DNA of 64,000 nucleotides from Sphaerisporangium corydalis. GTDB taxonomy: Bacteria > Actinomycetota > Actinomycetes > Streptosporangiales > Streptosporangiaceae. The stretch spans positions 1-64,000 of the forward strand of contig NZ_JANZYP010000015.1 in assembly GCF_025506355.1 (NCBI RefSeq), given 5' to 3'. Position numbers and translations under genes: made by a program. The notes below the pieces were generated by a model, which searched no databases, was not told the origin of the DNA, and worked only from the letters and a program-made list of their open reading frames with translations. This document shows positions 1 to 64,000 of the stretch, piece by piece; the first letter of the stretch is position 1; every line of letters starts with the position of its first letter.

Positions 1-145
1 CCCCACACCCGCCCCCTCCCCCCCACCACCCCCGGCCTCCCCGCCAACTGGTGATCCACGAGCGGCCGTACGACTGTCGCCCGCCCCGCAACCGCCTCTC
101 CTCATCACCGCCGCGAAACTTGCATCCCCCTGCCATCACCACCAC

Positions 146-178
146 GAACCGCGCCTCCTCATCAAGGGGGCGCGGTTC
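146..178. terminator. Strong GC hairpin, possible transcription terminator
   Basis: Perfect 10-bp arms GAACCGCGCC and GGCGCGGTTC enclose a 13-nt loop. There is no long T run after it. It lies past the tandem array downstream of the PKS gene, or it may end a gene entering from the left edge. Confidence 0.45.
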
Positions 179-204
179 TTCCACGCCTAGAACCGGACGA
201 GGAG

Positions 205-444
205 CCCGGACCGGCCAGTGACCGCACGAGCCGAACCAGCCAATGACCGCACCAGTCGGGCCGGCCAATGACCGCACCAGTCGGGCCGGCCAATGACCGC
301 ACGAGCCGGACCGGTCACTGACCGCACGAGCCGGACCGGTCACTGACCGCACGAGCCGGACCGGTCACTGACCGCACGAGCCGGACCGGTCACTGACCGC
401 ACGAGCCGGACCGGTCACTGACCGCACCAGTCGGGCCGCCACGT
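205..444. repeat. 25-bp minisatellite, nine units
   Basis: The motif GACCGCAC starts at 220, 245, 270, 295, 320, 345, 370, 395 and 420, an exact 25-bp period. Units differ by a few substitutions (ACGAGCCGGACCGGTCACT against ACCAGTCGGGCCGGCCAAT), and the central four or five are nearly identical, which indicates recent expansion. There are no unique spacers, so it is not a CRISPR array. The period is not a multiple of three. Confidence 0.9.
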
Positions 445-2163
445 CTCCACCGAGTCGGGCCGGCCGCTCTCCGACGACTCCGACGACCGTGGCTCAGCGA
501 CGCGGGTACATCGGCGCGGCCGCCTCGGCGCCATCGCCTCGCTCATCGTGGCCCACCATGCCCTGGCCCGCGCCCACCTGACTGTCATCGACTGGACGTG
601 CGTCGACCTGACCCGTAGGACCTGCGCAGCCGCCTCTGGAGACGACCGCGGAGGCGAGCAGCGTCCAGGAACCGGCGGTTCGCGCGTACACCTCGACGGT
701 GCCCACGTCCTCGCGGACGGCCCCCTCCCGCGCTCCGGCCATGGCTCCCGGTGCCCCGACGGTCAGCGAGATGGTGATGGTCGTGTGCTCGCCGATCGGA
801 AGAACGCCGTCCACCCGCAGCCCGGAGACGGTCACATCCGGCCCGAACACCTCGGCGCCGGCGGCCAGCACGATCTCGGCGTACGCGACGGCGGGCAACA
901 CGGACCCCCCGTCCGGCCGATCCCCCCACGGGAACATCGCAGGACCCACATCAACACTCCAGGCATGCCGATCCTCCCCGGGCAACTCAACATGCGGCCC
1001 CAGCAACGGATGCCGACCCGCCACCCCACCATCCGGACCCAACAGGGACCGACGCCCGACGTACGACTCCTCTAGCGGACGATGACCGGCCGAGCCGGAT
1101 GGCACCTCCCTGACCCAGTGCCAGCGGTGCTCCCACGGTGGCATGGGCACGTCGGCGACCCGGCCAGGGACGGTGGGCGCGGGCAGAAGGCCGTGCACCG
1201 TCAGCGTCGCGAGCGCCTCGTGGAAGGTCACGGTGTCGTCGGTCTCGGGCGGCTCGCTCCCGTCCGCACCCCGTGGGGCCCGGCGCAGCAACGGCACCAC
1301 CAACGCGCCCTCCACCGTCTCACCGATCGCCTGCGCGACCAGCGGGTGCGCGTTGACCTCGACGAACGCCGTGAACCCGTCATCGGCGGCGGCCGCGATC
1401 GCGTCCGCGAGCCGTACGGCCCGCCGGGTGTTGGCCGCCCAGTAGTCGCCGTCGAAGTCCGGGACCTGGCGCGGGTCGTTCAGCACCGTGGAGTAGAAGG
1501 GCACATCGGCCGCGCCGGTGCGAAGACCCGCCAGCTCCGCGCGCAGCGGGTCGAGGATCGGATCGACGGCCGGCGAGTGCCCGGCACCTTCCACCTGGAC
1601 GAGCCGGGCCGGCAGTCCTTGCTCCTCGGCCCGGACGGCCACCCTGGCGAGTTGCTCCGCATCCCCGGCCAGCACGGTCTGCCGGGCGGACGACCGGACG
1701 GCCACGTGAACGTCGGCACAGCCGAGGGCGAACCCGAGCGCGGCCACGGCGTCGCAGCCCAGCACCAGCATCGCCCCGCCACCCGCCTCCGCGACACCGT
1801 CCAGCAGGCGCGACCTGCGCGTGATCACCTTGACCCCGTCGGCGAGAGACAGCGCCCCCGCCGTGACGGCAGCGGCGACCTCACCCATCGAATGGCCGAC
1901 CACCGCGCCGGGCTCGGCACCGTACGACCTCAGCAGAGTCGCGAGCCCCATCTGGAGCCCGAAAAGCGTGGTCATCGTGCGGAAGACACCGGTCACCCGC
2001 TCGCCGCTCTCCAGCACCTCCGCCAGCGAAAACCCGGCCTCCGCCGCGACCAACCCATCGATCTCCTCGATGGCCCCCGCGAACACCGGTTCCTCGACCA
2101 GCAACCGCCGCCCCATCCCAGCCCGCTGCGCCCCATACCCAGAGAACACCCACACCGGCCCCC

Positions 2164-2343
2164 TACCCTGCCCGGCCGTCACACCAGCAACACGCGGCGC
2201 CCTCACACCGACACCACCAAAACGCGCCGTACTGACACCTGCGTCCGCAATGTGAGCTGGGGTCACGTCAGTACCCGCGATGTGAGCAGGGGCCCCGTTG
2301 ACGTCGGCAATGCGCGGAGTGGTCACGCCGGCAATGCGCGGTG
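2164..2343 (-). repeat. About 30-bp in-frame repeats in the KS-AT linker of the PKS
   Basis: The encoded linker repeats a roughly ten-residue motif of the form (T/A)P(R/A)(I/V)A(G/D)V (for example TPRIADV, TPAHIAD, APRVAGV) about six times just before the AT domain. The copies are diverged, so this is an older expansion. Confidence 0.7.
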
Positions 2344-2698
2344 CTCGTAGTGCGCTGGCGAGCGACGCGCGGTCGCGGCCGACGACGGCGACCGCCGCGT
2401 GGCCCCGGCCAAAACGCCGGCTCAACGTGCGGGCGACGTCGGACAGCGGCGTGTCCGTGGTCTCCAGCCAGTGCGCGAGCCCGGCGGCGTACGGCCCGAT
2501 CCGCCCGCCCTCGACGTCGGAGAGCAGAAACGTATGCACGACCGGCCCGCGAGCACGACCCGGCCCACCCGCGCCCTGAACCTCGGCAGGCGCCTCCCCC
2601 AGGACGAGGTGCACGCCCCCACCACCGCCCCCGAACCCGGAAACCCCGGCGACCGCCGGCCCTCCACTCTCCGGCCAAGGCACATCCTCATGCACGCC

Positions 2699-2761
2699 CG
2701 GCGCAGTGTGGGGTGGGTTCGGCGCAATGTGGTGTGCACCCGGCGCAGTGTGGTGTGCATC
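2699..2761 (-). repeat. 21-bp x3 in-frame repeat in the PKS
   Basis: Units begin with CGGCGCA at 2699, 2720 and 2741. They encode seven-residue repeats rich in His, Thr, Ala and Pro (HHTAPGA-like) after the KS thiolase fold. Confidence 0.8.
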
Positions 2762-2985
2762 CAGCGGAATCCGCCTTTCGCTCAGCGCGAGAACCACCCT
2801 GATCAGCCCCGCGACCCCCGCCGCAGGCTCAAGCCGCCCCAGATTGAACTCAATCGAGCCGACGACTACGGGCCGGTCCTCACCGGAGTACACCGCCGTA
2901 CCGTGGATGAGCGCCAGCACGCGATCGCCATCACGCCGCGCGTCGAACAATCGCTTGAGAACAAGCGCCCCGCAACCTTCAGCGC

Positions 2986-3046
2986 GCACCGTGCCTTCAG
3001 CGGACACCGTGCCATCGGCGGGCACCGTGCCATCGGCGGACACGTC
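2986..3046 (-). repeat. 18-bp in-frame repeat inside the KS domain
   Basis: Three to four units of the type CACCGTGCCATCGGCGGA encode ADGTVP, ADGTVS, AEGTVR and AEG. Normal KS domains have a single ADGYVRGEG here, so the expansion lies within conserved core sequence. Confidence 0.8.
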
Positions 3047-3706
3047 CACCGCCTCGCACCGCCCATCGGCGACCGTCGTACCGCCTGGGTGCAACGTCCC
3101 AGTGGCCATCGGCGACAGCAGAACATTGACACCCCCGACCACCGCGAGGTCGCTCTCACCGTCCCGCAGGGACCGCACGGCCAGACGTGCCCCCTCCAGC
3201 GACGACAAACAGCCCGTATCCACGCCCACCGACGGACCACGCAGCCCAAGCACATAGGAAAGTCGCTCCGCGACAACACTCAGCGACGCCCCACTCGCCG
3301 CCTCGGGAGCGGAGACTCCGACGAAGACGCCGGTTCGGCTGCCGCGCAGGCTTGCCGGGGCTACTCCGGCGTGCTCCAGCGCCTCCCACGCGACCTCCAG
3401 CATCAGCCGTTGTCGTGGGTCCATGACGTCGGCCTCCTCCGGCGTGATGCCGAAGAACCGCGAGTCGAAGCCGGCGATGTCATCGAGGAATCCCCCAAGG
3501 CGGGCGACCTCGTCGAGCGAACCGTCATCGAACGCGTCCCAGCGACCGTCCGGAACCTCCCGGATGGCCGCCGGCACACCTTCAAGCAGAAACCGCCAAT
3601 ACTCCCCCGGCCCGGACACACCGCCAGGCAGACGGCAACCAACACCGACCACCGCAACCGGCTCGGAAGCCCCCGCGACCTGCCCGCCCACCACAACCGG
3701 CCCAAC

Positions 3707-3832
3707 GGATCCCGCCACACCCAGCTCACCCACCACAGCCGGCCCGTCGGATCCCGTCACACCCAGCTCATCCACCACAGCCGGCCCGTCGGATCCCAGC
3801 ACACCCTGCCTGCCCACAACGACCGACTCGGC
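3707..3832 (-). repeat. 42-bp x3 in-frame repeat at the PKS N-terminus
   Basis: GGATCCC-containing units start at 3707, 3749 and 3791. They encode 14-residue repeats (GSDGPAVVDELGVT-like) ahead of the KS domain. Two units are almost identical. Confidence 0.85.
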
Positions 3833-3937
3833 AGAACCCCCTGGAAACAGCCGACTCACCGCAGTCGGCTCGGCAGCATCCCCCGAAACCTGCCCTGCCC
3901 GCCCGTGTCCGGCTCCCCCAAGCTCACTTGCCACCAT

Positions 3938-4310
3938 GTGTGCCCCCCGTTACAAGCGGTGACGCCGGAACGAACACTGAAGCCGAAGATGACCGCGATC
4001 CCCCACGGAACGCCAGGTTTCGGGGCGACCCTATCGAACATACCTAACGTGCATCCATAGCCGACATGCATAACATGTATGTAAGAAGCACGATATTTTC
4101 CGGAAACCAACCGACCACCCAGCGAACGCCAGCAGAAGCCCAGGTCAGACCCACCCTCCCGATCCACCTACCGGGGCAAAACCACACGCCACCACCCAGC
4201 CCTGCGAGCCCGACCCTTCACAGCCACCACCGAAGGAGTCATGAAGGTGTTACGGACCGGCGCTATCACGGTCTCGAGGCGTGTCACTGCCGCGGGCATG
4301 GGTAACGCCA
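3938..4310. promoter_or_regulatory. Upstream region of the PKS remnant
   Basis: No gene seen. An AT-richer island at about 4040-4105 contains overlapping small palindromes (ACATGCAT, ACATGTATGT) and is the likely promoter or operator zone for the PKS gene. No sigma-factor hexamers could be assigned with confidence. Confidence 0.35.
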
Positions 4311-5159
4311 TCAGGAGAACGATCGAGCCCACGTGACGACGTGGAGGTCCACCTCGGTGAGGCTTTGCTCGTTACCGCGTGCGGCCAGGACCTGAACCCA
4401 CGAATATCGGTGGTAGCCGGTGCGAACGCAGAACTGAACTTTCTCGTTCAATGCCCTTTGACTGACACCACCATAGTAGGCGGTGGCGGCTTCGCATATG
4501 TCGCGAGATGGCGCCCCGGGCCCTACTAATGCCAGGTCGATGCCAGGCAATCCAGCCAATCGATCTGCACGCAGCCGAAGGTCTCCGCCACCACAAGAAC
4601 TCGACACATTCCAGTTCCTCGCCGTGGAGTCAAGATCCGTGCAATAACCTTCCACGAGGGTGAACCTGCCCTGGTTGAGGATTTCCTCGTCCCCTTCCAC
4701 CGGCGGTATCGCCGCCACACTGGCGGTGGGCTCCCCGCTTGCCGGCGTACCCGAGCCCGCGCCCCCCACCGTCGGCGTAGGGGTTTCACTCGGCGTGGGG
4801 GACGGTGACGGAGACGGCTCGGGAGTCGGCTCTACAGGAGGCGCTGATGCCGCCACAGTCGCTTGAGGAGTCGTCGACGACCCATTCCGGGTGATGACCA
4901 GCGCGGCGACAGCGCCCGTCAGCACCAGGACGAGGCCGAACAATACGACCATGGTGATGATCACCGTCTTGTGCACACGTGGGGGTGGCGGCGAGTGGAC
5001 TCCCGTCGGCCGCGTCGACTGAGTCGGTTGCGCGGGCAGGTAGATGGTCTGCCGGGGTTCAACCGGTGAATCTTCGCGGGGACTCAGCGGCCTGCCGGGG
5101 AGTGGGAATTCTTCGTGTCCGTTGTCCCGGCCCTGCTTTTCCGGGTCGCGCTCCGACAT
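4311..5159 (-). CDS. Single-pass membrane-anchored hypothetical protein
   Basis: A 282-residue protein. A charged, proline-containing cytoplasmic N-terminus (1-63) leads to one transmembrane helix at about 65-88 (VIITMVVLFGLVLVLTGAVA). A Pro/Ser/Thr-rich extracellular stalk (105-150) follows, then a C-terminal domain of about 120 residues with four cysteines that could form disulfides. This architecture is common for actinomycete surface proteins of unknown role. It stands alone, with over 230 bp on each side. I do not recognise the C-terminal domain and assign no function. Confidence 0.75.
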   Translation of the reverse strand: MSERDPEKQGRDNGHEEFPLPGRPLSPREDSPVEPRQTIYLPAQPTQSTRPTGVHSPPPPRVHKTVIITMVVLFGLVLVLTGAVAALVITRNGSSTTPQATVAASAPPVEPTPEPSPSPSPTPSETPTPTVGGAGSGTPASGEPTASVAAIPPVEGDEEILNQGRFTLVEGYCTDLDSTARNWNVSSSCGGGDLRLRADRLAGLPGIDLALVGPGAPSRDICEAATAYYGGVSQRALNEKVQFCVRTGYHRYSWVQVLAARGNEQSLTEVDLHVVTWARSFS

Positions 5160-5397
5160 TATGCCCTCGCCTTCCGGGTGACGGCGTTACACGTCACCTA
5201 TGTGGACGTGTCCAAGCCCACGGCGGTTTACGGCCCATAGCAGTCCGACATCAATTCCGGAATCTCAAGTGGACTTGCCGCATTTGTCTACAAACCGGCG
5301 AATACCCACAACACGCCGAATCGCCCATAAATCAAGATAAATCGGCCCATAGACAACCGATAGATTGGATCACCGAGACGATCTCGGCCGCTGTGCT

Positions 5398-7050
5398 CTA
5401 CTGGTCGTCCTTGACGTGTGCGGCGATGCGCAGGGAGAGCAGTTCGTCATCAAGGTGGCGAACGTGTTTGTTCGCCTCCCAGGGGCGGAGGTGAGCGCGG
5501 GCTTGGCGGATGGCGTGCGGGAGGCGTCCAGAGGTGTGGGTCCTGGTCAGACGGGCCGCGTCGCGGATCCTTGCTACGGCTGAGGGGATTTCGCGTTTGG
5601 CCGTGAGCGCGTTCGCGTAGTACAGCAGGGCTTGACCGCGTACCAGCGCGGGGGTGGTCGAACCGGCCAGTGTTCGCTCCGCGGATCTGATGGTGTCCTC
5701 GAAACGTCGCAACGTCAGCAGGCACTCTGCCGCGTGGTTCTGCATCCAGTCGGGCGTGCACCAGTACAGATAGACGGGATCAGCCTCGTCAGGCGGACGT
5801 TGGACCAGCTTGAGCGACTGGTCGAGCGCGCGCTCGCTGTCGATGAAGCGCCCATCGTGCGCCAGTACGCGGGCAAGGTTCATCATGTGCACGGACCGGG
5901 CGAGAACACTGCGACAGTGCCGGATCCATCCCTCCGCCGCGTAAGCGTGATCGAGCGCCAGCCCGACCTTGCCCTGGTCGATGGCCATCCAGCTCATGCA
6001 GGTGTGCAGGTAGATGATCAGAGCGGGCTCGCGGACCTCGTGAGCCGCTTCCAGGGCTTCCTCATATCGCCGACGCGCTCCCGCGTAGTCCATCAGGTCG
6101 TAGTGGAGGTAACCGGCGAGCTGGCTGAGCTGGGCGTAGGTGTGGGTGAGGCGGACTCGCAGGCTGGGGAGCAGAACCTCCTTGTCGAGCAGGCCGGTGA
6201 CCAGGATGCGCTGGGAGTCCACGATGGGGAGCACGGTCTCGGGGCCGAACTCGTCGTCCAGGCGGCGGCAGTGAGCCGTCAGCTTCTCGACCACCTCGAC
6301 CGTACCGGCGTCCACCCGGCCAGGAGTGCGCACCGCCGCGACCAGCCGATCCTTCTCCGGCGGGGACAGATGACGCAACAACACCACGGCCGGCGCGCCA
6401 CCCAACGCCAGAGCGAGCTCGAACAGCAGATCGCGTCGCTTCACATCGGCCTCCTCGACTCCGAGGGCGCGCAGCAGCGCGGCGCACTCCGACGACGCCG
6501 AACCCGGGCCCAGCGCCGGGACCAAGGCTGAACCTGGGACCAGACCCGGGACCGAGACCGGAGACGTCATGCCGCGCGTGTACACCGCTTCCGCTTCCAT
6601 GCTGGCACGCACCGGCTCCGGGCCTGGGACGTGGCGATGCTGGTGGGAGTCGAGGTGGCGGTGGTCCGCGCGGTCGATGAGGTCGCGGTCGCGCACGGTG
6701 TAGGAGGCGTACACCTCGTCGGTGACCAGCCGCCGGGCCGTGGTGCGATAGACGCGCGCGAGGATCGCCAGCGCTCTGGCGCCCGGACGCCGTTCCGAGC
6801 CCGGCCACGCCTCGAAGACGTACAGCCGGGCCTCGCGCAGCGCGGCCGTCCCGGCCGGGTCGAGGTCGTTGTACGCGGCGACGGCCTCGGCGCCGGTGAG
6901 GCCCCGAGCGTAGCGGTGCAGCTTCAGCGGCCCGACGTCGTGGTAGAGCGCGAAGATGTCGGCGATCTGGTCGAAACCAAGGCCCTGCGCGCGAAGGATC
7001 TCGCTGCGCCTCCGGCAGTCGAGGAGAACGCGGTAGCCGTCCACGGACAT
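5398..7050 (-). CDS. HTH/TPR-type regulator, paralogue of the 47256 gene
   Basis: A 550-residue protein. The first ~130 residues (DCRRRSEILRAQG, then LHRYARGLTGAEA and YNDLDPAGTAALRE) are almost collinear with the N-terminus of the protein encoded at 47256-48845, and look like a DNA-binding module with an unusual spacing. A variable linker follows. The remainder is helical, TPR-like repeats ending in a conserved tail (ANKHVRHLDDEL). It is transcribed divergently from a small histidine-kinase-like ATPase gene at 7291, as is its paralogue. I infer a cytoplasmic regulator working with that ATPase, analogous in arrangement to WhiJ/AbaA-type loci of streptomycetes, but the family is not the same. 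Start ATG has GGAGG upstream. Confidence 0.75.
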   Translation of the reverse strand: MSVDGYRVLLDCRRRSEILRAQGLGFDQIADIFALYHDVGPLKLHRYARGLTGAEAVAAYNDLDPAGTAALREARLYVFEAWPGSERRPGARALAILARVYRTTARRLVTDEVYASYTVRDRDLIDRADHRHLDSHQHRHVPGPEPVRASMEAEAVYTRGMTSPVSVPGLVPGSALVPALGPGSASSECAALLRALGVEEADVKRRDLLFELALALGGAPAVVLLRHLSPPEKDRLVAAVRTPGRVDAGTVEVVEKLTAHCRRLDDEFGPETVLPIVDSQRILVTGLLDKEVLLPSLRVRLTHTYAQLSQLAGYLHYDLMDYAGARRRYEEALEAAHEVREPALIIYLHTCMSWMAIDQGKVGLALDHAYAAEGWIRHCRSVLARSVHMMNLARVLAHDGRFIDSERALDQSLKLVQRPPDEADPVYLYWCTPDWMQNHAAECLLTLRRFEDTIRSAERTLAGSTTPALVRGQALLYYANALTAKREIPSAVARIRDAARLTRTHTSGRLPHAIRQARAHLRPWEANKHVRHLDDELLSLRIAAHVKDDQ

Positions 7051-7090
7051 CTCGAGGTGCCTCCTTTCACGGCATCCCCTACATGCGAAG

Positions 7091-7127
7091 GTAATTCACT
7101 GGTCACGTATCGTACACGACCAATTAC
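7091..7127. promoter_or_regulatory. Interrupted palindrome in the divergent promoter region
   Basis: GTAATT at 7091 pairs with AATTAC ending at 7127, and GGTC at 7101 pairs with GACC at 7118-7121, with a 4-nt bulge on one side. It lies 40 bp upstream of the HTH/TPR regulator start and about 165 bp upstream of the ATPase gene, so it is a candidate operator for autoregulation. Confidence 0.45.
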
Positions 7128-7290
7128 GGCGAGGTGGGGCTGGCGGGGAAGCCTGTGGACGCCTCCTCGGGGAGACCTGACGGCGCGCGCCGTGCCGTTC
7201 GGGCAGGTCAGTAAGGGGATGATCGGGTAGTCGCGTACGGCCCGCTCGGGGGTCCGCCATGGGTGGTGCGCCCGGCCAGAGTTCGGGGTT

Positions 7291-7752
7291 ATGCAGAATT
7301 CCTCCGCTCCCTCGGCCGGCCTGGTCTGGAGCCGGGCCTTTCCCGGGAGACTCGACCAGGCGGCACACGCTCGTAGGTTCGTCCGGTTCCTCCTAGAGGA
7401 CACCCCGTGTGCCGACGACGCCGAACTGATCGTCTCCGAGCTCGCCGGCAACGCCCTCCGCCATACCCGCAGCGGCACCGAGGGTGGGTCCTTCCTGGTC
7501 GAGGTCACTCTGGCGCGCCCGCCGGGTACGCCGGGGGTACGGGAACGCGGCGGGTACGTCGGCGTCCTGATCTCCGTCCACGACGACGGAGGTGGCGGCG
7601 TCCCCCGCCTCCTGGACCACGGCACGCCTCCGGGCGCCGAAAACGGCCGCGGCCTCGCGATCGTCACCGCCCTCGCCACCCGCGTCGGCTTCCAGGGCGC
7701 CCCCACCCTGGGCCACACAGTGTGGGTCTACGTCAGGACGACGAGCGCATAA
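7291..7752 (+). CDS. Anti-sigma-factor-like ATP-binding protein (HATPase_c_2)
   Basis: A 153-residue protein with the Bergerat ATPase fold of RsbW/SpoIIAB-type serine kinases. The N box is ELAGNALRHT (about residue 50), the G1 box is DDGGGG and the G2 box is GRGLAIV. Actinomycetes carry many stand-alone members; partners are usually sigma factors, anti-anti-sigma factors or HTH proteins. The divergent HTH/TPR gene makes that protein the obvious partner candidate. The C-terminus (TGHTVWVYVR-like) is shared with the second copy at 46455. The role in signalling is inferred; the fold is clear. Confidence 0.85.
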   Translation: MQNSSAPSAGLVWSRAFPGRLDQAAHARRFVRFLLEDTPCADDAELIVSELAGNALRHTRSGTEGGSFLVEVTLARPPGTPGVRERGGYVGVLISVHDDGGGGVPRLLDHGTPPGAENGRGLAIVTALATRVGFQGAPTLGHTVWVYVRTTSA

Positions 7753-7758
7753 GGCGCT

Positions 7759-7772
7759 GCCAGCCGGCTGGC
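7759..7772. terminator. Small palindrome between convergent genes
   Basis: GCCAGCCGGCTGGC is a perfect 14-bp palindrome in the 32-bp gap between the converging ATPase and KAP NTPase genes. It could act as a weak bidirectional terminator; there is no T run. Confidence 0.35.
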
Positions 7773-7784
7773 GTATCCGAATGC

Positions 7785-10034
7785 CTAGTCAGGCGCTTCC
7801 CATACTGTCAGGTTCCAGCTTCTTCGGATTTTGGAGATCGATCGCCAGGCTAGTTGTGCATCGATGGTGAATGCGTGCCGGGCGCCTGCCAAATCGTCGA
7901 AGATTCGGCTGCCGCGGACGCGATCGACGGTCAGGTGGCTGGTGAATATCTCTTCCAACGTCGCACAGAAGTAGATGTAGGTGGCGAACTCCAGCGATGG
8001 CCCGTCGAGGGGGTGGTCCAGCAGCGACTTCAGCACCTGTCGTGTCGCGGGAACCCTGTCGCGACGGGCGAGCCCGTGCATCAGGTCCAGGACGTCCAGA
8101 GGCATGGTGTGGTCACGTGCCGACTCCACAATGGCACGCGCCTTGTTGCACAGCTCTTCCCGGATCACCGCGGCGCAGATCGGCTCCAGCTTCGCACCGT
8201 CCGACAGGCCGCGCCCTATGCTGATCACGCTTCGCGCGGCTCGGATGAGGTCACGCGACAAGCCACCGGACAGGCAGTGGCAGAACGCGATGTACGGCTC
8301 CGCCAGACCTACGACGCGACGGTTCAGTAACCGCAGGGATTCGTCGTAGACGAGGAGGCCGACCCGAATGATCTCGTCGAAGGAACTGTCGAACGCGTCG
8401 CGGAAGGGGAGTCCTCGACGTTCGAAGGCGTTCATCGCGTCGTCGGACACCGAGATCATGAAATAGGTGTTCGGGAGCCCGAAGATGCCCTTGATCTCGT
8501 TGAGGAAACGCTGTGCGTCCTCACCCGACCCGATCTTGTCCAGCTCGTCGACGCCGATGTAGACGCTGTGCGCCGGCCGGAGGAACACCGCCACGTCCCG
8601 GGCATAGGCGCGGAAGGCCGAGACGATCTCCGGATAGCTGAGCGGCTGCTCCGCCCGGGAGCGGTTGTAGGACACCTGGCCTTCCACCCAAGCAGGTGCT
8701 TTCACCCCGCCTGACCAGCCGGAAGTGAATGTCTGCAGGTACCGGATCTGTGCCAGGTGCCCGCGCGCACGCACGACCAGGCGGGCGGGCCGGCCGGCCC
8801 GCCGTGCGCTTCTGTGGCGGTAGGCCGCGATAAGCAAATGGGCCGTACCCGCGCCGACGGTCACGAGGGAGATCAGCTGGGCGGTCTTTTCAGATGAGGT
8901 GAAGAGTGCGTTAGCGACCTCTGCCGGGATCAGCGATGCGGCTGTTTCGTAGAATCGCTCAAGGATCGGCGTCAGAAGGTCCGCCAGAGTCGCCAGGGTC
9001 GACACGGCCTCCTCCGGCCACTCGACCACGGCCCACGCCACCAGCCAGTATGCGAGAACAATACGAGTAAGACGAAACGCGAAGCGTGGTCTGCCGACAG
9101 TGGCGAAGTAGCGCAACGAGCGATGACAGAAGGTCGCGAAAAGATGCAGGACAAAGTCGCGTGGGGCGTATTCCACCGGAGCGGACACCAGGCACCGCAG
9201 ATCGGCCTGATCCGTCATCTCCGGGGGCTCCTGGCAGTATCGCCGGATGAGTGTGGACTTACCTGAGCCCCGTGGCCCCGCAAGGCCGATGCTGGCACTG
9301 GACAGGCGGTTCAGCAGGTCGTCGAGTTCGCGGGTGACGACCGTGGGCACGTGGTACACGCTGTCGAAGGCCTCGCTGAGTTCCGGATGCCCTGTCACGC
9401 TGAAGTCGTGGTCGAACCGGTCCTGCCGTCGTGCGTTGACGCGCTGACGCAACTGGGCCGTTAGTTCGTTCTCTTCCAGCGCCCTGACGAGGGCGCCGCG
9501 AGCCATCCACGCCGTTCCAGGGACAAAAGCCAGTGGTCGCACCAGCCTGTACACGCGGTCGAGAAGGACAGGCGCCACGGGTCTGGTGCTCACCCAGGAG
9601 CCGAGCAGAGCCAGCCCGCCAATGAACAGTGTGGGCACCTCGACGAGCCAGGGAATCGTCCAGCCAACGAGCAGGCTGAACAACAGCACGCTGACCCCGA
9701 GAACCGTCACCGTGTATCCGATTGCGGCCAGTCGCCCTTTGAGATGGCCCCTTGCGATGTCGAGGCCAATCAGGTCGACCCATTCGTCCAACCTGCGTCT
9801 GCCACCGTCACGTGCGAGCAGGTAGGCGTTGTACTCGTAGGGTACGGCGGCGAAGATCTCCTCGGCCTCCCGCATCATCTCTATTCTGATAGGCAGTGGC
9901 CGCACCCCGACATAGTCGAACCCGTCACGGATCTCCGGGTCCTTCAAAGCCTTGTTCAGCGCCCTCGTGTACAACTCGCGAAGGGCCAGGTCCTGGCAGA
10001 GAAGGTCGGCGGGGAAAACAGACTCATTCACCAC
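7785..10034 (-). CDS. KAP-type membrane P-loop NTPase
   Basis: A 749-residue protein with Walker A GPRGSGKST (about 254-262) and Walker B VYIGVDELDKI (about 490-500). Two hydrophobic helices lie near 325-343 and 393-411, between the two motifs, which is the defining topology of KAP NTPases (membrane helices inserted into the P-loop domain). A second hydrophobic pair near 105-150 precedes the NTPase. The C-terminal 230 residues are helical. KAP proteins are sporadic in bacteria and often plasmid- or defence-associated; the specific role here is unknown. Codon use looks less GC-biased than in the operon beside it, consistent with acquisition by transfer. Start is GTG; the gene stands alone, ending convergent with the ATPase gene. 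Confidence 0.8.
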   Translation of the reverse strand: MVNESVFPADLLCQDLALRELYTRALNKALKDPEIRDGFDYVGVRPLPIRIEMMREAEEIFAAVPYEYNAYLLARDGGRRRLDEWVDLIGLDIARGHLKGRLAAIGYTVTVLGVSVLLFSLLVGWTIPWLVEVPTLFIGGLALLGSWVSTRPVAPVLLDRVYRLVRPLAFVPGTAWMARGALVRALEENELTAQLRQRVNARRQDRFDHDFSVTGHPELSEAFDSVYHVPTVVTRELDDLLNRLSSASIGLAGPRGSGKSTLIRRYCQEPPEMTDQADLRCLVSAPVEYAPRDFVLHLFATFCHRSLRYFATVGRPRFAFRLTRIVLAYWLVAWAVVEWPEEAVSTLATLADLLTPILERFYETAASLIPAEVANALFTSSEKTAQLISLVTVGAGTAHLLIAAYRHRSARRAGRPARLVVRARGHLAQIRYLQTFTSGWSGGVKAPAWVEGQVSYNRSRAEQPLSYPEIVSAFRAYARDVAVFLRPAHSVYIGVDELDKIGSGEDAQRFLNEIKGIFGLPNTYFMISVSDDAMNAFERRGLPFRDAFDSSFDEIIRVGLLVYDESLRLLNRRVVGLAEPYIAFCHCLSGGLSRDLIRAARSVISIGRGLSDGAKLEPICAAVIREELCNKARAIVESARDHTMPLDVLDLMHGLARRDRVPATRQVLKSLLDHPLDGPSLEFATYIYFCATLEEIFTSHLTVDRVRGSRIFDDLAGARHAFTIDAQLAWRSISKIRRSWNLTVWEAPD

Positions 10035-10053
10035 ATGAGCACGATAAGACGGT

Positions 10054-10878
10054 TCAGGCCGGGGGTGGGGATTGGAGGCCGGGGGTGGTTACGGCGTCGG
10101 TGAGGATTCGGCGGGCTTGGCGGACCACGGCCTCGTCTACGAAGCGGCCGTCGGAGAGGGCCACGGCGCCTACGCCGGCGGCGGCCACGATGTCGTTGGC
10201 GGCCGAGATCTCCTGTTCGGTGGGGCGGTAGGCGGCCTCGATGACCGGGAGCTGGGAGGGGTGGATGGCGGCGCGGCCGCGGAAGCCCATGTCCCGGCCG
10301 GCGCGGCAGGACTCGGCCAGGCCCTCCAGGTCGTGGAAGTCGGTGTAGACCGACTGGACGGGGGCGGGCAGGCCGGCGGCGCGGGCGGCCACCACGATGC
10401 GCGAGCGCGCCCAGGACAGGCCCGCCTCGTCGCTGACCCCGAGGTCGGCGCGCAGGTCGGCCTCGCCGATGCCGACGCTCGCCACCGACGGGTCGGCCGA
10501 GGCGATCTCGTAGGCCCGTTCGAGGCCGATGGCCGACTCGATCAGGGGGTGCAGGTCGATGCCCGGCACGGCCTGGGCGACCTCACGCACCTCTTCGGCC
10601 GACTCGACCTTCGGCAGGCGGATCCCGGCCGTGCCGGAGGTCAGGGTTCCGATCGCGTGCAGGTCGACCTGGCCCTGGGCCGTGCGCGCATCGTTGATCC
10701 TGACCTGGACGCGCGGCTGCGGCACCGAGAGGAGCCGGACGACCTCGGCCCGTGCCAGTGCCTTGTTCTCCGGTGCGACGGCGTCCTCCAGGTCGACGAT
10801 CACCACGTCGGCGGGGCCGGCGAGCGCCTTGGCGACGAGCGCGGGACGGTCGGCGGGCGCGTAGAGCCAGGTCAGCAA
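10054..10878 (-). CDS. CitE-like HpcH/HpaI-family aldolase/lyase
   Basis: A 274-residue TIM-barrel lyase of the citrate-lyase beta-subunit family. Diagnostic stretches are YAPADRPALVAKAL, VDLEDAV (metal site) and VGIGEADLRADLG, plus the C-terminal RAAIHPSQL typical of the family. Stand-alone CitE homologues cleave acyl-CoA substrates such as malyl-, methylmalyl- or citramalyl-CoA; the exact substrate cannot be read here. It is the last gene of the ribosyl operon, 82 bp after the CoA-transferase, so the two probably act on a shared acyl-CoA. The start is TTG, set by AAGGAG eight bases upstream. Confidence 0.8.
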   Translation of the reverse strand: MLTWLYAPADRPALVAKALAGPADVVIVDLEDAVAPENKALARAEVVRLLSVPQPRVQVRINDARTAQGQVDLHAIGTLTSGTAGIRLPKVESAEEVREVAQAVPGIDLHPLIESAIGLERAYEIASADPSVASVGIGEADLRADLGVSDEAGLSWARSRIVVAARAAGLPAPVQSVYTDFHDLEGLAESCRAGRDMGFRGRAAIHPSQLPVIEAAYRPTEQEISAANDIVAAAGVGAVALSDGRFVDEAVVRQARRILTDAVTTPGLQSPPPA

Positions 10879-10960
10879 GTCGTCATCTCCTTGAAGGGCT
10901 TCATTGGTATGGGCGCGTCCGGATCGCTGTTGGCGAGACCGGGCGGGGTGGCGGGAGGCA

Positions 10961-12133
10961 TCAGATCGCTCCCTTGTCGCGTAGGGCGGTTATGTCCGAA
11001 GGGGAGAGGCCCAGGTCGGTGAGGATGGTGTCGGTGTCGGTGCCGTGGGGGCGGCCGGGCCAGGTGATTTCGCCGGGGGTGTCCGACAGGCGGAACATGA
11101 CGTTCTGCATCCGGAGGGGCCCGAGGTCGGGGTCCTCGACGGTGGTGATGGCGTCCAGGGCGGTGAGCTGGGGGTCGGTCATCACGTCCCGGACGTCGTA
11201 GATCGGCGCCACCGCCGCCTGGGCCTCGTCGAACGCGGCGAGGACCTCCTCGCGAGTGCGCGCGCCTATCCAGGTGGCGACGGCCTCGTCCAGTTCGTCG
11301 GCGTGCTCGACGCGGCCCGCGCCGGTGGCGAACCATGGTTCGGTGATGTGGTCGGGCCTGCCGACCAGGCGCATGACGCGTTCGGCGATGTTCTGCGCCG
11401 AGGTCGAGACGGCCACCCACGTGCCGTCCGCGCACTGGTAGGTGTTGCGCGGCGCGTTGTTCACGGAGCGGTTGCCGGTGCGCGGCGGCACGATCCCGAG
11501 CCGGTCGTAAATCGTCGGTTGCGCCCCGAGGACGGTCAGGAGCGGTTCGATGATCGACATGTCGACCACCTGCCCGGCTCCGGTCGATTCACGCGCGCGG
11601 AGCGCGGCCATCACCGCGTACGCGGTCGCGAGGGCGCAGATGCCGTCGGCGAGGCCGAACGGGGGCAGGGTGGGCGGGCCGCCCGGTTCGCCGGTCATCG
11701 CGGCGAACCCGCTCATCGCCTCGGCCAGCGTGCCGAACCCGGGCCGTTTCGCGTACGGGCCGAACTGGCCGAAGCCGGTGACCCGGGCGAGGACGAGGCG
11801 GGGGTTGGCCTCGCGGAGCCGGTCGTAGGAGAGGTTCCAGCGCTCCAGCGTGCCTGGCCTGAAGTTCTCGATGATGACGTCGGTGTCCCGCGCGAGGGCG
11901 AGGAGCAGGTCCTGGCCCTCGGTGGCGGACAGGTCGAGGGTCATCGTCCGCTTGTTGCGGCCGAGCATCTTCCACCACAGGCCGCCGGGGCCGTGCCCGC
12001 GCGAGGGGTCCGGCCGGGTCGGGTGTTCCACCTTGACGACCTCGGCGCCGTAGTCGCCGAGCAGCATCGCCGCCATCGGGCCGGCGAACAGGGTCGCGAG
12101 GTCGAGTACCCGGATGCCCTCAAGGGCCTTCAT
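10961..12133 (-). CDS. CaiB/BaiF-family (class III) CoA-transferase
   Basis: A 390-residue enzyme. The N-terminus EGIRVLDLATLFAGPMAA, VVKVEHP and NKRTMTLDL, and the region GLADGICAL with the family's catalytic Asp, are characteristic of formyl-CoA/succinyl-CoA:carboxylate CoA-transferases. It transfers CoA between carboxylic acids in the cytoplasm. ATG at 12133 was chosen over the GTG one codon earlier because GGAGG is then six bases away. It lies 31 bp after the ribokinase gene and before the CitE-like lyase, which suggests activation and cleavage of an acid derived from the imported compound. This link is inference. Confidence 0.85.
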   Translation of the reverse strand: MKALEGIRVLDLATLFAGPMAAMLLGDYGAEVVKVEHPTRPDPSRGHGPGGLWWKMLGRNKRTMTLDLSATEGQDLLLALARDTDVIIENFRPGTLERWNLSYDRLREANPRLVLARVTGFGQFGPYAKRPGFGTLAEAMSGFAAMTGEPGGPPTLPPFGLADGICALATAYAVMAALRARESTGAGQVVDMSIIEPLLTVLGAQPTIYDRLGIVPPRTGNRSVNNAPRNTYQCADGTWVAVSTSAQNIAERVMRLVGRPDHITEPWFATGAGRVEHADELDEAVATWIGARTREEVLAAFDEAQAAVAPIYDVRDVMTDPQLTALDAITTVEDPDLGPLRMQNVMFRLSDTPGEITWPGRPHGTDTDTILTDLGLSPSDITALRDKGAI

Positions 12134-12164
12134 CACGTTCCTCCATGCGTCGTTATGGCCGCTC

Positions 12165-13229
12165 TCACGCCGGTGGTCGTCGCAGGGCGGCGTCTATTTC
12201 GGGGCGGGTGGGCATGGAGGTGCTGGCGCCCTCGCGCTGGACCGACAGGGCCGCCGCCGTGGTGGCGAAGCGCAGGGCCTCGCCGATGGGGCGGCCTTCG
12301 GCACGGGCCACGGCGAGGGCGCCGACGAAGGTGTCCCCCGCCGCCGTGGTGTCGACGGCCTTGACCGGTACGGCGGGCACGCGCAGGCGCTCGCCCCGCC
12401 GGACGCCGGAGCGTCCGCCCGAGGGGGTGCCGGGTCGTCCGGGCGAGCGGGAGCCGTACAGGGCACCGCGTTCGCCGAGGGTGATCACCACCTCGGGGAC
12501 GAGTTCCAGCAGGGCTTCCAAAGCCTCTTCCGGGTCGGCGAGGCCGGTGATCGCCGCGGCCTCGTGCTCGTTGGGGACGATCAGGTCGACGGCGTCGAGC
12601 AGCTCGCGGGGCAGATCCTGGACGGGCGCCGGGGTGAGGATCACCGGGACGCCGGCCGCGCGGGCGGCGGCCACGACGGCGTCCATGGGCAGTTCTAGCT
12701 GGAGCAGTAGGGCGTCGGAGCGGGAGATGACCGCCAGGTCCGCCTCGGAGACGCCCGTCACGGTGCCGTTGGCGCCGGGCACGACGATGATCGAGTTACC
12801 GCCCTGGTCGTCGACGACGATGTGGGCGATGCCCGAGGGGCCTGGCACGGTGCGGAGGCGGCTGACGTCGACGCCCGCCGACTCCAGTGCCTGGCGCATC
12901 ACGGGCCCGAAGGCGTCGTCCCCGACGGCACCGATGAACGCCACCCCGGGAGCGCGTGGGGTCAATGTCCCGGGTCCTGCGGCGATCCCGGGCGCGGATG
13001 TCCCGGGTTGCGCGTCGGGCCCGGGTGTGGATGTCCCGGGGCGCGCGTCGGCCGCGGGGGTGGGTGGAGGTGGGGTGGAGGTGGCGCGGGCGGCGGCGGT
13101 GGCCTGGTTGGCGCCCTTGCCGCCGGGGATGGTGGCGAATGCCCGGCCGGTCACCGTCTCGCCGCGCTTGGGGGCCTTGGTCACGTACGCGACCAGGTCC
13201 ATGTTGGCGCTGCCGAACACCGAGATCAT
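12165..13229 (-). CDS. rbsK: Ribokinase (PfkB family) with an in-frame repeat insertion
   Basis: A 354-residue sugar kinase. The N-terminal signature GSANMDLV, IPGGKGANQA, GAVGDDAFG and the C-terminal VDTTAAGDTF with the catalytic Asp are classical ribokinase. It would phosphorylate ribose to ribose-5-phosphate in the cytoplasm. Between GGKGANQATAAAR and GVAFIGAVGDD, where normal enzymes have two to four residues, there is an extra block of about 45 Pro/Gly/Thr-rich residues made of 11-residue repeats. This sits beside the sugar-binding loop, so it could affect activity or simply loop out. GGAAGGA precedes the ATG. The gene begins 22 bp after the fourth ADP-ribosylglycohydrolase. Confidence 0.9.
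   Translation of the reverse strand: MISVFGSANMDLVAYVTKAPKRGETVTGRAFATIPGGKGANQATAAARATSTPPPPTPAADARPGTSTPGPDAQPGTSAPGIAAGPGTLTPRAPGVAFIGAVGDDAFGPVMRQALESAGVDVSRLRTVPGPSGIAHIVVDDQGGNSIIVVPGANGTVTGVSEADLAVISRSDALLLQLELPMDAVVAAARAAGVPVILTPAPVQDLPRELLDAVDLIVPNEHEAAAITGLADPEEALEALLELVPEVVITLGERGALYGSRSPGRPGTPSGGRSGVRRGERLRVPAVPVKAVDTTAAGDTFVGALAVARAEGRPIGEALRFATTAAALSVQREGASTSMPTRPEIDAALRRPPA
12963..13061 (-). repeat. 33-bp x3 minisatellite inside the ribokinase gene
   Basis: ATGTCCCGGG-centred units recur at 12963, 12996 and 13029 (33-bp period, 11 codons). They encode repeats of the form PGTSTPGPDAQ. The unit length keeps the reading frame. Confidence 0.85.
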
Positions 13230-13251
13230 CGTTGGTCCTTCCGCGTGCCCG

Positions 13252-14622
13252 TCACCCGGAGGACCCTGCGGGGATGAGCGCCAGGGTACGGCGGGTGAGC
13301 TCGTCGAAGCCGATGCCGTCGAAGCCGCGCAGGCTGCTGGCCAGCCGGTTCTTCATCGACCATCCGGAGGGTATCCCGGAAGCGCCGAGCAGCCCGCCAG
13401 CTATCGATCCGGCGGTCGCGCCCGCCGAGTCGGTGTCCCAGCCTCCGGCGACCGCACCGGCGATCGACGCGGTGAAGTCGCCCCGCGCATGGGTCAGGGC
13501 CGCCGCGACGAGGGCCGTGTTGTTGATCGTGTGGACCCAGTGGAGGTCGCCGTGGCGCGCGTACAGCCGGTCCACGACCCGCTCGAAGTCCGGCTCGGCG
13601 CGGGCGTCGGCGACGGCGTCTCGTACGGCCTGGGCCAGCCGTGACCCGGCGGGTACGACCGACAGGCCGGCGGTGATGACCTCGTCGACCGAGGAGGCCA
13701 CCAGGGACCGCGCGCACATGGCGGCGACCATCATGGCGCCGTAGACGCCGTTGGCGGTGTGGCTGAGGCGGGCGTCGCGCCAGGCGTACGCGGCGGCCGT
13801 GCGGGCGTCGCCGGGGTTGACCCAGCCGTACACGTCGGCCCTGATGAGGGCGCCGATCCACTCCCGGAACGGGTTGCGCCACGTCGCCGTGCGCGGGGGT
13901 TCGATCCCGTCGAGCAGGTTGCGGTACGCCACCCGCTCGGCGGTGAAGACGCGGCCGGCGGGCAGCTCGTCCAGCCATATCGTGGCCACGTCGGCGGTGG
14001 TGAAGTCGCGGCCGAAGCGTTCGAGCAGGGACAGGGCGAGGAGCGGGAAGTTGAGGTCGTCGTCCTCGGGGACGCCGTCGATGTTCTCGGCCAGGGAGTT
14101 GACGGCGCTACGCCGGTTCCACGGCCAGCGGGCCGCCACCTCGTCCGGCAGGCCGGCGGCGGTGAACCAGCCTCGGATCGGCCAGTTGCCGGTGGCCTCC
14201 GCGATCTCCCTGATGCCCTCGCGGGGGATCTTCTCGACCGGCTTGCCGAGCACGCACCCGGCCGCCCGCCCGAGCCACGCGCCGAGCACCCGTTCGCGCA
14301 GGTCCTCCCACCCCCTGCCTGCTGTTCGCATGCTTCCCGGAGCGCTCGCCTGGATCGCGGGGAGGTCGGAGGGTTCGGGGAGCGGGGACGGGATGGCGGC
14401 CAGTTCGCCGAGCAGTTCGACCGCCAGTGCGCGCGTCTCCGGCGTGGCGGGCTCGGGCGAGGCCCCCGCGCGGGGCGGCGCGTCGTGGCCTCCTGCGGCG
14501 TGCCACCGTGCCGCTATGGAGACCACCTCGGCGGCCCGGCCGTCCTCGACGGCCTGACGCAACTCGTGACCGACCAGATCCTCCGCCTGCACCCAGGTCA
14601 GCCGCAACAGACGGTCACTCAT
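13252..14622 (-). CDS. ADP-ribosylglycohydrolase-family protein, fourth paralogue (long form)
   Basis: A 456-residue protein with an additional N-terminal region of about 105 residues before the all-helical ADPRH/DraG fold. The usual GDALG reads GRAAGCVLGKPVE, so the first metal-site Asp is not conserved. The acidic DDD (PEDDDLN) and the C-terminal GGWDTDSAGATAGSIAG, matching the GxDxDS metal motif, are present. Family members hydrolyse N- or O-ribosyl bonds using two Mg ions. ATG overlaps the stop of the preceding paralogue (ATGA), so translation is coupled. The sub-family suggests a different ribosyl substrate or a partner role for the shorter paralogues. Confidence 0.85.
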   Translation of the reverse strand: MSDRLLRLTWVQAEDLVGHELRQAVEDGRAAEVVSIAARWHAAGGHDAPPRAGASPEPATPETRALAVELLGELAAIPSPLPEPSDLPAIQASAPGSMRTAGRGWEDLRERVLGAWLGRAAGCVLGKPVEKIPREGIREIAEATGNWPIRGWFTAAGLPDEVAARWPWNRRSAVNSLAENIDGVPEDDDLNFPLLALSLLERFGRDFTTADVATIWLDELPAGRVFTAERVAYRNLLDGIEPPRTATWRNPFREWIGALIRADVYGWVNPGDARTAAAYAWRDARLSHTANGVYGAMMVAAMCARSLVASSVDEVITAGLSVVPAGSRLAQAVRDAVADARAEPDFERVVDRLYARHGDLHWVHTINNTALVAAALTHARGDFTASIAGAVAGGWDTDSAGATAGSIAGGLLGASGIPSGWSMKNRLASSLRGFDGIGFDELTRRTLALIPAGSSG

Positions 14623-15791
14623 GCCGGGTTGTCCGTGGGGGTGGGGTGGGTTAGGGAGGTGAAGGCGGATTCGTGGGTGCGGCGGGTGGTGAGGTCGGTG
14701 GCGTGGATGCGGCGGGTGAGGTCGGCGATGGTGACGCCGGGGGAGATGAGGTCCATTTTGCTGGCGTGGGCCACCGGGTCCAGCCATTCGGACGGGACGG
14801 CCTCGGCGCCCGCGAGGGCGCCGGCGATGGCGCCGCCCATGCTGGCGATGGAGTCGGCGTCGCGGCCGTAGTTCACTCCCCCGAGGACGGTGTCGCGGTA
14901 GCCGCCCCCGGCGATCAGCAGGAAGGCGAGCGCCAGCGGTAGTTCCTCGATGCTGTGCAGGCGGCTCGGCCGGCGGGCGCCGAGCCCCTGGTCGCGGTAG
15001 GTGTCGGCGACCGTGTCGAACGGGGCGACGGCCTCGCGCAGCGCGGCGAAGGACCCCTGCCAGTGGCCGAGGTCGCGGGCCCGTTCGCAGACGGCCTCGA
15101 TGGCGGCACGCGTGCCGTCCCTGGCCAGGCGCAGGCAGGTCGCCACCACCGAGTCGGGGGTGGCGCCCGGGCGCATGGCTTCGGCGACGGCGGCGGCCAG
15201 CACCCCGGCCGCCTCCCGCCCGTAGCTGGACTGATGGGCGCCCGCCAGGTCGACGGCCTCGGCGTACGCGCCGTCGGGGTTGGCGGCGTTCACGATGCCG
15301 ACCGGGGCCATGTACATCGCGGCGCCGCAGTTGACGATGTTGCCGACGCCCGCCTCGCGCGGGTCGACGTGGCCGTAGTGCAGGCGCAGGACCAGCCACT
15401 TCTCGGCGAGGAAGACGCGGTGCAGCGGCAGCGCCTCGGCCTCCAGCTCCGGGATCCAGCGCTTCTCGCCCATCATCTCGGGTACCAGGTGCTCGGCCGC
15501 CGCGTACGCGTCGAGGTGGCCGCCGACCTTCTCGTACACGCGGATGAGCGCGTGCGTCATGAGGGTGTCGTCGGTCACGTGGCCGTCGCCCTTGTGGTAC
15601 GGCGCGATGGGGCGGGCGTTGCGCCAGTCCTCGAAGTACGGGGGGACGATGCCGGTCACGTACCCGCCGTAGCGGTCGTGGATCTGCTCGGGGGTCCAGC
15701 CTTCGGTGGCGCCGCCGAGCGCGTCGCCGACCGCCGCGCCCGCGACGCATCCGACGGCCTTGTCGGTGAGCGGGTCCTCGAAGTGCGTCAT
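14619..15791 (-). CDS. ADP-ribosylglycohydrolase-family protein, third paralogue
   Basis: A 390-residue protein. GCVAGAAVGDALGGATEGW near the N-terminus, HVTDDTLMTHALI (about residue 75) and GRDADSIASMGGAIAGAL (about residue 330) supply the complete set of metal-binding acidic motifs of the DraG/ARH fold. It should therefore be an active N/O-ribosyl hydrolase, acting in the cytoplasm (no signal peptide). Its ATG overlaps the second paralogue's stop, and its stop overlaps the fourth paralogue's start, both as ATGA. Substrate is unknown; the neighbouring ribokinase suggests that ribose or a ribosyl phosphate is a product. Confidence 0.9.
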   Translation of the reverse strand: MTHFEDPLTDKAVGCVAGAAVGDALGGATEGWTPEQIHDRYGGYVTGIVPPYFEDWRNARPIAPYHKGDGHVTDDTLMTHALIRVYEKVGGHLDAYAAAEHLVPEMMGEKRWIPELEAEALPLHRVFLAEKWLVLRLHYGHVDPREAGVGNIVNCGAAMYMAPVGIVNAANPDGAYAEAVDLAGAHQSSYGREAAGVLAAAVAEAMRPGATPDSVVATCLRLARDGTRAAIEAVCERARDLGHWQGSFAALREAVAPFDTVADTYRDQGLGARRPSRLHSIEELPLALAFLLIAGGGYRDTVLGGVNYGRDADSIASMGGAIAGALAGAEAVPSEWLDPVAHASKMDLISPGVTIADLTRRIHATDLTTRRTHESAFTSLTHPTPTDNPA

Positions 15792-16759
15792 GTCAGTCCT
15801 TCGGCGATGTCGATGAGGTCGGTGCCGGCCAGGTCGGGGAGGGCGCAGCCGGGCAGGGTGCGGGCGGCGGACCGCCAGGGGGCGGGGAGCGCGGCGGCGC
15901 CGGTGAAGGCGCCGGTGAGCGCGCCGGTCAGGGCGGGGGCGGAGTCGGCGAGCGAGGGCAGGCACGCGGCGGCGGGCACGGCGGCGGTGAGCGCGCCGCC
16001 GGACACCTCGGCCAGGGCGAGCGCGACCGGCACCGTCTGGGCCGCGGCGACCCCGTAGCTGTACACGTGGTCGACCAGGGCGGCGTCCAGGCCGGGGACC
16101 GCCGAGAAGGGGTCGCCCGCGGCCCGGGCCACCGCGAGCGCGGTCCTGGCGGCGTGGCCGATCGCGGTGTCCCCGGGCAGTTCGGCGAGGGCCGCCTGGA
16201 CGGCCGAGGCCATGGACCCGCCCGCGACGAGCTCGGCGACCGCGGCGGCCATGGCCATCGCCGCGAGGACGCCGTCCCCGGCGTTGGTGACCGTGGCGTC
16301 GGCGCGCGGGTCGGCCCCGATCGCGCCGAACGCGACGGCCCGCACGGCCGCGGCGTCGTCGAAGTGGTGCGGGTTGTCGTGCCCGCTGGCGGGGGGCCGT
16401 TTGCCGGCCGCCAGGTTGTCCAGCGCGGCGCGCACCGAAATGCGCACCCGCAGGTCGGTGCGCCCGGCGAGCCGGCCGAAGGCCTCGGCCCGGTCGTCCC
16501 GGATCGTCAGCGCGGTCCAGGCGAGCCATTCGGCGTCGTCGGATGGGCCGGTGGCCAGCGGTCCTGTGGGCTGGTTCAGGGTGAACGGCACGGGCAGGGT
16601 GGTGACCCGGTGCTCTTCGGCGAACCCGTCCAGTTCTCGTTCGAGCCGTCTGCTCCAGGGCGCGAGCAGCGCGGATCGGTGCCGCGCCGACGGCCAGCCC
16701 GCGGCGTCGCCGATGGCGAGGCCGACGAAGGCCCCGCGGATCCTGTCCCCCGATGACAT
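15788..16759 (-). CDS. ADP-ribosylglycohydrolase-family protein, second paralogue (altered metal motif)
   Basis: A 323-residue protein. The N-terminal AFVGLAIGDAAGWPSARH and the SDDAEWL motif (about residue 73) are conserved. The C-terminal GxDxD(S/T) motif is changed: SLADSAPALTGAL aligns with RDADTTAAIAGAL of the first paralogue, so the first Asp is Leu and only the second remains. Two metal-bound acidic residues are normally needed for full ARH activity, so this member may be weak, specialised or a regulatory partner. It is Ala-rich. It follows the first paralogue after a 188-bp gap filled by a tandem repeat, and overlaps the third by ATGA. Confidence 0.85.
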   Translation of the reverse strand: MSSGDRIRGAFVGLAIGDAAGWPSARHRSALLAPWSRRLERELDGFAEEHRVTTLPVPFTLNQPTGPLATGPSDDAEWLAWTALTIRDDRAEAFGRLAGRTDLRVRISVRAALDNLAAGKRPPASGHDNPHHFDDAAAVRAVAFGAIGADPRADATVTNAGDGVLAAMAMAAAVAELVAGGSMASAVQAALAELPGDTAIGHAARTALAVARAAGDPFSAVPGLDAALVDHVYSYGVAAAQTVPVALALAEVSGGALTAAVPAAACLPSLADSAPALTGALTGAFTGAAALPAPWRSAARTLPGCALPDLAGTDLIDIAEGLT

Positions 16760-16794
16760 CTCCCTCTCCTGTTCCCTCTTATCCCTCTATCCCG

Positions 16795-16940
16795 CGCATC
16801 GGACCCATGAACCCACGCATCAGACCCATGGACCCACGCATCAGGCCCGTGAACCCACGCATCAGGCCCGTGGACTTACGCGTCAGACCCGCGAACCCAC
16901 GCATGGGACCCGTAAGCCCAGGCGTCGGACCCGTGAACGC
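16795..16940. repeat. 21-bp minisatellite, seven units, between two operon genes
   Basis: Units of the type GACCCATGAACCCACGCATC follow one another from about 16802 with a 21-bp period. The later units are more diverged. It occupies most of the only large intra-operon gap in the hydrolase block. On the minus strand one frame reads GLMRGFT-like heptads, but it is not in frame with either gene and has no start of its own. Confidence 0.9.
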
Positions 16941-16947
16941 CCCGCCG

Positions 16948-17901
16948 TCACGTCGTGGTCCCGGTGGCGGCCACCAGGTCGGTGGCGACGTCGAGGACGT
17001 GACGGCCCGCGACGGCGGGGAGGCAGCGGCCGGTGACCGGGCCGATCTCCCTGACCCACCGCTCCGGTACGGCGGCCTCGCCGTGCCCTGCCCCTGCGAG
17101 GGCACCGGCGATGGCCGCGGTCGTGTCGGCGTCCCTGCCGAGGTTGGCGGCCGACACCACCGACTCCTCCACCCGCCCGCCGCCCATCAGGTAGCCCGCG
17201 AAGGCCAGGGCGACCGCCTCGGGGGCGAGGTCCGTCCACGGGTAGTGGCGCACGACCACGGCCCGGTACAGCTCGTCGACCGAGTCCGCCGCCACGGCCG
17301 CCCGCAGGTTGCGTGCGGTCCAGGAGTCCACGGGGATCGCGGCGATGCCGGCCTCGGCGACCTCGCCGGGCGCGGCGCCGGTCATGGCCACGGCGACGGC
17401 GGCCGCGACGGCCTGCCCGCCGTACACCCCTTCGCCGCTGTTGCTCACCGCGCCGTCGACGGCCACCAGCCGGGCCGCCTCGCCGGGGTCGCCGGCGGCG
17501 AAGATCCCGTACGGCGCGGCGCGCATGGCCAGGCCGTCGGACCAGCCGTGCTGGTGCCACATCCCCGACAGCGGCGGCTCCAGGCCCCGGCGCAGGGCCT
17601 GGACGGCGCCGAGCTCGGAGAACCCGGCGCCGCGCATCGGGCCGTCGATGCGCGGGATGATCTGCTCGCGGTACGCGCGGGCGACGTCCGCCGAGGTCAT
17701 GGCGGCGCCGTGGGCGCACAGCAGGGACGCGGCGAAGATGGTGTACTCGGTGTCGTCGGTGCCGCCCTGGCCGGGTTCGATCTCAGTGAGCCGTCCCCAG
17801 CGCCGGGCGATCTCCTCGGGGGCGAGGTTCTCGGCGGGCCGCCCGAGGGCGTCGCCGGCCGCCAGGCCGAGCAGGCACCCCCGGGCGCGGGTCAGCCTCA
17901 C
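16948..17901 (-). CDS. ADP-ribosylglycohydrolase-family protein, first paralogue
   Basis: A 317-residue protein beginning at a GTG whose last two bases lie in the stop codon of the binding-protein gene (GTGA overlap). It carries the full motif set: GCLLGLAAGDALGRPAENL (Asp near 17), GGTDDTEYT (Asp 49/50) and LGRDADTTAAIAGALAGAG near residue 275. It is the most typical DraG/ARH-like member of the four and is translationally coupled to the sugar importer, so it probably acts first on the imported ribosyl compound. Cytoplasmic, no signal sequence. Substrate unknown. Confidence 0.9.
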   Translation of the reverse strand: MRLTRARGCLLGLAAGDALGRPAENLAPEEIARRWGRLTEIEPGQGGTDDTEYTIFAASLLCAHGAAMTSADVARAYREQIIPRIDGPMRGAGFSELGAVQALRRGLEPPLSGMWHQHGWSDGLAMRAAPYGIFAAGDPGEAARLVAVDGAVSNSGEGVYGGQAVAAAVAVAMTGAAPGEVAEAGIAAIPVDSWTARNLRAAVAADSVDELYRAVVVRHYPWTDLAPEAVALAFAGYLMGGGRVEESVVSAANLGRDADTTAAIAGALAGAGHGEAAVPERWVREIGPVTGRCLPAVAGRHVLDVATDLVAATGTTT

Positions 17902-19205
17902 TTGCTGTACCGCTCCAGCACCTTGTCGCCCTCGCCGACGAGCGTCGCGGCCACCTGGTCCAGAGTGATCTTGTTCGCGAAGTACTGCTGCAGGGCGGGG
18001 GTGGCGACCTTGGTCTTCCACTCGTCGAACCCGTTCACCCGCAGGTAGGGCGCGACCACCAGGTTCTTGGCCGAGGCGGTCGCCACGTCCCAGCCGTTCT
18101 CCTTGGTCGTCATGGACGGGTCGCTGGCGGCCTTGGTGCTGGTCGGCAGCAGCCAGTCGCCCCTGGCGAGCTTGGCCTGGTTGGCGCTGCCGAGAAAGTA
18201 GGAGATGAACGCCGCCGACTGGTCGGGGTACTTGCTGTCGGCGGCCACCGACAGCGTCTGGGAGGTGGCGCCCTGGTCGGAGCTGGTGCCCTTCAGCGGC
18301 GGGATGGTGATCCACTCGAAGCCGGGCGGGGCCTGCTCCACGACCTGCTGGCGCAGGTAGACCCCGGCGGGCAGCAGGGCGTACTTGCCGGCGTAGAAGC
18401 CGGGGAGCGGGTCGGCGGTGCCCATGCCGAGCGCGGACGGGTCGGCGGACTTGTCCTTGTAGAGCTGGTCGTGGATCCGCTGGAGGACCTCGCGCTCCTC
18501 GGGGCCGACCTTGACCGTCGCCTTGGTGCCGTCGACGGTGAAGAACGTGCCGCCGAAGTTCAGGCCGAGGTTGAGCACCTTGTTGACGGGCGACTTCAGC
18601 GGCCACGCCGTCCCGAAGGCGCCGCCCTTGGTGAGCTTCTTGCTGATCTGGGCGAACTCGTCCCAGGTCCACGGGGTCTCGGGGGTCGGGATGCGCACCT
18701 TCGCCGCGTCGAGGAGCTTCTTGTTGCCGATGATGACCTGCGACTCCTGCAGGAACGGCACGCCGTACACGCCTTGGCCGCCCTTGCCGTCGCCGAAGGT
18801 GACGGTGTCCCAGGCGGGCTGCGGGATGTCGCTCTTCAGCTCAGCGGGCAGCTTCCCGGTGAGGTCCATGAGGTAGCCGCGCGACGCGAAGCCGGCCAGC
18901 GCCGGGGAGTCGTCGTGGATGACGTCCGGCGGGTCGCCCCCCTCGAACGAGGTGACGAGCTGGTCGTTGACGTTGTCCCAGCTCCCCTGCACGTATTCGA
19001 CCTGGGTGCGGGGGTTGGCCTTGTTCCACTCGGCGACGATCTCCTTGTTGGCGGCGATGGACTCCTTCTGCCAGGCCAGGCTCAGGAACTTCAGGGTCAC
19101 GGGCTCGGCCGGGGTGCCGCCGCCGGTGGCGCCGCCCGACGAGCAGCCGGCCGTCAGCACGGCGACCGCGGCCGCCGCCACCGCGAGTGCGGTTCTGGTA
19201 CGCAA
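17898..19205 (-). CDS. ABC transporter substrate-binding lipoprotein (CUT1 type)
   Basis: A 435-residue extracellular solute-binding protein of family 1. The signal peptide ends in the lipobox LTAGC (Cys 21). The mature part has the usual WNKANP, VTSFEGGDPPDV and PWTWDEFAQ stretches. I chose the TTG start at 19205 because AAGGAG lies seven bases upstream and the resulting signal peptide is normal. An ATG at 19289 overlapping the permease stop would add 28 residues and is the alternative. It binds the sugar or glycoside for the two permeases encoded upstream. No ATPase gene is present; actinomycete CUT1 systems normally share a distant MsiK-type ATPase. Confidence 0.9.
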   Translation of the reverse strand: MRTRTALAVAAAAVAVLTAGCSSGGATGGGTPAEPVTLKFLSLAWQKESIAANKEIVAEWNKANPRTQVEYVQGSWDNVNDQLVTSFEGGDPPDVIHDDSPALAGFASRGYLMDLTGKLPAELKSDIPQPAWDTVTFGDGKGGQGVYGVPFLQESQVIIGNKKLLDAAKVRIPTPETPWTWDEFAQISKKLTKGGAFGTAWPLKSPVNKVLNLGLNFGGTFFTVDGTKATVKVGPEEREVLQRIHDQLYKDKSADPSALGMGTADPLPGFYAGKYALLPAGVYLRQQVVEQAPPGFEWITIPPLKGTSSDQGATSQTLSVAADSKYPDQSAAFISYFLGSANQAKLARGDWLLPTSTKAASDPSMTTKENGWDVATASAKNLVVAPYLRVNGFDEWKTKVATPALQQYFANKITLDQVAATLVGEGDKVLERYSK

Positions 19206-19285
19206 GTGGATCTCCTTACGGGTGCTACCGCCGTGGCGTCGCCTGGCTCGGCCCGCCGCGTCCGGTCGAAGGGGCATTGCGGGGG

Positions 19286-20104
19286 TCATCCCTTGACCGC
19301 GCCGGCCATGAGGCCCGACCTGAGCCGTCTCTGGATGATCGCGAAGAACACCAGGCTGGGGATCGTGGCGAGGAGCGCCGCCGCCGCCAGCGGTCCGAGG
19401 CGCACGACGCCCTCCGCGCCGGTGAACTTCACGAGGGTCAGCGGCAGGGTCGCCATTCCCGGGTCTTTCAGGACGACCAGCGCGAACAGGAACTCGTTCC
19501 ACGAGGAGACGAAGGCGAACAGCAGGGTGGCGACGACGCCGGGCGCGAGCAGCGGCGCGACGACCTTCACCAGCGAGCGGATCCGGCCCGCGCCGTCCAC
19601 CGCCGCCGCCTCCTCCAGCTCGCGCGGCACCGAGCGCACGTACCCCTGGAGCATCCACAGCGCGAACGGCAGCGTGAAGGTGACGTGGACGATGGTGAGG
19701 CCCGGCAGGGTGTTCACCAGGTCCAGCCGCCGCAGAACCATGAACAGCGGGATGATGATCAGGATGAACGGGAAGACCTGGCTGACCAGCACCCATCCGA
19801 TCGCGAACCGGTTGACCAGCGAGCGGTGCCTGGCCATGGCGTACGCGGCGGGCAGGGCGAGCACGACGGTCAGCACCGCGCTCGCGACCGCGACCGCCAG
19901 GCTGCGCAGCGCGCTGCCGACGATGTCCTGCTCGCCGAACGCGTCGGCGAAGTTGGACAGGACGGGGTGGCGCGGGATCCACGTGGGGGTGAGGCCCGCC
20001 ATCTCCTGGGAGGTCTTCAGCGCCGTGGACAGCAGCCACACCAGCGGGAATGCCAGGAACACCACGTAGCCCAGCAAAGCGAGGTACTGCAGCGGCCTGC
20101 GCAT
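19286..20104 (-). CDS. Carbohydrate ABC transporter permease (MalG-like)
   Basis: A 272-residue inner-membrane protein with six predicted helices. The EAA loop that contacts the ATPase is VPRELEEAAAVDGAGRIRSL, and SWNEFLFALVVL is typical of the MalG branch. It forms a heterodimer with the MalF-like permease, whose stop codon overlaps its ATG by one base. Together with the lipoprotein it imports the inducing substrate of the LacI-controlled operon. Confidence 0.92.
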   Translation of the reverse strand: MRRPLQYLALLGYVVFLAFPLVWLLSTALKTSQEMAGLTPTWIPRHPVLSNFADAFGEQDIVGSALRSLAVAVASAVLTVVLALPAAYAMARHRSLVNRFAIGWVLVSQVFPFILIIIPLFMVLRRLDLVNTLPGLTIVHVTFTLPFALWMLQGYVRSVPRELEEAAAVDGAGRIRSLVKVVAPLLAPGVVATLLFAFVSSWNEFLFALVVLKDPGMATLPLTLVKFTGAEGVVRLGPLAAAALLATIPSLVFFAIIQRRLRSGLMAGAVKG

Positions 20105-21030
20105 CAGCCCACCTCCCTCATCTGCCGCCACAGGTAGACGCCCAGCACGGCCAGCACGACGATCACGATGGCGACGCCGAGGGTGGCGGCGTACCCGAAG
20201 AAGCCGTAGCGGAAGGCCTCCTCGTAGGCGAAGAGCATCGGCAGGCGGGTCTGCCCGCCGGGGCCGCCCTGGGTCAGGACGTAGACCAGGCCGAACTGGT
20301 TGATGTTCCAGACGAAGTCCAGGGAGGTGATCGTCACGATGACCGGGCGGAGCTGCGGCAGCGTGATGTTCCAGAAGCGGCGCCAGGTCGAGGCGCCGTC
20401 CATGTGGCCGGCCTCGTACAGTTCCTTCGGCACGCCCTGGAGGCCGGCGAGCAGCACGACGGTGGTCTGCGGCATGCCCGTCCAGACGCCGACGACGATC
20501 ACGGCGGGCAGCGCGACGGAGAAGTCGTTGAGCCAGTCGACGTCGTGGCTCAGCAGGCCGAGGTCGGTCAGGACGCTGTTGAGTATCCCGGCGTTCGGGT
20601 GGTAGACCAGCCGCCACATCAGGCCGATGACGACCGGCGGCATGGCCCACGGCACCAGGACCAGCACCCGGGCGAACGCGCGGAACCGCAGGTTCTCGTT
20701 GAGCAGCAGCGCCAGCCCGAGCGAGGCGGCGAACTGCAGGACGGTCACCGAGACCGCCCAGATCATGCCGATGCGGAACGACGCCCAGAAGTCCCCGTCG
20801 GTCAGCAGGTCGCCGAAGTTGGCCAGGCCCACGAACGAGGTCTCGGCGTTGCGGCCGGACCTGGCGTCGGTGAAGGCGAGGAAGACGCCGTACAGCAGCG
20901 GACCGACGCTGAAGACCAGGACCGGCACCAGCGCGGGCAGCATCAGGATGAGCGTCTCGCGCCCCTGGCGGCCGGTCCGAGGTGTGCGGCGGGCGGGGGG
21001 CGTCCGGGTCCGTTCGGCGGTGAGGGTCAT
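20104..21030 (-). CDS. Carbohydrate ABC transporter permease (MalF-like)
   Basis: A 308-residue membrane protein. The hydrophobic N-terminus LILMLPALVPVLVFSVGPLLY and the EAA loop VPKELYEAGHMDGASTWRRF identify the MalF/UgpA branch of CUT1 permeases. Its ATG overlaps the lacI stop (ATGA), so repressor and importer are translationally coupled. This unusual repressor-first order allows strong feedback control of the whole operon. Confidence 0.92.
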   Translation of the reverse strand: MTLTAERTRTPPARRTPRTGRQGRETLILMLPALVPVLVFSVGPLLYGVFLAFTDARSGRNAETSFVGLANFGDLLTDGDFWASFRIGMIWAVSVTVLQFAASLGLALLLNENLRFRAFARVLVLVPWAMPPVVIGLMWRLVYHPNAGILNSVLTDLGLLSHDVDWLNDFSVALPAVIVVGVWTGMPQTTVVLLAGLQGVPKELYEAGHMDGASTWRRFWNITLPQLRPVIVTITSLDFVWNINQFGLVYVLTQGGPGGQTRLPMLFAYEEAFRYGFFGYAATLGVAIVIVVLAVLGVYLWRQMREVG

Positions 21031-22040
21031 GGGGTCTCCTCTCCGGTGGTTGAGGCGCGTACCACGAGCCGGGGTTCCACGGTGACCACGCGGGGCGCGC
21101 GGCGGCCGTTGTCCAGCCGGTCGAGCAGCAGCTCGGCGGCGGCGCGCCCGCGCTCGGCCGAGCCCATCGAGACGCTGGTCAGCGCGGGCCAGGCGATCGT
21201 GGCGAGGTCGGTGTCGTCCATGCCGGCGACCGCGACGTCCTGCGGCACCCGCCGGCCGGCCCGCCGCAGGACGTCGAGCGCCCCGAGCGCGATCAGGTCG
21301 TTGGCGCACAGCAGCGCGTCCAGGTCCGGCTCCCGTTCGAGCAGCCGGGCCACCGCGCGGGCGCCGTCGGTGCGGTAGAAGTCGCCGACCTCGACGAGGG
21401 AGGGGTCGTACGGCAGGCCGAGCGCGGGCAGCGCCTCGGCGTAGGCGGCCGAGCGTGCGGCGCCGGGGACGGTGTCCACCGGGCCGTTGACGAAGCCGAT
21501 CCGCCGGCGGCCCAGGGCGTGCAGGTGGCCGACGGCCAGGCGCACGCCCTTTCGGGAGTCGGTGCGCACGTTGTCCACCGGGGTGCCCTCGGGCACCGAG
21601 CCGATGATCACGATCGGCGCGCGGGCCGCGGCGAACATGTTCAGGTGCTCGGCGGTCACCCGTAGCGGCACCATGATCAGCCCGTCGATGTACCGCTCCC
21701 CCAGGCCGCGCAGCACGTCGATCTCGTCGGCCTCGTCCACGTTGGTGGAGTGCAGGACGAGCCGGTAGCCGGCCGCCTTGAACAGCGGCTGGATCTCGCG
21801 GATCATCGCCAGGTACACCGGGTTGCCGATGTCGGCCATCGCGAAGCCGAGCTGGTTGCTGCGCCGCGACTTCAGCGACCTGGCGGCCGAGTTCGGGACG
21901 TAGCCGAGCTCGCGGGCGGCGCTCATCACGCGGCGCTCGGTGTCGGCCTTGGTGGGCAGGCCGTTGAGCACGCGGGACACCGAGGCGATGGACACTCCGG
22001 CGCGCTGGGCGATCGTCGTGATCGTCGGCCCGTCGCTCAT
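21027..22040 (-). CDS. LacI-family repressor of the ribosyl operon
   Basis: A 337-residue regulator. The N-terminal HTH reads TITTIAQRAGVSIASVSRVLNG (residues 6-27) and the hinge helix is NSAARSLKSRRS. The periplasmic-binding-protein-like effector domain follows (FAMADIGNPVYLAMIREI onward). It is the first gene of an eleven-gene minus-strand operon and lies directly behind two perfect GTAAACGTTTAC palindromes, the standard LacI/GalR-type operator core, so autoregulation is very likely. The effector should be the imported sugar moiety. GAGGTG lies five bases ahead of the ATG. Confidence 0.93.
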   Translation of the reverse strand: MSDGPTITTIAQRAGVSIASVSRVLNGLPTKADTERRVMSAARELGYVPNSAARSLKSRRSNQLGFAMADIGNPVYLAMIREIQPLFKAAGYRLVLHSTNVDEADEIDVLRGLGERYIDGLIMVPLRVTAEHLNMFAAARAPIVIIGSVPEGTPVDNVRTDSRKGVRLAVGHLHALGRRRIGFVNGPVDTVPGAARSAAYAEALPALGLPYDPSLVEVGDFYRTDGARAVARLLEREPDLDALLCANDLIALGALDVLRRAGRRVPQDVAVAGMDDTDLATIAWPALTSVSMGSAERGRAAAELLLDRLDNGRRAPRVVTVEPRLVVRASTTGEETP

Positions 22041-22068
22041 GTGTCACCTCGGTACTCGGGGGCGTACG

Positions 22069-22080
22069 GTAAACGTTTAC
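22069..22080. promoter_or_regulatory. LacI-type operator, proximal copy
   Basis: GTAAACGTTTAC, a perfect 12-bp palindrome with central CG, lies 29 bp upstream of the lacI start. Confidence 0.85.
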
Positions 22081-22101
22081 AGTTGGGGATGGCGGGTTTC
22101 T

Positions 22102-22113
22102 GTAAACGTTTAC
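22102..22113. promoter_or_regulatory. LacI-type operator, distal copy
   Basis: A second identical GTAAACGTTTAC lies exactly 33 bp from the first, about three helical turns, so two repressor dimers could sit on the same DNA face and bind cooperatively or as a tetramer. Confidence 0.85.
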
Positions 22114-22246
22114 TGGATGAGGGAATGTAACACGCACGACACATCCAGCGTCAAGTCACGATGCGGTAAAACACCCCAAAAACGGGACCGGTCAGGGTCG
22201 TGTCGGGCGTTCCTGACGGGCGTGCTCGCGCCTGAGGTCGTCCGCG

Positions 22247-23101
22247 TCAGTGCGAGTGGGGGGCGACCAGCGGCGGGTGATCCCTGAGCCAGGCCAGGCG
22301 CTCGCGGCTCTCGTCGTCCATGGGCGTGTAGACGACCATGCGGGTCTCCGGCGGCGAGGAGAGCGCCATGCTCGTGGAGGTGACGCGTATCGGGCCCAGC
22401 GTCGAGGGCTGGAAGATCTTCATTCGCGTGCCGGGCCTGGCGACCTCGTGGTCGGCCCACATCTTCGCGAAGCTCGGGCTCGCCGCCGACAGCCTGCGGA
22501 CGAAGTCCACCCAGGACGGCTCGCCGAGGTGGCGGACGAACGCGGCGCGCAGCGTGGCCACCATCAGGGGCTTCTCGATGTCCTGGTTCCGCACGGGATT
22601 GCAGCACTCCGGGCACGTGAAGCACTGCCAGATGGCGTTGCGCTCCGGCGGGGGCCCCGACACCAGGACCGAGAAGAGCGAGGCGTACGCGTCGTTCCAC
22701 GCGAGCAGGTCGTACCGGCTGTTGTAGACGCAGGCGGGCAACGGGTCGAGGTTGTTCAGGATCGTGCGCACCTCGGGCTCCAGCGCGCCGCAGGACCCGT
22801 CCTGCGGCGCCTCGGGCACGTCGGCCAGCCGGTACAGGTGCTCGCGCTCGGCCGCGTCGAGCTTGAGCGTGCGCGCGATGGAGTTCAGCACCTGCACGCT
22901 CGCGTTGATCCGCCGGCCCTGCTCCAGCCAGGTGTACCAGGTGACGCCGACCCCCGCGAGCTGGGCCACCTCCTCCCGCCGCAACCCCGGCGTGCGGCGG
23001 CGAAGGCCCGGCGGCAGCCCCACCTGGGCGGGCGTCAGGCGCTCCCGGCGGCTACGGAGGAAGGCCGCGAGCTCGTCCCGTCTGGGCGCCGTCGTGGTCA
23101 C
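22247..23101 (-). CDS. XRE-family regulator with MmyB-like sensor domain
   Basis: A 284-residue protein. The N-terminal HTH region contains GLRREEVAQLAGVGVTWYTWLEQGR (residues ~34-58 span), the hallmark of the MmyB-like regulators that are common in actinomycetes. The C-terminal domain (DPLPACVYNSRYDLLAWNDA) is a PAS-like fold that binds small hydrophobic ligands in studied members. An unusual cysteine cluster, CFTCPECC, sits in that domain and could bind metal or respond to redox. It is divergent from a DHA2 MFS exporter with about 100 bp between, so it probably controls that exporter. Confidence 0.85.
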   Translation of the reverse strand: MTTTAPRRDELAAFLRSRRERLTPAQVGLPPGLRRRTPGLRREEVAQLAGVGVTWYTWLEQGRRINASVQVLNSIARTLKLDAAEREHLYRLADVPEAPQDGSCGALEPEVRTILNNLDPLPACVYNSRYDLLAWNDAYASLFSVLVSGPPPERNAIWQCFTCPECCNPVRNQDIEKPLMVATLRAAFVRHLGEPSWVDFVRRLSAASPSFAKMWADHEVARPGTRMKIFQPSTLGPIRVTSTSMALSSPPETRMVVYTPMDDESRERLAWLRDHPPLVAPHSH

Positions 23102-23143
23102 CCGTCCATACTGACGGAGGCCGGGCGGCCGTGCCAGGTGGTG

Positions 23144-23153
23144 CTGGTACCAG
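23144..23153. promoter_or_regulatory. Palindrome between regulator and MFS gene
   Basis: CTGGTACCAG is a perfect 10-bp palindrome within a longer imperfect one (TGCTG...CAGCA). It lies centrally in the divergent intergenic region and is a candidate operator for the MmyB-like regulator. Confidence 0.4.
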
Positions 23154-23203
23154 GATCAGCAGGCTCTCGTTACCCGTATCCGATGGCCGCCACCCTTGGT
23201 GGC

Positions 23204-24613
23204 ATGACCTCCGCAGCAACACTCTCCCCCGCCGGCCGGCGGGCCCGGCCGGACCGGCGGAGCCCTGGATGGGTGCTCGCCGTCATCCTCGCCGGCCAGT
23301 TCATGGCGATCCTGGACGTGTCGATCGTCAACGTCGCCGCCCCCACGATACGCACCGACCTCGGCACGTCAGGCTCGGGCCTGCAGCTGATCATCTCGGG
23401 TTACACGATCGCGTACGCCATGCTGCTCATCACCGGCGCCCGGCTGGGCGGGCTGTCCGGCCCGCGCCGGCTGTTCCTGCTCGGGCTGGCCCTGTTCACC
23501 GCCGCGTCGCTGGCCTGCGGGCTCGCCGGGTCGGAGGGCCTGCTCATCGCGTTCCGCCTGGTCCAGGGCGCCGGCGCCGCGCTCATGGTGCCCCAGGTGC
23601 TCAGCATCATCCAGCTCCAGTTCGAGGGCGTCTCCCGGGCCAAGGCGCTCGGCGCCTACTCGGCCGTCCTCGCGGGCGCGATCGTCGTGGGCCAGGTGCT
23701 CGGCGGCGTGCTGGTCTCCGCCGACCTGTTCGGCACCGGCTGGCGCCCGGTCTTCCTGGTCAACGTGCCCATCGGCCTGGCCCTGCTGGTCGTCGGCTCG
23801 CGGCTGCTGCCCGCCGACCACGTCCGCCGCGAGCAGGGGGTCGACCTGCCGGGACTGGTCATCCTGTCGGTGGCGGTGTCCCTGCTGGTGGTCCCGCTGG
23901 TCCTCGGGCACGAGCAGGGCTGGCCGGCGTGGGGCTGGTGGTCGATGGCGGCCAGCGTCGTGCTCATCGGCGCCTTCGTCCTCGTGGAGCGCCGCGCCCG
24001 CCACCCCCTGATCCCCGGACGCCTGCTGCGCGCCCCCGGCCTGGTCCCCGCCGCTCTCGCGATCTTCGGGGCGATGACCACCTGGGGCGGGTTCCTGTTC
24101 ACCCTCGGCCTGTACCTGCAGGGCGGGCTCGGGGACGGGCCGCTGCGCGCCGGCCTGACCTTCGTCCCCGGCGCGGCGGGCTTCGCGATCGCCAGCCTGA
24201 ACTGGCGGCGCCTGCCCGCGCGGCTGCACCGCAAGATGATCCTCGCCGGGTACGTCCTGGCGGCCCTCGGCTACCTCGGCATCTCGATCGCCCTCGGGAG
24301 CGGCGGTCGGGGCGAGCCGATGCTGGAGATCCTCCTCCTGCTGACCGGGCTCGGCCTCGGGGCGGCGTACAGCCCGCTGTTCACCGTCGCGCTCGCGGGC
24401 GTGGCCCCCGAGGACGCGCCGGACGCCAGCGGGCTGATGAGCATGACGCTCCAGCTCGGGCAGGTGGTCGGGGTGGCGACGTTCGGCTCTCTGTTCCTGA
24501 GCCTGCTGCCCTCGTCCGACGCGATCGGGGTCACCGACCTCGGGCTCGCGGCCCTCGCCCTGGCGGCGGGCGCGTGCACCCTGCCGCTGCTCCGCAAGGG
24601 CGGCCGGGGCTAG
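23204..24613 (+). CDS. MFS multidrug exporter (DHA2/EmrB-like)
   Basis: A 469-residue transporter. The first helix contains the antiporter-family signature QFMAILDVSIVNVAAPTI, and motif A-like ARLGGLSGPRRLF and motif C (AGAIVVGQVLGGVL) follow. It appears to have 13 to 14 helices. Members export drugs or endogenous antibiotics by proton antiport. An ATG at 23183 would add seven residues; neither start has a good ribosome-binding site. The stop overlaps the stop of the convergent GNAT gene. Confidence 0.85.
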   Translation: MTSAATLSPAGRRARPDRRSPGWVLAVILAGQFMAILDVSIVNVAAPTIRTDLGTSGSGLQLIISGYTIAYAMLLITGARLGGLSGPRRLFLLGLALFTAASLACGLAGSEGLLIAFRLVQGAGAALMVPQVLSIIQLQFEGVSRAKALGAYSAVLAGAIVVGQVLGGVLVSADLFGTGWRPVFLVNVPIGLALLVVGSRLLPADHVRREQGVDLPGLVILSVAVSLLVVPLVLGHEQGWPAWGWWSMAASVVLIGAFVLVERRARHPLIPGRLLRAPGLVPAALAIFGAMTTWGGFLFTLGLYLQGGLGDGPLRAGLTFVPGAAGFAIASLNWRRLPARLHRKMILAGYVLAALGYLGISIALGSGGRGEPMLEILLLLTGLGLGAAYSPLFTVALAGVAPEDAPDASGLMSMTLQLGQVVGVATFGSLFLSLLPSSDAIGVTDLGLAALALAAGACTLPLLRKGGRG

Positions 24614-25620
24614 ACCGTGCGGCGCCAGACGTCCATGGCGAGCACCGGGCGCATCCCGACGGACAGGTACAGATCCAGCGCGGGCGAGGTGTTGTTGGTG
24701 TCCACGTGCAGGTAGGTGCCGGCCCGGCCCCGGCGCTCGTCGGCGGCGAAGGCGTGTCTCAGCAGCAGGCGGCCGAGGCCCCGGCCCCGGTACTCCGGCA
24801 GGACCGACAGGATGCGGACGTAACCGCAGTTCTCGTCGTCGGCGAACATGTCGCTCCCGAGCAGCATCGCCGCCGGCCGCCCGTCCACCTCGGCGAGCAG
24901 GAGCTGCGACCAGTCGTGGGTGCTCGCGGACTCGAAGTCCTCCCTCCACTGGTCGTACTCCTTCGGGACGAACCCGAAGTGCTCGGCGAAGCCCACCTGG
25001 TGGATCCGGTGGGCGGCCCGCGTCAGCTCCTCCGACCCGGCCGCCTGGCGGACCTCGACTCCCGGCAGGGAGCCGGGGTCCACCCCGGCGTGGTCGGCCC
25101 TCAGCCGGTGGAAGCCGGTTGCGGCTTTGAAGCCGTGCTCCTCGGCCAGCGCGCGCTTGGCGTCGTCCTGCCGGTAGATCGTGATGTCGGCCCGGGCGTG
25201 CGGGTGACCGGCCTCCGTGGCCAGCTCCCGTGCGCGCCGCAGCACCGTGTCCCACAGCCAGGCGCTTACGGCGGCGTCCCGGGCGTACACGTCGACGTCG
25301 ACGTTGTCGCTCGTGCCGTGGCGCTGGGCCAGACCCCAGCCCACCGGGCCCGCGTTTCCGCCTCCGTCGCCCCCATCCGCGGCCTCATCCCCCGCGTCCC
25401 CCGGTCTCGCGTACACCAGCCAGCCGTCCCTGGTGAGGTCGAACCCCGGCTCGGCGAGCCAGTCGGCCACGTCGGCCTCGGTCATGTCGGGGTGGCCGAG
25501 GACCTCGGCGTCGCAGGCGGACACCAGCCCGTAGATCGCCGGGACGTCCCCGGGGACCGGCCGCCGGACGTCGTAGGGGGTCCCGAGCGCGATGTCGTCG
25601 TTATTGTGGTTCGTGGTCAC
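24610..25620 (-). CDS. Tandem GNAT N-acetyltransferase
   Basis: A 336-residue protein with two GNAT folds. The C-terminal one keeps the acetyl-CoA motif VLPEYRGRGLGRLLLRHAF (about residue 270) and the LYLSVGMRP strand; the N-terminal half is degenerate, as in MshD-like double GNATs. A Gly/Asp-rich segment (GDAGDEAADGGDGGG) is inserted in the N-terminal half. Substrate unknown. It ends convergent with the MFS gene, overlapping by four bases, and starts divergent from the GerW-like gene. Confidence 0.82.
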   Translation of the reverse strand: MTTNHNNDDIALGTPYDVRRPVPGDVPAIYGLVSACDAEVLGHPDMTEADVADWLAEPGFDLTRDGWLVYARPGDAGDEAADGGDGGGNAGPVGWGLAQRHGTSDNVDVDVYARDAAVSAWLWDTVLRRARELATEAGHPHARADITIYRQDDAKRALAEEHGFKAATGFHRLRADHAGVDPGSLPGVEVRQAAGSEELTRAAHRIHQVGFAEHFGFVPKEYDQWREDFESASTHDWSQLLLAEVDGRPAAMLLGSDMFADDENCGYVRILSVLPEYRGRGLGRLLLRHAFAADERRGRAGTYLHVDTNNTSPALDLYLSVGMRPVLAMDVWRRTV

Positions 25621-25728
25621 CCCTCCGTTCTAGCCGCTCGCACTTGCGGCCCGCTGAGCGGGGACTTGGATCGCGTGCCGCCCGGCGCGCGACGTCCACC
25701 ATGGCGCACGGCCGATCGGGAGACATCG

Positions 25729-26052
25729 ATGGAACTGCGGGAATTCTTCGAGCACCTGTCCGGGGCCCAGCGGGTGTACGGGGAGCCGTACGAGAAGGAC
25801 GGTGTCACGATCATCCCGGCGGTCTCGGTCCGCGCCGGGGGCGGGTTCGGCAGGGGCGACGACAAGGGCGAGTACCCGAGCGGCGTCGGCGGGGGCGGCG
25901 GCGCCATCGCCCGCCCGGCGGGCGCGTACGTCATCAGGGACGGCGAGGTGACCTGGAAGCCCGCCCTCGACGTCGACCGCATCGTGCTCGGCGGGCAGAT
26001 CCTGGTCGGCCTGGTCCTCATCGCCTACGCGCGGTCGCTGAAGCGCGGGTAG
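25729..26052 (+). CDS. GerW/YtfJ-family small protein
   Basis: A 107-residue protein. The pattern YGEPYEKDGVTIIPAVSVRAG, followed by a Gly-rich segment and a hydrophobic C-terminal helix (ILVGLVLIAYA) ending RSLKRG, matches the sporulation YtfJ/GerW family. In Bacillus the homologue is a forespore protein needed for germination. In actinomycetes the role is unclear. It is a single-gene unit. The ATG was chosen as the first start of the conserved domain, with GGGAG upstream. Confidence 0.75.
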   Translation: MELREFFEHLSGAQRVYGEPYEKDGVTIIPAVSVRAGGGFGRGDDKGEYPSGVGGGGGAIARPAGAYVIRDGEVTWKPALDVDRIVLGGQILVGLVLIAYARSLKRG

Positions 26053-26180
26053 CCGCCGCCCCCCGCACAGGTATCGCCTATCGGGCGATGCGCGTCCGGC
26101 GGATGCCGCGCAAATGCCGCACGCGGGTGCGGCGGGCGAGCCGGTTCGGGCGCCCGGGGACGGCACTAAGGTAGGCCAAC

Positions 26181-27155
26181 ATGGCCCGCACCCGCCTCTA
26201 CCGCAATGGCGTCCTGGAAGCCGAAGGGTTCCCGATCGCCGATGTCTCCGAGCACATCCAGGACCCGTCGGCGACCGTGTGGTTCGACCTGCTGGCCCCC
26301 TCCCCCGAGAAGCTCGCCGTCATCAGCGAGGAGCTCGGGCTGCACCCGCTGGCCATCGAGGACGTGCTCCACCCGCACCAGCGACCCAAGCTCGACGTCT
26401 ACGAGAGCCACCTGTTCCTCACCGTGTACGCGGTGCGGATGGGCAAGGGCGCCGGGCCGCTCGACCTGACCGAGGTGTCGGTCTTCGTGACCAAGAACGC
26501 CCTGGTCACCGTCAGGACGGACGACACCTGCGACATCGACGCCGTGGTGGCCCGGTGGGACGCCAGCCCCGGGCTCGCCAAGCACGGTGTGTCGTTCCTG
26601 CTGCACTCCCTGCTCGACTACGTCGTGGACGGCCACTTCGACGTGGCGCAGACGCTGGACGACCAGGTGGAGGAGCTGGAGGACCAGCTCTTCACCGAGC
26701 ACCCGGGCGACGGCAGGACCATGCAGCGGCAGATGTTCGACCTGCGGCGGACCACGGTGCGGTTCCGCCGGGTGGTGGTGCCGATGCGCGAGGTCGTGAA
26801 CACCCTCATCCGCCGGGACCTGGGCGTGGTCGAGCAGGACATGGGGCCCTACTACCAGGACGTCTACGACCACGTGCTGCGGGTCTCCGAATGGACCGAG
26901 TCGCTGCGCGAGCTGGTGGGCAACGTCTACGAGACCCACCTGAACCTGCAGGGCTTCCGCATGAACGACATCATGAAGCAGGTGACGAGCTGGGCGGCCA
27001 TCATCGCCGTGCCCACCTTGATCACCGGCTTCTACGGGCAGAACATCCCCTTCCCCGGCTTCTCCCAGTCGTTCGGCTTCTGGACCTCCAGCCTGCTGAT
27101 CCTGGTGGCCTCGTCGATCCTCTACCTCGTGTTCCGCAAGAAGGACTGGATCTGA
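26181..27155 (+). CDS. corA: CorA-family divalent-cation transporter
   Basis: A 324-residue protein. A cytoplasmic funnel domain (LHPLAIEDVLHPHQRPKLDVYE is typical) and a long helix lead to two C-terminal membrane helices. The loop signature reads YGQN (TGFYGQNIPFPGF) instead of the canonical YGMN, a natural variant of the family that may alter Mg/Co/Ni selectivity. Homopentameric inner-membrane channel by family knowledge. Monocistronic. Confidence 0.88.
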   Translation: MARTRLYRNGVLEAEGFPIADVSEHIQDPSATVWFDLLAPSPEKLAVISEELGLHPLAIEDVLHPHQRPKLDVYESHLFLTVYAVRMGKGAGPLDLTEVSVFVTKNALVTVRTDDTCDIDAVVARWDASPGLAKHGVSFLLHSLLDYVVDGHFDVAQTLDDQVEELEDQLFTEHPGDGRTMQRQMFDLRRTTVRFRRVVVPMREVVNTLIRRDLGVVEQDMGPYYQDVYDHVLRVSEWTESLRELVGNVYETHLNLQGFRMNDIMKQVTSWAAIIAVPTLITGFYGQNIPFPGFSQSFGFWTSSLLILVASSILYLVFRKKDWI

Positions 27156-27220
27156 CGCCACGGCCCGGGGCGGGCCGGCCCGTGCGGGTGCTCGATCTGG
27201 CCCGGCGGCCCGGGAAGGGC

Positions 27221-27280
27221 CGGCCCGTGACCCCGCGGCCTGTGACCCCGCGGCCCGTGACCCCGCGGCCCGGGACAGGT
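27221..27280. repeat. 15-bp minisatellite, about four units
   Basis: CGGCCCGTGACCCCG recurs at 27221, 27236 and 27251 with one substitution, followed by a diverged fourth unit. It lies between the converging corA and tetR genes, inside a larger GGCCCGG-rich repeat field beginning near 27160. Confidence 0.8.
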
Positions 27281-27960
27281 CAGCCCGTGCAGGTGCTGGA
27301 GCCGCCGAGGCTCACCATGGCCGCGTAGACGTCCTCGGGGCGCATGGGCGGCTCGGACAGCGGGCGGGCGCGGCCGGCGCGGAAGGCGTCGAGCATCAGG
27401 CCGAGATGGCGGCGCCAGGCCGTCGGGCAGACGGCGGCGGTGGCCTCGCTGATGCGGGAGTGGCCCCAGATGACCAGCGCGAGGTCCTCGGCCGTGATGT
27501 CGGGCCGCACCGCACCCGCTTTCTGCGCGCGCTCGACGATCTGGCGGCTCAGCTCGTTGATGCGTCCCTGGGTGTGCTCCATGCACGCCGCGTGGGGGAA
27601 GCGCATGGAGGCCAGGTCGTTGAACCCCCGGTCGTGCGCCTGCAGCTCGCAGAGTTGTTCCAGGTAGAAGGCGAACGCCTCCCACGGGTCGTCCATGGAC
27701 AGGGCGTGTTCGGCCCGCTGGAGCCAGGTGCTCAGCTTGTCGACGAAGATCGCCTCGACGAGGTCCATGCGGGTGGGGAAGTTGCGGTACAGGGTGCCGA
27801 TGGCGACGCCGGCCTGCCGGGCGATCTGCTCCAGCGGGGCGTCCAGCCCGTCGGACGCGAAGATCGTCCGGGCGGCGGCGACCAGGGCGTCACGGTTGCG
27901 TTGCGCGTCGCGGCGCAGGGGCCGCTGGCTTGTGGCGATCGTGGGCTCGTCGGACGGCAT
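27280..27960 (-). CDS. TetR-family transcriptional repressor
   Basis: A 226-residue protein. The N-terminal HTH (DALVAAARTIFASDGLDAPLEQIARQAGVAIGTLYRNF, residues ~23-60) is a clear TetR DNA-binding domain; the C-terminal ligand domain is variable. It is divergent from a DoxX-family gene with 187 bp between, so control of that gene is the simplest inference. Confidence 0.9.
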   Translation of the reverse strand: MPSDEPTIATSQRPLRRDAQRNRDALVAAARTIFASDGLDAPLEQIARQAGVAIGTLYRNFPTRMDLVEAIFVDKLSTWLQRAEHALSMDDPWEAFAFYLEQLCELQAHDRGFNDLASMRFPHAACMEHTQGRINELSRQIVERAQKAGAVRPDITAEDLALVIWGHSRISEATAAVCPTAWRRHLGLMLDAFRAGRARPLSEPPMRPEDVYAAMVSLGGSSTCTG

Positions 27961-28147
27961 ACGGCCAGTGTAACTAACTTGAGGGCCGCCTCGACTTCTG
28001 TGCTACGCTCGCGGATCGAGATGCCCCTCCAGCTCCTGGCGCGTGCTCCGCACCAGGTCAGAGCCATCTTGAATCTCATCTGGTGGCGATGGCCGGGCCC
28101 GCCTGATGGGCACCCTCCTGTTGTGCCCGGCCTTCGAAGGAGACCCC

Positions 28148-28519
28148 GTGAACGTCGCCCTGGGGGTGCTTCAGATCGTGCTCGCCCTCGCCTTCCTGAT
28201 GGCCGGCCTCCTGAAGTCCACGCAGCCCAAGGAGAAGCTGGTCACCAACATGGCCTGGGCGGAGGACTTCTCCCCCGGCACCCTGAAGACCATCGGCGTG
28301 CTGGAGATCCTCGCCGCCCTCGGCCTGGTCCTGCCCGGCCTCACCGGCATCGCCACCGTGCTGACCCCGCTGGCCGCCACCGGACTGGCCATCGTGATGG
28401 TCGGCGCGATCGTCGTCCACGCCCGCCGCCACGAGACGCAGGGCGTCATCATCAATGTGGTACTCCTCCTCCTCTCCGCCCTCATAGCCTGGGCCCGCTT
28501 CGGCCCCTACCACTACTGA
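28148..28519 (+). CDS. DoxX-family membrane protein
   Basis: A 123-residue protein with four hydrophobic helices and the family pattern LLKSTQPKEKL, then EDFSPGTLKTIGVLEILAALGL. Actinomycete members are linked to redox or thiol stress and are often under a TetR regulator, as here. Start GTG has AAGGAG seven bases upstream. Function in this organism is not determined. Confidence 0.85.
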   Translation: MNVALGVLQIVLALAFLMAGLLKSTQPKEKLVTNMAWAEDFSPGTLKTIGVLEILAALGLVLPGLTGIATVLTPLAATGLAIVMVGAIVVHARRHETQGVIINVVLLLLSALIAWARFGPYHY

Positions 28520-28529
28520 CCCCTCTCCC

Positions 28530-28815
28530 TTCAAGCCGTTGAGAGCGTATTTCTCACGAAATGGGTGAGGGAAGACACCAGCTTTAATCGGCCCACCCGT
28601 TGAACAGTGTCGCGGAAACCGAGTCCTGCCCACCCCGTCGAACAGTGGCACGGAAACCGAGTCCTGCCCACCCAGCACTCGCAACCCACCACCGCCCAAC
28701 CACCAGCGGCTCTACTCCCCTACCCTCCGTGACCTGCACAAATGGCGCCGACACGGCGAGACGAGGTACGGGCGAAACCGGCGCCATGTACGGTGACTGA
28801 CCGGTAATCGCTTGC
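28530..28815. repeat. Tandemly duplicated non-coding element, copy 1
   Basis: It begins TTCAAGCCGTTGAGAGCGTA and contains GAACAGTG...CCGAGTCCTGCCCACC twice (a 37-bp internal duplication). It ends with an arm pair ATGGCGCC...GGCGCCAT around a purine-rich middle. The beginning matches copy 2 over about 120 bp at a 295-bp offset. Confidence 0.8.
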
Positions 28816-28824
28816 TGCGAACCC

Positions 28825-29245
28825 TTCAACCCGCTGAGGGTATATTTCTCACGGGAAATGGATGAGGGAAGACACCGGATTTAGTTAGCCCACCCGTTGA
28901 ACAGTGTCGTGGGAACCGAGTTCTGCCCACCCAGCACTCGCAAACTCATAACCGGCTACCACTGGCGTGAACCGACCCCTAGGACTAAACGGCCCCCGGC
29001 CAGGGGAGGTCACCGGCTACTGACTGCCGCCTCCCGTTCCTTCTGGACCGACGTAACAGGTGCCGACGTAACAGGTGCCGAAGTTACAGGTGCCGAGGAG
29101 CCGGGCCTTCTTACTTACCGGCTTACTTACCGGCCCCTCGGGCTACCTACCGGCCACGGGGTTGTACAGATCGGCGCCGACGCGGTGGGAAGGGGTACGG
29201 CGAAGTCGGCGCTATATGCGGTGGTCGACCGACAAACGCGTGCTC
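28825..29245. repeat. Tandemly duplicated non-coding element, copy 2
   Basis: Begins TTCAACCCGCTGAGGGTATA and shares the GTTGAACAGTGTCG and CCCAGCACTCGCAA blocks with copy 1. The distal part (CGGCGCCGACGCGGTG to GTCGGCGCTATATGC) matches the end of copy 1 but is separated from the first part by about 200 bp that include a 15-bp minisatellite. Confidence 0.7.
29050..29094. repeat. 15-bp x3 minisatellite
   Basis: GACGTAACAGGTGCC occurs at 29050 and 29065, and a diverged copy (GAAGTTACAGGTGCC) at 29080. It lies inside the second copy of the duplicated non-coding element. Confidence 0.85.
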
Positions 29246-29371
29246 AGGGCCGAACCAGGCCGCTAGGCCCAAGAAATCGCCCGAGCCGAAGGCGAGGTCC
29301 ATTGTCAGACGCCGACATCGCTCACATCAGCGACCGCCGGCAGAGGACACCGCCGCCCACGGCTGTTGGGG

Positions 29372-29626
29372 TCAGCCGGGGTGGCCTCGGCCGTCTTGGA
29401 TGGCGTTCCATTCCTCGTCGGACACCGGTGGGGTGCCGAGGGCCTGGGCCGCTTCGTCGAGGTCCGCACGTGACAGATGCCAGCAGTGCATCAGACCCTC
29501 GGCACGCCTTCGCTGACGCTCGCTCTCCACGATGACGGCAACGGCCGCGCGCACCCGTGCCACCGTCGTGCGGTTGACCCTGCACCGGTCCGGACCGTCC
29601 TTGTGGGCGCCGTTGACGCGGATCAT
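29372..29626 (-). CDS. Small hypothetical protein
   Basis: An 84-residue basic, helical protein (RTTVARVRAAVAVIVESERQRRRAEG, then LSRADLDEAAQALG). AAGGAG lies five bases before the ATG, which overlaps the stop of the upstream gene (ATGA). It is therefore co-translated with the 168-residue protein. No family recognised. Confidence 0.65.
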   Translation of the reverse strand: MIRVNGAHKDGPDRCRVNRTTVARVRAAVAVIVESERQRRRAEGLMHCWHLSRADLDEAAQALGTPPVSDEEWNAIQDGRGHPG

Positions 29627-30129
29627 CGATTCTCCTTGGTGATGCTCCACGCGGGGTCCGTCGCCGCGGCGCCGCTCACGGCCACGTCCGGGCCAGGAGG
29701 TTCGTCCACGGCCACCTCCGGGCTCGGAGGTTCGTCCACGGCCATCTCGCGAGGGGTACGTGACGTTTTCGGCTTCTTGGAGGACGTTCCTCTCGGGGCG
29801 GGGACGGGTTTCGCCGGGGGGACCTGGCGGAGTTCGGCGTAGCGGTCGGCGATACGGCGGGCCGCCGTCACCGGGTCGTCGACCGGGCTGAAGCTGTAGG
29901 TCCTCCGGCGGGTGGTCTCCGAGACGCCGCCCGACCACCAGAAGCAGGCGCCGTCCGTCCAGGCCACAAGGTCGAGCCATACGCTCACCAGCGCGAGACC
30001 ACGGCCTTCGTGGACCTGGGTCGGGATCCCGTGATGTTCCAGCGTCCGGCTCAACCGGTGAGCGGCCCGCGCGGCAGGATGCCGGTACACCCGCTCATCG
30101 GCGACCATGACGGCCATCCCCGCGAACAA
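29623..30129 (-). CDS. Hypothetical protein with charged/proline tail
   Basis: A 168-residue protein from the TTG at 30129; ATGs at 30117 and 30108 are alternatives, the latter having GGGG at good spacing. Residues 1-110 form a compact domain (HRLSRTLEHHGIPTQVHEG, then LVAWTDGACFWWSGG) resembling small actinomycete proteins of unknown role. Residues 115-168 form a disordered tail with two MAVDEPPSPEV-like repeats. It is the first gene of a two-gene unit, behind a perfect 17-bp palindrome at 30176. Function unknown. Confidence 0.65.
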   Translation of the reverse strand: MFAGMAVMVADERVYRHPAARAAHRLSRTLEHHGIPTQVHEGRGLALVSVWLDLVAWTDGACFWWSGGVSETTRRRTYSFSPVDDPVTAARRIADRYAELRQVPPAKPVPAPRGTSSKKPKTSRTPREMAVDEPPSPEVAVDEPPGPDVAVSGAAATDPAWSITKENR

Positions 30130-30672
30130 GAGGCAAGCTCATGGCTTGAACCGTAGGAAGATCTGTAAAAAATAGGCAAGAAAGTTTCTTGCAGTTGCTC
30201 CAACTCACTTTTTTCAGGTCACACACCGACATGGCAGGAAATGACCTTCAATTTGGGTGTCTAGCCGGATAAATGCAGGTCAGGCGGCCATCACATCGGC
30301 GGCCCGTCTCCTGGTCCCGCCCGTCGCGCTCCGCGAGCGTGAGACGCCTTGGATCGACACGTGGTGGGCGGAGAGGCGAGCGGGGAGCTGAACGGGGCGT
30401 CGAGGGCTCAGGCCAGGGGCCGACTCGCGGCCGAGCTGGCCACGTACTCCGATGGGGCGGCGAATGATAATTGTTGCTTTGGCGCAGGTCATGAGGATTT
30501 CTCATGGAATTTGTGACCGCTGAGTCCGCCATCCCATGGGCGGGCGAGGCGGGCGGAACGTGGAGTCCGTGACCCAGGCGTCAGGTGGCTCAGGATCGGG
30601 CAGGTCGGGCAGGGCCGGGCTGGTGGGGCACGGTGTGCGGAACCTTTCGGCTCAGGCAGCGGTAACCGACCC
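30130..30672. other. Intergenic region with AT-rich divergent promoter
   Basis: No supported gene in 540 bp. The left part (30160-30260) is markedly AT-rich for this genome and contains the palindrome at 30176-30192; the rest is GC-rich without codon structure. Confidence 0.5.
30176..30192. promoter_or_regulatory. Perfect 17-bp palindrome, candidate operator
   Basis: GCAAGAAAGTTTCTTGC is symmetric about a single central base. It lies 47 bp upstream of the hypothetical two-gene unit on the minus strand, next to a run of A/T suited to a -10 region. Confidence 0.55.
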
Positions 30673-31290
30673 GTGGAAACCGCACACGAACCCGTGACCG
30701 CGCCCGGAACCGTGACCTCGACCGAACCCGCGACCGCGAGCCGTACCCGGTTGGTGCGTCCCCGCCGACCGCGGGGACGGTCGCTCGTCCTCCTGGCCCT
30801 TGTCGTCGGCGTCTGGGTCGCCTCCTCGGGCTGTTCGCCGGACCCTGGGTCCTCCGCGAACGCGCCAAGCGGCCGACCAACCGGGGCGCGGGCGAGCGGG
30901 GGCGAACCCGAGCAGGCGGGGTGTGCGGTCACGCGGGTCTCTGATCGGGCGGCCGGTCCGCCGCGCGAGGTGCTCCGGCAGGCGCCCGGTCAGGACCAGT
31001 GGTTCGGCCGGGACGACCTGTGGGTGTCGCTTCCCGTCGCCCAGTACGAGATCACGCCCGACGGGCGCGGCTACGGTCTGAAGATCGGCTGGTGGCGGCT
31101 GGCCGAGGGCCGGCTGAAGCTGAGCGCGACAAGGATCGGCGAAAGGGGGACGGCGGTCACCGAGGTGCCGTCCGGGTACGCGCCGACGGGGTTGCAGCCC
31201 ACCGGAGTGACGTTCCCCAAGCCGGGCTGCTGGCGCGTCACCGGCACGCTCAACGACACCAAGGTCGGATTCGTGCTGCGGGTCCATTAG
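30673..31290 (+). CDS. Predicted lipoprotein of unknown function
   Basis: A 205-residue protein. A hydrophobic segment (RSLVLLALVVGVWVASSGC) ends in a lipobox with Cys 54. The long polar N-terminus suggests the true start may be the in-frame GTG near 30754, giving a normal 27-residue signal. The exported part contains two further cysteines and a beta-rich segment (LKIGWWRLAEGRLKLSATR). It is followed closely by two membrane-protein genes on the same strand. No family recognised. Confidence 0.7.
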   Translation: METAHEPVTAPGTVTSTEPATASRTRLVRPRRPRGRSLVLLALVVGVWVASSGCSPDPGSSANAPSGRPTGARASGGEPEQAGCAVTRVSDRAAGPPREVLRQAPGQDQWFGRDDLWVSLPVAQYEITPDGRGYGLKIGWWRLAEGRLKLSATRIGERGTAVTEVPSGYAPTGLQPTGVTFPKPGCWRVTGTLNDTKVGFVLRVH

Positions 31291-31436
31291 GCGGAGCGGA
31301 AAGAAGTGCTGCGGGTCTGTTAGGCGGAGCGGAAAGAACAGGGGCAAGGCCGGGCGAAAGTGGGTTGCGCTCCCGCCGCGGCGACGCGATGATCACACCG
31401 GCCGCGGGGGAATTCGCCTATGGCGTCAGGGGGATC

Positions 31437-32633
31437 GTGAAGGATGACGACCTGCCGGTCGAGGCCGGGCCGGACCGGGGGCCGCTGAGCGGGAGTCCCG
31501 TTCGCGTCATGGTCGCCGTCAGCACGGTCCTCGGCGCCGTGGGGCTGCTCGTGACGTTCTGGTTCCTCGATGTGGCCGGGTTCGACGTCCTGCGCGAGCG
31601 GGCGCCGGCGCTGGACGCCATGCTCCTCGAGGGGAACCGTTACAACGCCTACGACTTCGGCAAGGCGACCTCGGACATCGGGTACATAGTGCTCTCCTAC
31701 GGTTCGCCCGACCTGGCGACGTTCGCGTTCTCCAGCCTGCTCGATCAGACGCCGTTCGCCTACCCGCCGAACGTCACGTTCGTGTCGTTCGTCCTGGTCG
31801 TGATCCTGATGCTGATCACCCTCGTGGAGGGGGCGGGGCACCGGCCGGGCATCGGCAGGCTGGTGTTCCTCACCCTGTCCGGCATCGGGGTCTCCGCCTC
31901 GCTGTGCACGTTCGCGACCGAGCTGGTGACCGCGTCCGGGGACGGGCCGGAGGGGCGGCACACCGGGTACCAGTTCGCCGTGTCGATCTTCTCCCTGGCG
32001 CTGGCCCTGACGCTGGCCGGCTGCCTGGCGCGCCTGCCGGGGGTGACCGAGCAGGTCCGGAGGGTCGCGGCCGAGGTGGCCGGCCGGTCAAGGAACTCCG
32101 TGCTCCCGTACGGCGTCCCCCGCATGCTCCCGAACGCGCCCGCCGCGACGGTCGCGGTCGTGGACTCGGCGCTGCTGGCGGCGGTCGTCCTGGCCGCGCT
32201 CGCGGGCACCACGACGCTGCGGGACGCCGTCAACGGGACCGGCGCGGTGGGCCGCTACCTCTCCTCGGTCACGGAGGAATCGGTGCGTATCAGGATCGGC
32301 CGCCCCGCCGTACTCGGGAACGTCACCTGGCAGGCGGACGTGGCCCTGTTCCTGGTCTTCCTGGTGATCCTCGCCGCCTCGCTCCTGTGGCTGCTCGGGA
32401 CGCTGCCCGCGCGGTCGCCGGCCCTGCCGGTGCTGGCGGCCTGTCTGTGCTGCGCGACGGTGGCGGCGCTCGCGACCGCCTGCCTGCGGTACGGGTTGTT
32501 CGAGGTCTCCGGCGTCAACCCGTGGGGGCCGCTGTACACGCGCGTGGTCCCGCAGGCGATGCGGTCGGGCGTCCTGTACGGACTGGTGATCGGTCTGGTG
32601 GCCGCACTCCGGCACCGCCGGGCCCGGGCGTGA
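31437..32633 (+). CDS. Polytopic membrane protein of unknown function
   Basis: A 398-residue protein from a GTG with AGGGGG just upstream; ATG at 31389 would add 16 residues. It has about seven hydrophobic helices (VMVAVSTVLGAVGLLVTFWF, VSFVLVVILMLITLV, ALFLVFLVILAASLLWLL and others), with an extracellular loop between the first two. No transporter or enzyme motif seen. The neighbouring lipoprotein and single-pass protein suggest a cell-envelope unit. Confidence 0.7.
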   Translation: MKDDDLPVEAGPDRGPLSGSPVRVMVAVSTVLGAVGLLVTFWFLDVAGFDVLRERAPALDAMLLEGNRYNAYDFGKATSDIGYIVLSYGSPDLATFAFSSLLDQTPFAYPPNVTFVSFVLVVILMLITLVEGAGHRPGIGRLVFLTLSGIGVSASLCTFATELVTASGDGPEGRHTGYQFAVSIFSLALALTLAGCLARLPGVTEQVRRVAAEVAGRSRNSVLPYGVPRMLPNAPAATVAVVDSALLAAVVLAALAGTTTLRDAVNGTGAVGRYLSSVTEESVRIRIGRPAVLGNVTWQADVALFLVFLVILAASLLWLLGTLPARSPALPVLAACLCCATVAALATACLRYGLFEVSGVNPWGPLYTRVVPQAMRSGVLYGLVIGLVAALRHRRARA

Positions 32634-32721
32634 TGCGTGATTCCCTGGGCGGGCCAGGGCACCGAACCGGGATATTGAACACCTCAACGCCAGACCGGGA
32701 CACCAGACGCGGACGGTGCGG

Positions 32722-33624
32722 ATGAACGGCCGGAGCAGCAACAGGAAGCCGCGCGACGCCCATGCCGTCACGCCGCCGGCCAAGGGCCGGCTGAGGGCGC
32801 TCGCGCGCAAGCCCGCCGCCTGGGTGGGCGCGATCGTGCTGGGCGCGCTCGCCGTGCAGCTCACCGACGCCTCGTCGGGCGTCATCGAGAGCTGGCTCCC
32901 GGTGGCCGACCTGGTGGACAAGCTGTCCTCGGGAGGCCCCGTGCGGGCCGTGGCCCTGGAAGGGGCGCCGGGCCCGAGCTGGTGGGTGCTGCCGCGCTCC
33001 GGCGTCGACCCGGCGGAGATCACGTTCAAGGGGCTCGGCGACTACTCGACGTTGAACAGGCTGGGCGCGGCCGACGTCAGCAGGACGTTCTCCTCGCTGA
33101 TCCTCACGGGGAACCGGCACCGGCCGGTGAGCGTCGAGAACATCCTGATCTCGGTGAAGAGGTGCGCCGCCCCGCTCGACGGCGACCTGATGGAGCACGG
33201 GTACCAGGGAGGGGCCGAGGAGAAGATCTATCTGAGCGCCGACCTTGACGCGCGGAACCCCGTCCTGGTGGACAACTCGGGGAAGCCCTACTTCACCGGC
33301 CCGAAGGCGCGCAGGCTCGTCCTTGCGAAGGACGCCTCCCAGTCGTTGCTGCTGAACGTGACGACGACGCGGAGGTACTGCGAGTGGACCATCATCGTGG
33401 AGTACTTCGCCGACGGTGAGCCGCACCGCCTGGAGGTCATGAACCGCGGGGGCCGGCCGTTCCGCACGAGCGCGGTCCTTCCCAAGGGCCGCGCGTACAC
33501 GGGGACCGTGCTGGTCACCGACCCGTCGCTGTCGGCGTACATGAAGACACCGCTGAAGCGGTACTGCGCGGACCCCCTGGCCGCGACCTCCGAGATCTGC
33601 TCGCGGCGCCCCCAGCTCAAATGA
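32722..33624 (+). CDS. Single-pass membrane protein with extracytoplasmic domain
   Basis: A 300-residue protein. A basic N-terminus and one helix (WVGAIVLGALAVQLTDAS, about 35-52) precede an extracytoplasmic beta-rich domain with paired cysteines (VKRCAAPL, RRYCEWTI, KRYCADP, SEICSRR). The start is ATG at 32722; a GTG two codons upstream is possible. Function unknown; probably expressed with the preceding membrane-protein gene, 88 bp away. Confidence 0.7.
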   Translation: MNGRSSNRKPRDAHAVTPPAKGRLRALARKPAAWVGAIVLGALAVQLTDASSGVIESWLPVADLVDKLSSGGPVRAVALEGAPGPSWWVLPRSGVDPAEITFKGLGDYSTLNRLGAADVSRTFSSLILTGNRHRPVSVENILISVKRCAAPLDGDLMEHGYQGGAEEKIYLSADLDARNPVLVDNSGKPYFTGPKARRLVLAKDASQSLLLNVTTTRRYCEWTIIVEYFADGEPHRLEVMNRGGRPFRTSAVLPKGRAYTGTVLVTDPSLSAYMKTPLKRYCADPLAATSEICSRRPQLK

Positions 33625-33683
33625 CCGGGCCGCACCCGGGCGTCACCGGCCGGCGGGCGTCGCGGGTCAGCGCGTGTTCCGGC

Positions 33684-34238
33684 TCAGCCGGTGGGCGGGG
33701 TGAACGGGGAGCCGTGGCCGGGGATGATCAGGGCGGGGCGCAGCTCCAGCAGGCGGCGGCGCGAGGTCATGAGCTCGCTGAGGTCCTCGGCGAGCGGGTC
33801 CTCGTCCGGGCCGTCCGCGGTCCACCACAGGTGCGTCGCGGCCACCAGCCCGTCGCCGGTCTCGGCCAAAGTTGTGATGTCCTGCCAGGTATGCCCGGGG
33901 GTCCGCATCAGGCGCACCGACGGCGAGAGCGCGAACCCGTCGGCGTCGCGGTCCTCCCAGACGTCGTCGTGGTAGATCGCCCAGTGGTCGTGGAAACGCG
34001 CGTGGGAGAACAGCGCGGCGTTCAGGGTGTGGTCGGGGTGGTGGTGGGAGAACACCACGTCGGTCACGTCCTCGGGCGCGAGACCGAAGCCCTTGATGGG
34101 GTCCAGGATGAGCCGCCGGTCGGCCACCATGCCGGGGTCCACGACGGCGACCAGATCGCCGTCGAGCAGCAGCGTCACCGTGCCGGCCACCCGATCCCCG
34201 ATGTACCCCTCGGCCAGGACATGGACGGTCGCGGTCAC
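33684..34238 (-). CDS. MBL-fold metallo-hydrolase
   Basis: A 184-residue enzyme. SHHHPDH (about residue 64), TPGHT, the ATHLWW segment and the C-terminal PGHGSPF supply the metal ligands of the metallo-beta-lactamase fold. It is a compact member similar to hydrolases of unknown substrate, related in outline to lactonase or glyoxalase II types. Single gene, convergent with the membrane-protein gene on its left and divergent from the DUF1203 gene. Confidence 0.85.
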   Translation of the reverse strand: MTATVHVLAEGYIGDRVAGTVTLLLDGDLVAVVDPGMVADRRLILDPIKGFGLAPEDVTDVVFSHHHPDHTLNAALFSHARFHDHWAIYHDDVWEDRDADGFALSPSVRLMRTPGHTWQDITTLAETGDGLVAATHLWWTADGPDEDPLAEDLSELMTSRRRLLELRPALIIPGHGSPFTPPTG

Positions 34239-34453
34239 GGTGTGCCCCTTCTCAGCGGTGGCTCGCGGGCGGATGTGCCGTCCGTCCCTGAGCCGGGTGA
34301 CGTTCTCGTTGTAGCACCTCAGGGGCCACGAGCCGAGATGCCATGCCGTCGGCGCCCCGGCGAGCGGCCGTTTGTGTCACCGGCCGGGGAGGGGGTTACG
34401 CCAGGACCGATTTCCGCCAGCGCGGCGCCGTGGCACGACGCGAGGATGGGTCC

Positions 34454-34951
34454 ATGACGAACTTCGTGGCGACGGCCATCGACCCCGACACCCTTGCCCA
34501 GCTGCGTGTGCGCGACGACGCCGGGCTCACGCCCAGGGTGACCGTGTACGACGAGGGAGGCGAGCCGATGCGGTGCTGCCTGCGTTACAGCAATGCGGGC
34601 GAGCGGATGGCCCTGGTCTCGTACGCGCCGCTGCGCCGGTGGGCGGCGCGCACCGGCGCCGAGCCGGGCCCGTACGAGGAGCTCGGCCCGGTGTTCGTGC
34701 ACGCCGAACCGTGTGGCGGGCCTGAGGGGACGGGGTTCCCTATCGGTATGGGCGGCGAGCGGCGCGTGTTCCGCGCGTACGACAAGAGCGGCGCCATCCT
34801 CGGCGGCCGGCTGGTGGACCGGCACGCGAGCAAGGACGCCGCCGCGTCTGAGGCGGTCCTGGCCGAGCAGTTCGCCGACCCGGCCGTGGCGATGGTGCAC
34901 GTGCGTTGCGTGGAGTTCGGCTGCTTCCTGTTCGAGGTCCACCACGCCTGA
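34454..34951 (+). CDS. DUF1203-family protein
   Basis: A 165-residue protein. The pattern DEGGEPMRCCLRYSNAGE, PVFVHAEPC and the closing MVHVRCVEFGCFLFEV matches the conserved but uncharacterised DUF1203 family, which is widespread in proteobacteria and actinobacteria. Conserved cysteines are present. No function known. Confidence 0.8.
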   Translation: MTNFVATAIDPDTLAQLRVRDDAGLTPRVTVYDEGGEPMRCCLRYSNAGERMALVSYAPLRRWAARTGAEPGPYEELGPVFVHAEPCGGPEGTGFPIGMGGERRVFRAYDKSGAILGGRLVDRHASKDAAASEAVLAEQFADPAVAMVHVRCVEFGCFLFEVHHA

Positions 34952-35031
34952 CCTCCAAGCCTGATCGCCCCGGGTCCCCCGTCTACGGAGGGCCCGGCGG
35001 CGTGATGGGATGTGCTGCGGGAGGTATGGAC

Positions 35032-36006
35032 ATGGACTACGTCAGGCTTGGTTCAACCGGTATGAGGGTGTCCCGGATCTGCCTTGGGATGATGAGCTAC
35101 GGCGACCCGTCCAAGGGGCCGGACTGGGTGCTCGACGCGGAGGGCGGCGAGCCGCTCGTGCGCCGGGCCGCCGACGCGGGCATCACCTTCTTCGACACCG
35201 CCGACACCTACTCGGTCGGCGCCAGCGAGGAGGTCACCGGACGGCTGCTCCGTGAGATCTTCCCCCGCCGCGAGGACTACGTGCTCGCCACCAAGGTCTT
35301 CTTCCCCGTCGAACAGGCGACCAACGACAGGGGGCTGTCACGTAAGCACATCCACGCGGCCATCGACGCCTCGCTCACACGCCTGGGCACCGACTACGTG
35401 GACCTCTACCAGATCCACCGCTGGGACGACCACACGCCCATCGAGGAGACGATGCAGGCACTGAACGACGTCGTGCGTTCCGGCAAGGCGCGCTACCTCG
35501 GCGCCTCCTCCATGTTCGCGTGGCAGTTCGCCAAGGCCCAGCACGTCGCCGAGGTCAACGGCTGGACGAAGTTCGTGTCGATGCAGAACCACTACAACCT
35601 GCTCTACCGGGAGGAGGAGCGGGAGATGATCCCGCTCTGCCTGGACCAGGGTGTGGGGCTGATCCCGTGGAGCCCGCTGGCGCGCGGCCTGGTGGCCAGG
35701 GCCGGCTCGCCGGACCTGGCGACGACCCGAGGGGACGCGGACGGCCGCATCGAGGAGCTGTACGGCGGGCCGAGCGACGGCGCGGTCCTCGACCGGGTCG
35801 CCGAGGTCGCCACCGGGCGCGGCGTCTCCCCGGCCCAGGTGGGCCTGGCCTGGCTGCTCGCCCAGCCCGGCGTCACCGCCCCGATCATCGGCGCCACCAA
35901 GGACCTCCACGTGGACGACGCCGTCGCCGCCGAGGCCCTCACCCTGACCGACAAGGAACTCACCTCCCTCGCCGAGCCCTACCAGGACCGCCCCATAGCC
36001 CACTGA
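35032..36006 (+). CDS. Aldo/keto reductase
   Basis: A 324-residue NADPH-dependent oxidoreductase with a TIM barrel. FFDTADTYSVG (catalytic Asp/Tyr), VLATKV (Lys) and YQIHRWD (His) are the tetrad regions, and PIIGATKDLHVDDAV is the cofactor loop. The second ATG was chosen because GGGAGG is then seven bases away. It resembles YajO-type reductases of unknown physiological substrate. A good rho-independent terminator follows. Confidence 0.9.
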   Translation: MDYVRLGSTGMRVSRICLGMMSYGDPSKGPDWVLDAEGGEPLVRRAADAGITFFDTADTYSVGASEEVTGRLLREIFPRREDYVLATKVFFPVEQATNDRGLSRKHIHAAIDASLTRLGTDYVDLYQIHRWDDHTPIEETMQALNDVVRSGKARYLGASSMFAWQFAKAQHVAEVNGWTKFVSMQNHYNLLYREEEREMIPLCLDQGVGLIPWSPLARGLVARAGSPDLATTRGDADGRIEELYGGPSDGAVLDRVAEVATGRGVSPAQVGLAWLLAQPGVTAPIIGATKDLHVDDAVAAEALTLTDKELTSLAEPYQDRPIAH

Positions 36007-36027
36007 CCCCGCCCCGTGAACGCGCCC

Positions 36028-36065
36028 CGGCCCGCCGTGCTCCGCGGCGGGCCGTTCCTTTTCCC
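36028..36065 (+). terminator. Rho-independent terminator
   Basis: Arms CGGCCCGCCG (36028) and CGGCGGGCCG (36045-36054) with a 7-nt loop, followed by TTCCTTTT. It lies 22 bp past the aldo/keto reductase stop. Confidence 0.8.
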
Positions 36066-36210
36066 GATCTCGCCGGTCAGGGCCCGTTCCTCCGATCGCG
36101 TCACCCCAGACCTTCACATGACTTAGAGTTGTCGAGTGTTTACCTTGCGCGATCGCGAGGTGGGTCCGCCCGCCGGCCGCCCTCGCTCGCTCACGGAGAG
36201 GACTTAGCCT

Positions 36211-36804
36211 GTGACCATGACCATCGAGTTCGATCAGCACCGGACCGGTCGTCCCTGGACGCGGGAGGACACCCGGGATCTGCCGGACGGATTCCGATAC
36301 GAGATCGAGGATGGAAACCTCATCGTGATGAACTCCCCCTCCCCCGGGCACCAGTTCGTGGCGAACCGGCTGATGCGCGTCCTCGATGACGCGGCGGAGG
36401 TGGCCGGGCTCGATCTGGTGGCGGTGGGGCCGGTGGACGTGGCCGTTCCGGGGGCTCGTGGCGGGTATCGCAGCCCGGACGTCGCCGTGATCGCCGGCGA
36501 GCTCACGGAGGGCGGGTACGAACTGCTCCTCGGCGGTGACATCCTCCTGGCGGTCGAGATCACCGGGAAGGACGCCATCACACGGGACCTGATCACCAAA
36601 TGCCGCGTGTACGCGGACATCGGCATTCCGTTCTACTGGGTCGTGCGCATCGACGAGCCGGAGCCGAAGGTCGTCATGTTCGAGCTCGACGGCCGCGAGT
36701 ACACGGAGGCGCGGACGGTGGGAGCGGGAGAGTCGGCGACGGTCACCGAACCCTTTCCCGTCACCATCGAGCCCCTTGCCCTGACGCGCCGTCCCCGGGC
36801 GTAG
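36211..36804 (+). CDS. Uma2-family restriction-endonuclease-like protein
   Basis: A 197-residue protein. LPDGFRYEIEDGNLIVM, YRSPDVAVIAG and LAVEITGKDAITRDLITKCRVYADIGIPFYWVV give the PD-(D/E)xK fold of the Uma2/DUF820 family. This family is expanded in cyanobacteria and actinomycetes, where its role is unsettled. GTG at 36211 is used; an ATG two codons in is equally likely. Confidence 0.85.
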   Translation: MTMTIEFDQHRTGRPWTREDTRDLPDGFRYEIEDGNLIVMNSPSPGHQFVANRLMRVLDDAAEVAGLDLVAVGPVDVAVPGARGGYRSPDVAVIAGELTEGGYELLLGGDILLAVEITGKDAITRDLITKCRVYADIGIPFYWVVRIDEPEPKVVMFELDGREYTEARTVGAGESATVTEPFPVTIEPLALTRRPRA

Positions 36805-36873
36805 ATCGTCTCTGTCGCGGCCCGGTTCCGTAACGGTGCGGCGGGGGGTGGGGGAGGTCCGTAAGCTTGGGGG

Positions 36874-38559
36874 ATGGGGCGGGCTAATGATGGGGCGGCG
36901 GCGGCGCTGGAGGAGTACGCGGACCTGTTCGCCATGAACGGGGGCGACGCCTTCCGGGTGCGGAGTTACCAGAAGGCGGCCAAGGCCATCGCGGGGCATC
37001 CCGAGGACATCTCGAAGGTCGACGTCCGGCGGGTGCCCGGGGTCGGCGAGGCCATCGCGAAGAAGATGGAGGAGTGGCTCCAGCGGGGCAGCTTCCGGCA
37101 GCTCGACGAGTTGCGCGTCGTGGTCCCCGACGGGGTGCGGCGGCTGACGCGCGTCGCGACGCTCGGCCCGAAGAAGGCGGTCTACCTGTACCGGGAGCTC
37201 GGCATCGACTCCCCCGAGGCGCTGGCCGAGGCGATCCACCAGGGCAGGCTCGCGGGGTTGCGCGGGTTCGGGGCCAAGACCGAGGAGAACCTGCTCAAGG
37301 GCATCGAGCAGCTCCAGCGGGCCGGCGAGCGGGTGCACATCGGCGTGGCCATGGACCTGGCCGAGCGTGTCATCGCCTCGCTCCCGGCCGAGCGCGCCGC
37401 CTACGCCGGGTCGCTGCGCCGGATGAAGGACGTGGTCGGCGACGTCGACATCCTGGCCGTCGGGCCGGAGTCGCTCATGGAGGTCTTCAAGAAGCAGCCG
37501 TACGTCGCCGAGGTGATCGCGAGCGGGCCGCTGAAGACGTCGGTCCGCACGGTACAGGGCCTGCAGGTCGACCTGCGGGTAGTGCCGGCCGCCTCATGGG
37601 GCGCGGCGATGCAGTACTTCACCGGCTCCAAGGAGCACAACGTGCTGCTGCGCGAGATGTGCGTGAAGCGCGGCTGGAAGCTGTCGGAGTACGGCCTGTT
37701 CGAAGGTGAGACGGTCATCGCCTCGGAGACCGAGGAGGAGATCTACGAGGCGCTCGGCATGCAGTGGGTGCCACCGCCGCTGCGCGAGGACGGCGGCGAG
37801 GTCCAGGCGGCCCTGCGCCGCCGGCTGCCCGAGCTGGTGACCCTCGCCGACCTCAAAGGCGACCTGCACACCCACACCGACCTGACCGACGGCATCGCCA
37901 CCCTCGAGGACATGGTCGAGGCCGCCGCCCGGCGCGGGTACGCGTACTACGCGGTCACCGACCACGCGCCGAACCTGTTCATGCAGCGCATGACGCTGGA
38001 GAAGGCGCTGGAACAACGCGCCCGGCTCCGCCGGCTCCAAGACGAATATCCGGACATGCGGTTGCTGCACGGCACCGAGCTCAACATCGACCCGGACGGC
38101 GAGGTCGACTGGCCGGCGGAGGTCCTGGAGGGCTTCGACGTGTGCGTGGCCTCGGTGCACTCGCACTTCACCCAGTCGCGCGAGGAGATGACCCGCCGGT
38201 TCATCACCGCCTGCGAGAACCCCAACGTGCACATCATCGGCCACCCCACCACCCGGAAGATCGGCAAGCGCCCGCCCGTGGACGCCGACTGGGAGGCCGT
38301 CTTCGAGGCGGCGGCGCGCACCGGCACCGCCATGGAGATCGACGCCTACCCCGACCGCGCCGACCTGCCCGCCGACCTGGTGCGGCTCGCCCGCCACCAC
38401 GGGGTGAAGTTCTCCATCGACAGCGACTCGCACGCCGTGCCGCACATGGACAACCTGCGGTTCGGCGTCGGCCTCGCCCAGCGGGCCTGGCTGACCACCG
38501 ACGACGTGATCAACACCTGGCCGCTCGACCGCCTGCTGTCCTTCCTCGGCCGCGCCTGA
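36874..38559 (+). CDS. polX: DNA polymerase X family protein with PHP exonuclease domain (PolX)
   Basis: A 561-residue protein. The N-terminal 8-kDa-like and pol-beta domains (NDGAAAALEEYADLFAM, helix-hairpin-helix VPGVGEAIAKK, catalytic GDVDILAVG) are followed from about 335 by a PHP phosphoesterase domain. Its metal-ligand blocks are DLHTHTDLTDG, VTDHAP, HGTELNI, SVHSHF, GHPTTR and SDSHAV. Family members fill gaps in base-excision repair and have 3'-5' exonuclease activity. Full length; all acidic catalytic residues are present. Confidence 0.95.
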   Translation: MGRANDGAAAALEEYADLFAMNGGDAFRVRSYQKAAKAIAGHPEDISKVDVRRVPGVGEAIAKKMEEWLQRGSFRQLDELRVVVPDGVRRLTRVATLGPKKAVYLYRELGIDSPEALAEAIHQGRLAGLRGFGAKTEENLLKGIEQLQRAGERVHIGVAMDLAERVIASLPAERAAYAGSLRRMKDVVGDVDILAVGPESLMEVFKKQPYVAEVIASGPLKTSVRTVQGLQVDLRVVPAASWGAAMQYFTGSKEHNVLLREMCVKRGWKLSEYGLFEGETVIASETEEEIYEALGMQWVPPPLREDGGEVQAALRRRLPELVTLADLKGDLHTHTDLTDGIATLEDMVEAAARRGYAYYAVTDHAPNLFMQRMTLEKALEQRARLRRLQDEYPDMRLLHGTELNIDPDGEVDWPAEVLEGFDVCVASVHSHFTQSREEMTRRFITACENPNVHIIGHPTTRKIGKRPPVDADWEAVFEAAARTGTAMEIDAYPDRADLPADLVRLARHHGVKFSIDSDSHAVPHMDNLRFGVGLAQRAWLTTDDVINTWPLDRLLSFLGRA

Positions 38560-38624
38560 GCGTCCGCCCCCGGCTGCGTGTTTGGATGTCCACTCTGTCG
38601 ATCGACCGGATTAGGGCTCACATC

Positions 38625-39560
38625 ATGACGAACATCGGCAACACTGACCTCTCGGTCTTCCCGTTGTGCCTGGGTGGCAACGTCTTCGGCTGGACGGCGG
38701 ACCGGGACACCTCGTTCGCGGTCCTGGACGCCTACGCCGAGGGCGGCGGGAACTTCGTGGACACCGCGGACGCCTACTCGGCGTGGGTGCCCGGCAACGA
38801 GGGGGGCGAGTCCGAGACGATCATCGGCGAGTGGATGGCCGAGCGCGGCAACCGCGACTCCGTCGTGATCGCCACCAAGGTCGGCAGGCAGCCCGGCGCC
38901 ATGGGGCTCTCCGCGCGCAACATCCGCGTGTCGGTGGAGGGGTCGCTGCGCCGGCTCGGCACCGACAGGATCGACCTGTACTACGCCCACGCCGACGACA
39001 AGGACACCCCGCTGGAGGAGACGCTCACCGCGTTCGACGAGCTGGTCCGCGAGGGCAAGGTGCGTCACATCGGCGCGTCGAACTACGGCGCCGACCGGCT
39101 CAAGGAGGCGCTGGACGTCTCCGCGCGGCTGGGCGTCGCCCGGTACGCCGTCCTGCAGCAGCCCTACAACCTGGTGGAACGCGAGGGGTACGAGGGGCGG
39201 CTCGAAGAAGTGGCCGCCCGCGAGGGCGTGTCCAGCCTGCCGTACTACGGCCTCGCCAGGGGGTTCCTGAGCGGGAAGTACCGCCCGGGGGTCACCGTCG
39301 ACTCGGCGCGGGCCGGCGGCGCCGCCCCGTACCTGAAGACCGAGCGGGGCCGCCGGGTGCTGGAGGCCCTGGACAAGGTGGCCGCGGCCCACGACGCCGA
39401 GGTGGCGGCCGTGGCGCTGGCGTGGCTGCTCAGCCGGCCCACCGTCGCGGCCCCGATCGCCAGCGCCAGGGTCCCCGAGCAGGTCCCGGCCCTGCTGGCC
39501 GCCGCCGACCTGATCCTGTCGCCGGACGAGGTCGCCCTGCTGGACCAGGCCTCCGCCTGA
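38625..39560 (+). CDS. Aldo/keto reductase
   Basis: A 311-residue enzyme distinct from the one at 35032. Tetrad regions are FVDTADAYSAW, VIATKVGR and YYAHADD. It follows polX by 65 bp, possibly co-transcribed. Similar to oxidoreductases of the YghZ/YajO-like group; substrate unknown. Confidence 0.9.
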   Translation: MTNIGNTDLSVFPLCLGGNVFGWTADRDTSFAVLDAYAEGGGNFVDTADAYSAWVPGNEGGESETIIGEWMAERGNRDSVVIATKVGRQPGAMGLSARNIRVSVEGSLRRLGTDRIDLYYAHADDKDTPLEETLTAFDELVREGKVRHIGASNYGADRLKEALDVSARLGVARYAVLQQPYNLVEREGYEGRLEEVAAREGVSSLPYYGLARGFLSGKYRPGVTVDSARAGGAAPYLKTERGRRVLEALDKVAAAHDAEVAAVALAWLLSRPTVAAPIASARVPEQVPALLAAADLILSPDEVALLDQASA

Positions 39561-39607
39561 CCGTTCCGCCTGGGGGACCAGGCCTCCGTGGACCGGGCCT
39601 GACGCAG

Positions 39608-39639
39608 CCGGGCCCGCCGCGCGGTGGCGGCGGGCCCGG
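39608..39639. terminator. Bidirectional hairpin between convergent genes
   Basis: A 13-bp perfect stem (CCGGGCCCGCCGC / GCGGCGGGCCCGG) with loop GCGGTG, between the converging reductase and symporter genes. A second hairpin GCCCCCG-AGA-CGGGGGC lies at 39711-39727. Confidence 0.65.
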
Positions 39640-39758
39640 TCGCGGGACCGTGGAGGTGAGGGGGACCCGCGGCCGGGCGGCTGAGGGGATCGCCCCCGGA
39701 TCGCACCGGAGCCCCCGAGACGGGGGCCCCGATGCTCACCGGGAGGGGGCTCCGGCCG

Positions 39759-41369
39759 TCAGTGGTAGACCGCCTTCTCCGCGCCGGCGCCGGTGAGGGA
39801 ACGGACCTCGATCTCGGCGTACTTCTGCGCGTTGAACTCCTTGCTCAGCCTCGTGCCGATGTACCCGGCGAGGAAGCCGAGCGGGATCGAGACCAGGCCC
39901 GGGTTCTCCAGCGGGAACCAGTTGAACTTGGCGTCGGGGAACAGCGATGTCGCCGTGCCCGAGACGACCGGGGAGAAGATCACGAGGAGGACGGCGGAGG
40001 TGAGGCCGCCGTAGATCGCCGAGACCGCTCCCGCGGTGTTGAACCGCTTCCAGAACAGGCTGTACAGGATGGCGGGCAGGTTGCCCGACGCCGCCACCGC
40101 GAACGCCAGCGCCACCAGGAACGCCACGTTGAGGTCCTGCGCGAAGATCGCGAGGACGATCGCGACGGCGCCGATGGCGAACGCGGCGATCCGGGCGACC
40201 CTGATCTCCTGCGCGTCGGTCGCGGTGCCCCGCTTGAACACGTGGGCGTACAGGTCGTGGGCGAAGCTCGACGACGAGGCCAGCGTCAGGCCCGCGACGA
40301 CCGCGAGGATCGTGGCGAACGCGACGGCGGCGATGACCGCGAGCAGGATCGTCCCGCCGGTGTCCCCGAAGATGAGCTGGCCCACCTTCTGGGCGAGCTG
40401 TGGTGCCGCGGTGTTGCCCGCCTTGTTCTGCTCGGCGATGGCCTTGCTGCCCACCAGGGCGGCGGCACCGAAGCCGAGGACCAGGGTGAGCAGGTAGAAC
40501 ACGCCGATGATGCCGATGCCCCAGATGACGGACTTGCGGGCGACCTTGGCGGTCGGCACGGTGTAGAAGCGGATCAGGATGTGCGGCAGGCCGGCCGTGC
40601 CGAGCACGAGGGCGAGGCCCAGGCTGACCAGGTCGAGCTTGCTCGCCAGGCCCTTGGCCTCCACGCCGTACTTGAGCCCGGGCTCCAGGAACGCCGCGCC
40701 CTTGCCGCTCTGCTGGGCGGCGGTGCCGAGCAGGCTGGAGAGGTTGAAGCCGAAGTGGGCGAGCACGAGGATCGTCACCAGGGCGGCACCGGTCATCAGC
40801 AGCACGGCCTTGACGATCTGCACCCAGGTCGTGCCCTTCATGCCGCCGACGACCACGTAGACGATCATCAGCAGGCCGACGACCACGATCGTGCCCGCCT
40901 TGCCGGCCGGCGAGGTGATGCCGAACAGCAGGCCCACCAGGGCGCCGGCGCCGACCATCTGGGCGAGCAGGTAGAAGATGCTGACCGTGATGGTCGACAC
41001 GCCGGCGGCGGTGCGTACCGGGCGCGGGCTCATGCGGAAGGCCAGCACGTCGGCCATCGTGTACTTGCCGGAGTTGCGCATCAGCTCGGCGACGAGCAGC
41101 AGCGCGACCAGCCAGGCGACCAGGAAGCCGATCGAGTACAGGAAGCCGTCGTACCCCGAGAGCGCGATGATGCCCGCGATGCCGAGGAACGAGGCGGCCG
41201 ACATGTAGTCGCCGCCGATGGCCATGCCGTTCTGGAGGCCGGTGAACGAGCGGCCGCCCGCGTAGAAGTCGGTGGCGTTCTTGGTGTGGCGGCTCGCCCA
41301 GAAGGTGATGCCGAGCGTGGCCGCCACGAAGATCACGAAGAGCGTGATCGACAGTGCGTGGTTATTCAC
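39759..41369 (-). CDS. actP: Cation/acetate symporter (ActP-like, SSS family)
   Basis: A 536-residue sodium:solute symporter with about 13 helices. ATDFYAGGRSFTGLQNGMAIGGDYMSAASFLGIAG and GTAGLPHILIRFYTVP are characteristic of ActP, which takes up acetate and other short monocarboxylates. Start GTG at 41369 overlaps the end of the DUF485 gene by eight bases, the usual actP arrangement. A Crp-like site precedes the pair. The second symporter pair at 41.9-44.2 kb is a paralogue. Confidence 0.9.
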   Translation of the reverse strand: MNNHALSITLFVIFVAATLGITFWASRHTKNATDFYAGGRSFTGLQNGMAIGGDYMSAASFLGIAGIIALSGYDGFLYSIGFLVAWLVALLLVAELMRNSGKYTMADVLAFRMSPRPVRTAAGVSTITVSIFYLLAQMVGAGALVGLLFGITSPAGKAGTIVVVGLLMIVYVVVGGMKGTTWVQIVKAVLLMTGAALVTILVLAHFGFNLSSLLGTAAQQSGKGAAFLEPGLKYGVEAKGLASKLDLVSLGLALVLGTAGLPHILIRFYTVPTAKVARKSVIWGIGIIGVFYLLTLVLGFGAAALVGSKAIAEQNKAGNTAAPQLAQKVGQLIFGDTGGTILLAVIAAVAFATILAVVAGLTLASSSSFAHDLYAHVFKRGTATDAQEIRVARIAAFAIGAVAIVLAIFAQDLNVAFLVALAFAVAASGNLPAILYSLFWKRFNTAGAVSAIYGGLTSAVLLVIFSPVVSGTATSLFPDAKFNWFPLENPGLVSIPLGFLAGYIGTRLSKEFNAQKYAEIEVRSLTGAGAEKAVYH

Positions 41370-41694
41370 TGATCGTCCCCTCGACCTCACCGCGAAGCTT
41401 GCCTGACAGCGGGTCGAGCTTCTTGTCCGCGTGCCGGGCGTACGCCCACGCGATCAGGAATGTCGACACGAACTGCAGAATGCCGAAGATCAACGCCACG
41501 TTGACGTTGCCGAAGACCTTGGTCCCCATGAAGCCACGCGCCCACCCCGAAAGCACCACGTACAGCAGGTACCAAAGGAGGAAGCCCACGGTCACCGGAA
41601 AGGCCCAGTTGCGGTAGCGCCGGCGCAGCTCCTGGAATTCGGCACTGGCCTGCACCTGTTCATATGTGGATGACTCATCATGCTGAGTGGCCAC
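41362..41694 (-). CDS. DUF485-family membrane protein (ActP partner, YjcH-like)
   Basis: A 110-residue protein with two helices (WAFPVTVGFLLWYLLYVVL and VALIFGILQFVSTFLIAWAYA). It is the small protein normally encoded just before actP. GTG at 41694 was chosen because GGGAGG then stands four bases away. It is translationally coupled to the symporter and probably assists its function or assembly. Confidence 0.88.
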   Translation of the reverse strand: MATQHDESSTYEQVQASAEFQELRRRYRNWAFPVTVGFLLWYLLYVVLSGWARGFMGTKVFGNVNVALIFGILQFVSTFLIAWAYARHADKKLDPLSGKLRGEVEGTISE

Positions 41695-41708
41695 GAGACC
41701 TCCCACGT

Positions 41709-41724
41709 TGTGATCTGGATCACG
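41709..41724. promoter_or_regulatory. Crp/FNR-type binding site
   Basis: TGTGATCTGGATCACG fits the TGTGA-N6-TCACA consensus of actinobacterial Crp/GlxR-type regulators with one mismatch. It is 15 bp upstream of the DUF485 start. Acetate uptake genes are known Crp/GlxR targets in other actinobacteria. Confidence 0.6.
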
Positions 41725-41869
41725 CTTACCGTAGGAGAGGCGCGGGGGCGTCGCGGAGAGGCCGGGAGGTGATTGTCGCCAAGCCGTCCCGACCCGTCGC
41801 TCACGGGGCGGGGTCCTGCGCCCAAAGGCGGGTTCCGCGCGACGAACGGCGGGCCCTCACGGGCCGGAC

Positions 41870-41938
41870 GGGCGGTGCGGGTCCCTGGACGCAGGTCGGA
41901 CGGGCGGCTCCGCGCGGGTCTCTGGACGCGGGCCGGTC
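41870..41938. repeat. About 36-bp x2 direct repeat
   Basis: The sequence GGACGGGCGG followed by CTGGACGC occurs twice in succession between the two symporter loci, with internal substitutions. It overlaps the end of the second symporter gene. Confidence 0.5.
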
Positions 41939-43667
41939 AGGTGGAGCGGGGACGCCAGTCGCCGCGGTCGAGGTCGAGCGCCTCGGGCGCGTGCAGGCGC
42001 ACCATCGTGCGCGCCACCCCGCGCGGCACCCGGCCGGGCGTGAGCAGCGACACGAGGATCATGACCGCGAAGGAGATCGGGACCGTCCACGCGGCCGGCT
42101 GGGCGAGCAGCGCCCCGGTCCAGCCGGTGTAGGGGCCGCCGGTGATGACCGCGATGACGGCGCCGCCGGCCAGCCCGCCCCCGGCGAGCAGCCCCGCCAC
42201 CGCGCCGGCCGTGCTCAGCCGCCGCCACCAGATGCCGAGCACGAGCAGCGGGCAGAACGACGAGGCGGCGACCGCGAAGGCCAGGCCGACGACGTCGGCC
42301 ACCGCGAGCGACCGGGCCACCGTGGCCAGCACGAGCGGCACCGTGACGGCCAGCAGCGTGGCGGCGCGGAACGACGGCACGCCGCCGCGCAGGATGTCCT
42401 GCCCGATGACGCCGGCGACCGACACCGCGAGCCCGGAGGAGGTGGACAGGAACGCGGCGAACGCCCCGGCGGTGACCAGCGCGCCGAGCAGGTCCCCCGC
42501 CGCCCCGCCGATCAGGCGGCCCGGCAGCGTCAGCACGACCGCGTCCGTGCGGCCGGTCATGAGCAGCTCGGGGGTGTAGAGCCGGCCCAGCGCCCCGTAC
42601 ACGGCCGGGAGCAGGTAGAACGCGCCGAGCAGGGTGAGCACGACGAGTGTCGTGCGACGCGCGGCCCGCCCGTCGGGGTTGGTGTAGAACCGGACCAGGA
42701 CGTGCGGCAGGCCCATCGTGCCGAGGAAGGTGGCCAGGATCAGCGAGTACGTGGCGTAGAGCGGGTGCTCGCGGCTGTGCAGGGGCAGCGCCCACTGGTG
42801 GTCGGTGAGGACGGGCAGGTTCTCCACGTGCGGCACCGGCGTCCCGGCCGGGAAGGTGACCGTCGTGTCGTGGGCGATGGCGTGCGGGCCGGGCCGGAGC
42901 GTGACCCGTTGCCCGCTCATCCTCCTGCCGTCCAGGCGGCCGGTCACCGTCACCGCGACTGGCCGTTCGACGTTCACGGTCACGTCGGCGCTGACCGCGA
43001 CGCTGACCGCGTCGGTGAAGACCGGCGGCGCGTCGCGCCCGAGCGCCGGCTTGCCGTGCGCGTACCAGGCGAACAGCAGGAACACCACGGGCAGGGCCAG
43101 CGCCGTCAGCTTCAGCCAGTACTGGAAGGCCTGGACGAAGGTGATCGAGCGCATCCCGCCGGACAGCACGTTGACCGCGACGACGACGGCCACCAGCAGG
43201 CCGCCCACCCACGGCGGCGCCCCGGTGATCGTGCGGAACACCAGGCCGGCGCTCTGGAACTGCGGCATCAGGTACAGCCAGCCGATCAGGACGACCAGCA
43301 CGCTGGCCAGCCGGCGGACGGTCATCGACTCCAGGCGGGCCTCGGCGAAGTCGGGCAGCGTGTACGCGCCCGACCGGCGCAGCGGCGCCGAGACCAGGAC
43401 GAGCAGCACCAGGTAGCCACCGGTCCAGCCGACCGGCAGCCACAACATGTCGGCCCCGTAGGCGAGGATCAGCCCGGCGATCCCGAGGAAGGACGCGGCC
43501 GAGAGGTACTCCCCGCCGATGGCCGAGGCGTTCCACAGGGGCGAGACCGTGCGCGAGGCGACGTAGAAGTCCGACGTCGTGCGGGACAGCCGCAGCCCGA
43601 ACGCCCCGATGAGGATCGCGGCCACCACGACGACGATCACCGCCGTGAGCCCGAGCGCGGCACTCAC
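41937..43667 (-). CDS. Sodium:solute symporter, second ActP-like paralogue
   Basis: A 576-residue SSS-family symporter (TTSDFYVASRTVSPLWNASAIGGEYLSAASFLGIAG and MGLPHVLVRFYTNPDG). An extra soluble segment of about 80 residues, beta-rich (VAVSADVTVNVERPVAVTVTG), lies between two helices. GTG at 43667 is used since it starts directly at the first membrane helix; a longer frame upstream would overlap the DUF485-like gene and is unlikely. It is grouped with a LytS/LytR-type two-component system and probably imports a monocarboxylate sensed by it. Confidence 0.85.
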   Translation of the reverse strand: MSAALGLTAVIVVVVAAILIGAFGLRLSRTTSDFYVASRTVSPLWNASAIGGEYLSAASFLGIAGLILAYGADMLWLPVGWTGGYLVLLVLVSAPLRRSGAYTLPDFAEARLESMTVRRLASVLVVLIGWLYLMPQFQSAGLVFRTITGAPPWVGGLLVAVVVAVNVLSGGMRSITFVQAFQYWLKLTALALPVVFLLFAWYAHGKPALGRDAPPVFTDAVSVAVSADVTVNVERPVAVTVTGRLDGRRMSGQRVTLRPGPHAIAHDTTVTFPAGTPVPHVENLPVLTDHQWALPLHSREHPLYATYSLILATFLGTMGLPHVLVRFYTNPDGRAARRTTLVVLTLLGAFYLLPAVYGALGRLYTPELLMTGRTDAVVLTLPGRLIGGAAGDLLGALVTAGAFAAFLSTSSGLAVSVAGVIGQDILRGGVPSFRAATLLAVTVPLVLATVARSLAVADVVGLAFAVAASSFCPLLVLGIWWRRLSTAGAVAGLLAGGGLAGGAVIAVITGGPYTGWTGALLAQPAAWTVPISFAVMILVSLLTPGRVPRGVARTMVRLHAPEALDLDRGDWRPRST

Positions 43668-43782
43668 CCCGCCGCCACGCCCTCGCGGCCCGGCGGGCGG
43701 GCGGCGCCCTCGGCCTGCGAGACCCTTGGCGCGCGGGACTGCCGGGCACCGAGCGCTCGGGCCATAGGCGTGCCGGGCGGGT

Positions 43783-44166
43783 TCACTGGCGTTCCACCAG
43801 GTCGGCGAAGTGACGCTCATTGCGCTCCGCCTGCCGCACGTACAGCCAGGCGCCCACGACGAACGCCGGGTAGATCAGCCCGGCGAGCACCACCCAGGGC
43901 AGCGGCAGCCCGAGGAGCCGCACCTCCCGCAGGTCCGGGACGAGCAGGAACAGCAGCGGCAGGCCGCCGATCACGCACCCGAGCACCGTGCAGACGAACA
44001 GGGCCAGCCGGAACTGGGTGCGGACCAGGGACCGCATGTAGACCTCACCGAGGCCCGTCTGCTCGTCGATCTCCATGGTGACCGGGTAGCGGGGCCTGCG
44101 GGCGGCCGTGGTACGCGGGCTGGTGACGACCTCACGCTTGGGCCGCTCCGGCGTCTTCGGCGTCAC
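43783..44166 (-). CDS. DUF485-like small membrane protein
   Basis: A 127-residue protein. A positively charged N-terminus is followed by two helices (LALFVCTVLGCVIGGLPLLFLLV and WVVLAGLIYPAFVVGAWLYV), then an amphipathic tail. It resembles the DUF485 partner of symporters. Its ATG overlaps the response-regulator stop (ATGA), tying the transporter pair to the two-component system. Confidence 0.8.
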   Translation of the reverse strand: MTPKTPERPKREVVTSPRTTAARRPRYPVTMEIDEQTGLGEVYMRSLVRTQFRLALFVCTVLGCVIGGLPLLFLLVPDLREVRLLGLPLPWVVLAGLIYPAFVVGAWLYVRQAERNERHFADLVERQ

Positions 44167-44972
44167 GAGTCGCGGCCCTTCCTGGCCCGGCGCACCAGCA
44201 GGTCGCGCAGCTCGCGGGTGTGCCTGCGGCTGACCGGGATCTCGGTGTCGCCGATCCGCACCGTGCAGCGGCCGGAGTCGATGTGCAGCTCGTCGATGTG
44301 CTTGACCGCCACCAGGTGGCTGCGGTGCACGCGGATGAACCCGGCGGCGGCCCAGCGCTCCTCCAGGGCGGCGAGCGGGATGCGCACCAGGTGGCTGCCG
44401 GTCGCGGTGTGCAGGCGGGCGTAGTCGCCCTGGGCCTCCACGTAGCGGACGTCGGAGCTGGCGACGAAGCGGGTGACCCCCGCGAGCTCCACCGGGATCG
44501 TCTCGGCGTCCGGCGCCGGGCGGGCGGGGTCTTCCAGGGCGCCGGGAGCGTCGGGGACGCCCGCGCAGACCCGGCGGATGGCCTCGGCGAGCCGTTCAGG
44601 CCGCACCGGTTTCAGCAGGTAGTCCTCGGCCTTGATCTCGAAGGCGTCGACCGCGTGCTCCTCGTAGGCGGTGACGAACACGACGCGGGGCGGCCGGGCG
44701 AACTGGGCCAGGAGCCGGCCGAGCACGACGCCGTCGAGGCCGCGCATCCGGATGTCGAGGAACACCGCCTCGACGGGCCTGCCCTCGGCCATGGCGCGGT
44801 CGAGCAGCTTCAGCGCCGACGCGCCGTCGCGGGCCGTGGCGACCTCGCCGATGCGCGGGTCGGCCCGGAGCAGGTACGCCAGGTCCTCCAGCGCAGGCTG
44901 CTCGTCGTCCACCGCCAGCACCCGCAGGCCGGTCACATCACGTCCATTCACCGATCGCACTCTCGAATCCAC
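44163..44972 (-). CDS. LytTR-family response regulator
   Basis: A 269-residue protein. The receiver domain has VDDEQPAL, the phospho-acceptor in FLDIRMRG (Asp near 73), VTAY and LLKPV. The C-terminal LytTR DNA-binding domain contains RYVEAQGDYARLHTATG and FIRVHRSHLVAV. The start is uncertain among several GTG codons within 15 residues. Cognate kinase is the LytS-like protein encoded upstream, and the overlapping DUF485/symporter genes are the likely targets, as in BtsSR or LytST systems that control pyruvate uptake. Confidence 0.9.
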   Translation of the reverse strand: MDSRVRSVNGRDVTGLRVLAVDDEQPALEDLAYLLRADPRIGEVATARDGASALKLLDRAMAEGRPVEAVFLDIRMRGLDGVVLGRLLAQFARPPRVVFVTAYEEHAVDAFEIKAEDYLLKPVRPERLAEAIRRVCAGVPDAPGALEDPARPAPDAETIPVELAGVTRFVASSDVRYVEAQGDYARLHTATGSHLVRIPLAALEERWAAAGFIRVHRSHLVAVKHIDELHIDSGRCTVRIGDTEIPVSRRHTRELRDLLVRRARKGRDS

Positions 44973-45078
44973 TAGAGAGTGATGAATCAGACTGTGGAAG
45001 TCAACGGCTCAGGTCAGCGGGGGCATAACAGTCTGGCGACGCCTCACCACCGCCCTCTTCGTCACCGGCCGACGGCGG

Positions 45079-46272
45079 TCAGGCGGAGACGCCCTGGCGG
45101 TACTTGGGGAGGCGCACGCTGATCTTGGCGCCGGCCCCCTGGGCCGTCTCGACGACCAGCCCGTACTCGTCGCCGTAGACGTGGCGGAGCCGCTCGTCCA
45201 CGTTGGCCAGGCCGACCCCGCCCGCGCCCGAGCGCTCGTCGGGGTCGCCGGACAGGATCCGCCGCAGCCGCTCGGGGTCCATGCCGACGCCGTCGTCCTC
45301 GACGCTGATCAGGCACTCCGCCCCGGCGTCCTCGGCGATGATCGTGATGCGGCCGACCCCGTCCTTGCTCTCCAGGCCGTGCCGCACGGCGTTCTCCACC
45401 AGCGGCTGCAGGCACAGGAACGGCACGGCGACCGGCAGCACCTCCGGCGCGATGCGCAGCGTCACCCGGAGCTGGTCGCCGAACCGGGCGCGTTCCAGGG
45501 TGAGGTAGCGGTCGATGGAGCGCAGCTCCTCGGCCAGCGTGGTGAACTCGCCGTGCCGGCGGAAGGAGTAGCGGGTGAAGTCGGCGAAGTCCAGCAGCAG
45601 CTCACGGGCCCGCTCGGGGTCGGTGCGGACGAACGAGGCGATCGTGGTGAGCGAGTTGTAGATGAAGTGCGGGGAGATCTGCGCGCGCAGGGCCCGCACC
45701 TCCGCCTCCATGAGCAGGGTGCGCGAGCGGTCGAGCTCGGCCAGTTCGAGCTGGGAGTCGACCCAGGTGGCGACCTCCTGGGTCGCGCGGACCAGGCCCG
45801 CCGACGCGTGGTCTCCGTAGGCGGCCAGGGAGCCGACGACCCGCTCGTCGGTCGTGAGCGGCACCACCACCGCGTACCTGACCGGGCATTCGGGCAGCTC
45901 ACAGGAGACAGCGTCGGGGCCGAGCACCTGGATGCGGCCGTCGCGCAGGGTCGCGGCGGCGTGGGCGAAGGCGTTCCCCGCGTGGTGGTCGCCCGCGCCG
46001 TCGTAGACGAGCAGCTCCTCGCCGCTGGTGATCGCGATGGCGGGCGAGCCGAGCAGCTCGCGCAGGTAGCGGGAGGCCTTCAGGGCCCCGGCGGCCGTCA
46101 GCCCGGCCCGCAGCGGCGGCGCGGCCAGGGACGCGGTGTGCAGGGTCTCGAACGTGGCCCGCTCCGCCGGGCTGGTGCCCAGCTCACGCCGCCCGCGCAG
46201 CACGCGCCACAGCACCACCGCCGGAACCCCGGCGAGCACAAGAAGCACGGTCACGGCCAGCAGCGGTTCCAC
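45079..46272 (-). CDS. LytS-like sensor histidine kinase
   Basis: A 397-residue protein. One N-terminal helix (LLAVTVLLVLAGVPAVVLW) leads to a GAF-like sensor region (about 40-185). The His-kinase motif ISPHFIYNSLTTIASF (His near 200) and a C-terminal ATPase with LVENAVRHG, DDGVG and GVGLANVDERL boxes follow. This is the LytS/YehU class in which the helix ends in PHF-N. GTG at 46272 was chosen as the start of the helix. It likely senses a carboxylate for the downstream symporter. Confidence 0.88.
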   Translation of the reverse strand: MEPLLAVTVLLVLAGVPAVVLWRVLRGRRELGTSPAERATFETLHTASLAAPPLRAGLTAAGALKASRYLRELLGSPAIAITSGEELLVYDGAGDHHAGNAFAHAAATLRDGRIQVLGPDAVSCELPECPVRYAVVVPLTTDERVVGSLAAYGDHASAGLVRATQEVATWVDSQLELAELDRSRTLLMEAEVRALRAQISPHFIYNSLTTIASFVRTDPERARELLLDFADFTRYSFRRHGEFTTLAEELRSIDRYLTLERARFGDQLRVTLRIAPEVLPVAVPFLCLQPLVENAVRHGLESKDGVGRITIIAEDAGAECLISVEDDGVGMDPERLRRILSGDPDERSGAGGVGLANVDERLRHVYGDEYGLVVETAQGAGAKISVRLPKYRQGVSA

Positions 46273-46454
46273 GCCGCCGGAGCCTACCCGACCGTCCCGC
46301 CCCCAGCATCCGCCGATGATCGCCGACCGGCCCACCCGCCGCGCGAACGGCTCAGTCCACCTGCCCACCCGCCGCGCGGACGCCCCACCTGACCGCTCAC
46401 CACCCAGCCCTGCCTCCCCCGGTCCACCCCGCCGTCCCGCACGAGCAAGGCCGA

Positions 46455-47033
46455 TCACGGCCTGCGTGCGAGGTAGGCCCACACTCTGTGCCCGGTCGCC
46501 GGGGCGCCCTGGAAGCCGGTCCGTTCCGCCAAGGCGGTCACGATGGCCAGCCCACGCCCGCCTTCCGCGCACGGGACGTCCGCCTCGCCATGACCGCCGA
46601 ACCGCGGGGCACCGGCCCCACCGAGGTCGGAGACGGTGACCAGGACCCTCGCGGCCGCCACGGGGCCGCCGAGCGGCTCACGGCGGGGCGAGGTGAGGAT
46701 GATCTCCACAGCGAAGTGACCGCCCGGGGATCCGCTGCGAGTGTGGCGGACGGCGTTGCCCGCCAGTTCGCCGACGACCAGTTCGGCGTCGTCGGCGAAC
46801 GGCGTGCCGCCGAGCAGGAGGCGGGTGAAGCGCCTGGCCTCCGCGGCCTGGTCGAGCGCGCCGGGAAAGGCGCGCCGCCAGATGAGGACCTCCGGGCCGG
46901 GTCGTACGGCCTCGTCGACCGGCACGGCGCGTGAGGAGCGGCCCGCACGCGGCGGGCCGGGCGAGATGATGAAATCGGCGGCCACGCGCGGCGCCTCGTC
47001 GCTGGGGTCGGTTCTGATGGACACGAGCCACAA
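46455..47033 (-). CDS. Anti-sigma-factor-like ATP-binding protein, second copy
   Basis: A 192-residue protein homologous to the one at 7291. Shared blocks include FPGALDQAAEARRF, ADDAELVVGELAGNAVRHTRSG, GRGLAIVTALAERTGFQGAP and TGHRVWAYL. It has an extra 45-residue N-terminus, with TTG at 47033 as start and an internal GTG as alternative. It is divergent from the second HTH/TPR regulator, reproducing the 5.4-7.8 kb arrangement in the opposite orientation. Confidence 0.85.
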   Translation of the reverse strand: MWLVSIRTDPSDEAPRVAADFIISPGPPRAGRSSRAVPVDEAVRPGPEVLIWRRAFPGALDQAAEARRFTRLLLGGTPFADDAELVVGELAGNAVRHTRSGSPGGHFAVEIILTSPRREPLGGPVAAARVLVTVSDLGGAGAPRFGGHGEADVPCAEGGRGLAIVTALAERTGFQGAPATGHRVWAYLARRP

Positions 47034-47255
47034 CGATCGACGAGCGAACGCACCTTACCGATCCCACCTTCCACCGTGGCGATCTTTCAACCGGAAACCC
47101 CGGTGACGTGCGCGAACATAGGTGCCTGGCTGATCACCACCCGTCGGGCACCTTGCTCGATGCCCCAGCTTTCGTCATTCTCGGTAGTCAGGAAACCACT
47201 TTGCGTATAAGTTCTGTGATCTGGGAACCTGTTCGAGCCGGGGAGGCATACGGCC

Positions 47256-48845
47256 ATGTCGGGCGAGGGACTCCACATCCTGCTGGAATGCCGGCGACGC
47301 GGTGAGGCGCTGCGCGCCATGGGTTACACGTTCGACGAGGTGGCCGACATGTTCTCCGTCTGCCACGACGTCAGCCCGCTACGTCTGTACCGCTACGCCT
47401 ACGGGCTCACCGCCGCCGAGGCCGCCGCGCGGTACAACGACCTCGACCCGGCGGGCACCGCCGCGCTGCGCGAGTCACGGCTGTACGAGTTCGAGCACTG
47501 GCCGCAGCGCGGCATGCGCCCGATCGCCCGCACCATCGCCCTGTTCGCACACGTCTACCGGACCACCGCCCGCCGCCTGGTCGGCGACCAGGTCTACGCC
47601 TCCTACAGCGTGCGCGACCGCGACCTCATCGACCGCACCGACCACCGCTCGTCCCATGCCACCCAGCGGTCCTCTGGCGTCCCGGCCGCCTTGCCGGGAC
47701 ATGCCACCATGGGTCAGGAAGTGGAAGCGGCACGCCCGGCGGCCCCGGTTCCCGGCTTCAAGGATTGCGCCGCGCTGCTGCGTGCCCTCACAGCCGAGGA
47801 GGCCGATGTGAAGCGCCGCGATCTGCTCTTCGAACTGGCCCTGGCGCTCGGCGGCGCCCCCGCCCTGGTGCTGCTGCGCCACCTGTCCCCACCCGAGAAG
47901 GACCGCCTGGCCACCGCGATCCGCTCCTCCACCCGGGTGGACGTCGCCACCGTGGAGCTGATCGAGAAACTCACCGCCCGCTGCCGCCGCCTGGACGACG
48001 AGTTCGGCCCGGCCAAGGTCCTGCCTGTCGTGGAGGGCCAGCGCAACCTCGTCGCCGACCTGCTGCACCGCGAGTCCCTGCTACCCGCCCTACGCGACCG
48101 GCTCATCCGCGCCTACGCCGAACTCAGCCAGCTCGCCGGCTGGCTCCACCACGACCTCCTCGACCACCCCGGAGCCCGCCGCCGCTACCAAGAGGGCCTC
48201 GCCGCAGCCCACCAGATCCGCGACCCCACTCTCATCGCCTATCTCCACACGTGTCTGGCCAACATGTCACGATTCCAGGGCCGCATCGGCGAGGCTCTCG
48301 ACCACATCTACGCCGCGCAAGGATGGGCACGGCAGAGCCCGAGCACCCTGCTCCGATCGGTACACGCCGTGGACCTCGCACGGATCCTCGCCGCGGACGG
48401 CAGCGCCCGCGACAGCGAACACGCGCTGGTCCAGTCGCGCCACCTGGCCGAACGGCCGAGAACCGAAGCCGATCCCTCTTACCTCTACTGGTGGACGGCT
48501 GCGGGCGTCGAGAGGCACACGGCGGGCTGCATGGTCGCCTGGGGACGACCGGACGACGCCATCCGCACGGCCGAACGAGCCCTGTCAGCGGGAATGCGCA
48601 AACCCGCACGCGGCAGAACCCTCCTGGAGTATGCCGAGGCCCTCATCGACAAGCGAGAGATAGCCGCCGCAACCGACAAGATCCGCGAGGCGGTCCACAT
48701 CACCGTGAGTCACAGCTCCGGACGCCTAGCCGACACCGTCCGCCAGACCCGCGCCCGCCTCCAGCCCTGGGCGGGCAACAAACACGTCCGCACCCTGGAC
48801 GAGGAACTCCACTCCCTGGGGATCACCACCAGCCGGCCGGTCTAG
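47256..48845 (+). CDS. HTH/TPR-type regulator, second copy
   Basis: A 529-residue paralogue of the 5398-7050 protein. LLECRRRGEALRAMGYTFDEVADMF, then YNDLDPAGTAALRESRLYEFEHWP, VYRTTARRLVGDQVYASYSVRDRDLIDR, and the tail ANKHVR-LDEEL are shared. The central part is a TPR-like helical array. GGGGAGG stands eight bases before the ATG. Together with the divergent ATPase it forms a duplicated two-protein regulatory module of unknown output. Confidence 0.78.
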   Translation: MSGEGLHILLECRRRGEALRAMGYTFDEVADMFSVCHDVSPLRLYRYAYGLTAAEAAARYNDLDPAGTAALRESRLYEFEHWPQRGMRPIARTIALFAHVYRTTARRLVGDQVYASYSVRDRDLIDRTDHRSSHATQRSSGVPAALPGHATMGQEVEAARPAAPVPGFKDCAALLRALTAEEADVKRRDLLFELALALGGAPALVLLRHLSPPEKDRLATAIRSSTRVDVATVELIEKLTARCRRLDDEFGPAKVLPVVEGQRNLVADLLHRESLLPALRDRLIRAYAELSQLAGWLHHDLLDHPGARRRYQEGLAAAHQIRDPTLIAYLHTCLANMSRFQGRIGEALDHIYAAQGWARQSPSTLLRSVHAVDLARILAADGSARDSEHALVQSRHLAERPRTEADPSYLYWWTAAGVERHTAGCMVAWGRPDDAIRTAERALSAGMRKPARGRTLLEYAEALIDKREIAAATDKIREAVHITVSHSSGRLADTVRQTRARLQPWAGNKHVRTLDEELHSLGITTSRPV

Positions 48846-48914
48846 CGCGACGCCGACATCCGGGAAACGCCCGTCCTCCTACGGCGGATGACGCACGCTT
48901 TCGGGTTCCCGGAG

Positions 48915-50048
48915 TCAGTTGATGGTGGCGGACCACCGGCCGCGCCGAAGGCGGATCGCGCCGTCAGGGGCGATTCGGACGTGTGCGCCGTACAGCGGCA
49001 GGTTGCCATGCTCCAGCCAGTGGTCGCGGGCCTCGTCGAGCAGGTTCCACAGACGGCGCGGGCCGCCCTGGTGCACGACCGCGATCTCCCGGCCGATCTG
49101 CTCGGCCCGCGCCCATGAGCCGTCTTCGTGGACCATGAGAGCGATCCGGGTGTCGCCGGTCTCGTGGTAGCCGTGCTCGATGCCGGGGGCCATGACCTCC
49201 AGCATGGAACGCAGCTCCCACGCGTTCTCCTCGATGTCGATGACGGGGAACCGGCCGTTCGAGACCTGCTCGCCGTCCGCCGTGCGCGCGGTCTCCATCA
49301 GCCCGGCCAGGCCCGGCGGATACTCGGCGCCGGTCCTGGTCTTCATGAACATCGCCCAGTCCCGTTCGATCTGGCCGACCGCGCCGCCGTCGTCGGTCTT
49401 CACAGCGGCCACGATGAGCGAGGTGTTGGTGATGGTCGTCACCAGACGGCCGCCGGGGTTGAGCGCGGCCAACCAGGATGCGGGGATGGGTCGTACCGCC
49501 ACCATCGCCACGATCCGGTCGAACGTCCATGGAATATCTCCGATGGCGTTGATCGTCGCGATGCGTGGGTCGTAGTCGAGTTCGGCCAGTCGCGCCGCGG
49601 CCAGGGACGTCACGTAGTCGTCCACGTCGATGCTGGTCACCCGCTCATCACCGAACCGGTGACACAGCAGGGCGGCGCCGTATCCCGAGCCGGTACCGAC
49701 ATCGAGAATGGCCTGCTTGTCCCCGATACGGGCATGCCGGTACATCTGCAGAACCAAGCCCGGCAGCGTGGAGGAAGAGGTGGGCAGCCCGGTCGGCTCA
49801 TCATGCGCCGTGGCCTGGTCAGCATGGAGGCTGCCGATCTTGGTGACGAGTGTGCGGTTCTGATAGGCGGAGTCCAGCCAGGCCTTCTCGTCGGCCGGAC
49901 CGTACCGCAGTTTCCAGTGGTCGTCCGCCCACTGCCACCAAGCGGGGACGAACCGGTGGCGGGGGGTGACGCAGACCGCGTCGCGCCACCGCGATCCCGC
50001 GTGAGTGATGCGGTCGGCGAGCTCATGCGCACGAGATGGCCAGTCCAT
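48915..50048 (-). CDS. PIMT-like methyltransferase of peptide-maturation type
   Basis: A 377-residue SAM-dependent methyltransferase related to protein-L-isoaspartate O-methyltransferase. TPRHRFVPAWW precedes the SAM-binding ILDVGTGSGYGAALL (about residue 114) and VTSIDVDDYV. The N-terminus DWPSRAHELADRI and the long C-terminal extension resemble the methyltransferases found in graspetide and FxLD-type peptide clusters, not housekeeping PIMT. It is the last gene of an operon with a radical SAM enzyme, 33 bp downstream. Target is probably a modified peptide; inferred from context. Confidence 0.8.
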   Translation of the reverse strand: MDWPSRAHELADRITHAGSRWRDAVCVTPRHRFVPAWWQWADDHWKLRYGPADEKAWLDSAYQNRTLVTKIGSLHADQATAHDEPTGLPTSSSTLPGLVLQMYRHARIGDKQAILDVGTGSGYGAALLCHRFGDERVTSIDVDDYVTSLAAARLAELDYDPRIATINAIGDIPWTFDRIVAMVAVRPIPASWLAALNPGGRLVTTITNTSLIVAAVKTDDGGAVGQIERDWAMFMKTRTGAEYPPGLAGLMETARTADGEQVSNGRFPVIDIEENAWELRSMLEVMAPGIEHGYHETGDTRIALMVHEDGSWARAEQIGREIAVVHQGGPRRLWNLLDEARDHWLEHGNLPLYGAHVRIAPDGAIRLRRGRWSATIN

Positions 50049-50081
50049 TTCAGCAGTGTCCTCTGTATCGGGCGCCGCCCG

Positions 50082-51083
50082 TCATCGCGGCACTTCGGCG
50101 ACTTGAACCCGCCGCACGGGCAGGATGAGGGCGTCGCCCTCACAGAGGGTCTCAGCCGGCGCGCAGTCGTCTCCATCCGACCCCGGGTTGCAGTCTGTCG
50201 CGCCGCGGCGGGGTACCTGCCCTAGGAGGTCCTGCCAGATCTGCCCGGCGAGGATCTCCGCGAGCGGTGTGATCTTGACGTTGCCCGCCGGTCGCAGGAA
50301 CCGGGACATGACGCACATCCACACGTTCCCATTGGAGGAGACAGCGGCGCGGCCGTTCCCACACTGTCCGCACAACTCCTTGACACCCATTTCGATGGCA
50401 GCGGCGCCTCGACCCACACCGCGCATCCGGTCGATAGGGCCGAGGCGGTTCACACCGAGGGCCTTCATCTGCGTGTGCGCCTGCTCGGCACGCTGCCCCT
50501 CCTGAAGCTTCACGATGGCGACCTTGAGGGGGATGCCGCGCTGAAGGGCTTCTTGGATGCCGGCGAGGGTCCGAGCGTGGGAGCCGCGGCGCTGCGTGAT
50601 TTGGTCGTGCTCGTCGGGGTCGTCGGAGTAGTACGACGTGGCCAGCGTGATGTTGGGGTCGCCGAGCAGGTCCCAGAGCCGATCGGGCAGGTGGTAGAGG
50701 TTGGAGAACACCTGTGTCTTCAAACCCTGCGCGAGGGCGTGTCGCACCAGCCGCTCGAAGTCGGGATGCTTGGTCGGCTCGCCGCCGATGAATTGCACGG
50801 TTTCGACCCCGGCGGCGGGAACGGAGCCGAGCAGGTTCTCCCAGTCGCTGGTAGTCATGGTCCCGTGTCCGGCTCTGGGACCTGAATCGGCGTAGCAGTG
50901 GCCGCACTGGAGCTGGCAGCGGCCGGTGATCTCCAGCTCCAGGAAGTGAACCGGAGCGGGCTGCACAGGATGGGGGGCCCGCAGCACCTGGTGGTTCGCC
51001 TCCGGCAGGACGAGCCCGTCCTCGTGGTCGGGGCGGAGCGACGATTGCTGCTCCAGGAAAGGGCTAGCGATCAGCTCATGCAC
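50082..51083 (-). CDS. Radical SAM/SPASM-type enzyme
   Basis: A 333-residue protein. The [4Fe-4S]-SAM motif is ITGRCQLQCGHCYADSG (CxxxCxxC) near residue 52, with QFIGGEPTKHP as the GGE motif. The C-terminus carries extra cysteines (CGQCGNGRAAVSSNGNVWMC, DCNPG, DDCAP, LC), which suit a SPASM or twitch auxiliary cluster. Such enzymes modify peptides in RiPP pathways. GTG with GGAGG five bases ahead is the start. Neighbours are a GNAT, an XRE/TPR regulator and a PIMT-like methyltransferase. No precursor gene is obvious. Confidence 0.85.
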   Translation of the reverse strand: MHELIASPFLEQQSSLRPDHEDGLVLPEANHQVLRAPHPVQPAPVHFLELEITGRCQLQCGHCYADSGPRAGHGTMTTSDWENLLGSVPAAGVETVQFIGGEPTKHPDFERLVRHALAQGLKTQVFSNLYHLPDRLWDLLGDPNITLATSYYSDDPDEHDQITQRRGSHARTLAGIQEALQRGIPLKVAIVKLQEGQRAEQAHTQMKALGVNRLGPIDRMRGVGRGAAAIEMGVKELCGQCGNGRAAVSSNGNVWMCVMSRFLRPAGNVKITPLAEILAGQIWQDLLGQVPRRGATDCNPGSDGDDCAPAETLCEGDALILPVRRVQVAEVPR

Positions 51084-51220
51084 GGAGACCTCCAGATCAG
51101 ATCACCAATCGTGTCGATAACACGACCGTCCGTGCATCATGTTGAGCGGCTTCCGAGGCGCTGCCTGGAGAATTGATTTGGACAGTCACTAAGGACAAAT
51201 CAATAAATCCTGCTTTGTAG

Positions 51221-51751
51221 CTATCTGCGTAATTCAACAGCCATCACGTCGGCTATTTCCGCGTCGGGGAAGGGTTGCATGGTCCCCACGACGCTCCATC
51301 CCAGATGTTCATACATGGCGTGAGCAGGTGCGGCAGGTAGCGACAGGAGGATGGCCCACTTCTCAGGCCGACCGGCCAGTAGCTCGTCCAGGAGTCGCCT
51401 GCCGTAACCGTGGCCTCGATACTCTCGGCGGAGGTTGAGCTCGACAACCGCGAATTTGTCGACATTGACGAGTTCCTCGGAAGGCCCCGGTCCTCCTCCC
51501 CACCAGCGGCCTGCCGGGACACGAAACCCGAAGGCGAATCCGGCCAGAGTGCCGCCGGACCTAGCTACCACCAGGTCGAACCCTTCATTTTCCATCTGCT
51601 TGCGGCTTCGATCGAGGAACCGGTCGCGTTGGTAGAGCGGGCCGGAATTGTACGGCGGCTCTGCGCGGATGTCCAGGTAGACATCGACATACTCGTCGTC
51701 GAGTTCCTCGGTCGCGTGATGGCCGTCGTGATGGGCGTAGGTGATACTCAT
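51221..51751 (-). CDS. GNAT N-acetyltransferase
   Basis: A 176-residue acetyltransferase. LRREYRGHGYGRRLLDELL is the acetyl-CoA-binding motif and MYEHLGWSVVGTMQPFPD the C-terminal strand. ATG overlaps the regulator stop by one base (TGATG). In a peptide-maturation context it could acetylate a lysine or N-terminus, or confer self-protection; both are inference. Confidence 0.85.
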   Translation of the reverse strand: MSITYAHHDGHHATEELDDEYVDVYLDIRAEPPYNSGPLYQRDRFLDRSRKQMENEGFDLVVARSGGTLAGFAFGFRVPAGRWWGGGPGPSEELVNVDKFAVVELNLRREYRGHGYGRRLLDELLAGRPEKWAILLSLPAAPAHAMYEHLGWSVVGTMQPFPDAEIADVMAVELRR

Positions 51752-53118
51752 CAGGTCCTCCCGGCTCCCGGCAACGCGAACAGCTTGCGGTATTCGATCA
51801 CAGTGGGCCGGGTCGACTCCATTGCGGGAACCGCCGTGGCGATGGCTGCGGCATTGTGCAGCATGAAACTGTTGATGTGATCGGGCGGCATCCGGTCGAG
51901 CACGGTCCGGGCATGTGTCAGGCCCGAGTCGATATGCCCGCGTTGCACCTCGGAATAGGCGCAGTGCAGCTCGACCTGCGTGCGCTGCCTGCTCGTCTCG
52001 GAAGGGTAAGCGTCCATCGCCTGCCGCTGGGCGGCGTCGACATCGGAATGCCCTGTGAGCGTGTACACCAGCGACCGCGAGTACAGGACACGGGTTTCAG
52101 GCCATCCCTCTACCAACAGCCTGTCAGATGTGATCCTTTCGGGGAGCCGCTGGAAGATGCGCGCTTGCTCATCGAGGTCAGCGTAGGCGTCGGCCGCATG
52201 CCCCATGAGCGCATACACATGAGCGCGGGCGCCCAGAGCCGAGCCGGTTGCGACGCACGCACGGCCTTGAGTGAGGTCCAATGCGCGGGTGGTTCGGGAC
52301 AGTACCAGCGGGAGCGGACGTCGCTCGTGGAGTGCTTGAACCGCTTCTCGGGCGTACATCAGCGCGAGCAAGTCGTGATCGCCGGTTTGTTCAGCGGCAC
52401 GCTGTGCCGATCCCCACCAATGGTGCGACTCGCGGGAATGCCCCGCGCAGCCGAGTGCATAAGCCATCAGCATCGTCACCTGCGCGTTGACACGAAGCCA
52501 CCGACTGATCTCGGCCGACGGCACCGACGTCATGCTGTGCTGGATGGCGAGTATGTCGACGGAGAGATCACGTATTACGTCGGAGATGGCTGGTGAGAAC
52601 ACCGCATGCGCGTACTCCCATGCCGTCTCCTCCCACTCCGCGATCCCGGGGCGGCCCACGGCACGGTCGACAACTGACCGGAGGTGTTCCAGTTCTTCGA
52701 TGGGCGGTAAGGCAGCCGAAGCGCCGACAGTGGCGATGCCGCCGAGAAGCCGGCGACGCAGACGATCCATACCGTCAGAATCCCACTGGAACGCGGTGTC
52801 TGCGCTCGCGGGGATTTCGCCCCCTATGCTCGCGGCATAAAGGGCCACCAGGAAGCCATCCGCCCGCAGGACCTCGTCAAGCCGCCCTACGACATCGCGG
52901 GTCGCTTTGCGTTCACCTCGCTCCATCTTGGACAGCGCGGAGGTACTCGTCAGCACCATGGGCGCGAGCGTCGGCAAGGCCAGTCCACGGTGCATCCGCC
53001 AATGCCGCAGTGCGGCACCGAGCAAATGCCCTGGAGAGAGGGAGGCGTCCACGGGATCGGGCTCGCGGGACACAGCACCTCCTGCGTTTCTCGCATTCGG
53101 ATAGGCGGCGTTGTCCAA
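51751..53118 (-). CDS. XRE-family regulator with TPR-like domain
   Basis: A 455-residue protein. HTH near residue 30-75 (GLALPTLAPMVLTSTSALSKMERGERKATRDVV) and a long helical repeat region follow, as in the streptomycete regulators that pair with small peptide or rSAM clusters. It is the first gene of a four-gene operon, coupled to the GNAT gene by a one-base overlap. GC content is lower than in most neighbours. Confidence 0.82.
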   Translation of the reverse strand: MDNAAYPNARNAGGAVSREPDPVDASLSPGHLLGAALRHWRMHRGLALPTLAPMVLTSTSALSKMERGERKATRDVVGRLDEVLRADGFLVALYAASIGGEIPASADTAFQWDSDGMDRLRRRLLGGIATVGASAALPPIEELEHLRSVVDRAVGRPGIAEWEETAWEYAHAVFSPAISDVIRDLSVDILAIQHSMTSVPSAEISRWLRVNAQVTMLMAYALGCAGHSRESHHWWGSAQRAAEQTGDHDLLALMYAREAVQALHERRPLPLVLSRTTRALDLTQGRACVATGSALGARAHVYALMGHAADAYADLDEQARIFQRLPERITSDRLLVEGWPETRVLYSRSLVYTLTGHSDVDAAQRQAMDAYPSETSRQRTQVELHCAYSEVQRGHIDSGLTHARTVLDRMPPDHINSFMLHNAAAIATAVPAMESTRPTVIEYRKLFALPGAGRT

Positions 53119-53738
53119 ATGGAAGGCCTTGGAATCGCACCGTGATCGAGTTCAGCATGACACATGACTCCACACTCCGCGTCGGGATGATGACGCATCG
53201 TCACTCATATGAAGGAGCTGCCGAGATACGGCGCTCTAGGCCGGTCGGCGATGCGAGCGATCGTGAGTCTGATGGGCACTGGTCGCGCGGGTGGCAGCCG
53301 GTTCAGGAGCGTGGAGCCGCGCCGGGTGACAGAGGACGCCTGCCCCTTCGGGCAATCGACGGCTTTCGGGTTGGCGAGGCCTCTGCGCGCGCGACGGAAG
53401 TCGGGCGGAGCCCAGAAAAACAGTCCGAGCGAAGCGAGGCCCATTTCCCCGGGCGGTGAGCGGCATGAAAGCCGCACGGGACATTACGGGGTGGCTTCGA
53501 ATTTCCGCCGGTGAAGGGCATGAAAGCCGCACGGGACGCTGTGGGGTGGCTTCGAGGGCCTCGCGGATCCTTTCGGCGTGGGAAGCGGCCTCGCGTCGCG
53601 TTCGGGCAGGCGCCGGCTTTCGGGTTGGGGAGGCCTCTGCGCGCTACGGAGGTCGGGCGGAGCCCCAGAAAAACAGCCCGAGCGGAGCGAGGCCCATTTC
53701 CCCGGGCGGTGAGGGACGTGAAAGCCCCGTGTGGGACG
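53119..53738. other. Non-coding region made of duplicated HIT-gene tail sequence
   Basis: No gene found in 620 bp. Blocks at 53347-53500 and 53601-53750 are about 85-90 percent alike by eye (both contain TTTCGGGTTGG-GAGGCCTCTGC, GCCCAGAAAAACAG-like and GAGGCCCATTTCCCCGGG). Confidence 0.6.
53347..53600. repeat. Duplicated block, copy 1, with HIT 3'-end remnant
   Basis: The first 150 bp match copy 2 at a 254-bp offset. The part at 53541-53600 (GTGGGGTGGCTTCGAGGGCC onward) matches the 3' end of the HIT gene at 53741-53800, about 45 of 60 bases by eye. A third short GGGGTGGCTTCGA copy lies at 53488. Confidence 0.75.
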
Positions 53739-53800
53739 TTATGGGGTGGCTTTGAGGGTCTTGCGGATTTTGTCGGCGTAGGAGGTGGCTTCGGGGTCGT
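53601..53800. repeat. Duplicated block, copy 2, running into the intact HIT gene
   Basis: This copy continues into the real HIT coding sequence, so it is the parent arrangement from which the degenerate copy 1 derives. Confidence 0.75.
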
Positions 53801-54191
53801 TGTCGTACTTGAGGCGGGGCCAGAAGAAGCCGCGCAAGCCGTCCTTGCGGTTGCGTGGGACGACGTGGGTGTGCAGGTGGGGGACGCTCTGGCTGATGCG
53901 GTTGTTCATCGCCACGAAGCTGCCCGCCGCCCCGAGCCCATCCTCCATCGCGCGTGACACCGCCTGGACCCGCGCGAAGTACGGCCCGAGCGCATCGGCG
54001 GGCAGGTCGGCGAGGGTCTCGGCGTGCTCCCTCGGGATGACGAGCACGTGGCCCTTGAAGACCGGGCGGGCGTCCAGGAAGGCCACGGCGACGTCGTCGG
54101 CGAGCACGATATGGGCGGGGAGCTCTCCGGCGGCGATGCGGCAGAACAGGCAGTCCCCGCCGGTCTTCGGGGCGCCGGTGGGCGGGGTCAC
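53739..54191 (-). CDS. HIT-family nucleotide hydrolase
   Basis: A 150-residue protein. The zinc-type CLFCRI, GHVLVIPREHAETL and the catalytic histidine triad HLHTHVVP (about residue 108) define the family. It hydrolyses phosphoramidates or dinucleotide substrates. GTG start at 54191 overlaps the stop of the acyl-CoA dehydrogenase gene (GTGA). Its 3' end has been partially duplicated into the downstream non-coding region. Confidence 0.92.
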   Translation of the reverse strand: MTPPTGAPKTGGDCLFCRIAAGELPAHIVLADDVAVAFLDARPVFKGHVLVIPREHAETLADLPADALGPYFARVQAVSRAMEDGLGAAGSFVAMNNRISQSVPHLHTHVVPRNRKDGLRGFFWPRLKYDNDPEATSYADKIRKTLKATP

Positions 54192-55345
54192 CAGCCGACC
54201 TTGGCGGTGCCGGAGAGGAGGGAGCGGGCGATGACCATGCGCTGGACGTCGTTGGTGCCCTCGCCGATCGCCATGAGCGGGGCGTCCCGGTAGAGGCGCT
54301 CGACCACGTACTCCTGGGAGTACCCGTACCCGCCGTGGATGCGCATGGACTCCATCGTCGCGCGCAGCGCCACCTCGGAGGCGAAGTACTTGGCCATCGC
54401 CGCCTCGGAGGTGACCGCGCCCGCCTCCGACCGGGAGGCCGCCCAGTACGTGAGCAGCCGCGCGGCCTGGATGTCGGTGGCCATGTCGGCGAGCTTGAGC
54501 TGGATGGCCTGGAACTCGGCGATGGGCTGCCCGAAGGCGTGCCGCTCCTTGGAGTAGCCGAGGGCGGCCTCGTAGGCGCACTGGGACACCCCGACCGCGC
54601 GGGCGGCGATGTTGACCCGGCCGAGTTCCAGCGCCGACAGGACCTGCTGCATGCCGCGCCCCTCGGCCGCCCCGAGCAGGCTGGAGGCGGGCACCCGGAC
54701 GCCGTCGAAGACGACCTCGCAGGTCTCGGTGCCCTTGTACCCGAGCTTGGGCAGGTCGCGGCTGACGGTGAAGCCCCGGTCGGCGTCAACGAGCAGCACC
54801 GACATGCCCTTGTGCGCGGGCTCGGCGGCGGAGGTCTTGACCAGCACCGGCAGCGGGTCGGCGTGCCGGGCGTTGGTGATCCACGTCTTGGTGCCGTGGA
54901 TCACGTACTCGTCGCCCTCACGCACTGCGCGGGTCTGGATGCCCTGCAGGTCGGTGCCGGCGCCGGGTTCGGTGAGCGCGATGCCCGTGCGGCGGGCGCC
55001 GGTGGCCAGGTCGGGCAGGTACGCCGCCCGCTGCTCGTCGGTGCCGTACTTGGCGATCATCCAGGAGGCGAGGGAGTGGGAGCCGAGCACGCCGGCCACG
55101 CCCATCCAGCCCCGGGCGATCTCCTCGAAGACCAGGGCGAACGACACCCGGTCCAGGTCGAGGCCGCCGTACTCCTCGGGGATGGTGACGCCGAAGAGGC
55201 CGAGCCGCCTGAAGCCCTCGATGATCTCCTCGGGGTGGCGTCCCTCGCGCTCCCATTCGGAGGCGACCGGGACGATCTCCTGGTCGACGAACGCGCGGAG
55301 GGTACGCCGGAACAGGTCCTGGTCCTCGTTCAGCTCGAAATCCAT
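54188..55345 (-). CDS. Acyl-CoA dehydrogenase
   Basis: A 385-residue FAD enzyme. IALTEPGAGTDLQGIQTRA and the C-terminal MESMRIHGGYGYSQEYVVERLYRDAP, with the base region conserved, identify the short/branched-chain group. It starts 13 bp after the MaoC gene and overlaps the HIT gene. MaoC plus acyl-CoA dehydrogenase pairs occur in actinobacterial branched-chain amino-acid catabolism clusters; exact acyl substrate undetermined. Confidence 0.92.
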   Translation of the reverse strand: MDFELNEDQDLFRRTLRAFVDQEIVPVASEWEREGRHPEEIIEGFRRLGLFGVTIPEEYGGLDLDRVSFALVFEEIARGWMGVAGVLGSHSLASWMIAKYGTDEQRAAYLPDLATGARRTGIALTEPGAGTDLQGIQTRAVREGDEYVIHGTKTWITNARHADPLPVLVKTSAAEPAHKGMSVLLVDADRGFTVSRDLPKLGYKGTETCEVVFDGVRVPASSLLGAAEGRGMQQVLSALELGRVNIAARAVGVSQCAYEAALGYSKERHAFGQPIAEFQAIQLKLADMATDIQAARLLTYWAASRSEAGAVTSEAAMAKYFASEVALRATMESMRIHGGYGYSQEYVVERLYRDAPLMAIGEGTNDVQRMVIARSLLSGTAKVGW

Positions 55346-55358
55346 GCGGGCGTCCGAT

Positions 55359-55880
55359 CTATTCGCTCTGGAGGGGGCCGGTCTTGGCGACGGGGAAGTG
55401 GCCCTTGTCGTGCGGGGCGTCCCGTTTGTAGACCATGACGGACCTGCGCCACGACATGACCTCGTCGCCGTCCTGGTTGAGCCCGCGCGTGCGGCAGGTG
55501 ACGATCCCCGCGTACGGCCGCGACCGGGACTCGCGGCGCTCCAGCACGATCGACTCGGCGTACAGGGTGTCGCCGACGAACACCGGGTGGGTGAGCCTGA
55601 TCTCCTCCCAGCCGAGGTTCATCATCGCGTTCTGGCTGACGTCCATGACCGAGATGCCGAGCACGATGGCGACCGACAGGCCGGAGTTGACGATGATCCG
55701 GCCCACCGGCGCCGTGGCGGCGAAGTGGGCGTTGAAGTGGTTCTGGTTGGTGTTCATCGTCAGCAGGGTGAACCAGGTGTTGTCCGTCTCGCTGATCGTC
55801 CGCCCGAGCGGGTGCTGGTACACGTCGCCGACGGTGAAGTCCTCGTAGTAACGCCCGATGCGGGCCTCGTGCACGGTCAC
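55359..55880 (-). CDS. MaoC-family dehydratase
   Basis: A 173-residue hot-dog-fold protein. YYEDFTVGDVYQHPLGRTI, DNTWFTLLTMNTNQNHFNAHFA (hydratase motif) and LTHPVFVGDTLYAESIV are typical of MaoC-like enoyl-CoA hydratases of the mesaconyl-CoA/branched-chain type. GTG was chosen because AGGGG lies eight bases upstream. It is the first gene of a MaoC, acyl-CoA dehydrogenase and HIT operon. Confidence 0.88.
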   Translation of the reverse strand: MTVHEARIGRYYEDFTVGDVYQHPLGRTISETDNTWFTLLTMNTNQNHFNAHFAATAPVGRIIVNSGLSVAIVLGISVMDVSQNAMMNLGWEEIRLTHPVFVGDTLYAESIVLERRESRSRPYAGIVTCRTRGLNQDGDEVMSWRRSVMVYKRDAPHDKGHFPVAKTGPLQSE

Positions 55881-56147
55881 GCCGTCACCCCTCTCACGCT
55901 CGGAACATTCCAGCATGGTCCCCCGCCGGGGGCCACGCCCACCCGGGGTCGGTCGTGCCCGGGAAAAAAGTACCTGAGCGCGGGCGTCGGCCGGTGGCCC
56001 GGGCCTCCGGCGGTCTCTCATCACCTGGTTCGGGCCGGGTCGGTTCGACCACTCGTGTGCCGGAAATGATGTGCTATGACGTAATCGACGAGTGGAGCGG
56101 GCGGCGCGGGCCGACCACCCGCCGCGCCCCGGAAGCGAAGGACCGCC

Positions 56148-57371
56148 TTGACCCAGACCAGCGCCCACGTCCCCGATGACGGCCACGCCGGCCCCCTGTC
56201 GGCGTACAGCCTCAAGGAGCTCCAGGAGCGGCACAGCGTCAAGTGGCGGGAGTACCCGCCGGACGTGCTGCCGATGTGGGTCGCCGAGATGGACACCCCG
56301 CTCGCCGAGCCGATCGCCGCGGCGCTGGTCGAGGCCGTCGTCCGGGGCGACACCGGGTACGCCGTCGCGGGAGGGCTGCCCGAGGCCTACGCCGGGTTCG
56401 CCGAGCGGCGGTTCGGCCGGCGGCCCGACCCGGCGGGGATGCGGCTGGTGCCCGACGTGATGGGCGGCATCGTCGAGGTCCTGCGGCTGGTGACCGGCCC
56501 GGGCGACCGGGTGGTGGTCAACACCCCCGCCTACCCGCCGTACTTCTACTGGCTGCCCCGCATCGGCCGCGAGCCGGTCCACAGCCCGCTCGCGCTCACC
56601 CCCGACGGCTACCGGCTCGACCTCGATGCCCTGGAGCGGGACTTCGCCGCCGGGGCCGCCGCGTACCTGCTGTGCAACCCGCACAACCCGACGGGCCTGG
56701 TGTTCGGGGAGGACGAGCTGCTGGCCGTCGCCGAGCTGGCCGGCCGGTACGGGGTGCGGGTCGTGGCGGACGAGATCCACGCCCCGCTGGTGTTCGACGG
56801 CGCGCGGCACGTGCCGTTCGAGTCGCTGGACGCCCCTGCGGCGGCCCGCTCGATCACGCTCGCCTCGGCGTCCAAGGCGTGGAACCTCGCCGGGCTGAAA
56901 GCGGCGCTGGCGGTGCCGGGCGCCGAGGCGCACGGCGACCTCGCCGGGCTGTCGATGGAGATCAGCGAGAGCGCCGGGCTGTTCGGGGTGATCGCCTCGC
57001 AGGTGGCGTTCACCGCCGGGGAGCCCTGGCTGGCCGATCTGATGGCGGGGCTCACCGCCAACCGCGCGCTGCTGGGCGACCTGCTGGCCGAGCACCTGCC
57101 CGTGGTCGGCTACCAGCCGCCCCAGGCGACGTACCTGGCGTGGCTGGACTTCCGCGTCCTCGGGATCGGGGACGACCCCGCCGGGTGGTTCCTGCGGCGC
57201 GGCGGGGTGGCGCTGTTCCCCGGCCCGAGGTTCGGGCCGACCGGGTGCGGGTTCGCGCGGTTCAACTTCGCCACCGGCGCCGACCGGGTGACCCAGGCCG
57301 TGCGCCAGATGGCCGCGTCGCTCACCGGCCGGCCGCGCGCGAGCGGCGCGGGGGCCCTGGACGCACTCTGA
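56148..57371 (+). CDS. PatB/MalY-type aminotransferase-like C-S lyase
   Basis: A 407-residue PLP enzyme. WVAEMD near the N-terminus, LLCNPHNPTG and the Schiff-base lysine in SASKAWNLAGLK (Lys near 245) are diagnostic of the MalY/PatB branch of class I aminotransferases. It probably cleaves cystathionine or related thioethers. The start is TTG. The 3' end lies in a short repeat field; its last codons (GALDAL) recur 80 bp beyond the stop. Confidence 0.88.
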   Translation: MTQTSAHVPDDGHAGPLSAYSLKELQERHSVKWREYPPDVLPMWVAEMDTPLAEPIAAALVEAVVRGDTGYAVAGGLPEAYAGFAERRFGRRPDPAGMRLVPDVMGGIVEVLRLVTGPGDRVVVNTPAYPPYFYWLPRIGREPVHSPLALTPDGYRLDLDALERDFAAGAAAYLLCNPHNPTGLVFGEDELLAVAELAGRYGVRVVADEIHAPLVFDGARHVPFESLDAPAAARSITLASASKAWNLAGLKAALAVPGAEAHGDLAGLSMEISESAGLFGVIASQVAFTAGEPWLADLMAGLTANRALLGDLLAEHLPVVGYQPPQATYLAWLDFRVLGIGDDPAGWFLRRGGVALFPGPRFGPTGCGFARFNFATGADRVTQAVRQMAASLTGRPRASGAGALDAL

Positions 57372-57463
57372 GAGCCCCCGGCGCGACGACCCTGGGTCCC
57401 CCCGCGGCGATCCTGGACGGGCTCCGCGCAGCGACCCTGGACGCGCTCTGAGCGCTCCCGGCG
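57355..57463. repeat. 80-bp-spaced direct repeat at the PatB 3' end
   Basis: CCCTGGACGCACTCTGAG at 57355 and CCCTGGACGCGCTCTGAG at 57435, with diverged CCTGG-GGAC units of about 25 bp between them. The second copy includes a second in-phase-looking stop codon outside the gene. Confidence 0.6.
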
Positions 57464-57469
57464 GGGCGG

Positions 57470-58408
57470 TCAGGTGTCGATGAAGCCCGGGGGGACCATG
57501 ACCCGCAGGCCGTTGGGGACCGAGCGGATCGTCAGCGGGGTGGTGAGGTGGACCTCGCCGTCCACGTCGGCGGCCATCGGGGGCTCGGTCTCCAGCAGCA
57601 TCTCGCTGCCGGTCACGAACGGGCCGCCCGCCAGGCTGCGCCAGCGCCCGCTCGTGGCCCGCACCAGGGTCTCGCCGAGCAGCCGCAGCCGCTTGCCCGA
57701 GCCGAGCTGGTAGGCCACCAGGCGGCGGTTGTCGATGCTGATGTCGCGCGCGATCTGCCACCCGCCGTGGTAGCGGCCGTTGGCGATGTTGAGCTGGTGG
57801 GTCAGCAGTTCGTGGCGCCGCCCGTCGACCGTGATGAACGCGCGGAACGGGGTGTGCTTGGGCAGGATCGTCAGCGCGGTCAGCGGGTAGGCGGCCCGGC
57901 CGAGCGCCCGCTTGAGCCACGGCCGCACGGTGCCGGCCACCTCGACCGACACCCCGAAGCTGGCCAGGTTGGCGAACGGGCGGTCGCCGGCCATGCCGAG
58001 GTCGATGTCGGCGACCTTGCCCCGGCTGAACACCTTGACCGCGAGCGCCAGGTCGAGCGGGAGGCCGAGGCTGCGGGCGAAGTTGTTGGTGGTGCCGAGC
58101 GGCAGCACGCCGAGGGCCACGTCGCGGTGGGCCACGTGCTTGACGGCCTCGCTCAGGGTGCCGTCGCCGCCGCCGACCACCAGCAGGTCCGGCTGGAGCT
58201 CCAGCGCCTCCTTGATGATCTCGGGCAGGCGGGAGGGGTCCATGACGGCGTAGGTCCGGATGGGGCGGAAGCCGCCGGCCTGGAGCAGGCGGAGGGCCTC
58301 GAAGTAGCGGTGGCGGCCCCGCCGGGACCGGGTGTTGACCACCAGGACCACTCTGCGCAGATCGCGGATCGCCTTGGTGTGTTCCGCCTTGCTCCGCAGC
58401 TCGCTCAC
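57470..58408 (-). CDS. Diacylglycerol/lipid kinase (YegS/DgkB-like)
   Basis: A 312-residue kinase. VVNTRSRRGRH, VVGGGDGTLSEAV and LPLGTTNNFARSLG are the nucleotide-binding core of the DAGK catalytic family. It phosphorylates a lipid alcohol at the membrane. Complete; convergent with the PatB gene. Confidence 0.9.
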   Translation of the reverse strand: MSELRSKAEHTKAIRDLRRVVLVVNTRSRRGRHRYFEALRLLQAGGFRPIRTYAVMDPSRLPEIIKEALELQPDLLVVGGGDGTLSEAVKHVAHRDVALGVLPLGTTNNFARSLGLPLDLALAVKVFSRGKVADIDLGMAGDRPFANLASFGVSVEVAGTVRPWLKRALGRAAYPLTALTILPKHTPFRAFITVDGRRHELLTHQLNIANGRYHGGWQIARDISIDNRRLVAYQLGSGKRLRLLGETLVRATSGRWRSLAGGPFVTGSEMLLETEPPMAADVDGEVHLTTPLTIRSVPNGLRVMVPPGFIDT

Positions 58409-58458
58409 CGATCACCCGTCCAGTAGATGGTCCGGATCACATGCTATGCAGTGCCGGT

Positions 58459-58587
58459 ACGCGAGCGGGACCGATACCGCCTGGCCGTAGGCGGTACGGG
58501 TACGCGAGCGGGACGGGTATCGCCTGGCCGCGGGCGGCGCGGGAACGCGAGCGGGACGGGTACGGCCTGGCCGCCACCCGTCCCGCT
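58459..58587. repeat. 43-bp minisatellite, three units
   Basis: ACGCGAGCGGGAC begins units at 58459, 58502 and 58545 (exact 43-bp spacing); the third is truncated and diverged. It lies between the lipid-kinase start and the metalloprotease stop, so it could affect the kinase promoter. Confidence 0.85.
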
Positions 58588-58630
58588 CTGTCAGCTACCG
58601 CCGGTCAGTTCCGGCCGTTCTGGACTGATG

Positions 58631-61402
58631 TCACTTCTTCGGCGGGGTCACCTGGACGATCACGCCCAGGTTGCCCGGAAGGGGTGCCAGCAGCTTGATC
58701 TGCACGCCGAGCTGCTTGCCCTCGTCACCGGGGTTGCCGGAGCCGAGGGTGAAGCCGTTCAGCGTCTCGCCGTACAGGTCGGTCGCGGGCGAGCCGTCGG
58801 GGTTGACGATCCTGGACGAGTACTGCTGGTTGCCCTTGGAGGGGACGACCACCGAGGCGTCGCGGAACCGGTAGTAGAGCCCGTCCTCGCGGTTCTCGAA
58901 GCCCGGGTACCAGGTCTTGGCGTCGGTGAAGGTCTTCACCCCGGCCTGGCCCCCGAACTGGGTGCAGTACTGCGTGAAGGGCGCGCCCTCGATGCACTCC
59001 TTGAACGAGCGCGTCTTGTCGAACCCGAACGCCACGTTGGACGCCTGCGGGCGGGAGGGGATGTTCTTCAGCACGCTCGGGTCCACCGCGGCCGCCTCGC
59101 CGGTGCGGCGCAGCGGGTCGAAGTGGGAGTCCACGAGCAGGAGCTGGCCCTTGGAACCGGGCGAGGGGAGCGACCAGATGTTGGACGCCGCGTTGTTGTA
59201 GCCGAGCGAGGCGTCGCGCAGCCAGACGAGCAGGCCGGGAGCGTTGTAGGGGACCTTCTCCACCTTCCAGGCGCCGTCGTGGCTCCAGGTGGTGTCGTAG
59301 GTGTAGCTCAGGCCCTTGTCGAAGCCGTCCAGGTTGCGCCATTCGGACAGGTAGTACTGGGCGCTCTTCAGCGACCCGCCGAAGGTGACGAACCCGGCGC
59401 CGCGCGTGTCGGTGAACGTGCCGGTCCCGGGGGTCCAGCCCGCCGCGCCCGACTCGACGTCGTCGCTCCACACGGTGGTGCCGCCGCTGGTGACCGAGAA
59501 GTCGTCGGCGAACCAGCCACGCTCCTCGGCGGCGGCGTCGGTGGCGTACCGCAGGCGCAGCTTGATGTTCTGGCCGGCGAACGGGGCGAGGTCGGCGTAG
59601 AAGTGCTGCCAGCCGCCGGAGTCGCCGGTCAGGCCGTACTTCTTGTTGCCGTAGTCCTGCATCCGCTTGTTCGGGTCGAGGTAGTCGTCCCCGGTGGAGA
59701 CGAGCGCGCCGTCCTCACCGTAGATCTTCTGCTCGGTCCAGGTGGTGCCGCCGTCGGTCGAGACCTCGATGAAGCCGTAGTCCCAGTCCTCTTCGATGGT
59801 GTAGTCGTTCCACAGCCAGAACTTGCTGTCGGCGCCGGCCGGGACCGCGATGTCGCGGGTCAGCTTGACGTCGGCCCAGTCCTGGTCGTTGCTCGACCAC
59901 CACACGTTGGCACCGCTGTGCGGGGTGGTGAGGGTGACGTCCTTGTCGGGCAGGTTCACCCGGACGCCGTCCTCGGTCAGCTTGGGCGTCCGCGAGGCCT
60001 GGCCCAGGGTCAGCAGCTTGGTGCCGTCACCGGGGTTGACCACCTTCGGGTTCGCCCAGCCGAGCACCCACTTGTCCCACAGGCCCATGTGGATCGGCAT
60101 CGACTGGAAGATCGGCCCGGAGTGCGAGCCGGTGGACATGAGGTCCCAGAACTCCACGTCGCTGTCCCCGGCGCCGGTGGCGTCGTACAGGTCGGGCAGG
60201 CCGAGGTCGTGGCCGTACTCGTGGGCGAACACGCCGACGCCCGAGTTCTCCGGCTGCACGATGTAGTTCGAGATCTTCACGCTGGTACCGGGGACGGTGT
60301 AGCCGCCCGCGATCGCGCTGGAGTGCGCCCAGATGGCGAAGGTGCCCTGGGCGCCGCCGCCGCCGGACTTGTCCTCGCCCGCGTGGACGAGCACCAGGTG
60401 GTCCACGACGCCGTCGGGCTCGTTGTAGTTGCCGTCGCCGTCGGCGTCGCCGGTGTCCTCGAGGTCGTAGTCGGCCCAGGGGAAGTTCGGGTTGCTCTGC
60501 GCCAGGGTGTTCACGGCGTCGATGCCGAGCTGGCCCGCGCCGCGCGGGTTGTCGGGGTGGCCTGAGGTGTCCTGCACGGCGGCGTGGCAGGCGCCCGCCC
60601 CGTACCAGGCCTCGGAGTGCGGCACCTTGATCCAGCCGATCGCCTCACCGGAGACGGTGTAGGCGCCCTTGGACATCTCCTCGTACATGTTCTTCATGGT
60701 GTAGCCGGCGATGTCGATGCCCGGCTTGCCGTCGCGAGGGTCCTTCAGGTCCGTGCGGACCCGCTTGGTGATGCCCTTGCTGCTGTAGAGCATGTCGTTG
60801 TAGAAGGCGTTGTTGAAGTCCGCCACCCACATGGAGTTGTTGTCCTTGCCGCCGCCGGCGGCCAGGGCGGGGTTCGCGATCTTGTTGTGCAGCGGCCCGT
60901 TGATCTTGGTGCCGGGCGGCTCGGTGATGCAGTCGTCCGCGTCGTCGATGCTCTTCGGGTGGCTGAACCCGGAGAAGTCGTCGTTGGCGGTGTCGTTGAA
61001 CTCGACCAGCAGCGTGAGCAGCTTGGCCTTCTGGGTGGTCTTGGCCTTCTTGTACAGGAACTCGAAGGGGTTCTTGCCGGTGCGGACGGCGGTGCGCTCG
61101 TGCTTGGCCAGCTCACGGGCCGCGACCGGGTTGCCCTCGGCGAACTTGTGGTCGATCTCCTCCGCGGTGGGCGTGGAGCCGCGCCTCTTGGCCGCCCCGG
61201 TGTCCACCTTCTCCCCGGACTTCGGCGTGGATTCGCTCTGAACCCTCGGGGGTGCGTAGTTGATGTAGTAATCACTCGCCTGGGGCTGGTACCTGGCCAC
61301 CGAGGTGTCCCCCGATGCCGCGGTACCTGTGACCGCGAGGCCCGCCGCCGCCAGCCCCACCACTGGCAGCATCGCGGCGAGACGCCTGACTCTGCGTGAC
61401 AA
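58631..61402 (-). CDS. Secreted M6-family (immune-inhibitor-A-like) metalloprotease
   Basis: A 923-residue protein. A signal peptide (MLPVVGLAAAGLAVTGTAASG) leads to a propeptide with KH and KNPF, then the zinc site FAHEYGHDLGLPD (HExxH near residue 395). A C-terminal immunoglobulin-like/MAM-like half (DWADVKLTRDIAVPAGAD, WFADDFSVTSGG) binds substrate or surface. M6 peptidases are secreted and degrade proteins; actinomycetes use them in morphological differentiation or nutrition. TTG start is set by GAGGAGG eight bases upstream. Divergent from the GlcD-like gene. Confidence 0.93.
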   Translation of the reverse strand: MSRRVRRLAAMLPVVGLAAAGLAVTGTAASGDTSVARYQPQASDYYINYAPPRVQSESTPKSGEKVDTGAAKRRGSTPTAEEIDHKFAEGNPVAARELAKHERTAVRTGKNPFEFLYKKAKTTQKAKLLTLLVEFNDTANDDFSGFSHPKSIDDADDCITEPPGTKINGPLHNKIANPALAAGGGKDNNSMWVADFNNAFYNDMLYSSKGITKRVRTDLKDPRDGKPGIDIAGYTMKNMYEEMSKGAYTVSGEAIGWIKVPHSEAWYGAGACHAAVQDTSGHPDNPRGAGQLGIDAVNTLAQSNPNFPWADYDLEDTGDADGDGNYNEPDGVVDHLVLVHAGEDKSGGGGAQGTFAIWAHSSAIAGGYTVPGTSVKISNYIVQPENSGVGVFAHEYGHDLGLPDLYDATGAGDSDVEFWDLMSTGSHSGPIFQSMPIHMGLWDKWVLGWANPKVVNPGDGTKLLTLGQASRTPKLTEDGVRVNLPDKDVTLTTPHSGANVWWSSNDQDWADVKLTRDIAVPAGADSKFWLWNDYTIEEDWDYGFIEVSTDGGTTWTEQKIYGEDGALVSTGDDYLDPNKRMQDYGNKKYGLTGDSGGWQHFYADLAPFAGQNIKLRLRYATDAAAEERGWFADDFSVTSGGTTVWSDDVESGAAGWTPGTGTFTDTRGAGFVTFGGSLKSAQYYLSEWRNLDGFDKGLSYTYDTTWSHDGAWKVEKVPYNAPGLLVWLRDASLGYNNAASNIWSLPSPGSKGQLLLVDSHFDPLRRTGEAAAVDPSVLKNIPSRPQASNVAFGFDKTRSFKECIEGAPFTQYCTQFGGQAGVKTFTDAKTWYPGFENREDGLYYRFRDASVVVPSKGNQQYSSRIVNPDGSPATDLYGETLNGFTLGSGNPGDEGKQLGVQIKLLAPLPGNLGVIVQVTPPKK

Positions 61403-61554
61403 CAGGGATTCCTCCTCCGCCCGGGTTGTCCGGGCTCCACCCGGGGTCTCCGGGCGACGTCCAAGGCACGCCGGGATGAACGCGCCAGCCGTGGAGTTCT
61501 GGTGCGCACACCATGGAACGCCCCAGAATCGGCAAAGCGGACGTTAGAGGATGG

Positions 61555-61573
61555 AGTAAAGCAAAAGTAAAGC
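61555..61573. promoter_or_regulatory. Direct repeat of AGTAAAGC, 11-bp spacing
   Basis: Two copies (61555 and 61566) in direct orientation one helical turn apart, the pattern bound by OmpR/PhoP-type response regulators. It is about 150 bp upstream of the metalloprotease start. Confidence 0.4.
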
Positions 61574-61705
61574 CGACCAAGGATGTTGCGAAATTGTCAT
61601 CCTTGGAAGTCCGGCGAGCACGGCGATCCGGGCCTTGACGATCATCGTGGCTGGTCCGGCGGGAAGATCGGCGCCTGGACCGTTTCGGCAGCTTGCCCGT
61701 GGATT

Positions 61706-61726
61706 CAGCAAGTCGGCAACTTGCTG
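61706..61726. promoter_or_regulatory. Operator-like palindrome upstream of GlcD-like gene
   Basis: CAGCAAGT-CGGCA-ACTTGCTG has perfect 8-bp arms. It ends ten bases before a good -10 element (TACAGT, 61736-61741), so a bound repressor would block transcription. The -10 lies seven bases before the GTG, which suggests a leaderless transcript. Confidence 0.6.
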
Positions 61727-61748
61727 GACAGAACGTACAGTCGCATGC

Positions 61749-63107
61749 GTGACCGCCGTTGCTGACCTCGCCGCCGCCCTCCCGGCCGGACGGGTGCTGA
61801 CCGATCCGGACGTGGCCGCCTCCTACGCCCGCGACCAGACCTTCCTCCAGCCGGGGACGCCCCTCTGCGTCGTCACCGCACGTAGCCGCGACGACGTGAT
61901 CACCACGATGCGCTGGGCCACCGAGCACCGCGTGCCGGTGGTCCCTCGTGGGGCGGGCACCGGCCTGGCGGGCGGCGCGACGGCGGTCGAGGGCTGCGTC
62001 ATGCTCTCGCTGGCGCGGATGACCGAGATCCGCGAGCTGTCCCCCGCCGACGAGATCGCCGTCGCCGAGCCCGGGGTGATCACCGCCGACCTGGACCGCG
62101 CCGCCAGGGCGCACGGCCTGATGTACGCCCCCGACCCCTCGTCGTACGAGATCTCCACGATCGGCGGGAACCTGGCCACCAACGCGGGCGGCCTGCGTTG
62201 CGTGAAGTACGGGGTCACCCGCGACTCCGTGCTCGGCCTGGAGGTCGTGCTGGCCGACGGGCGGACACTCAACACCGGCGGCCGCACGATGAAGGGCGTG
62301 ACCGGGTACGACCTGACCGGGCTCTTCGTCGGCTCCGAGGGCACCCTCGGCGTGATCACCTCGGCCACCCTGCGGCTGCGCCGGGCACCCGACCTGCCGC
62401 CGGTCACCATCGCCGCGGAGTTCCCGTCGCTGCGCGCGGCCGGGGACGCGGTGGCCGCGATCGTCGCCGCCGGATGCCGTCCCTCCCTGCTGGAGCTGAT
62501 GGACCGCAACACGCTGAAGGCGATCGACGACTGGAAGAACATCGGCCTGGAACCCGGGGTGCAGGCCATGCTCATCGCGCAGTCGGAGGAGGACCGGCCG
62601 GGCGGCGCCGCGCAGATGGCGCGGCTGTGCGAGGCGAACGGCGCGGGCTTCGTCGCGGTGTCCTCCTCCCCCGAGGAGGCCGAGGAGCTGATCGGCGTGC
62701 GCCGGCTGGCCTACAACGCCAAGGAACGGCTGGGCGCGTGCCTGGTGGAGGACGTCTGCGTCCCCCGCTCGGTGCTGCCGGAGATGATCTCGATCATCGA
62801 GGAGGCCGCGGCCCGGCACGACACCCTGATCTGCACGGTCGCGCACGCGGGGGACGGCAACCTGCACCCGGTCTTCATCTTCGACCGGGCGCTGCCCGAG
62901 CCGCCGCCGCAGGTGTGGGCGGCGGCCGACGAGGTCTTCCGCGCCGCGCTGCGCCTCGGCGGGACGCTGACCGGCGAGCACGGGGTGGGCCTGCTCAAGC
63001 GGCGCTGGCTCGGCCTGGAGAGCGGACCGGTGGTCACCGAGGTACAGCAGGGGATCAAGGCGGTCTTCGACCCGCTCGGCATCCTCAATCCCGGCAAGGC
63101 CATCTGA
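61749..63107 (+). CDS. GlcD-type FAD-linked oxidase (glycolate/D-lactate oxidase family)
   Basis: A 452-residue protein. The VAO/PCMH FAD domain holds PRGAGTGLAGGATAV, GGNLATNAGGLRCVKYGV and GLFVGSEGTLGVIT; the C-terminal cap ends AHAGDGNLHP and GEHGVGLLK. These match glycolate/D-lactate/2-hydroxyacid dehydrogenases. GTG at 61749 has no ribosome-binding site but a -10 just upstream, so it is probably leaderless. Monocistronic. Confidence 0.92.
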   Translation: MTAVADLAAALPAGRVLTDPDVAASYARDQTFLQPGTPLCVVTARSRDDVITTMRWATEHRVPVVPRGAGTGLAGGATAVEGCVMLSLARMTEIRELSPADEIAVAEPGVITADLDRAARAHGLMYAPDPSSYEISTIGGNLATNAGGLRCVKYGVTRDSVLGLEVVLADGRTLNTGGRTMKGVTGYDLTGLFVGSEGTLGVITSATLRLRRAPDLPPVTIAAEFPSLRAAGDAVAAIVAAGCRPSLLELMDRNTLKAIDDWKNIGLEPGVQAMLIAQSEEDRPGGAAQMARLCEANGAGFVAVSSSPEEAEELIGVRRLAYNAKERLGACLVEDVCVPRSVLPEMISIIEEAAARHDTLICTVAHAGDGNLHPVFIFDRALPEPPPQVWAAADEVFRAALRLGGTLTGEHGVGLLKRRWLGLESGPVVTEVQQGIKAVFDPLGILNPGKAI

Positions 63108-63169
63108 TCCCCGGGTCAGGCGAGGCGATCGGAGTCTCCCCGGTCCCACCATTCGCCCTGGTAGCGTTC

Positions 63170-63198
63170 TTGACCATAAGTAGTGATAAGTGGGTTAT
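63170..63198 (+). promoter_or_regulatory. Probable sigma-70-like promoter of the kinase gene
   Basis: TTGACC (63170-63175) and GGTTAT (63193-63198) are separated by 17 bp and stand 12 bases before the GTG, giving a very short or absent leader. Confidence 0.4.
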
Positions 63199-63209
63199 CG
63201 GGGGTCAGG

Positions 63210-64000
<791 letters not shown>

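What the first reader, a model, noticed from the sequence alone, without database searches (positions are those of the whole stretch)
10054..22040. Eleven-gene operon with four tandem ADP-ribosylglycohydrolase paralogues: candidate ribosyl-compound salvage system
Seen: LacI repressor, two CUT1 permeases, binding lipoprotein, four different DraG/ARH-fold genes in a row, ribokinase, CoA-transferase and CitE-like lyase, with most junctions overlapping by 1-4 nt. Known: this fold hydrolyses N- or O-ribosyl bonds, and ribokinase feeds ribose into the pentose pathway. Inference: an extracellular ribosylated molecule (ADP-ribose, NAD breakdown products, ribosyl-nicotinamide or a natural N-riboside) is imported and stripped step by step by hydrolases of different specificity. 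Four paralogues with distinct motif states in one transport operon is not an arrangement I know as described.
Basis: partly seen in the sequence, partly recalled or inferred. Interest (0 to 1): 0.88.

Follow-up and report, generated by a model that had tools for sequence, protein, structure and literature searches.

The report
Operon for eating an unknown citramalate-sugar
An actinobacterium carries one tightly regulated set of eleven genes that seems to import an unidentified sugar conjugate and break it down to a sugar and citramalate, using four old and different proteins of a family usually thought to undo ADP-ribosylation.

Summary
In detail: eleven co-directional genes (LacI, two CUT1 permeases, binding lipoprotein, four PF03747 ADP-ribosylglycohydrolase-fold proteins, PfkB kinase, class-III CoA-transferase, CitE-like lyase). 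Overlaps occur at 5 of 10 junctions, not most. The order is conserved, and the four ARHs are four ancient subfamilies, not recent tandem copies. They form two couplets, ARH1+ARH2 and ARH3+ARH4, which also occur apart. Two GTAAACGTTTAC palindromes upstream of lacI are the only copies, allowing one mismatch, in the 9.48-Mb assembly. ARH3 plus an ARH4-type gene with a sugar ABC transporter also occurs in Pseudomonadota and Bacillota. In Bacillota, CoA-transferase+CitE is usually replaced by AtuA+DUF4387, whose best solved match is citramalate lyase CmlA/CmlB (9erq; E 1.3e-120 and 2e-32). So I read the pathway as breakdown of a citramalate-containing (ribo)furanoside: sugar to the kinase, citramalate via citramalyl-CoA to pyruvate and acetyl-CoA. 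Substrate and activities are untested. By synteny the cassette fits SCO2028-SCO2033 of Streptomyces coelicolor; in the passages I saw, SCO2028-2031 are only named as uncharacterised ARH homologues.

The parts
22100..22115 (-). LacI operator 1 (core GTAAACGTTTAC at 22102-22113)
   Evidence: only two copies (<=1 mismatch) in the 9.48-Mb assembly; similar pairs upstream of lacI in the 13 relatives looked at, reading GGAAACGTTTCC in the four from families f19/f36
22067..22082 (-). LacI operator 2 (core 22069-22080), 33 bp from operator 1
22125..22154 (-). probable promoter, TTGACG - 18 nt - TTACAT, just upstream of the operators (read by eye)
   Evidence: CTTGACG seen in 10 of 13 relatives' upstream regions; no promoter test
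21027..22040 (-). LacI-family repressor
20104..21030 (-). CUT1 permease A (MalF/UgpA type)
19286..20104 (-). CUT1 permease B (GlcU/MalG type)
17898..19205 (-). sugar-binding lipoprotein (SBP_bac_1); start 19205 chosen by the lipobox seen by eye, 19289 possible
16948..17901 (-). ARH1, acidic metal motifs intact (GTDDTE, GRDADTT)
15788..16759 (-). ARH2, altered metal site (SDDAE; SLADSAP in place of GRDADTT); next to ARH1
14619..15791 (-). ARH3, acidic metal motifs intact, found in three phyla (VNCGAAMY signature)
13252..14622 (-). ARH4, acidic positions intact, about 110-residue N-terminal extension; sister group of the ~700-aa ARHb of other phyla
12165..13229 (-). PfkB / ribokinase-type sugar kinase (carries a repeat insertion)
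10961..12136 (-). class-III CoA-transferase, in one clade with the CoA-transferases of rhizobial and Sporosarcina cassettes
10054..10878 (-). CitE-like CoA-ester lyase, best model (S)-citramalyl-CoA lyase RipC (below cut-off)

Best explanation
A LacI repressor with a single target controls a CUT1 ABC importer and a cytoplasmic breakdown line for a glycoside that contains citramalate and a ribose-like furanose. ARH3 and ARH4 act as metal-dependent glycohydrolases that free the sugar and the citramalate unit. ARH1, with its altered-site partner ARH2, adds an accessory cleavage for larger or decorated forms. The PfkB kinase phosphorylates the freed pentose. The CoA-transferase turns citramalate into citramalyl-CoA and the CitE-like lyase splits it to acetyl-CoA and pyruvate. 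Shown by sequence: gene content, order, operators, four ancient subfamilies, couplets, and the swap of CoA-transferase+CitE for citramalate-lyase-like proteins. Inferred: every activity, the order of steps, the furanose and the substrate.
For: Order conserved: 21 of 40 neighbourhoods with all 11 genes, 35 of 40 with all four ARHs, 33 of those 35 with CoA-transferase and CitE (the other two, L067 and L069, lie on contigs under 14 kb). A transporter+ARH3+ARH4-type cassette occurs in Pseudomonadota and Bacillota. Of 85 such loci, CoA-transferase is in 40 and CitE in 34, AtuA+DUF4387 in 30, both systems in 0; one Bacillota locus (L181 Sporosarcina) has CoA-transferase+CitE and no AtuA. AtuA and DUF4387 match both chains of citramalate lyase 9erq. 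The window's CitE has RipC as best NCBIfam model and 3qll as best solved match, nearly tied with 8khl and 9nzb (that 3qll is RipC is recalled). CoA-transferases of cassettes from three phyla form one clade of 16 rows, 96/91, apart from five of the seven other CoA-transferase matches of the own genome (two, L220 and L221, left out). Operators occur nowhere else in the assembly. In 7 of 9 named genomes checked, every PF03747 match (2 or 4) lies in the cassette; Caballeronia (L126) has one and Devosia (L116) two elsewhere.
Against: No activity, ligand or growth datum. The swap is confounded with phylum except for one locus. CitE of the rhizobial and Sporosarcina cassettes scores better to citE than to RipC, and the window's CitE is far below the RipC cut-off, so another 3-hydroxy acid is possible. 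Of 69 loci with long flanks 10 have neither acid module, and the kinase and CoA-transferase/CitE rarely sit together there (2 of 33; the kinase shows no tie to the acid modules overall: acid module in 25 of 30 loci with the kinase and 34 of 39 without). No natural riboside of citramalate is known to me. The Paraglaciecola CoA-transferase falls outside the clade.
Confidence: 0.48

Rival explanations
1. Same kind of catabolic operon, but the acid is another 3-hydroxy acid (malate, 3-hydroxy-3-methylglutarate, a citrate relative) and the match to citramalate lyase reflects a broader family.
For: CitE and CoA-transferase score below every curated cut-off; the CoA-transferase's best model is of the succinate-glutarate type.
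Against: Both CmlA and CmlB match over nearly full length; RipC is the best model for the window's CitE.
Confidence: 0.22
2. One reading: salvage of ADP-ribose, NAD breakdown products or nucleosides by stepwise deribosylation.
For: ARH fold and ribokinase-like kinase; small cassettes of transporter+ARH3+kinase without an acid module exist (L126, L135, L147).
Against: No nudix, nucleosidase, phosphatase or base-handling family among the eleven genes; CUT1 importer; tie to CoA-transferase+CitE or citramalate-lyase-like genes; SCO2028 and SCO2030 (ARH1, ARH3 by synteny) inactive on one ADP-ribose substrate, U-alpha-ADPr (PMC13036486, passages).
Confidence: 0.1
3. Ordinary oligosaccharide operon in which the ARHs are just another glycosidase family and the CoA-transferase+CitE pair serves an unrelated acid.
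For: CUT1 transporter; the rhizobial ARHb has a C-terminal part with a faint levanase match (E 0.07); L079 has an ARH-domain protein with a signal-like N terminus near an alpha-amylase-like gene.
Against: CoA-transferase+CitE or its substitute accompanies the ARHs in three phyla.
Confidence: 0.13
4. The ARHs reverse protein or nucleic-acid ADP-ribosylation and sit by chance with transport genes.
For: Family name; S. coelicolor homologues are listed as putative ADP-ribosyl hydrolases.
Against: Conserved co-direction with transporter, kinase and acid module; no ADP-ribosyltransferase family among the eleven genes.
Confidence: 0.04

Closest known systems
ADP-ribosylglycohydrolase (DraG/ARH) family, PF03747
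   Same: All four match over the whole model above cut-off; three keep the acidic residues of both metal motifs
   Different: Far from the DraG and Tri1 equivalogs (best 62 and 49 bits against cut-offs 337 and 490); in a sugar-uptake operon; ARH2 lacks a conserved metal-motif Asp
S. coelicolor SCO2028-SCO2031
   Same: In L084 the order gltD-gltB-VIT-ARH1-ARH2-ARH3-ARH4-CoAT-CitE-lgt-one gene-trpA-trpB fits the locus numbers one to one (flank genes named by eye, SCO numbers of flanks recalled)
   Different: In the passages seen only named as uncharacterised DraG/ARH homologues (PMC9411070; PMC5087735, which lists SCO2028-2030); S. coelicolor DNA itself was not fetched
Citramalate lyase CmlAB (PDB 9erq/9evf)
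   Same: AtuA and DUF4387 of the Bacillota cassettes match both subunits
   Different: The window uses CoA-transferase+CitE instead; only the deposited names were seen, no paper on it came up
Itaconate degradation Ict/RipA - RipB - RipC (pathway recalled)
   Same: CoA-transferase plus CitE-like lyase with RipC as best model
   Different: No hydratase gene among the eleven, score below cut-off, different genetic context

Membership tests
ADP-ribosylglycohydrolase fold family (PF03747) | full-length model match above gathering score | tested here: met
   all four
ADP-ribosylglycohydrolase fold family (PF03747) | acidic residues of the two metal motifs (T/SDD and DxDT/S) | tested here: inconclusive
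   kept by ARH1, ARH3 and ARH4 (ARH4 has Glu or Arg for the Thr); not by ARH2 (first Asp of the second motif absent in 39 of 39)
ADP-ribosylglycohydrolase fold family (PF03747) | hydrolysis of an ADP-ribosyl bond | not testable with these tools
   literature: SCO2028 and SCO2030 inactive on U-alpha-ADPr, the one substrate in the passage seen
DraG equivalog TIGR02662 / Tri1 NF041672 | score above curated cut-off | tested here: not met
(S)-citramalyl-CoA lyase RipC NF038242 | score above curated cut-off 375 | tested here: not met
   189.8 bits, best model for the CitE
Citramalate lyase CmlAB (for the Bacillota relatives) | both subunits present and adjacent | tested here: met
   30 of 30 AtuA loci have DUF4387 next to it
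Citramalate lyase CmlAB (for the Bacillota relatives) | cleavage of citramalate | not testable with these tools
   sequence match to the deposited enzyme only
LacI-controlled CUT1 sugar operon | LacI, SBP, two permeases, operator at the promoter | tested here: met
   no binding test
Ribokinase TIGR02152 | score above cut-off 299.65 | tested here: not met
   271.4 bits for the window's kinase, which has an insertion; the L126 kinase passes with 349.9

The most novel reading that the evidence does not exclude
A bacterial pathway present in three phyla for an unrecognised, environmentally common citramalate-bearing furanoside, in which ARH-fold enzymes have become a class of catabolic glycosidases, with two modular couplets and a conserved altered-site partner (ARH2).
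Probability: 0.4. Interest if true: 0.82.

Novelty: new variant of a known kind. Interest (0 to 1): 0.66.

Why it matters
The family is annotated, and studied in Streptomyces, as reversing ADP-ribosylation. If the members in cassettes like this are carbon-catabolic, those annotations and the 'lively ADP-ribosylation metabolism' inferred from their number (PMC5087735, passage) need revising. The citramalate link turns 'which sugar?' into a testable question about an unknown natural compound, and gives AtuA/DUF4387 and CoA-transferase+CitE a shared physiological role.

Tried and rejected
Recent tandem duplication of the ARHs: rejected by the tree. Operon reading on into the 749-aa gene 7785-10034, 19 nt downstream: no homologue at E 1e-10 in the 40 neighbourhoods, so left out. 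Identifying the N-terminal part of the extra gene found in 10 of 14 f19 cassettes, one Devosia and one Paracoccaceae (SUMF1 domain at its C end): Pfam and solved structures hit only the SUMF1 part apart from one chance-level match; profile comparison with a melibiase-like protein not significant; structure prediction failed. More relatives in the class of Paraglaciecola: 1 of 274 genomes, itself. Phylum-wide draw with ARH3: 12 of 396 genomes at E<=1e-20, 10 of them strong (own and nine of genus g33), so the cassette is patchy. Transporter in the Streptomyces-like genomes: not lost in 8 of 11, which have an unlinked binding protein (50-53% identity) with permeases (60-65%); 3 of 11 had none at E 1e-20. 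Literature searches for a described pathway, open library only; none seen in the listings. Transporter and kinase alone do not name the sugar.
Full report
WHAT IS THERE. The window lies in a 9.48-Mb draft genome in 162 contigs, probably of Streptosporangiaceae (inference: ARH3 is 81.6% identical to that of Nonomuraea gerenzanensis). On the minus strand stand eleven genes: LacI 22040-21027, permeases 21030-20104 and 20104-19286, binding lipoprotein 19205-17898, ARH1 17901-16948, ARH2 16759-15788, ARH3 15791-14619, ARH4 14622-13252, PfkB kinase 13229-12165, class-III CoA-transferase 12136-10961, CitE-like lyase 10878-10054.

REGULATION. Two palindromes with core GTAAACGTTTAC lie 33 bp apart between a TTGACG-N18-TTACAT promoter-like sequence (read by eye) and lacI. 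With up to one mismatch they are the only copies in the assembly (the reversed control pattern has none); with up to two mismatches the only ones in the window, against 0.16 expected. The 13 upstream regions of relatives that I printed have a similar pair, often with one imperfect copy; in the four from families f19 and f36 the sites read GGAAACGTTTCC or nearly so. This points to one LacI regulator with one target.

CONSERVATION. A search with ARH2 over 296 genomes of the class gave matches in 61 at E<=1e-3, weak family members included; in the own genus 6 of 11 genomes, the own one counted, have the four ARHs together. I fetched 40 stretches: five from the own genus and 35 from 34 of the 61 genomes, picked for strong hits and spread. 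All eleven genes in the same order, here and there with an inserted gene: 21 of 40 (7 in family f1, 14 in f19; the CitE of L095 is cut by the stretch end). All four ARHs: 35 of 40 (ARH4 of L069 cut by the contig end). Of those 35, CoA-transferase and CitE: 33 (the other two on contigs under 14 kb); kinase: 27; local transporter: 24. The 11 loci of genus g33 have no local transporter, but 8 of those 11 genomes have a 50-53% identical binding protein with two permeases elsewhere, and 3 have none at E 1e-20. One genome (L080) has the blocks permuted: CoAT-CitE-LacI-permeases-SBP-ARH3-ARH4-ARH1-ARH2, no kinase found. The five stretches without all four ARHs are L070 and L071 (ARH1+ARH2 with their own LacI and ABC genes), L079 (a variant with ARH1, ARH2 and an ARH4-like gene), L089 (ARH4-like gene alone) and L100 (contig end). 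In an even draw of 396 genomes of the phylum, ARH3 was found at E<=1e-20 in 12, strongly in 10: the cassette is patchy.

STREPTOMYCES. Genus g33 is taken to be Streptomyces by its surroundings: in L084 the order gltD, gltB, VIT-like, ARH1-4, CoAT, CitE, lgt, one gene, trpA, trpB (flank genes named by eye) fits SCO2025-SCO2037 one to one (flank numbers recalled; the abstract start of PMC5036795 puts SCO2038 in trpCXBA). SCO2028-2031 are listed as uncharacterised DraG/ARH homologues (PMC9411070, passage; PMC5087735, passages, lists SCO2028-2030). SCO2028 and SCO2030 were purified and showed no detectable activity on U-alpha-ADPr (PMC13036486, passages). Other substrates may have been tested elsewhere; I did not see them.

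FOUR OLD SUBFAMILIES, TWO COUPLETS. In the corrected tree (59 rows, nine loci of the cassette plus others) ARH1 (12 rows, 99/91), ARH2 (12 rows, 100/99), ARH3 (13 rows, 100/99) and ARH4 with its sister ARHb (15 rows, 100/100) are separate clades, each with members from Actinomycetota and Bacillota; ARH1 and ARH2 are sisters (99/94). Some deep branches are long and flagged by the program. In the loci that have both ARH1 and ARH2 I mapped no gene between them; ARH3 plus an ARH4-type gene stand without ARH1/ARH2 but with a transporter in most Pseudomonadota and Bacillota loci. Bacillus sp. AFS088145 (L177) has ARH3, ARHb, ARH1 and ARH2 in a row; its near relative L180 has only a partial ARH1-ARH2 part by match, so for Bacillota 'all four' rests on one intact genome.

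ACTIVE SITES. ARH1 (40 rows), ARH3 (36) and ARH4 (37) keep the acidic residues of both motifs in every row; in ARH4 the Thr before DD is Glu or Arg. ARH2 (39 rows) has lost the first Asp of the second motif in every row, and lacks the Glu of GDxxGxPxE in 30 of 32 rows (seven rows start too late to tell); L080 has lost further metal-motif residues. Which metal each residue binds is recalled from human ARH3 and was not tested. ARH2 may be a partner of ARH1 rather than a normal hydrolase (inference).

THE ACID MODULE. Rhizobiales, Devosia and Rhodobacterales typically have LacI-permeases-SBP-ARH3-ARHb-(UgpC)-CoAT-CitE; Bacillota typically have a regulator, AtuA, DUF4387, permeases, SBP, ARH3, ARHb and a kinase. 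Of 85 loci, 40 have CoA-transferase, 34 CitE, 30 AtuA and DUF4387 side by side, none both systems. Of the 69 with long flanks, 33 have CoA-transferase or CitE, 26 AtuA, 10 neither; the five without an ARH4-type gene have no acid module, 59 of 64 with one do; the kinase lies near CoA-transferase or CitE in only 2 of 33 and has no tie to the acid modules overall (rows are related, so the Fisher values are not probabilities). Sporosarcina L181 has CitE+CoAT and no AtuA. AtuA matches chain A of 9erq, 'Citramalate lyase, subunit A (cmlA)', at E 1.3e-120 (L177) and 1.1e-135 (L171), and DUF4387 of L177 matches chain B at 2e-32. I saw only the deposited names; no paper on it came up. The window's CitE is closest to RipC among NCBIfam models and to 3qll, 8khl and 9nzb among solved chains, nearly tied; those of L106 and L181 score higher to citE. 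Two unrelated enzyme systems in the same slot, both fitting citramalate cleavage, are the main ground for naming citramalate.

THE SUGAR. The kinase is ribokinase-like but below the equivalog cut-off in the window; in L126 a ribokinase above cut-off sits with LacI, a GluP-type sugar transporter and ARH3 alone. The transporter is of the CUT1 kind by its permease matches; the solved binding proteins matched are mostly named as sugar binders, one for arabino-oligosaccharides. In 10 of 14 f19 cassettes, one Devosia and one Paracoccaceae locus there is also a gene with a C-terminal SUMF1-like domain and an unassigned N-terminal part. So 'a ribose-like furanoside' is inference.

VERDICT. Not ADP-ribose salvage on present evidence.

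Noticed in passing
window 12965-13063 (inside the kinase gene): 33-bp tandem repeat (3 copies) making a proline-rich insertion; the kinase is 354 aa here against 290-346 aa in 28 relatives
   Followed up: partly
window 16791-16938 (between ARH1 and ARH2): 21-bp tandem repeat, 7 copies, filling most of the largest gap of the operon
   Followed up: no
L075:4686-6725, L139:16435-18423, L118 about 15277-17184: gene with SUMF1-like C-terminal domain and unassigned, glycosidase-like (by eye) N-terminal part, in cassettes of family f19, a Paracoccaceae and a Devosia
   Followed up: partly
L079:13013-14968: ARH-domain protein (651 aa) with a signal-like N terminus (by eye) near an alpha-amylase-like gene and an ARH1/ARH2/ARH4-like ABC cassette
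   Followed up: no
L070:79-7248: CoA-transferase of the same clade and CitE near GntR, an RraA-like/NAD-binding fusion and a DctM transporter, about 8 kb from an ARH1+ARH2 ABC operon
   Followed up: partly
L150 (Paraglaciecola arctica): ARH3, ARH4-type, CoA-transferase, CitE and kinase genes near a sulfatase, melibiase-like genes and sodium symporters
   Followed up: partly
window 7785-10034: 749-aa protein, same strand, 19 nt after CitE; no homologue at E 1e-10 in the 40 neighbourhoods
   Followed up: partly
own genome G000:C2:106002-106775: fifth PF03747 gene of this genome, outside the four clades in the tree
   Followed up: no
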